DNA from: an uncultured Asticcacaulis sp.
GTDB lineage: Bacteria; Pseudomonadota; Alphaproteobacteria; Caulobacterales; Caulobacteraceae
Length of the DNA: 20,568 bases
NCBI GenBank assembly: GCA_946480125.1
Contig: CAMLIY010000026.1
Coordinates: forward strand, 1-20,568
Direction of reading: 5' to 3'
Below are positions 1 through 20,568 of this stretch, in pieces. Both the position numbers and the translations under genes were made by a program. Below the pieces are notes generated by a model. It saw only the letters and a program-made list of their open reading frames with translations. It was not told the DNA's origin and made no database searches. How positions within the stretch are numbered: the first letter of the stretch is position 1; each line of letters opens with the position of its first letter.

Positions 1-404
1 TCGAAAACTATGACGCCATCATCGTTGGTGTCGGCACCCGTTTCGGCCGCCTGGCGTCGCAAATGGCTGCTTTCTGGGATCAGGCGGGCGGCTTGTGGGC
101 CAAGGGCGCTTTGCACGGCAAGGTCGGTGGCGCCTTTACCTCGACAGCGACGCAACACGGCGGCCAGGAAACCACCCTGTTCTCGATCATCACCTCGCTG
201 CTGCACTTCGGCATGACGGTGGTAGGCCTGGATTATGGTCATGCCGGCCAGATGACGCTGGATGAGATCACCGGTGGCTCACCCTATGGCGCCTCGACCA
301 TCACCGGCGGCGATGGTTCGCGCCAGCCGAGCGAGAATGAACTGACCGGCGCCCGTTATCAGGGCCGCAAAATTGCCGAAACCGCCATCAAGCTGCATGG
401 TTAA
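1..404 (+). CDS. wrbA: NAD(P)H:quinone oxidoreductase WrbA, C-terminal part (5' end outside window)
   Basis: The open frame runs in from the left edge; its first complete codon is at position 3 and it stops with TAA at 402-404. The visible ~133 residues match the C-terminal two thirds of WrbA, the tetrameric FMN flavodoxin-like enzyme that reduces quinones by two electrons in the cytoplasm. Recognisable stretches are [13 protein letters not shown], the [17 protein letters not shown] segment, the [13 protein letters not shown] segment of the flavin site, and [23 protein letters not shown]. The end at KLHG looks natural, so only the 5' end is missing. An OsmC-like gene follows on the same strand after 53 bases. 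Together they suggest an oxidative or electrophile stress pair, although a strong hairpin lies between them. The family call is very secure. Confidence 0.95.
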
Positions 405-413
405 GTGTGATCT

Positions 414-441
414 GCCGGGCTGTCCGCAAGGATGGCCCGGC
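414..441 (+). terminator. 12-bp intercistronic hairpin with GCAA tetraloop
   Basis: Positions 414-425 pair with 430-441: a perfect 7-bp GCCGGGC/GCCCGGC outer stem, then U-G and G-U wobbles and three Watson-Crick pairs, closed by a GNRA-type GCAA tetraloop at 426-429. The sequence after it is TTCTCT rather than a run of T, so it is not a classic intrinsic terminator. It lies 9 bases after the wrbA stop and just before the Shine-Dalgarno of the osmC-like gene (GGAG near 448-451). It could be a weak terminator, a barrier to 3' exonucleases, or a modulator of translation downstream. The structure is plain to see; the function is inferred. Confidence 0.5.
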
Positions 442-457
442 TTCTCTGGAGACCTCA

Positions 458-850
458 ATGGCCCGCGCCACCGCCCATATCGATACTGATCACTATGCCA
501 CTACGCTGCATGTCGCCGGGCGCACGCTCATTGCCGACGAGCCGGAAAACAATGGGGGCCAGGATGCCGGTCTGGCGCCCTATGATTTTCTGCTGTCGTC
601 GCTGGCGGCCTGCACCGCCATTACCCTGCGGATGTATGCCGATCACAAGGGTTGGCCCCTTAAGGCCGTTGATGTCGCCCTGCATTTCTACCGCGACGGC
701 GAAAAGGAACTTATCGACCGTAAGGTCACTCTTCATGGCGACCTTTCGACGGAACAGCGTGAGCGTCTTCTGCAAGTGACTGAGCGTACGCCGGTGACAA
801 AAACTTTGAAGCAAGGATTGGCGATCGCCACAACCCTGAGCGACGCCTGA
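458..850 (+). CDS. OsmC family protein lacking the second redox cysteine
   Basis: A 130-residue protein of the OsmC/Ohr fold, whose classical members reduce organic hydroperoxides with two cysteines. The segment APYDFLLSSLAACTAITLRM (40-59), with Cys52, and the following YADHKGWPL are typical of the YhfA-like OsmC branch. The second family cysteine, usually in a CPVHKTL-like motif, is replaced by Thr111 (ERTPVTKTL). A thiol-disulfide peroxidase cycle therefore cannot run in the classical way, and the activity is uncertain. ATG at 458 is chosen because GGAG at 448-451 lies at good spacing. A GTG at 407 in the same frame would place the inter-gene hairpin inside the coding region and has no such site. 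It follows wrbA on the same strand. Confidence 0.88.
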   Translation: MARATAHIDTDHYATTLHVAGRTLIADEPENNGGQDAGLAPYDFLLSSLAACTAITLRMYADHKGWPLKAVDVALHFYRDGEKELIDRKVTLHGDLSTEQRERLLQVTERTPVTKTLKQGLAIATTLSDA

Positions 851-925
851 CACGTAAACCCTCGCGTTTCGCCGGCGGCACGACTCATGTTAAGGCTCAC
901 TTCATATGTATAGGAGGCTGGGGCT

Positions 926-1096
926 ATGACGGAAACGGTTAGCAGACTCGTTGATGGATTGCGTGATGCGGGATTCACTATCAGTCCTTTGAAATCATCA
1001 CCTTTGTGGCAGGTTGACGGGCGTGGCCCGATGAGTACGGCCCAGCTCATTGACCTGGCTTCAAAGCTCCGGTTATCGACTCCCCATTCCCATTAA
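926..1096 (+). CDS. Small hypothetical protein, 56 residues
   Basis: ATG at 926 is preceded by a near-perfect Shine-Dalgarno, AGGAGG at 912-917, with 8 bases of spacing. The frame stays open for 56 codons to TAA at 1094-1096. The product begins MTETVSRLVDGLRDAGFTI and contains PLWQVDGRGPMSTAQLIDLA; it looks like a short soluble alpha/beta protein with an N-terminal amphipathic helix. There is no signal peptide, no membrane segment and no cysteine. Codon use resembles the neighbouring genes, and GC content falls sharply only after about 1235. It stands 75 bases after the osmC-like stop, so it may have its own promoter or be the last gene of the wrbA-osmC transcript. I recognise no family. A real gene is likely because of the ribosome binding site; its function is unknown. 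Confidence 0.6.
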   Translation: MTETVSRLVDGLRDAGFTISPLKSSPLWQVDGRGPMSTAQLIDLASKLRLSTPHSH

Positions 1097-1387
1097 GTCA
1101 GCTGAATCCAAAACCGGCACCGCTAAAATCTACCCTTCGGCCATTCTGACAGGTCGTTGCGCGTGTTCTTGGATGAACGTGGGGATTAAACGCGACATCT
1201 TGGTATGGCAAAACCCGCACACTTCGATATATGGCTAAACACATTTAAAGTTCGCAACAATTACTTTTAAATATAAAAACCAAATAGTAGTATTTATTAT
1301 CTGTGAAAATTTTCTTGATAAATCAATAGCTTCTGTGGTATTTTTGTTATCAACCCGTCATTTATAATACCAGGAAGCAATTAACTC
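1097..1387. other. AT-rich non-coding stretch upstream of the receptor promoter
   Basis: This stretch contains no supported gene. From about 1236 to 1385 the sequence becomes strongly AT-rich, unlike the rest of the window. An imperfect inverted repeat pairs ATTTAAAGT (1243-1251) with ACTTTTAAAT (1263-1272), and a short GGTATT/AATACC pair lies at 1337-1342 and 1366-1371. The AT-rich block directly precedes the LacI-type operators. It could be promoter upstream sequence or a site for a nucleoid protein, but nothing specific can be assigned. Confidence 0.4.
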
Positions 1388-1401
1388 TGGCAACGTTGTC
1401 A
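1388..1401. promoter_or_regulatory. LacI-type operator O1 of the TonB-dependent receptor
   Basis: The 14-base near-palindrome TGGCAACGTTGTCA has the central CG and the TGnnAACGTTnnCA pattern typical of LacI/GalR-family operators; 12 of its 14 positions are symmetrical. It lies 21 bp centre to centre from a second similar site at 1409-1422, that is two helical turns. It falls between a possible -35 (TTAACT, 1381-1386) and possible -10 sequences (TACAAT at 1402-1407 or CAATAT at 1404-1409), where bound repressor would block polymerase. The LacI regulator encoded at 15692 is the only family member in the window and is the natural candidate, by inference. Confidence 0.65.
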
Positions 1402-1408
1402 TACAATA

Positions 1409-1422
1409 TGATAGCGTTATCA
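1409..1422. promoter_or_regulatory. LacI-type operator O2 of the TonB-dependent receptor
   Basis: TGATAGCGTTATCA is a near-palindrome (12 of 14 symmetrical positions) with the same CG centre as the site at 1388-1401 and on the same face of the helix. It would cover the likely transcription start region. Tandem sites in phase suggest cooperative binding by two dimers. If transcription starts here, the receptor gene has a leader of roughly 260 bases. Confidence 0.65.
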
Positions 1423-1681
1423 TTGAATACGGACCCAAGGCTGTAGCAGCCAACCATAAGCTGACCTGCCGGCGAGTATCGTATCAACAAGTTGGGAAAG
1501 AACGTAAGGATTGGCGAAACGCTCAATACGGGCCTTATTTTCACGTTTTGGCGTTTTTACATTTAAACACTGTTTTATGCACCTGTGGTCGCCAGCACCA
1601 TGGGGCCTCCTTTCCCGTCTTGCCATTTGGTTATTCCGCGTTCGGAAAGCGCGCGGCTGTTCATTCAGGGAGACGTTTTAA
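1423..1681 (+). other. Long 5' leader of the receptor gene
   Basis: About 259 bases separate operator O2 from the receptor start codon, with no supported gene on either strand. Visible elements are a possible long-range AAACGC/GCGTTT pairing (1517-1522 with 1551-1556) followed by five T, a CCTCC at 1606-1610, and the receptor's Shine-Dalgarno AGGGAG at 1667-1672. CTCCTT (1607-1612) can pair with that Shine-Dalgarno over six bases, including one G-U. I see no known riboswitch. The leader boundary depends on the inferred promoter position. Confidence 0.35.
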
Positions 1682-4600
1682 ATGACGACGACTAAAAAAA
1701 ATCTGGGCCTGCTGATGGGAACCGCCTCTATGGTGGTGCTCGGCACCTTGGCCATCGGCACATTTGCCTACGCCCAGGACGCCGCACCGGCGGCACCGGC
1801 GGTATCTGATGACACGGTCATCGTCGTAACCGGCCAGCGCGCCGCCTTCAAATCGGCGCAGAAGATCAAGAAAGACGCCAGCGAAGTCGTCGACTCGATC
1901 GTGGCCGACGACATCGGCAAGCTGCCGGACCGCTCGGTCACCGAAGCCCTGCAACGGGTTTCCGGCGTCACGATCGACCACACCATGGCGCGTGGCGACC
2001 CTGAGCACTATTCGGTTGAAGGCTCCGGCGTCAATATTCGCGGCCTGACCTATGTCCGTTCCGAACTGAACGGCCGCGACTCGTTTTCGGCCAATGGCGG
2101 CCGCTCGCTGAATTTCGAAGATGTCCCGCCCGAACTGATGGCCGGCGTCGATATTTACAAGAACCCATCGGCCGAGCAGATCGAAGGCGCCATCGGCGGT
2201 CTCGTTAACCTCCGCACCGCCCTGCCCTTCGATTATAAGGGCTTTAAAAGTTCGGTCGGCATTCAGGGCACCTATGCGGAACTGAACAAGAAGGGCGCTA
2301 CCGATCCGTCCGTTTCAGCCATGGTTTCCGACCGCTGGTCCACCAGCCATGGTGATTTCGGCGCTCTGCTTGACCTGGCCTATTCGGAAAGCTCAACCCG
2401 CACCGACGCGTTCCAGGTCGAACCCTATTATAACCGCACCGATATCGTGCCCGGCGAGACCGTCTGGGTGCCCAAGGGCGCCGAATGGCGCACCCTGAAC
2501 TTCGACCGCAAGCGTTTTGGCGCCTATGGCGCGCTGGAATGGCGTCCGAACGACTCCATGCTCCACACCCTGACCTTCTTCAATTCGCACTACAAGATGC
2601 AGTGGGATGAAAACGCCATCTTCTCGGCGGCGGGCGGCCTGCAAAATATTCAAGTGGCGAATGGCGTTTATAACGAGAATGGCGCCATGTTGAGCGGCGT
2701 CCTGACCGACCCTGCCGACGGCGGCATCAACTTCAACGATGACACCCGCGTCGCCAACCGCGAATCCGACACCACCGACGTCGCCTGGAATTTCACCTGG
2801 AACGCCTCGGACCGCTGGACCTTCAAATCCGATCTGCAATATATCCGCTCAACTACCAAATCGTTCGATTCGACGGTCGCCACAGGTTTGCTGGTGCCTG
2901 AAGAAACCATCGACCTGAGCGGCAATATTCCGAGCATCAGCGTCGATCCGACCTACCTGGCCAATGCCGACAACTATTACTGGTCGTTCACCCAGGAACA
3001 TTTCGACCGCAGCGTAGCGCACGAATGGGCCTGGAAGGGCGACGCGAAATACGATTTCGACGGCCCCGTTTTCGAGGATATCCGTTTCGGTCTGCGCTAT
3101 ACCGACCGCGATTCGACAACCGTGAACTCGAATCCGAGCTATCACTGGGCGGCCATCACTCAAACCTGGCAGGGTGAAATCCCCGGTGTCGCCAAGCTCG
3201 GCGATCCGCGTTTCGCCGGTGGCGCCAGCCTGCATAATTTCGACAACTTCTTCAATGGCGATGCGTCGGTTCCCGCCGTGGTCGTGCCTGATGTCGATGT
3301 TGCGGCCGGTTATCCGGATTCCTACGCCAAGATCCATGAATATTACACCGTGCTGTGTAACGAGAAAAACGCCCAGCTGGCGGCGCAGAACCTGGCACAA
3401 AATACGTGTTCGACCTGGGCCCCGGCCACCTTCAGCGACGACCCGTCAGCCGGCGGCATCAATGATCAGCATGAAAAGTCCTACGCCTTCTATACGCAGG
3501 TCCGTTTCGGCTGGCATGATCTGAAATACCCGATCGACGGTAATATCGGTGTCCGTTTCGTCAAGACCGACATGACCGCCAACGGCTTCCAGACCTTTAC
3601 TCAAAACCCGCCGCCGACCGGCACGCTTACCGGCATAGAGGTGCCTACCTTTACAGGGCCTCAGGTACAGCCGCAGATCGTCAGCGCTGAGAACAGCTTC
3701 ACCAACACCCTGCCCAGCCTCAACCTGCGCATGAAGGTCAATGATCAGCTGCAATTCCGCTTTGCGGCGGCCAAGGCGCTGTCGCGTCCGGACTTCACGC
3801 AACTCCAGGCCTATACCACCTACACGGCCGGCACGACCACGACACCGCTTCTGGACGGTTCCGGCAATACAATCGGTGCGAACGTCGAAAGCCTGAACAA
3901 TACCGGCACGGCGAATGGCAATCCGTACCTGCGTCCGACCACCTCCGATCAGTTCGACCTGACAGCGGAATGGTACTTCTCGCCGGTTGGCTCTCTGACA
4001 GCGGCCCTGTTCTACAAGAACCTGCATGATGTCATCATCAACAACATCTTCACCACGCCGTTCACGGCGACCAACGGTCAGACCTACGACTTCACCACCA
4101 CAGGTCCGGTCAATGGCGCGGATGGTACGGCCCAGGGCTTCGAAGTGGCCTATCAGCAATATTTCGACAGTCTGCCGGGCTGGTTCTCGGGCCTGGGCGT
4201 TCAGGCCAACTTCACCTATGTGGAGAGCACGGAAGACCTGTATAATGGCGTTTCCAGCCCTTATTGCAGCGCCAGCGCCGGCAATGGCGCTGTCAATCTC
4301 AACCTGAACCTCAATGGCTGCGACACCGACGGCCGCACCTTCGGCAACCTGCCGCTGGCCTATCTGTCGCGTTACAGCTACAACCTCGCCATCCTGTATG
4401 ACAAGGGCCCGATCTCGGCCCGCCTGGCTTACAACTGGCGCTCGAAGTACCTGCAAGGCGTCAACGTCAATGGCACCAACGGCACCGACGGCTTCACCAC
4501 CGATCCGACCAACCCGCTTTACGGCGGCGGCTTTGCCTGGGGCCTGCCGACCTGGGCTGATGACTATGGTCAGCTCGATGCTTCGGCCTTCTATAAGGTC

Positions 4601-4747
4601 AATGACCGGATCACGATCGGCATCGAAGCTCAGAACATCAACAATGCGATGTACAAGCAGTTCATGCAGCAGCACATCGGCGATATGGGCCGCGCCTGGT
4701 TCGTCTCCGGTCCGCGCTACACCGCACAACTGCGTTACACCTTCTAA
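1682..4747 (+). CDS. TonB-dependent outer-membrane receptor, Xanthomonas/Caulobacter type
   Basis: A 1021-residue outer-membrane active transporter. Residues 1-31 form a signal peptide (hydrophobic core, then AYA before Gln32). A TonB-box-like DTVIVVT lies at 44-50, followed by a plug domain to about residue 190 with the hallmarks KLPDRSVTEALQRVSGVTI, VNIRGLTYVRSELNGR and AIGGLVNLRT. The rest is a beta-barrel rich in aromatic/Gly strands, ending in the terminal Phe of RYTAQLRYTF that guides outer-membrane insertion. Length and motifs fit the large family used in Caulobacterales and Xanthomonads for oligosaccharide uptake. AGGGAG at 1667-1672 supports the ATG at 1682. Two LacI-type operators lie upstream, a structured terminator region follows, and a tryptophan-halogenase-like gene is next. 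The substrate is not readable; a beta-glucan oligosaccharide is inferred from the GH16/symporter block at 12.8-16.8 kb. Confidence 0.95.
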   Translation: MTTTKKNLGLLMGTASMVVLGTLAIGTFAYAQDAAPAAPAVSDDTVIVVTGQRAAFKSAQKIKKDASEVVDSIVADDIGKLPDRSVTEALQRVSGVTIDHTMARGDPEHYSVEGSGVNIRGLTYVRSELNGRDSFSANGGRSLNFEDVPPELMAGVDIYKNPSAEQIEGAIGGLVNLRTALPFDYKGFKSSVGIQGTYAELNKKGATDPSVSAMVSDRWSTSHGDFGALLDLAYSESSTRTDAFQVEPYYNRTDIVPGETVWVPKGAEWRTLNFDRKRFGAYGALEWRPNDSMLHTLTFFNSHYKMQWDENAIFSAAGGLQNIQVANGVYNENGAMLSGVLTDPADGGINFNDDTRVANRESDTTDVAWNFTWNASDRWTFKSDLQYIRSTTKSFDSTVATGLLVPEETIDLSGNIPSISVDPTYLANADNYYWSFTQEHFDRSVAHEWAWKGDAKYDFDGPVFEDIRFGLRYTDRDSTTVNSNPSYHWAAITQTWQGEIPGVAKLGDPRFAGGASLHNFDNFFNGDASVPAVVVPDVDVAAGYPDSYAKIHEYYTVLCNEKNAQLAAQNLAQNTCSTWAPATFSDDPSAGGINDQHEKSYAFYTQVRFGWHDLKYPIDGNIGVRFVKTDMTANGFQTFTQNPPPTGTLTGIEVPTFTGPQVQPQIVSAENSFTNTLPSLNLRMKVNDQLQFRFAAAKALSRPDFTQLQAYTTYTAGTTTTPLLDGSGNTIGANVESLNNTGTANGNPYLRPTTSDQFDLTAEWYFSPVGSLTAALFYKNLHDVIINNIFTTPFTATNGQTYDFTTTGPVNGADGTAQGFEVAYQQYFDSLPGWFSGLGVQANFTYVESTEDLYNGVSSPYCSASAGNGAVNLNLNLNGCDTDGRTFGNLPLAYLSRYSYNLAILYDKGPISARLAYNWRSKYLQGVNVNGTNGTDGFTTDPTNPLYGGGFAWGLPTWADDYGQLDASAFYKVNDRITIGIEAQNINNAMYKQFMQQHIGDMGRAWFVSGPRYTAQLRYTF

Positions 4748-4861
4748 ACCGGCAAAAGCATTCGCGGCTCTACTCCTCCCGAGTCGCGAATGTCTCCGGC
4801 CTGAGCCGGTAGCCGAACTGAAGATAACTGGCGGGCCCGTTTACGGCGCCCGCTTTTTTTT
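4748..4861 (+). ncRNA. Candidate 3' UTR-derived small RNA with anti-Shine-Dalgarno loop
   Basis: Directly after the receptor stop codon lies a 114-base region with three consecutive hairpins. The first is a 12-bp stem (4759-4770 with 4781-4792, one G-U pair) whose 10-base loop is TACTCCTCCC. The second is CCGGC-CTGA-GCCGG at 4796-4809. The third is a strong intrinsic terminator at 4831-4861. A C-rich CUCCUCCC loop matches 8 of the 9 bases of the CCUCCUCCC motif of alphaproteobacterial cuckoo/CcsR small RNAs, which bind purine-rich Shine-Dalgarno sequences. No independent promoter is obvious, so release by processing of the receptor mRNA is the simpler model. The structure is seen; the regulatory role is inferred. 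Confidence 0.4.
4831..4861 (+). terminator. Intrinsic terminator after the receptor gene
   Basis: GCGGGC (4831-4836) pairs with GCCCGC (4848-4853) and is followed immediately by eight T (4854-4861). This is a textbook Rho-independent terminator. It separates the receptor transcript from the downstream halogenase gene at least partly, although the two genes point the same way. Confidence 0.85.
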
Positions 4862-4966
4862 GCCCGGATAAAGACTTGGGGAAAGCCAGGCATAGTTAAA
4901 TCGTATAAGGCAATTGCTCTGCGGTCAGGGGATATGCCAGGGTATAGAGGGCCCGAGGAAACAGGA

Positions 4967-6469
4967 ATGAACGATAAAGCGATACGGAAAATCGTCATTG
5001 TGGGCGGCGGCACCGCCGGCTGGATGGCGGCTGCCCCTCTGGCTCAAAGACTGGGTAAAACCACCCAAATCGAACTGGTGGAATCCGCCCAGATAGGTAC
5101 GGTCGGCGTTGGAGAGGCTACCCTGCCGACCATTCGCTTCTATAATCACAGCCTGGGCATCAATGAGGCCGATTTCGTCAGGAAGACACAGGGCACCTTC
5201 AAGCTCGGGATCGAATTCCGCGACTGGGGCCATATCGGCAACCGCTTCTTCCACGGCTTCGGTGATTTTGGCCCGCGCATTGAAAACCGCTCACCGCATC
5301 ATCACTGGCTGCGCCTGCGTCAGATGGAAGAGGTGCCGCCGTTCGAAGACTGGTCAATGTCCACTGTCGCGGCACGGCTCAACCGTTTCACCCCGCCCTC
5401 CGGCGATCAGCCCTCCGCCGCCAACGCCTATGCCTATGCCTATCATTTCGATGCCGGGCTCTATGCCGCCTTCCTGCGCGATTACGCCCTGCAGCGCGGC
5501 GCCCTCCGCACCGAAGGCCAGATTATCGATGTTGAGCTGAACGCGGATACCGGCTTTATCGAAGCCTTGAAACTGGATGACGGCCGGCGCGTCGAAGGCG
5601 ATCTGTTCATCGATTGCTCCGGCTTTCGCGGCCTGCTGATCGAGGGCGCGCTCAAGGCCGGGTTCGAAGACTGGTCACGCTGGCTGCCGTGCAACAGCGC
5701 CCAGGCCGTGCCGTGCGCGTCGGTCAGTCCTCTGACGCCCTATACCCGTTCGACCGCGCGCAGCGCCGGCTGGCAATGGCGCATTCCCCTGCAATCCCGC
5801 ACAGGCAACGGCCATGTCTATTGCGATGGCTTTACCTCTGACGCCGAAGCCGGCCAGGTATTGATGGAAAATCTCGATGGAGAAGCGCTGGATAATCCGC
5901 GCCAGCTGCGCTTTACGACCGGGCGTCGCAAAGCGGCCTGGGTGAAAAACTGCGTCGCCATCGGTCTGTCATCGGGCTTTCTGGAGCCGCTGGAATCGAC
6001 CAGTATTCAGTTGATCGAATTCGGTCTTGGCAGCCTGATCGAACTGTTCCCCGACCGGACCTTCAATCCGCATCTGGCGACGGAATATAATCGCCGCTCG
6101 GCCACGGCCTATGAAAGCGTCCGGGACTTCATCATCCTGCATTACAAGCTAACCGACCGCACCGATTCCGATTTTTGGCGGTATTGCCGTGACATGGCCA
6201 TACCCGATCGGCTGCATCACCAGATCGACACCTTCCGCGACACCGGCCATGCCGTCGTCTATGATCCGAACAGTTTCGTCGAGCCGTCCTGGCTGTCGCT
6301 CTATTTCGGCCTGGGCCTCATTCCGCAGAGCTATGATCCTTTTGTCGACCACATCGATAAAGCGCAACTGCGCAGCCATTTCGCCCGTATCCGCGCCTTG
6401 GTGATGCAGGCGGCGCAGGCCATGCCGGACCACGCCGATTATATCACTCGCCACGCAAAGGCGGGATAA
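4967..6469 (+). CDS. Flavin-dependent tryptophan halogenase family protein
   Basis: A 500-residue cytoplasmic flavoprotein of the PrnA/RebH family, which uses FADH2, oxygen and halide to chlorinate or brominate aromatic substrates. Motifs seen: FAD-binding GGGTAG at 13-18; Lys79 in GTFKLGIEF, at the same number as the catalytic lysine of PrnA; the signature WQWRIP at 269-274; and SGFLEPLESTS at 336-346, containing the family's active-site glutamate. All key residues are present, so it is predicted to be an active oxidoreductase. ATG at 4967 is preferred because GAGGAA at 4955-4960 is correctly spaced; the upstream in-frame ATG at 4934 has no good site. Homologues commonly sit beside TonB-dependent receptors in Caulobacterales and Xanthomonads, where no free-tryptophan substrate has been shown to my knowledge. 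The family is certain; the substrate is unknown. Confidence 0.9.
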   Translation: MNDKAIRKIVIVGGGTAGWMAAAPLAQRLGKTTQIELVESAQIGTVGVGEATLPTIRFYNHSLGINEADFVRKTQGTFKLGIEFRDWGHIGNRFFHGFGDFGPRIENRSPHHHWLRLRQMEEVPPFEDWSMSTVAARLNRFTPPSGDQPSAANAYAYAYHFDAGLYAAFLRDYALQRGALRTEGQIIDVELNADTGFIEALKLDDGRRVEGDLFIDCSGFRGLLIEGALKAGFEDWSRWLPCNSAQAVPCASVSPLTPYTRSTARSAGWQWRIPLQSRTGNGHVYCDGFTSDAEAGQVLMENLDGEALDNPRQLRFTTGRRKAAWVKNCVAIGLSSGFLEPLESTSIQLIEFGLGSLIELFPDRTFNPHLATEYNRRSATAYESVRDFIILHYKLTDRTDSDFWRYCRDMAIPDRLHHQIDTFRDTGHAVVYDPNSFVEPSWLSLYFGLGLIPQSYDPFVDHIDKAQLRSHFARIRALVMQAAQAMPDHADYITRHAKAG

Positions 6470-6479
6470 TTTTACCCCA

Positions 6480-8258
6480 TTACTTTTCCTCGTCCGGATA
6501 GGGCCCGACACCACCGCCGGCGATAAAAGCATCAATATGGGCGCTCAGAGCCGGCAGCGGTACCGATCCGAGCTCCAGCACCGCATCGTGGAAGGCACGG
6601 ATATTGAATTTATCGCCCAGCGCTTTTTCCGCCTTGATACGCGCATCGCGGATGGCCATTTCGCCGAGATAATAACTCAATGCCTGACCGGGCCACGAGA
6701 TATAACGGTCGACCTCGGTATCGATCTCGTGTTCGGACAGGGCGGTATTGTCACGCAGGTACTGGCGGGCCTGTTCGCGTGTCCAGCCCATGGCATGGAT
6801 GCCGGTATCGACCACCAGCCGCGACGCCCGCCACGCCTGATAGCTGAGATAACCAAAACGATCATAGGGCGTCTCGTACATGCTCATCTCGACGCCGAGA
6901 TATTCCGAATAAAGCGCCCAGCCCTCGCCATAGGCCGAGATATAGGTTCTCTGACGGAATTCCGGCAGGGACTTGTTCTCCAGTGCCAGCGGCATCTGGA
7001 AGGCATGGCCGGGCGCCGATTCATGCAAAGTCAACGCGGCCAATTGGAACAGTGGACGCGATTTCAGATCATAGGTATTGACGTAATAGGCGCCCGGTCC
7101 GCCACGACCGGAAGTGTAATAAGGCGCGATTTCCGGCGCCACCGGCACAATGGCGAAACGCGACCGCGGCAAACGGCCGAAATATTGCGAGGCCTTGCCG
7201 TCAAAAGTCTTGGCGATCCAGGCGGCACGATCAAGCAGATCCTGTGGCGTCTTGGCGTAGAACTTCGGGTCGGAACGCAGATAGGCCAGGAAGGCTGGCA
7301 GGTCGCCCTTAAAGTCGACCTCTTTCATCACATCCAGCATCTGAGCGCGGATCAGCGCCATCTGGTCGAGGCCCAGCTGATGGATCTGCGCCGGCGGCAG
7401 ATCAAGCGTGGTAAATTCGCGGATTTTCGACTGATAATAGGCCTTGCCGTCCGGTAGCTCACTGGCGCCCAGCGCTTTCTGTGCGTTCGGCACATAGTCA
7501 TTATTGAAGAAGGCCAGCAGGGTCTTGTGCGCCGGAATGACCGCGTCGGTGATGGCCTTGACCGCAGCGGCGCGCAGCTCCGCCTGTTTGGCCGCCGGTA
7601 TACTGGCCGGCAGGGTCAGAAACGGCTTATAATAGGCGCTGTCCTCCGGCTTCTTGACATCGATCACAGTGCGGATCGAGGCGTCGCGGCCCTCCAAGGT
7701 CACCTGCGGCGGGGTAAAATGGCGCTTCAGCCCGGCTTTCATATTGACGATCTGCTGGTCGAAATAGCGCGGCATGTCCGAAAGCTGGCCGATATAATTG
7801 CGATAATCCTGCTCGGTATGGAAATCGCTGCCGGTGATATAGGTCAGGTCGCCCCAGAAGGCGCTGTCGGAATTGACCGGCTTCTCGTATTCGCGGAATT
7901 GTTTCTCGGCCACCAGGCCGTCGATCTGCGCCTTGTAGACCTGATAATTGACCTGGTTTTCCGGAGACAGGCTTTTGACGTCAATCGCGCCAAGTTTTGT
8001 CTCGACATCCAGCCAGTAGGCCAGCTGTTTTACTTGCGCCGCCTCGCTGACATCGGGCAGGTGGGCGCTGACGCCGGCATTGACATTATCCTCGTCCGAT
8101 TGTTGCAGGGACTGCCGCCACGCCCATTCCGTCGTGTAGATCGCCTTGAACTGGTCATTGACCGATACCTGCGCAACTTGAGCAAATGCGGGCGCGGTCA
8201 TCAGAGCGGCGGCCGGCGCCGTCATCAGCAAGTACAGGGCAAGACGGGAAACAGGCAT
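6480..8258 (-). CDS. DUF885 family secreted metallopeptidase-like protein
   Basis: A 592-residue protein with a signal peptide (MPVSRLALYLLMTAPAAALM, then a probable cut after AFA near residue 26), so it is probably periplasmic. It belongs to DUF885, a family with a gluzincin-like zinc site. HESAPGH at 412-418 supplies two histidines and a glutamate, and Glu445 in YGEGWALYSE is a likely third ligand. The C-terminal region (YRQ-like helices, GLGSVPLPAL-type end) is complete. The start is supported by AGAGGA 6 bases upstream. It is convergent with the halogenase gene (10 bases apart) and divergent from a MarR regulator across a large palindrome at 8337-8380 that could control both genes. DUF885 proteins are predicted peptidases; the substrate is unknown. 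Confidence 0.9.
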   Translation of the reverse strand: MPVSRLALYLLMTAPAAALMTAPAFAQVAQVSVNDQFKAIYTTEWAWRQSLQQSDEDNVNAGVSAHLPDVSEAAQVKQLAYWLDVETKLGAIDVKSLSPENQVNYQVYKAQIDGLVAEKQFREYEKPVNSDSAFWGDLTYITGSDFHTEQDYRNYIGQLSDMPRYFDQQIVNMKAGLKRHFTPPQVTLEGRDASIRTVIDVKKPEDSAYYKPFLTLPASIPAAKQAELRAAAVKAITDAVIPAHKTLLAFFNNDYVPNAQKALGASELPDGKAYYQSKIREFTTLDLPPAQIHQLGLDQMALIRAQMLDVMKEVDFKGDLPAFLAYLRSDPKFYAKTPQDLLDRAAWIAKTFDGKASQYFGRLPRSRFAIVPVAPEIAPYYTSGRGGPGAYYVNTYDLKSRPLFQLAALTLHESAPGHAFQMPLALENKSLPEFRQRTYISAYGEGWALYSEYLGVEMSMYETPYDRFGYLSYQAWRASRLVVDTGIHAMGWTREQARQYLRDNTALSEHEIDTEVDRYISWPGQALSYYLGEMAIRDARIKAEKALGDKFNIRAFHDAVLELGSVPLPALSAHIDAFIAGGGVGPYPDEEK

Positions 8259-8336
8259 ATCGGTCCTCTGGCAAATGTGTATCGCCGCATCATGTCAGAC
8301 CGGTTTCAAAAAGGCGACTCCGTAGCCGTCAGATTA

Positions 8337-8380
8337 ATGTTGACTAGGAAACATTAACAATATAGTTTCCTAGTTAACAT
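8337..8380. promoter_or_regulatory. Large palindrome, likely MarR operator at a divergent promoter
   Basis: A 16-base arm at 8337-8352 is repeated inverted at 8365-8380 with 15 of 16 matches around a 12-base centre. Inside it, TTAATGTT (8334-8341) also pairs perfectly with AACATTAA (8350-8357), giving a second overlapping dyad. TTGACT (8340-8345) and TATAGT (8361-8366) resemble -35 and -10 elements for the MarR gene but with a short 15-bp gap. On the other strand, TTGTTA (8360-8355) and TAATCT (8336-8331), 18 bp apart, could serve the DUF885 gene. The dyad ends immediately before the MarR Shine-Dalgarno AAAGG (8381-8385). Autoregulation by MarR is the natural reading. Confidence 0.75.
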
Positions 8381-8395
8381 AAAGGCACTATACTC

Positions 8396-8851
8396 ATGCC
8401 CGTCGAACCCTCTCATCTGACCTCGCATCTCGGCTACTGGCTGAGATACGTTTCAAATCATGTCTCCCAGGCCTTTGCCCGCAAGCTCGAAAACCGCGGT
8501 GTTACCGTTGCCGAATGGGTGATGCTGCGTGAGCTTTATGGCGTAGAGAGTATCGCGCCGAGCCGCCTGTCCGGACAGATGGGCATGACGCGGGGTGCTA
8601 TTACCAAGCTCGCAGATCGTCTGATTGTGAAGGCGCTTGTCGTGCGGAATGCCAACCCGGAAGATGCCCGCGCCCAGACGCTTGAACTGACACCCACCGG
8701 CCGCGATCTGGTGCCAGAACTGTCCGCCCTCGCCGATCAGAACGATGCGGAATTCTTCGGGCATCTGGCCACCGATGAACGCCAGTCGCTCGAACGCGCC
8801 CTGAAGGATATCGTCGCTCGTCGCGGCCTGACCTCCATCCCTCTTAGCTAA
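8396..8851 (+). CDS. MarR family transcriptional regulator
   Basis: A 151-residue winged-helix dimeric repressor. The N-terminal helix (GYWLRYVSNHVSQAFARKLE) forms part of the dimer interface. The DNA-binding unit spans about 36-95, with VTVAEWVMLRELY, the recognition region SGQMGMTRGAITKLADRL and a wing carrying DARAQTLELTPTGRDLV, the classic MarR wing sequence. The C-terminal helices close the dimer. It lies divergent to the DUF885 gene, and a large palindrome sits directly upstream, as in autoregulated MarR genes. The DUF1398 gene follows 16 bases downstream on the same strand, most likely in one operon. The inducer is unknown; family members typically respond to phenolic compounds or oxidants. 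Confidence 0.93.
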   Translation: MPVEPSHLTSHLGYWLRYVSNHVSQAFARKLENRGVTVAEWVMLRELYGVESIAPSRLSGQMGMTRGAITKLADRLIVKALVVRNANPEDARAQTLELTPTGRDLVPELSALADQNDAEFFGHLATDERQSLERALKDIVARRGLTSIPLS

Positions 8852-8867
8852 TTCAAGGAAAGCAAAT

Positions 8868-9275
8868 ATGGACGCGTCCGTCACCACCATCATCCAAGGC
8901 TGTCATCACGCTTCGGAAGAAGACCGCCTTGATTTTCCGCAAATACTCGCCGCCCTGCATCAAGCGGGAGTCGAAGGCTATTGGGTTGATTATCGCCGCT
9001 CGACCAAAACCTATTACCTGTCCGACGGCGAGAGCCTAGAGCTGTCGTCTCCTGATATGGATGTAGAAGTATCCGCCATTTTCGATGCGACCGCCGTCGG
9101 ACAAGCGGTCCGCGAGGCCCAGACCAAGGCGCCGGGCTATACCTATAAAGGCTTCTGCACCAAGGTGATGCAGGCGGGATGCGCCGGCTATATCGTGTCC
9201 ATACTCGGCCGTCGCGTCGTCTATTTCGGCCGCACCGCCGAAACCCATGTCGAGCATTTTCCGGCTGGCAAATAG
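8868..9275 (+). CDS. DUF1398 family protein (YbcV-like)
   Basis: A 135-residue soluble protein of the DUF1398 family, whose E. coli members include prophage-encoded YbcV and which databases sometimes call phage envelope protein. Recognised features are the start MDASVTTIIQGCHHASEEDR, the central GVEGYWVDYRRSTKTYY with YLSDGES, and the C-terminal GYTYKGFCTKVMQAGCAGYIV followed by GRRVVYFGR. The length is normal for the family. AAGGAAA before the ATG serves as ribosome binding site. It sits 16 bases after the MarR gene, so it probably shares the palindrome-controlled promoter and may be the main MarR target. It ends tail to tail with the next gene, one base apart. No function is established for the family; there are no phage genes nearby. 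Confidence 0.85.
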   Translation: MDASVTTIIQGCHHASEEDRLDFPQILAALHQAGVEGYWVDYRRSTKTYYLSDGESLELSSPDMDVEVSAIFDATAVGQAVREAQTKAPGYTYKGFCTKVMQAGCAGYIVSILGRRVVYFGRTAETHVEHFPAGK

Positions 9276-9276
9276 G

Positions 9277-10242
9277 CTATACTAGGCGGAAAAATTCGAT
9301 GATATCCGCATGATCTTCAAAGAACTGGTCACGCATGGCCTCCAGATCTTCAATCGACACCCAATGCGCCCCGGCCGCGTCATCGTCGGCCTCGATCTTT
9401 GGTAATGGACCTTCGGGAAAGCGGAAATGGAAGGCATGGGTAATGGTGCGGCCGCGCGCCGAGCGCTTTGGATAGTCGAAGACCTGGCTGGAAATCAGAT
9501 GCTCGGCTATATGTGCCGCACTCAGTTCCAGCCGCGTCTCTTCGGCCACCTCGCGCACCGCCGACTGGATCAAAGCTTCGTCAGGCTCGACAAAGCCTCC
9601 CGGCAGCGCCCATTGACCTTTTCCCGGTTGCCCGCCGCGTTTGATCAGCAGCAGGTGATGGCCGTGCTGGATAAGGGTGTCGCAGGTGACAAAGATCGGC
9701 GGATATGGCGCGGCCGCCCAGCTTTTTTTGTACTCGTCGATATAGAGCTGTTCTTCGTGCAAACGGGCATAGTCCGGCGTGGCGGCATATGAACGCAGGA
9801 TATCCAGCACCGCGTCCGGCACCTGTCCGGATATGGCTTCGGGCCCGTTACGCAGGAAGATCGCGCGGGCATTTTCGGATTCTTCGCTTTCCGGCGCGGG
9901 ATGCTTCAGAGTATCGACGCCAAGCAGGGCACCGCCGTCATCCGGCATCTGCGCCATAACCGCGTCGCAGGCGTTCGTATCGGCCAGATCAGGGCGATAG
10001 AGATGATCGCGCACATGACAGAAAACGGCACGATCAGCCAGCGGCCCGAGAGCGGCGCGAACCATCGACTCCCGCGCCTCGGCCGGCCATGGTATCTGGG
10101 TCGAAGGTGCCCGGTCAGCGCCCGTCACCACAATATGGACATGGGCGCAGCGGCGGAAGAAATCATCCAGTTCCGCCATATCGGCATTTGTCGGCGGCGC
10201 GAACCGTCCGGATATAACCCCCTGTTGGAACTCGAAGATCAT
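9277..10242 (-). CDS. NadM-like nucleotidyltransferase/Nudix fusion with degenerate first domain
   Basis: A 321-residue two-domain protein shaped like the bifunctional NMN adenylyltransferase/Nudix ADP-ribose hydrolases of NAD metabolism. Domain one (about 1-160) keeps the fold outline (VISGRFAPPTN, then HVHIVVTG), but the GRFxPxHxGH motif reads GRFAPPTNAD, so both catalytic histidines are replaced by Thr18 and Asp21. The later family motif GHxKDxSS is also absent. Adenylyltransferase activity is therefore doubtful. Domain two has an intact Nudix box, G216-x5-E222-x7-REVAEE (230-235), so hydrolysis of a nucleoside diphosphate derivative is likely. ATG at 10242 is preferred, with AGGACAGG just upstream; a TTG at 10266 would add 8 residues. 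It follows the Mug-like gene by 47 bases and is probably co-transcribed with it. Confidence 0.8.
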   Translation of the reverse strand: MIFEFQQGVISGRFAPPTNADMAELDDFFRRCAHVHIVVTGADRAPSTQIPWPAEARESMVRAALGPLADRAVFCHVRDHLYRPDLADTNACDAVMAQMPDDGGALLGVDTLKHPAPESEESENARAIFLRNGPEAISGQVPDAVLDILRSYAATPDYARLHEEQLYIDEYKKSWAAAPYPPIFVTCDTLIQHGHHLLLIKRGGQPGKGQWALPGGFVEPDEALIQSAVREVAEETRLELSAAHIAEHLISSQVFDYPKRSARGRTITHAFHFRFPEGPLPKIEADDDAAGAHWVSIEDLEAMRDQFFEDHADIIEFFRLV

Positions 10243-10289
10243 CTGCCTGTCCTGCTGCGTTCGCAAAACAGATTAGGCCTGCCAGCGCC

Positions 10290-10817
10290 TCAGGTAAAGG
10301 CCTTCACCTCATCCGCAAGCGCCTGCCACACCTCTTGCTTCCAGAATATTCGCGCCTGACCAGACGGCGACGGCAGGACGTATAGACGAGTATCTCCCGC
10401 CGTCTCCGGCTGAAAGCCTAACGGAATGCTGCCGGTCGGCCGGCCCAGAAAAACGCTGGCGCCCGTCTTGCTGGTAAAGGCCAGAATCTTCGGCTGAAAG
10501 CGTATGATCTTTTCGCGCAGGGCGGCGGCATCGAGCGCCTCCGGCGGCAACTGGTTGTCATTGCCGAAATGCGCCTTGCTGAGGTCCGTCAGGCCGATGC
10601 CGTAATCAAGCACACGGGCATAGTCCTGCGGTTTGATCAGCTCCGGTGTCAGGCCGGTATTGTGCAGGGTCCGCCAGAAGAAATTGCCCGGATTGGCGTA
10701 ATAGGCCTGACGTTCGGCCGAAACCCGCCCCAGCGCCGTACCGCAAAAAACGACCTTCAGCCCCGGTTCGAGCACATCAGGCACATGGTTTTCGGGCAAT
10801 GATCCGAAGCGCTCCAT
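10290..10817 (-). CDS. mug: Mismatch-specific uracil/thymine DNA glycosylase, Mug-like
   Basis: A 175-residue protein of UDG superfamily 2 (Mug/TDG), which removes uracil or thymine mispaired with guanine. The whole length aligns by eye with E. coli Mug: PDVLEPGLKVVFCG at the start, AYYANPGNFFWRTL, LDYGIGLTDLS, and the helix-insertion loop VLPSPSGQAR (147-156). Two differences stand out. Motif A is GTALG (26-30) where Mug has GINPG, so the catalytic asparagine is Ala28. The second motif has Ser150 where Mug has Asn. From memory, a proteobacterial subgroup shares such GTAxG motifs, so the gene is not necessarily broken, but its chemistry may differ. Its ATG overlaps the stop of the upstream peptidase gene (TAATG), which implies translational coupling. 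Confidence 0.85.
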   Translation of the reverse strand: MERFGSLPENHVPDVLEPGLKVVFCGTALGRVSAERQAYYANPGNFFWRTLHNTGLTPELIKPQDYARVLDYGIGLTDLSKAHFGNDNQLPPEALDAAALREKIIRFQPKILAFTSKTGASVFLGRPTGSIPLGFQPETAGDTRLYVLPSPSGQARIFWKQEVWQALADEVKAFT

Positions 10818-12721
10818 TATTTCAGATATTTATCGAACCAGCCGGTGATCCGGCTGTTCATGTCCTTGATGTGCTCCGGCTTGCGGATGCCATGGCCCTC
10901 GCCTTCATAAATGACCAGCGACGTCGGCACACCCTGCGCTTTCAGACCATGCCACATCTCCATGGATTGCGCCGGCGGGCATTCGACATCGCGTTCGCCG
11001 ACATAGATAAAGGTCGGGGTTACGGCATTTTTGATATAACGGATCGGCGACAGCTTGTCGTAGATCGCCGGATCGTCATAGGCCGAGGCGCCAAAGAACG
11101 GGATCATCCACTGGTCGATACCGTTCTGGCCGTAATAGCTGATCCAGTTGGCGATGCCGGCGCCCGCCACCGCCGCCTTGAAGCGTTTCGAGTGCGTCAC
11201 CGTCCACATGGTCATGAAGCCACCGTAGGAATGGCCGAAGATGCCGAGGCGGTGGTCATCGACCGGCGCGACTTTTTCCACCGCGTCTATGCCGGTCAGG
11301 ATGTCACCCAGATCCGCCCCGCCAAAGTCACGGATATTGGCGCGGGTGAAGGCTGCGCCCTGACCATAGGAACCGCGCGGATTAGGCTGGAAGACATAAT
11401 AGCCGCCTGCCAACAGATCATACATTGACCCCGAAGCCACAAAGCGGGGCGTCACCGCCGAGGCCGGACCGCCATGAACGACCGTGACCATCGGGTAGGT
11501 CTTGCCAGACTCGACATTGGCGGGCGCCATCAGCCAGCCTTGCACTTCATAGCCGTCGTGCGTCCAGGTGACGCTTTTGGCAGTAAAAGATACCTTCAAA
11601 GCCGCATTGTCATTGGTCACTGGCTTCAGGTCGCCCAATGCGCCGACCGCAATGCGCGGCGCTTCGGTAAAGCTTTCCACCACGGCGGCCGCCATACCGC
11701 CTGTGGCATCCAGCGAGATCTTGCCATCGCCGGCCATGGTCGATATCGCGCCGTGCGACACCACCGTGACACCGCCCTTGACCGGATCGATCCGGGCCAC
11801 GCCGGTATCTCCGCCGACGATCATCGTCGCCACCACATCGGATTTCGTCACCGTCAGGCTGGTGAGGCTTGCCTTGTAACCGGGCGTCAGATTACGCGGT
11901 TCTCCGCCCGTCAGTGGCACGGAAAACACGTCACCGCCGATGGCGCCGAAATCGCTCATCAGCCCGCCGATGAACAATACGCTTTTGCCATCGGGCGATA
12001 CCTTCGGCATGTTCATCTGCATTTTCGGCGCGACGATCACGCGCTCTGAGCCGTCACGACCGAAGGCTTCCAGCTTCGCCGTCCACCAGTTATTATCGCC
12101 GTCGCCCTTGGCGGCGGTCGCCACGAAGCCGGAGCCGTCCGGCAGCCAGCTATATTCGTAAACCCAGGTGTCGGCGGGTGACACGAAGGTCAGCTCACCC
12201 CCAGCCGCCGCTACCGTGGCAATCCGCTGTTCATCGATGGTGCCAGTTATGCCGATCTCACCGACCAGTGCCGCACCGGCCTGGGTGGCGCCGGTTTCCT
12301 TGTGCGCGTCCGGCACAACCAGCAGGGCAATGGTCTTGCCATCCGGCGACCAGCGCGGCCGCCCCGCCACGCCTTTCAAAGTTGTGACCGCCCTGGGTTT
12401 GTCATTTTCCAACACATAAAGCGTCGCCGTTCCCGCCTTCGGATCTGCGGCCAGGAATGCCAGGCTCAAGCCATCCGGCGACCAGGCGAAGGCGTCATAT
12501 TTACACGTCTGGCAAGGATCGGCCGTGCCAGTGATCTGGCCATTGGCGTTTCTCAGCGTCACCACGCCATGCGCCACGGCGACCGAGCCTACGGTTGTGG
12601 TGGACTCAAAGGTGGCGATGGTCTTGCCGTCGGGAGACAAAGCCAGCCCGTCATATTTATGAAGGGATACCGCATCGCCTGAAAGGGCAGAGGCGACAGC
12701 AAGGGCAGCGATGAAACTCAT
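10817..12721 (-). CDS. S9 family (prolyl oligopeptidase-type) serine peptidase
   Basis: A 634-residue peptidase: an N-terminal beta-propeller rich in LSPDGKTIA-type repeats (about 20-360) and a C-terminal alpha/beta-hydrolase domain. The catalytic triad is visible: Ser498 in GIFGHSYGGFM, Asp578 in VGERDVECPP and His610 in EGEGHGI, with HGGPAS forming the oxyanion region. The first residues (MSFIAALAVASALSGDA) look like a short signal peptide, so it probably works in the periplasm as an acylaminoacyl- or dipeptidyl-peptidase. ATG at 12721 is chosen because AGGAG precedes it by 7 bases; an in-frame ATG at 12775 lacks such a site and would hide the signal peptide. It is the first of three minus-strand genes, coupled to the Mug-like gene, and divergent from the symporter gene. 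Confidence 0.93.
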   Translation of the reverse strand: MSFIAALAVASALSGDAVSLHKYDGLALSPDGKTIATFESTTTVGSVAVAHGVVTLRNANGQITGTADPCQTCKYDAFAWSPDGLSLAFLAADPKAGTATLYVLENDKPRAVTTLKGVAGRPRWSPDGKTIALLVVPDAHKETGATQAGAALVGEIGITGTIDEQRIATVAAAGGELTFVSPADTWVYEYSWLPDGSGFVATAAKGDGDNNWWTAKLEAFGRDGSERVIVAPKMQMNMPKVSPDGKSVLFIGGLMSDFGAIGGDVFSVPLTGGEPRNLTPGYKASLTSLTVTKSDVVATMIVGGDTGVARIDPVKGGVTVVSHGAISTMAGDGKISLDATGGMAAAVVESFTEAPRIAVGALGDLKPVTNDNAALKVSFTAKSVTWTHDGYEVQGWLMAPANVESGKTYPMVTVVHGGPASAVTPRFVASGSMYDLLAGGYYVFQPNPRGSYGQGAAFTRANIRDFGGADLGDILTGIDAVEKVAPVDDHRLGIFGHSYGGFMTMWTVTHSKRFKAAVAGAGIANWISYYGQNGIDQWMIPFFGASAYDDPAIYDKLSPIRYIKNAVTPTFIYVGERDVECPPAQSMEMWHGLKAQGVPTSLVIYEGEGHGIRKPEHIKDMNSRITGWFDKYLK

Positions 12722-12852
12722 CTGAGACTCCTGAAAAATATGAAACAACCTTAGCCGCTGCGCCATCGGTTTCAAGTGATATCAGTGTTCCGCTTGCGCC
12801 CCCTCTAAAATCCGTTAGGCTGACCGCCATAACAGATGGGGAAGCGGACATC
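12722..12852. promoter_or_regulatory. Divergent intergenic region between S9 peptidase and symporter
   Basis: These 131 bases must hold the promoters of two divergent genes. TTGCGC (12794-12799) and TAGGCT (12816-12821), 16 bp apart, are a weak candidate for the symporter promoter. GGGGAAG near 12838 is the symporter's ribosome binding site. No LacI-type operator like those at 1388 or 14520 is seen here. Confidence 0.3.
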
Positions 12853-14460
12853 ATGCCTTTGACGCACAGCTTGAGCTGGCTCGATCTGGCGGTTTTCGTC
12901 GGCTATCTCGCGGGTCTGCTGGCGCTCGGCATTCATGACCGCCGCCGGCAGCTCAAGGCGCGCGAACATTTCCTGGCCGGGCAATCGGCCTCATGGCCGA
13001 AGATCGGGTTCGCGCTTTATGCCTCAACCATTTCCGCCACCTCGCTCGTCGGCCTGACCGGCGCTGCCTATTCGCACGGCATTTCCGTCTTCAACTATGA
13101 ATGGATGGCGGCCATCGTGCTGACCCTCTTCTGCGCCTTTGTTTTGCCGACCTATATCAAGTCGCGCGTCTTTACGGTCCCGGAATTTCTCGAACTCAGA
13201 TACGGCCAGTTTGTGCGCACCTATGTCTCAGCGCTGTCTGTCGTGCTGGGTATTTTCCTCGATGCAGCGGGCGGGCTGTTCGCCGGCTCTATTCTGTTCC
13301 AGATTTTGGTGCCCGACTGGCCGTTGTGGCAGGTTTGCGCGCTGCTGGCCGTGCTGGCCGGCGGCTTTCTGATAACCGGCGGTCTGCGCGCCGTCCTGAT
13401 GGTTGAAGGCATACAGGGCATGGTCATGGTAATCGTGGCCTCCGGCATCGCCTTCTTCACCTTTCAGGCCGTCGGTAGTGGCGATGTCCTGGCCGGCTGG
13501 AACCATACGCTTAAGGCCATCGATCCCACGCATCTCAAGCTGATTATGCCGGCCGATGACAAAGACATGCCGTGGACCGGCCTGCTCACCGGCGTGCCGC
13601 TGATCGGCTTTTATTTCTGGTGTACCAACCAAACCATGGTCCAGCGCGTGCTCGCTGCCAAATCGCTCGATCACGGCCGCTGGGGCTCACTGATGGGCGG
13701 CGCGCTCAAACTGACCAACCTGTTCCTGGTCATACTGCCCGGCGCCGCGGCCCTGCTTCTGTTTCCGCACCTGGCCCAGCCCGATCAGGTGTTCTCGCAT
13801 ATAGTGTTCGAAATCATGCCGCCGGGACTGGTCGGGCTGATCGTGGCGGCCTGCCTGATCTCGATACTGGCTAACCTCTCCGGCGTTTACAACTCTACCT
13901 CGACCCTGCTGACCATGGATTTCGTCCGCAAGCTCCGACCGGGCATGACCGATGCGCAACTGGTCCATACCGGCCAGATTATCACGGTCATGCTCATGGT
14001 TATATCCGTTGTCTGGACGCCGCAGATCATCCATTTCCAGGACACGCTGTGGAAATATCTCCAGGCCGTCCTGTGCTATTTCGTGCCGCCAATCGCTGCC
14101 GTTTTCATCGCTGGCCTGTTCATCAAGCGCGTCAATCGGGCCGGTGCGGCGGCGGGCCTGATTTTTGGCACCGCTAGCAGCCTGATCCTGTTTATCGATG
14201 CGTTTGGCTTTCATCTGGTGCCGCTGCATTTCCTCGTTGCCGCCGTCGTCATCTTCGTGATCGCCTTTATCGCCCTGCTGATCGGCAGCCTGTTCCAGCC
14301 GGCGCCTGATCCCGCCACGGTCAGCCATCTGATGTTCGCAAAGGACGTCTGGAAGGCTGAAACCCGACACCTGAAGACGGTCAACTGGTATCAGAATTAC
14401 CGCTATCTGTCGGTCGCCCTGTTGGTGTTGACGGCGGGCATCGTCATCTGGTTTGCATAA
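12853..14460 (+). CDS. Sodium/solute symporter (SSS family), probable sugar transporter
   Basis: A 535-residue inner-membrane protein with about 13-14 hydrophobic segments, of the sodium:solute symporter family (LeuT fold). Motifs seen: the first helix LDLAVFVGYLAGLLALGI, the unwound-helix stretch ASTISATSLVGLTGAAY, YFWCTNQTMVQRVLAAKS, which is the sugar-branch (SGLT-like) signature, and YNSTSTLLTMDFVRKLRPG, where the Ser/Thr residues belong to the sodium site in known members. The length is normal and the protein is complete. ATG at 12853 has GGGGAAG upstream. The gene precedes the secreted GH16 glucanase (84 bases away) and the LacI regulator, so the likely role is uptake of glucose or short oligosaccharides released by that enzyme. 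The sugar specificity is inferred. Confidence 0.92.
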   Translation: MPLTHSLSWLDLAVFVGYLAGLLALGIHDRRRQLKAREHFLAGQSASWPKIGFALYASTISATSLVGLTGAAYSHGISVFNYEWMAAIVLTLFCAFVLPTYIKSRVFTVPEFLELRYGQFVRTYVSALSVVLGIFLDAAGGLFAGSILFQILVPDWPLWQVCALLAVLAGGFLITGGLRAVLMVEGIQGMVMVIVASGIAFFTFQAVGSGDVLAGWNHTLKAIDPTHLKLIMPADDKDMPWTGLLTGVPLIGFYFWCTNQTMVQRVLAAKSLDHGRWGSLMGGALKLTNLFLVILPGAAALLLFPHLAQPDQVFSHIVFEIMPPGLVGLIVAACLISILANLSGVYNSTSTLLTMDFVRKLRPGMTDAQLVHTGQIITVMLMVISVVWTPQIIHFQDTLWKYLQAVLCYFVPPIAAVFIAGLFIKRVNRAGAAAGLIFGTASSLILFIDAFGFHLVPLHFLVAAVVIFVIAFIALLIGSLFQPAPDPATVSHLMFAKDVWKAETRHLKTVNWYQNYRYLSVALLVLTAGIVIWFA

Positions 14461-14519
14461 TCAGGATCGTCTGCTAGGTTGCCTCATAAGCCGCAAAGGC
14501 GTATGCGAAACACAGAAAA

Positions 14520-14534
14520 TGGAAACGCTTTACA
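14520..14534. promoter_or_regulatory. LacI-type operator upstream of the GH16 gene
   Basis: TGGAAACGCTTTACA is a 15-base near-palindrome of the kind bound by LacI/GalR regulators, and its left half (TGGAAACG) differs by one base from that of the operator at 1388 (TGGCAACG). It ends at the edge of the Shine-Dalgarno AGGAG (14534-14538), so a bound repressor would sit in the leader or over the start of transcription. A LacI regulator is encoded just downstream at 15692. Confidence 0.5.
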
Positions 14535-14544
14535 GGAGCTTCTC

Positions 14545-15420
14545 GTGACGTCTTTTGTTGTCCGCCTGTTTCCCCTCCTCGCTCTGGCCCTGCCGCTCGC
14601 GGCCGCGGCTGATCCGTCAACAGCGCCGGCTGCCGATTCACTGGCCATAGATGAGGCGGGCGGTGTGCCTGCCGGCTATACCTTGAAATGGGCTGATGAA
14701 TTCGACAAGGCGGGCCTGCCCGACGATCAATTATGGCGTTATGACACGAAGGCCAACAAGCATGGCTGGGCCAATCATGAACTACAATATTATAGCGACG
14801 CCCGGCCGCAAAATGCCCGCATCGAGGACGGCAAGCTGATTATAGAAGCCCGCAAGGAAGACCTGAGTAAAAAGGCCGACTGGGGCGGACAGCACTATAG
14901 CTCCGCCCGCCTGATTTCGAAGCACAGCTATCAATATGGCTATGTCGAGGTGCGGGCGCAATTGCCCTGCGGCCTGGGCGTCTGGCCGGCCATCTGGCAG
15001 CTGCCAGCGAGTAAAAACATGACATGGCCTGATGATGGCGAAATCGATATCATGGAATATGTCGGCTGGAACCCGAACACGATCTACCACACCGTTCACA
15101 CCGGCCTTTATAATCATGTGAAAAAAACACAAAAAGGCGTTCTCAAAACCATTCCGGCCGTCTGCGGTCAGTGGCATACCTACAGCCTGTTGTGGACCCC
15201 TGAAGAGATCAAGGAAGGCATTGATGGCCGCTTCTATTACCGTTTCCGCAATGAGGGCACAGGCGTGGGCGTCTGGCCTTTCGACCGGCCCAACGCCCTG
15301 ATCCTGAACCTGGCGGTCGGCGGCGATTTCGGCGGCAAGACCGGCGTCGATGACCGCACCATGCCGTGGCAATTCAAAATCGATTATGTGCGGGTATATC
15401 AGAAACCGCCCGCTTCCTGA
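14545..15420 (+). CDS. Secreted GH16 beta-glucanase (laminarinase-like)
   Basis: A 291-residue glycoside hydrolase of family 16, which cleaves beta-1,3 or beta-1,3-1,4 glucans with retention. Residues 1-21 form a signal peptide (SFVVRLFPLLALALPLAAAA). The catalytic motif EIDIME at 166-171 gives Glu166 as nucleophile, Asp168 as helper and Glu171 as acid/base. Other family landmarks are WADEFD, HELQYYSDARPQNARIEDGK, GYVEVRAQLPCGLGVWPAIW and LNLAVGGDFGG. The motif with the extra Met between the acids is of the laminarinase type. GTG at 14545 is chosen as start because AGGAG lies 6 bases upstream and it puts the signal peptide at the N-terminus; an upstream in-frame ATG would put 22 polar residues before it. 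A LacI-type operator directly precedes it. Confidence 0.93.
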   Translation: MTSFVVRLFPLLALALPLAAAADPSTAPAADSLAIDEAGGVPAGYTLKWADEFDKAGLPDDQLWRYDTKANKHGWANHELQYYSDARPQNARIEDGKLIIEARKEDLSKKADWGGQHYSSARLISKHSYQYGYVEVRAQLPCGLGVWPAIWQLPASKNMTWPDDGEIDIMEYVGWNPNTIYHTVHTGLYNHVKKTQKGVLKTIPAVCGQWHTYSLLWTPEEIKEGIDGRFYYRFRNEGTGVGVWPFDRPNALILNLAVGGDFGGKTGVDDRTMPWQFKIDYVRVYQKPPAS

Positions 15421-15447
15421 GTACCTGGGCTCAAAAAGCGCATTTCG

Positions 15448-15535
15448 GGATAGGCAGACAGTGAGGTAAATGGCGAATTTAGATTGAAGCATATTCAGAT
15501 TTAATTTTCTTTTTCTTCAATGCCTTAGCCTATCC
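15448..15535 (+). terminator. Nested inverted repeats downstream of the GH16 gene
   Basis: GGATAGGC (15448-15455) can pair with GCCTATCC (15528-15535), and inside it ATTGAAG (15483-15489) with CTTCAAT (15515-15521). The interior is T-rich (15501-15520). Together they could fold the 3' end of the glucanase mRNA, but the loops are long and no T run follows, so a terminator role is doubtful. The rest of the 271-base gap before the LacI gene shows no gene or clear promoter. Confidence 0.25.
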
Positions 15536-15691
15536 GTTCGGACAGTCTCATACTTGTCTTGCCGACAGCCGCATGTTAGGAATGCTCACCTCCTGTCATC
15601 CACAGGGCTGCCGGCCGCTAACATCTACTCATTCGCGCGGCCACCATCAGCGAGGCCGCAGCGGGACGCCTGCCTTTCCGTGAGTCGCTAA

Positions 15692-16750
15692 ATGCCCGAT
15701 CCGATTACCCGTAAACCGACCATTATAGATGTTGCCAGTCTGGCAGGCGTATCGATCAAGACCGTGTCACGCGTCATCAATAATGAACGGCACGTCTCTA
15801 CAGACATGCGCAGCCGCGTCCGCCTCGCTGTTGCCGAACTGGGCTTTGAAGCTAATGAATCGGCACGTGGCATGCGCAGCCTGGCGCCGGAAAAATCTTT
15901 CGTCGTGGCGCATCTGTATGGGGACGCCGGCGGACTCTATACGCATGACGTTCAACTCGGCCTGATGGAACGCTGCCGGTATTTCGGTTACCATCTGGTG
16001 GTCGAGGAACTCGATTACCAGTCACCGGATATCGAGCGGCGCGCAAAGGATCTCGTCAAGCGGCTCAAGCTCGACGGCGTGGTTCTGACCGCGCCTCTCA
16101 CCGATAATGAGATCGTTCTGGGCGTGTTAGATGAGGCCGCCGTGCCTTATGTCCGCGTCTCGCCGGTCACCGAAGTGAACCATCTGCCGAGTGTGCGTAT
16201 TGATGAAAAGCGCGCGGCTTACCAGATGACGCAGCACCTGCTGACCTATGGCCATCAGCGGATAGGTTTTATACGCGGCCTGCCCAATCACGCCGCTACC
16301 CTGTTCCGTTTTGAAGGCTACGCGCAGGCCTTGAAGGAGGCCGGGCTTTCTGTGGATCCCGACCTGGTGGAAGACGGCGAGTTTCGATATTTCGCTACCA
16401 TCCCTTGTGCGCGCCGACTGCTGGAACGCGACGAACCGCCCACCGCGATCTTTGCCTGTAACGACGAAATGGCAGTTGCCGTTATAAAGGTGGCGCATGA
16501 AATGGGCCTCACCCTGCCGGATGACTGCTCAATTGTTGGATTCGATGACATCCCGACATCCGAAATGCTGTGGCCTTCCCTCACAACCGTCCGCCAGCCT
16601 GTGGCGAGGCTAGGCGCCGCTGCGGGCGACCTGCTGTTCACGCGCCTGTCACCGCTCGGCACGTCTGACTGGCCCACGCCCGTGCCGCATCAGGTCCTGC
16701 CACATGATATCGTGCTGCGGGGCTCTACGGCCCCGCTCAGGCGCAAATAG
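15692..16750 (+). CDS. LacI family transcriptional regulator
   Basis: A 352-residue regulator. The N-terminal helix-turn-helix is PTIIDVASLAGVSIKTVSRV (9-28) with the hinge region ANESARGMRS at about 54-63. The remainder is a periplasmic-binding-protein-like sugar domain (SFVVAHLYGD, LKLDGVVLTAPL, YGHQRIGFIRGL, PTAIFACNDEMAVAVI, VGFDDIPTSEMLWPSLTTV). The VSIKTVSRV recognition helix belongs to the branch that binds CG-centred palindromes, consistent with the sites at 1388-1401, 1409-1422 and 14520-14534. It follows the symporter and glucanase on the same strand and probably represses these genes and the receptor gene until a glucan-derived sugar binds. The ribosome binding site is weak (GTGAG near 15680). 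It converges on ugd. Confidence 0.95.
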   Translation: MPDPITRKPTIIDVASLAGVSIKTVSRVINNERHVSTDMRSRVRLAVAELGFEANESARGMRSLAPEKSFVVAHLYGDAGGLYTHDVQLGLMERCRYFGYHLVVEELDYQSPDIERRAKDLVKRLKLDGVVLTAPLTDNEIVLGVLDEAAVPYVRVSPVTEVNHLPSVRIDEKRAAYQMTQHLLTYGHQRIGFIRGLPNHAATLFRFEGYAQALKEAGLSVDPDLVEDGEFRYFATIPCARRLLERDEPPTAIFACNDEMAVAVIKVAHEMGLTLPDDCSIVGFDDIPTSEMLWPSLTTVRQPVARLGAAAGDLLFTRLSPLGTSDWPTPVPHQVLPHDIVLRGSTAPLRRK

Positions 16751-16760
16751 CCGACCAGAA

Positions 16761-16793
16761 CGGGCGCATCCTAAGCCTTAATATCTTCGCCCG
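16761..16793. terminator. Possible weak bidirectional hairpin between lacI and ugd
   Basis: CGGGCG (16761-16766) and CGCCCG (16788-16793) form an inverted repeat with a 21-base AT-rich loop that spans the ugd stop codon, 11 bases after the LacI stop. It might help end the two convergent transcripts, but there is no T run on either side. Confidence 0.25.
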
Positions 16794-18093
16794 GACGACC
16801 GATGGAGGTGTAGGTGAAGCCGTAACGGGCGACCTCTTCCTTGCGATATATATTCCGCAGATCGACAAGCACCGCGCCCTTGGCGGCCGCCTTGATGCGC
16901 TTCAGGTCCATGCCGCGAAATTCGTTCCATTCGGTGACAACCACGACGGCATCGGCGCCGTTTGCCGCGGCATAAGGGCCTTCGCAATAGGTAATCGGCG
17001 GCAGGACCGCGCGGGCATTCTCCATGCCTTCGGGATCGAAACCGCGCACCGTGGCGCCGGCGGCGACCAGTTCTTGAACGATGGTGATGGCCGGGGAATC
17101 GCGCATGTCGTCGGTTTCCGGCTTGAACGTCAGGCCGAGCACGGCCACCGTCTTGCCGGCAACGCTGCCCCCCATCGCCTTGACGATCTTTTGCGTCATC
17201 TTAGATTTGCGGGCGTCGTTGATCTCCACGGTCGTTTCAACCAGCTTGATCGGCGCACCGAAATCCTGCGCCGTCTTGACCAGGGCCAGGGTGTCCTTGG
17301 GGAAACACGACCCGCCGTAACCCGGGCCGGCATGAAGGAATTTGGTGCCGATGCGATTATCAAGCCCGATGCCGCGGGCCACTTCCTGGACGTTGGCGCC
17401 GACGGCTTCGCACAGGTCGGCCATCTCGTTGATATAGGTGATCTTGAGCGCCAGGAAGGCATTGGCGGCATACTTGATCAGTTCGGAGGTGCGGCGCGTG
17501 GTGAACATCAGCGGCGACTGGTTGATGAACAGCGGACGGTAAACCTCGGTCATCACCGGCCGGGCGCGCTCATCCTCGATGCCCACGACGATGCGGTTGG
17601 GGATCATGAAATCCTTGATCGCCGCGCCTTCACGCAGAAACTCCGGATTTGAGACCACAGCCACGTCCGCGTCCGGATTGGTTTCGCGGATAATGCGTTC
17701 CACCTCATCACCGGTGCCGACCGGCACGGTCGATTTGGTGACGACCACAGTAAAGCCCTTGACCGCAGCGGCGATATCACGCGCGGCGGCATAGACATAT
17801 TTCAGGTCGGCATGGCCGGTTTCCTTGTTGGTCGGGGTGCCGACGCCGATAAAAACGACCTCGGATTCAGCCACGGCCGCCTTGATATCGGTCGTGAAGG
17901 TCAGGCGACCGGCCTTGACGTTATCGAGCGTCATTTCCTCAAGGCCCGGCTCGAAGATCGGGATGACGCCCTTCTTCAGGCCTTCGATCTTGTCGGCATT
18001 GAGATCCATACAGATGACGTCATGACCGAATTCGGCAAAGCAAACACCCGAAACCAGGCCGACATAGCCCGAACCAATCATCGTAATCTTCAT
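16771..18093 (-). CDS. ugd: UDP-glucose 6-dehydrogenase
   Basis: A 440-residue cytoplasmic enzyme that oxidises UDP-glucose to UDP-glucuronate with two NAD+, feeding polysaccharide and envelope sugar synthesis. The N-terminal Rossmann domain starts at MKITMIGSGYVGLVSG, with the dinucleotide motif Gly7, Gly9 and Gly12. GTPTNKETGHADLKYV and TKSTVPVGTGDEVE follow. The active site shows Lys217 (NAFLALKITYINEM) and catalytic Cys263 with Asp267 in GPGYGGSCFPKDTLAL. The C-terminal UDP-binding domain contains GLTFKPETDDMRDSPA. The length is standard. AAGG lies 8 bases before the ATG. It converges on the LacI gene and lies downstream of the GST-like gene on the same strand with a 123-base gap, so it probably has its own promoter. 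Confidence 0.97.
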   Translation of the reverse strand: MKITMIGSGYVGLVSGVCFAEFGHDVICMDLNADKIEGLKKGVIPIFEPGLEEMTLDNVKAGRLTFTTDIKAAVAESEVVFIGVGTPTNKETGHADLKYVYAAARDIAAAVKGFTVVVTKSTVPVGTGDEVERIIRETNPDADVAVVSNPEFLREGAAIKDFMIPNRIVVGIEDERARPVMTEVYRPLFINQSPLMFTTRRTSELIKYAANAFLALKITYINEMADLCEAVGANVQEVARGIGLDNRIGTKFLHAGPGYGGSCFPKDTLALVKTAQDFGAPIKLVETTVEINDARKSKMTQKIVKAMGGSVAGKTVAVLGLTFKPETDDMRDSPAITIVQELVAAGATVRGFDPEGMENARAVLPPITYCEGPYAAANGADAVVVVTEWNEFRGMDLKRIKAAAKGAVLVDLRNIYRKEEVARYGFTYTSIGRPGEDIKA

Positions 18094-18216
18094 CTGTGAA
18101 CCTTATCATTGCCGGCGAGTCATTAAACTTTGCCCAAGACTTTGCATCGCACCAAACCCAAATGACCGCATCAAGGCAAGCGAAATATGGTCGCCGCGCG
18201 CCCTTTTCCCGTTCTG

Positions 18217-19077
18217 TCAGTCTGGCAAATGGTTGAAATCGTCCGCATCGTGACGCTCTCTCAAACCGCCGCTTGCCTTATTGACCAGACGTCCGCGTTG
18301 TACGCCCTTGCGGCTTTCAAGCCGGTCCATCCAGCGGCGCACATTGGTATATTCGTTAACAGACAGGAATTCGGCGGCGGAATAAGCATTATTCACAAGG
18401 CCGCCATACCAGGGATAGATGGCCATGTCGGCGATGCTGTAGTCATCGCCGGCGACATATTCCGTTTTGCCGAGCTGCGTGTCCAGCACATGCAACTGGC
18501 GCTTGGCTTCCATGGCATAGCGATTGATGGCGTATTCAATCCGGAACGGCGCGTAGGCGTAAAAGTGTCCGAAGCCGCCGCCGACAAACGGCGCCGATCC
18601 CATCTGCCACATCAGCCAGTTCATGACCTCAGCCCGCTTATGGGGCTCTGCCGGCAAAAAGGCGCCGAATTTCTCCGCCAGATAAAACAGGATGGACCCG
18701 CTTTCAAACAGGCGTATCGAAGGCTGGGCCGAATAGTCGATCAGGGCCGGAATTTTGGAGTTCGGATTGATAGTGACGAAACCGCTGCCGAACTGATCGC
18801 CCTCACCTATATTGATCAGCCAGGCGTCATATTCCGCACCGTCATGGCCCGCCGCCAGAAGTTCCTCCAGCATGATCGTAACCTTGATGCCGTTGGGCGT
18901 GCCCAGAGAGTAAAGCTGGAGGGGATGCTTGCCGACCGGCAGGGGCTTGTCATGGGTAGGGCCGGAGACGGGCCGGTTGATATTGGCGAACTGTCCGCCG
19001 TTATTCTTGTCCCATTCCCAAACCTTGGGAACCACATAGCCAGCAGGTTGATTGTTCGCAGGATCAGCATCGGCCAT
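18217..19077 (-). CDS. yghU: Glutathione S-transferase family protein, YghU-like
   Basis: A 286-residue cytosolic protein very close to E. coli YghU of the Nu-class glutathione transferases, which bind two glutathiones or glutathione disulfide and show disulfide-bond reductase activity. Shared blocks are FANINRPVSGPTHDKPLPVG, KHPLQLYSLGTPNGIKVTIM, NPNSKIPAL, FESGSILFYLAEKFG in the thioredoxin-like domain, and GGGFGHFYAYAPFRIEYAIN with VAGDDYSIADMAIYPW in the helical domain. ATG at 19077 is chosen because GGAGAG lies 5 bases before it; an in-frame ATG at 19119 would make that site part of the coding sequence and has no family support. It lies 65 bases after the RDD gene on the same strand. Role in redox defence is inferred from the family. 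Confidence 0.93.
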   Translation of the reverse strand: MADADPANNQPAGYVVPKVWEWDKNNGGQFANINRPVSGPTHDKPLPVGKHPLQLYSLGTPNGIKVTIMLEELLAAGHDGAEYDAWLINIGEGDQFGSGFVTINPNSKIPALIDYSAQPSIRLFESGSILFYLAEKFGAFLPAEPHKRAEVMNWLMWQMGSAPFVGGGFGHFYAYAPFRIEYAINRYAMEAKRQLHVLDTQLGKTEYVAGDDYSIADMAIYPWYGGLVNNAYSAAEFLSVNEYTNVRRWMDRLESRKGVQRGRLVNKASGGLRERHDADDFNHLPD

Positions 19078-19142
19078 GTCATCTCTCCAGTTTGACGCAA
19101 ACCTTTCATATGGTTTCACTGCCGCATGTTACAACCACGCGC

Positions 19143-20060
19143 CTACACAGGATCCTCATTCTTGTCCTTGCGGCGGCGGCCGAGCAGCATTTTCGCCTCC
19201 AGGTGGGCGCGCAGGGCGCCGTAATACGCCCGAAGAAAAGCCTCATCATTGGGCGGATCATTCCTGGGATCGACCCAGTGGATCCGCGCCTTGATCTTGG
19301 CGGCCACCGCCCGCATCACCGCCGGTTTGCGTTCGCGCAGCACCTGCTCCAGCACGGTGAGTTCCATCTCGCCATAGGCCAGTTGTTCCGGTGTAAAGCT
19401 CAGCCCCAGGCCACGATCGCCTTCGAGATCGACGAGATCGTAACTCAGCGACGCCTTCGGCATATGGACCACACGCGTACCGGCCAGAAAGTCACCCAGC
19501 CGGGCGTGCTGCCTGTTGAACAAAGGCAGGAGCAGCAGGGCCAGCGCCCAGAAAAAAGCCAGCCAGGAACCGGCCGAATGATGGGCCGACCAGGCAAAAA
19601 TCAGGGTCACCGGCAGATACAGCTCGACCTCACGAAGGGCATTGCGCGTGAAGATCGCCGCCGGTGTCAGCCGCCCGCCGTCATGCGAGATCACCCGCAG
19701 TTTCATGGCGCGCTTACCCGGCGTGGCGGCGCGCGGCCCCATTTCAAAGAAGATGAAATAGCCGGAGCGGATGAAAAACAGAAAGAACATGCCCACGATC
19801 AGCACGAACGAGCCCAGCGCCTTATGCTTTCCATTGTCGAACACGTGCTCAAGCGGCAGGATAAGCCAGATGATCACCACGGCGACCGGCGCCAGGATCA
19901 TAATCAGCCAGTCAAGCAACAACGCCCCCACGCGCTCGCCGAACGAGGCATTGATGAACGGCAGAATCACCCCTTCCGGCGTCTGGATTTCAGAGACGGT
20001 ACGGCCCTGCTCTCCATAGGGCGTATCACTGGCCAGGTCGCGCTTTGCGGGTTTGGCCAT
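19143..20060 (-). CDS. RDD family integral membrane protein
   Basis: A 305-residue inner-membrane protein. An N-terminal soluble tail leads into the RDD domain. It begins ASFGERVGALLLDWLIMILA, with the defining Arg and Asp, followed by at least three hydrophobic helices (LAPVAVVIIWLILPL, ALGSFVLIVGMFFLFFIRS, WLAFFWALALLLLPLF). Between the helices is the typical PGKRAMKLRVISHDGGRLTP, followed by RNALREVELYLP. The C-terminal ~100 residues are hydrophilic and not recognised. The start codon overlaps the stop of the upstream SpoIIM-like gene by one base (TGATG), so the two are translationally coupled. This RDD-SpoIIM pairing is common in proteobacteria, often near MoxR-type ATPase genes. Biochemical function is unknown. 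Confidence 0.9.
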   Translation of the reverse strand: MAKPAKRDLASDTPYGEQGRTVSEIQTPEGVILPFINASFGERVGALLLDWLIMILAPVAVVIIWLILPLEHVFDNGKHKALGSFVLIVGMFFLFFIRSGYFIFFEMGPRAATPGKRAMKLRVISHDGGRLTPAAIFTRNALREVELYLPVTLIFAWSAHHSAGSWLAFFWALALLLLPLFNRQHARLGDFLAGTRVVHMPKASLSYDLVDLEGDRGLGLSFTPEQLAYGEMELTVLEQVLRERKPAVMRAVAAKIKARIHWVDPRNDPPNDEAFLRAYYGALRAHLEAKMLLGRRRKDKNEDPV

Positions 20061-20568
20061 CAGGCGCTCTCCCCCGGTTTCCGGCGACCGACTGATGTAT
20101 AGTAAAGCGCCCAGATCGTCAGCATGACCGCACCGATGCCAATGCGGACGAACGGATCAGTGATCATCTGGCGTCCAATGCCTTCCAGGCAGCCGGCGAC
20201 CGTCAGCATGAGCGCGACACCGATCATGGCCGTGCCGGTCAGAATGCCGGCTTCCTGCAAGGCCACCTTTCGCGCGGCATCACCGGGGAACATCAGCCGG
20301 CGGGCGATATGGAAACCGCAGCCGGCGGCAATGACCAGCGCAAACAGCTCGGTTGTGCCGTGGATGGTCAGCCATGCGGCGAATTCAAAGCCCATGCCCT
20401 GCTGCGCGAACAGCCACACCATGGCGCCCAGTGTAATGCCGGTATAGAGGGTCAGGGCGAAGGTGGGCAGGCCAAAGACCGCGCCAAAAGCGAAGGTCGA
20501 GATCGCGACACCGACATTGTGCGTCATCAGGAAGACGGCGAAGGGCGACAGGGCATGATCTCCCGTAT
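20060..20568 (-). CDS. SpoIIM/DUF95 family membrane protein, C-terminal part (5' end outside window)
   Basis: The frame is open through the right edge of the window: codons before the internal ATG at 20527 read TGDHALSPFAVFLM, so this is the C-terminal ~168 residues of a longer protein. It has four or more hydrophobic helices and the family's hallmark IHGTTELFALVIAAGCGFHI with a HG-x2-E motif, followed by ARRLMFPGDAAR. It belongs to the stage II sporulation protein M family, named for Bacillus but widespread in non-sporulating bacteria next to RDD genes, where it is thought to be a membrane partner. It does not imply sporulation. It overlaps the RDD gene by one base and is clearly in one operon with it. 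Confidence 0.88.
   Translation of the reverse strand, partial: TGDHALSPFAVFLMTHNVGVAISTFAFGAVFGLPTFALTLYTGITLGAMVWLFAQQGMGFEFAAWLTIHGTTELFALVIAAGCGFHIARRLMFPGDAARKVALQEAGILTGTAMIGVALMLTVAGCLEGIGRQMITDPFVRIGIGAVMLTIWALYYTSVGRRKPGESA

What the first reader, a model, noticed from the sequence alone, without database searches (positions are those of the whole stretch)
4748..4861. Three-hairpin 3' UTR of the TonB receptor with an anti-Shine-Dalgarno loop: candidate small RNA
A 12-bp stem carries the loop TACTCCTCCC, then a 5-bp tetraloop hairpin, then a strong intrinsic terminator. A CUCCUCCC loop plus terminator is the layout of alphaproteobacterial cuckoo/CcsR-type RNAs and similar C-rich-loop riboregulators, but here it is at the end of a nutrient receptor mRNA. 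The loop could pair with GGGAGGAG-like ribosome binding sites, including AGGGAG of the receptor itself and AGGAGG of the small gene at 926. This would couple receptor transcription to control of other mRNAs.
Basis: partly seen in the sequence, partly recalled or inferred. Interest (0 to 1): 0.7.

Follow-up and report, generated by a model that had tools for sequence, protein, structure and literature searches.

The report
C-rich RNA hairpin after receptor gene
The tail of a nutrient-receptor message in an Asticcacaulis-like bacterium carries a strong RNA hairpin whose loop matches ribosome-binding sites, and similar C-rich stretches recur in the tails of other receptor messages in related bacteria, which suggests, but does not yet prove, that receptor messages help to control one another.

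Summary
After the TonB-receptor stop codon (4745-4747) come a 12-bp stem (13 with a closing G·U) with loop UACUCCUCCC (z -6.6), a weak 5-bp tetraloop hairpin and an intrinsic terminator with 8 T. The genome is not held; the best named protein matches are Asticcacaulis. No Rfam family reaches its cut-off, but the best sub-threshold matches are the anti-Shine-Dalgarno RNAs ar14 (23.4 of 58.8 bits) and CcsR1 (18.8 of 65.3). The hairpin sequence is not conserved at the syntenic locus, and the closest orthologues could not be opened. What recurs is the loop's content. Between stop and terminator (up to 120 nt), CCTCC or CTCCC occurs in 34 of 125 relatives' receptor UTRs against 4 of 96 other genes (reverse complement 6 of 125); by receptor cluster, 19 forward against 2 reverse of 63. 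Composition explains part of this. The motif is mostly predicted unpaired. One receptor UTR comes near the alphaR8/MmgR cut-off (31.5 of 41 bits). Best reading: a 3'UTR-encoded, cuckoo-like anti-Shine-Dalgarno RNA, one of a recurrent set on receptor mRNAs. A discrete RNA, its processing and targets are inferred. New variant of a known kind.

The parts
1682..4747 (+). TonB-dependent receptor (1021 aa) whose mRNA carries the element
   Evidence: TIGR01782 649 bits, cut-off 310; PF00593 and PF07715
1667..1672 (+). AGGGAG Shine-Dalgarno-like sequence of the receptor, possible pairing partner
   Evidence: sequence; 5-bp duplex with the loop, -9.9 kcal/mol
4758..4793 (+). hairpin 1: stem of 12-13 bp with loop UACUCCUCCC
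   Evidence: z -6.6, 0 of 200 shuffles
4771..4780 (+). loop TACTCCTCCC, the anti-Shine-Dalgarno motif (CTCCTCCC at 4773-4780)
   Evidence: aligned with the CUCCUCCC loops of ar14 and CcsR1
4796..4809 (+). hairpin 2: 5-bp stem with tetraloop CUGA
   Evidence: z -2.3, 6 of 200 shuffles
4831..4861 (+). intrinsic terminator: stem 4831-4853, T run 4854-4861
4967..6469 (+). tryptophan-halogenase-family gene downstream of the terminator (the frame opens at ATG 4934; ATG 4967 is the likelier start)
   Evidence: PF04820 615 bits for the frame from 4934; the start at 4967 is judged by eye

Best explanation
Hairpin 1 with its loop, hairpin 2 and the terminator form the 3' end of the receptor mRNA. After endonuclease cleavage near the stop codon (inferred), they probably persist as an RNA of about 105-115 nt ending at about 4861. 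The loop UACUCCUCCC is presented unpaired (predicted) and pairs with G-rich Shine-Dalgarno sequences, above all those of other TonB-receptor mRNAs. It would thereby lower their translation, as the alphaR8 RNA SisA does in Caulobacter and the ar14 RNA NfeR1 does in rhizobia (inferred by analogy). Transcription of one receptor would thus damp translation of rivals. Shown here: structure, motif, terminator, and recurrence of the mostly unpaired motif in receptor 3'UTRs of the genus. Not shown: a discrete RNA, Hfq binding, any target, the direction of effect.
For: Structure is beyond shuffles. The best Rfam matches, though sub-threshold, are ar14 and CcsR1, aligned over the loop CUCCUCCC and, for CcsR1, also over GCAAAAGC just before the stem. 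A fixed rule was applied: CCTCC or CTCCC between stop and terminator, up to 120 nt. Discovery: 15 of 54 receptor UTRs against 2 of 56 others. Replication in other genomes: 17 of 61 against 2 of 32 controls of G033 and G025, p 0.015; a further 0 of 10 controls lay beside the 30 loci. Pooled without the window: 34 of 125 against 4 of 96, p 3e-6, reverse complement 6 of 125 and 4 of 96. By clusters: 19 forward against 2 reverse of 63, p 2e-4. CTCCC was the most enriched of all 5-mers (31 of 125 against 3 of 96). Motif bases are predicted 0.76 unpaired against 0.49 for other C. The three syntenic UTRs (L168, L197, L218) all carry the motif, and the receptor of G044, 55% identical to the window's, has a first UTR hairpin with loop CUCCC. 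Another receptor UTR (L296) scores 31.5 bits for MmgR/alphaR8, cut-off 41. Receptor leaders carry GGGAG or GGAGG in 16 of 55 against 46 of 724 other leaders.
Against: No Rfam family at its cut-off in the window or in 20 chosen receptor loci; of 9 receptor loci scanned below the cut-offs only L296 resembled an anti-Shine-Dalgarno family. No listed hit in 25 genomes of the nearest genus spans hairpin 1, and the syntenic UTRs share position and C-rich content, not sequence. Of the four best family orthologues (55-64%), only G044 shows the motif before its terminator. 91 of 125 receptor UTRs lack it; in the receptor cluster of L169, 5 of 8 do. Part of the excess is general pyrimidine richness: dinucleotide shuffles already give 21.5 of 125, sd 3.4, against 34. 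In 800 kb of the nearest relative, C-rich-loop hairpins are not in excess overall: 16 found, about 22 expected. Outside the genus support is thin: 2 of 10 and 0 of 7 family UTRs, 3 of 32 UTRs of the mostly betaproteobacterial receptors L001-L080. Pairing with receptor leaders is not better than for shuffled loops. Gene ends in the controls come from a crude ORF caller.
Confidence: 0.45

Rival explanations
1. Ordinary mRNA 3' end: a protective stem-loop and an intrinsic terminator. The C-rich loop is a by-product of pyrimidine-rich, G-poor spacers that keep the terminator free to fold.
For: A terminator within 260 nt follows 59 of 79 receptor genes, many with no accessory hairpin. Dinucleotide shuffles of the UTRs explain about two thirds of the motif count (21.5 of 34). 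Hairpin sequence differs at the syntenic locus.
Against: The count exceeds all 300 dinucleotide shuffles (34 against a maximum of 32) and all 300 mononucleotide shuffles (maximum 27). Other genes with terminators mostly lack it (4 of 96; with strong terminators 1 of 33 against 28 of 86).
Confidence: 0.3
2. The loop is a decoy for G/A-rich small RNAs of the CrfA kind, which in Caulobacter pair with the UUUCCUCCCU core of SisA-D. The receptor mRNA would soak up the sponge or be protected by it.
For: CrfA pairs with such a core through its G/A-rich second stem loop (PMC12559287, section 7). Some receptor UTRs carry the same core, e.g. UUUCCUCCC in L296 and UUUCCUC in L172, L200 and L306.
Against: No CrfA homologue was sought in these genomes. 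The UTR motif is as consistent with pairing to mRNAs.
Confidence: 0.1
3. The element acts in cis: the loop pairs with the receptor's own GGGAG leader, or it tunes read-through into the halogenase gene, as an autoregulatory or attenuating 3'UTR.
For: A 5-bp duplex with the own leader at -9.9 kcal/mol. Receptor, terminator and halogenase keep this order at the syntenic locus.
Against: Only 5 bp at a distance of 3 kb, and shuffled loops pair equally well with receptor leaders. The genes downstream of the other motif-bearing receptors were not surveyed.
Confidence: 0.1
4. A stand-alone small RNA gene with its own promoter inside the end of the receptor gene.
For: Layout of hairpins plus terminator.
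Against: No match to the three promoter patterns tried in 4400-4760 (patterns recalled), and no sigma-70-type site there. Absence of a pattern match is weak evidence in this group.
Confidence: 0.05

Closest known systems
ar14 / NfeR1 RNAs (Rfam RF02344; cuckoo family)
   Same: Long stem with a CUCCUCCC loop followed by a terminator. In that family stems differ widely while the anti-Shine-Dalgarno motif stays (PMC10746234, passages). Best sub-threshold match of the window.
   Different: ar14 has three hairpins, each with the CCUCCUCCC motif; here one loop carries 8 of the 9 bases, inside the tail of a receptor mRNA.
CcsR1-4 RNAs (Rfam RF02791)
   Same: CCUCCUCCC-type motif; RNAs cut by RNase E out of a transcript that also encodes a protein and ends in a Rho-independent terminator (PMC10253847, passages). 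The window's match spans the whole model.
   Different: CcsR RNAs share a transcript with a DUF1127 gene under an RpoH promoter; here the host gene is a TonB receptor, and the score is 18.8 against 65.3 bits.
alphaR8 RNAs SisA-D / MmgR (Rfam RF00519 suhB)
   Same: Anti-Shine-Dalgarno core UUUCCUCCCU upstream of a terminator; SisA represses TonB-receptor mRNAs in Caulobacter (PMC12559287, sections 7 and 12 part 1, and passages). A different receptor UTR, L296, scores 31.5 of 41 bits.
   Different: The window itself has no suhB match up to E 5 and shows its motif in a hairpin loop, not in a single-stranded linker.
GsrN of Caulobacter
   Same: C-rich loop that pairs with G-rich mRNA leaders (PMC5869019, passages).
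   Different: GsrN is a sigma-T-controlled RNA, and it activates katG.

Membership tests
ar14 (RF02344) | score at or above the curated cut-off (58.8 bits) | tested here: not met
   23.4 bits
ar14 (RF02344) | three hairpins, each with CCUCCUCCC | tested here: not met
   only hairpin 1 carries it, 8 of 9 bases; the definition is from PMC10746234 passages
ar14 (RF02344) | silencing of mRNAs by pairing at the Shine-Dalgarno site | not testable with these tools
   needs reporters
CcsR1 (RF02791) | score at or above the curated cut-off (65.3 bits) | tested here: not met
   18.8 bits
CcsR1 (RF02791) | co-transcribed with a DUF1127 gene | tested here: not met
   the gene upstream is a TonB receptor
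CcsR1 (RF02791) | RNase E processing of the precursor | not testable with these tools
   needs RNA
alphaR8 / MmgR / SisA (RF00519) | covariance-model match | tested here: not met
   no match up to E 5 in window 4700-4960; sub-threshold in the relative L296
3'UTR-derived small RNA (general type) | strong terminator shared with the mRNA and an upstream structured element | tested here: met
3'UTR-derived small RNA (general type) | discrete processed RNA in vivo | not testable with these tools
   no RNA data for this organism

The most novel reading that the evidence does not exclude
In Asticcacaulis-like bacteria the TonB-receptor mRNAs as a class carry anti-Shine-Dalgarno elements in their 3'UTRs, each built anew on its own stem or linker. 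Some are near-copies of alphaR8 RNAs, others are cuckoo-like loops such as the one in the window. Expression of one receptor releases an RNA that competes for the G-rich ribosome-binding sites of the others, so that dozens of paralogous receptors form a mutual-repression network encoded in their own mRNA tails.
Probability: 0.22. Interest if true: 0.82.

Novelty: new variant of a known kind. Interest (0 to 1): 0.55.

Why it matters
Caulobacter alone holds more than 60 TonB receptors (PMC11005374, passages), and how such bacteria avoid making all of them at once is open. Separate small RNAs are known to act on receptor mRNAs: SisA, with its sponge CrfA (PMC12559287), and RusT (PMC11005374). If the receptor mRNAs themselves end in anti-Shine-Dalgarno RNAs, the regulated genes are also the source of regulators, which would make receptor choice a winner-takes-most circuit and is easy to test. 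The statistical part, anti-Shine-Dalgarno motifs concentrated in receptor 3'UTRs, can be checked on existing Caulobacter RNA-seq or RIL-seq data.

Tried and rejected
Own genome: none is held. Orthologues of the receptor: 313 genome stretches, best 80 kept at 44-62%, mostly Oxalobacteraceae and other Burkholderiales; 390 family genomes, nothing above 64%; plasmids, 84 records, all below 60%. The orthologues whose tails I folded gave no homologous UTR. DNA search with the UTR in 25 genus genomes: 22 had hits up to E 1; of the loci cut out I looked at eight, and they were coding stretches (six) or unrelated terminators (two); no listed hit spans hairpin 1. A dispersed-repeat origin of hairpin 1 is not supported by that search, though repeats in the window's own genome cannot be seen. 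A genome-wide excess of C-rich-loop hairpins was looked for and not found. Specific complementarity of the loop to receptor leaders was tested and not found beyond composition. Covariation of hairpin 1 could not be counted for want of orthologues.

Mended on re-checking: an outgroup count of 0 of 17 for L001-L080 used the longest frame of each locus, which need not be the receptor. Redone from the receptor's own end it is 3 of 32 usable of 80 loci, reverse complement 1 of 32. The other two outgroup sets still rest on the longest frame of their shorter loci.

Rows dropped before counts. Discovery: 29 of 108 loci were left out (longest frame under 800 aa or last residue not in FYWLIV); of the remaining 79, 59 had a usable terminator, 54 within 120 nt. 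Replication: of 80 receptor hits outside G039, 64 had a usable terminator, 61 within 120 nt. Family genomes outside the genus: 10 of 30 and 7 of 17 loci usable; the two sets overlap in part. The terminator rule sometimes takes the first hairpin for the terminator: L172, L200 and L252 were cut there and counted as lacking the motif, although C-rich stretches follow.

Chosen after seeing the data: the loop-motif list (12 of 48 receptor-UTR loops against 3 of 117 in other UTRs, reverse complement 2 of 48 and 2 of 117), and the 5-mer pair, taken from the window's loop. and the all-5-mer ranking were run afterwards as checks.

Full report
What is there. Hairpin 1 (4758-4793) has 12 bp, or 13 with a closing G·U, and the loop UACUCCUCCC; it folds at -20.8 kcal/mol, z -6.6, none of 200 shuffles as stable. 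Hairpin 2 (4796-4809) is weak alone (z -2.3). The terminator (4831-4861) has z -3.4 and eight T. The whole 131 nt have z -4.96. In 150 Markov copies of the window, CTCCTCCC in the loop of a stem of at least 8 bp came up twice.

Setting. The receptor is of the TIGR01782 type, 649 bits over a cut-off of 310. Downstream is a PF04820 tryptophan-halogenase-family gene, 615 bits. No genome is held for the window. The best named protein matches are from Asticcacaulis sp. 201: receptor 66%, halogenase 78%. By DNA identity of a neighbouring sugar-nucleotide dehydrogenase the nearest held genomes are G039, G046 and G045, 85-87%, in a genus of 25 held genomes.

Conservation at the locus. In G039, G046 and G045 the same neighbourhood holds a receptor, a UTR with a terminator and a halogenase; the DUF885 gene next to it is there in G039 and G046, not in G045. 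The window's receptor is mosaic: window 1323-2234 aligns at 76-77% DNA identity to G039 and G046, while the receptors as wholes are 45-46% identical in protein. The UTR hairpins differ: G039 has a 12-bp stem with loop TCCCGAGACTTT followed by CCTCCC; G045 an 11-bp stem with loop CCTCGTCCA followed by CCTCCCC; G046 only a short stem with loop TCCCC. So position, terminator and C-rich motif recur (3 of 3), but the hairpin does not. Among the four best family orthologues of the receptor (G002, G274, G001, G044; 55-64%), only G044, which is in the genus, has the motif before its terminator: a first UTR hairpin with loop CUCCC. In a DNA search of the 25 genus genomes no listed hit spans hairpin 1. 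Hairpin 1 is therefore lineage-specific as far as can be seen.

Known RNA families. Nothing reaches a curated cut-off in the window. Below it, the two best matches are ar14 (23.4 bits, cut-off 58.8, E 0.007) and CcsR1 (18.8 bits, cut-off 65.3, E 0.012) for the 151 bases searched; the next, on the other strand, is the ylbH leader (13.9 bits). Both align the loop CUCCUCCC in a long stem, and CcsR1 also the GCAAAAGC before it. A published description of ar14 states that its stems differ widely while the CCUCCUCCC motif is kept (PMC10746234, passages). For such RNAs, divergent stems are expected.

Does the motif recur in receptor 3'UTRs? I took TIGR01782 receptors of G039, G046, G045 and G032 and the stretch from stop codon to intrinsic terminator. 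Rows dropped are told under Tried and rejected. With up to 120 nt, CCTCC or CTCCC is present in 15 of 54 receptor UTRs and in 2 of 56 UTRs of other genes of G039; the reverse complement is in 2 of 54 and 2 of 56. The same rule on other genomes (20 stretches each of G033 and G025, and 30 loci from six genomes) gave 17 of 61 against 2 of 32 controls from G033 and G025, p 0.015, reverse complement 3 of 61; controls beside the 30 loci gave 0 of 10. Pooled with 10 UTRs of three family genomes outside the genus and without the window: 34 of 125 against 4 of 96, p 3e-6; reverse 6 of 125 and 4 of 96. Counting each receptor cluster (55% identity) once: 19 forward and 2 reverse of 63, p 2e-4. With strong terminators only: 28 of 86 against 1 of 33. 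Among all 5-mers CTCCC is the most enriched, 31 of 125 against 3 of 96. In one search, 126 UTRs including the window, motif bases are unpaired with mean 0.76 against 0.49 for other C.

Limits of that result. Composition explains part: dinucleotide shuffles of the same UTRs give 21.5 (sd 3.4, maximum 32 in 300), mononucleotide shuffles 16.2 (maximum 27 in 300), real 34. Gene ends come from a crude ORF caller and terminators from a simple rule that at times stops at the first hairpin. 91 of 125 receptor UTRs lack the motif. Outside the genus there are 2 of 10 and 0 of 7 family UTRs (the sets overlap in part) and 3 of 32 UTRs of the mostly betaproteobacterial receptors L001-L080, reverse complement 1 of 32. 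Genome-wide, hairpins with such loops are not in excess in 800 kb of G039, 16 against about 22 expected.

Individual cases worth naming. L173 and L203, orthologues in G039 and G046, hold two hairpins each with pyrimidine-rich loops (GCTTTCCCTA or CTTTTCCCTA, and CCCTATCTCC). L217, L300 and L301 keep TCCTCCCA; L300 differs from the other two in its 5' flank. L169 and L199 share CCTCCTC, but 5 of the 8 UTRs of their cluster lack the motif. L368, outside the genus, has TTCCTC-CTCCC-GAGGAA. L172, L200, L296 and L306 share CTGTTTCCTC; L296 and L306 are in one receptor cluster, where L172 and L200 are not listed. The L296 UTR matches MmgR/alphaR8 over the whole model at 31.5 bits (cut-off 41; E 0.011 in 52 kb); of the 9 loci in that scan no other gave an anti-Shine-Dalgarno family, and two further weak matches (P11, anti-hemB) look like chance. 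At the gathering cut-offs, 20 chosen receptor loci gave nothing.

Targets. Leaders of 55 receptors carry GGGAG or GGAGG in 16 cases against 46 of 724 other leaders, and the window's loop pairs better with receptor leaders (median -7.7 against -4.9 kcal/mol). But shuffled loops of the same letters do as well (77 of 200 at least as good), so the preference is for purine-rich leaders in general, and start sites in the controls may be misplaced. The receptor's own GGGAG and the GGAGG before the small frame at 926 can each form a 5-bp core with the loop.

How it likely works. AlphaR8 RNAs SisA-D in Caulobacter share an anti-Shine-Dalgarno core UUUCCUCCCU upstream of a terminator, SisA represses TonB-receptor mRNAs, and CrfA is their sponge (PMC12559287: outline, section 7, part 1 of section 12, and passages). 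CcsR RNAs are cut by RNase E out of a transcript that also encodes a protein (PMC10253847, passages). By analogy the window's UTR would be released from the receptor mRNA and act on Shine-Dalgarno sites of other receptor mRNAs. Only structure, motif and recurrence are shown; processing, Hfq, targets and direction of effect are inferred.

Novelty. Searches of the held library returned no paper that, in its listing, reports anti-Shine-Dalgarno elements in receptor 3'UTRs. The library lacks most subscription journals, and the cuckoo-family paper is not held. I rate it a new variant of a known kind. The hairpin fails tested defining features of ar14 and CcsR, so it is not filed as a member of either.

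Noticed in passing
window 1323-2234 against 2235-4747: Mosaic receptor: leader and N-terminal part align at 76-77% DNA identity with the syntenic genes of G039 and G046, the rest of the receptor has diverged (45-46% protein identity overall), and the flanking DUF885 gene is again 85-86% in DNA. It looks like exchange of the barrel, UTR and perhaps the halogenase at a fixed locus.
   Followed up: partly
L296 1418-1484 (minus strand), 3'UTR of a TonB receptor in G034: Whole-model match to MmgR/alphaR8 (suhB) at 31.5 bits, cut-off 41: a receptor 3'UTR that looks like an alphaR8 small RNA.
   Followed up: partly
3'UTRs of L198, L247, L299, L288: A UTR hairpin with the kept loop TTYACCCGTT and stems that differ between species, with compensatory changes between L247 and L299 judged by eye. 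Base pairs were not counted.
   Followed up: partly
L173 and L203 (G039, G046), 3'UTR of a receptor: Two accessory hairpins with pyrimidine-rich loops; in L173 the terminator loop is C-rich too. A stronger small-RNA candidate than the window's.
   Followed up: no
L178, L207, L229, L255, L260, L262, L267: A dispersed repeat roughly of the form ACCTCCCC-loop-GGGGAGG(GGGACC) lies after several receptor genes; its C-rich side is paired. Only 1 of the 125 counted UTRs carries the motif on both strands.
   Followed up: partly
   Followed up: no
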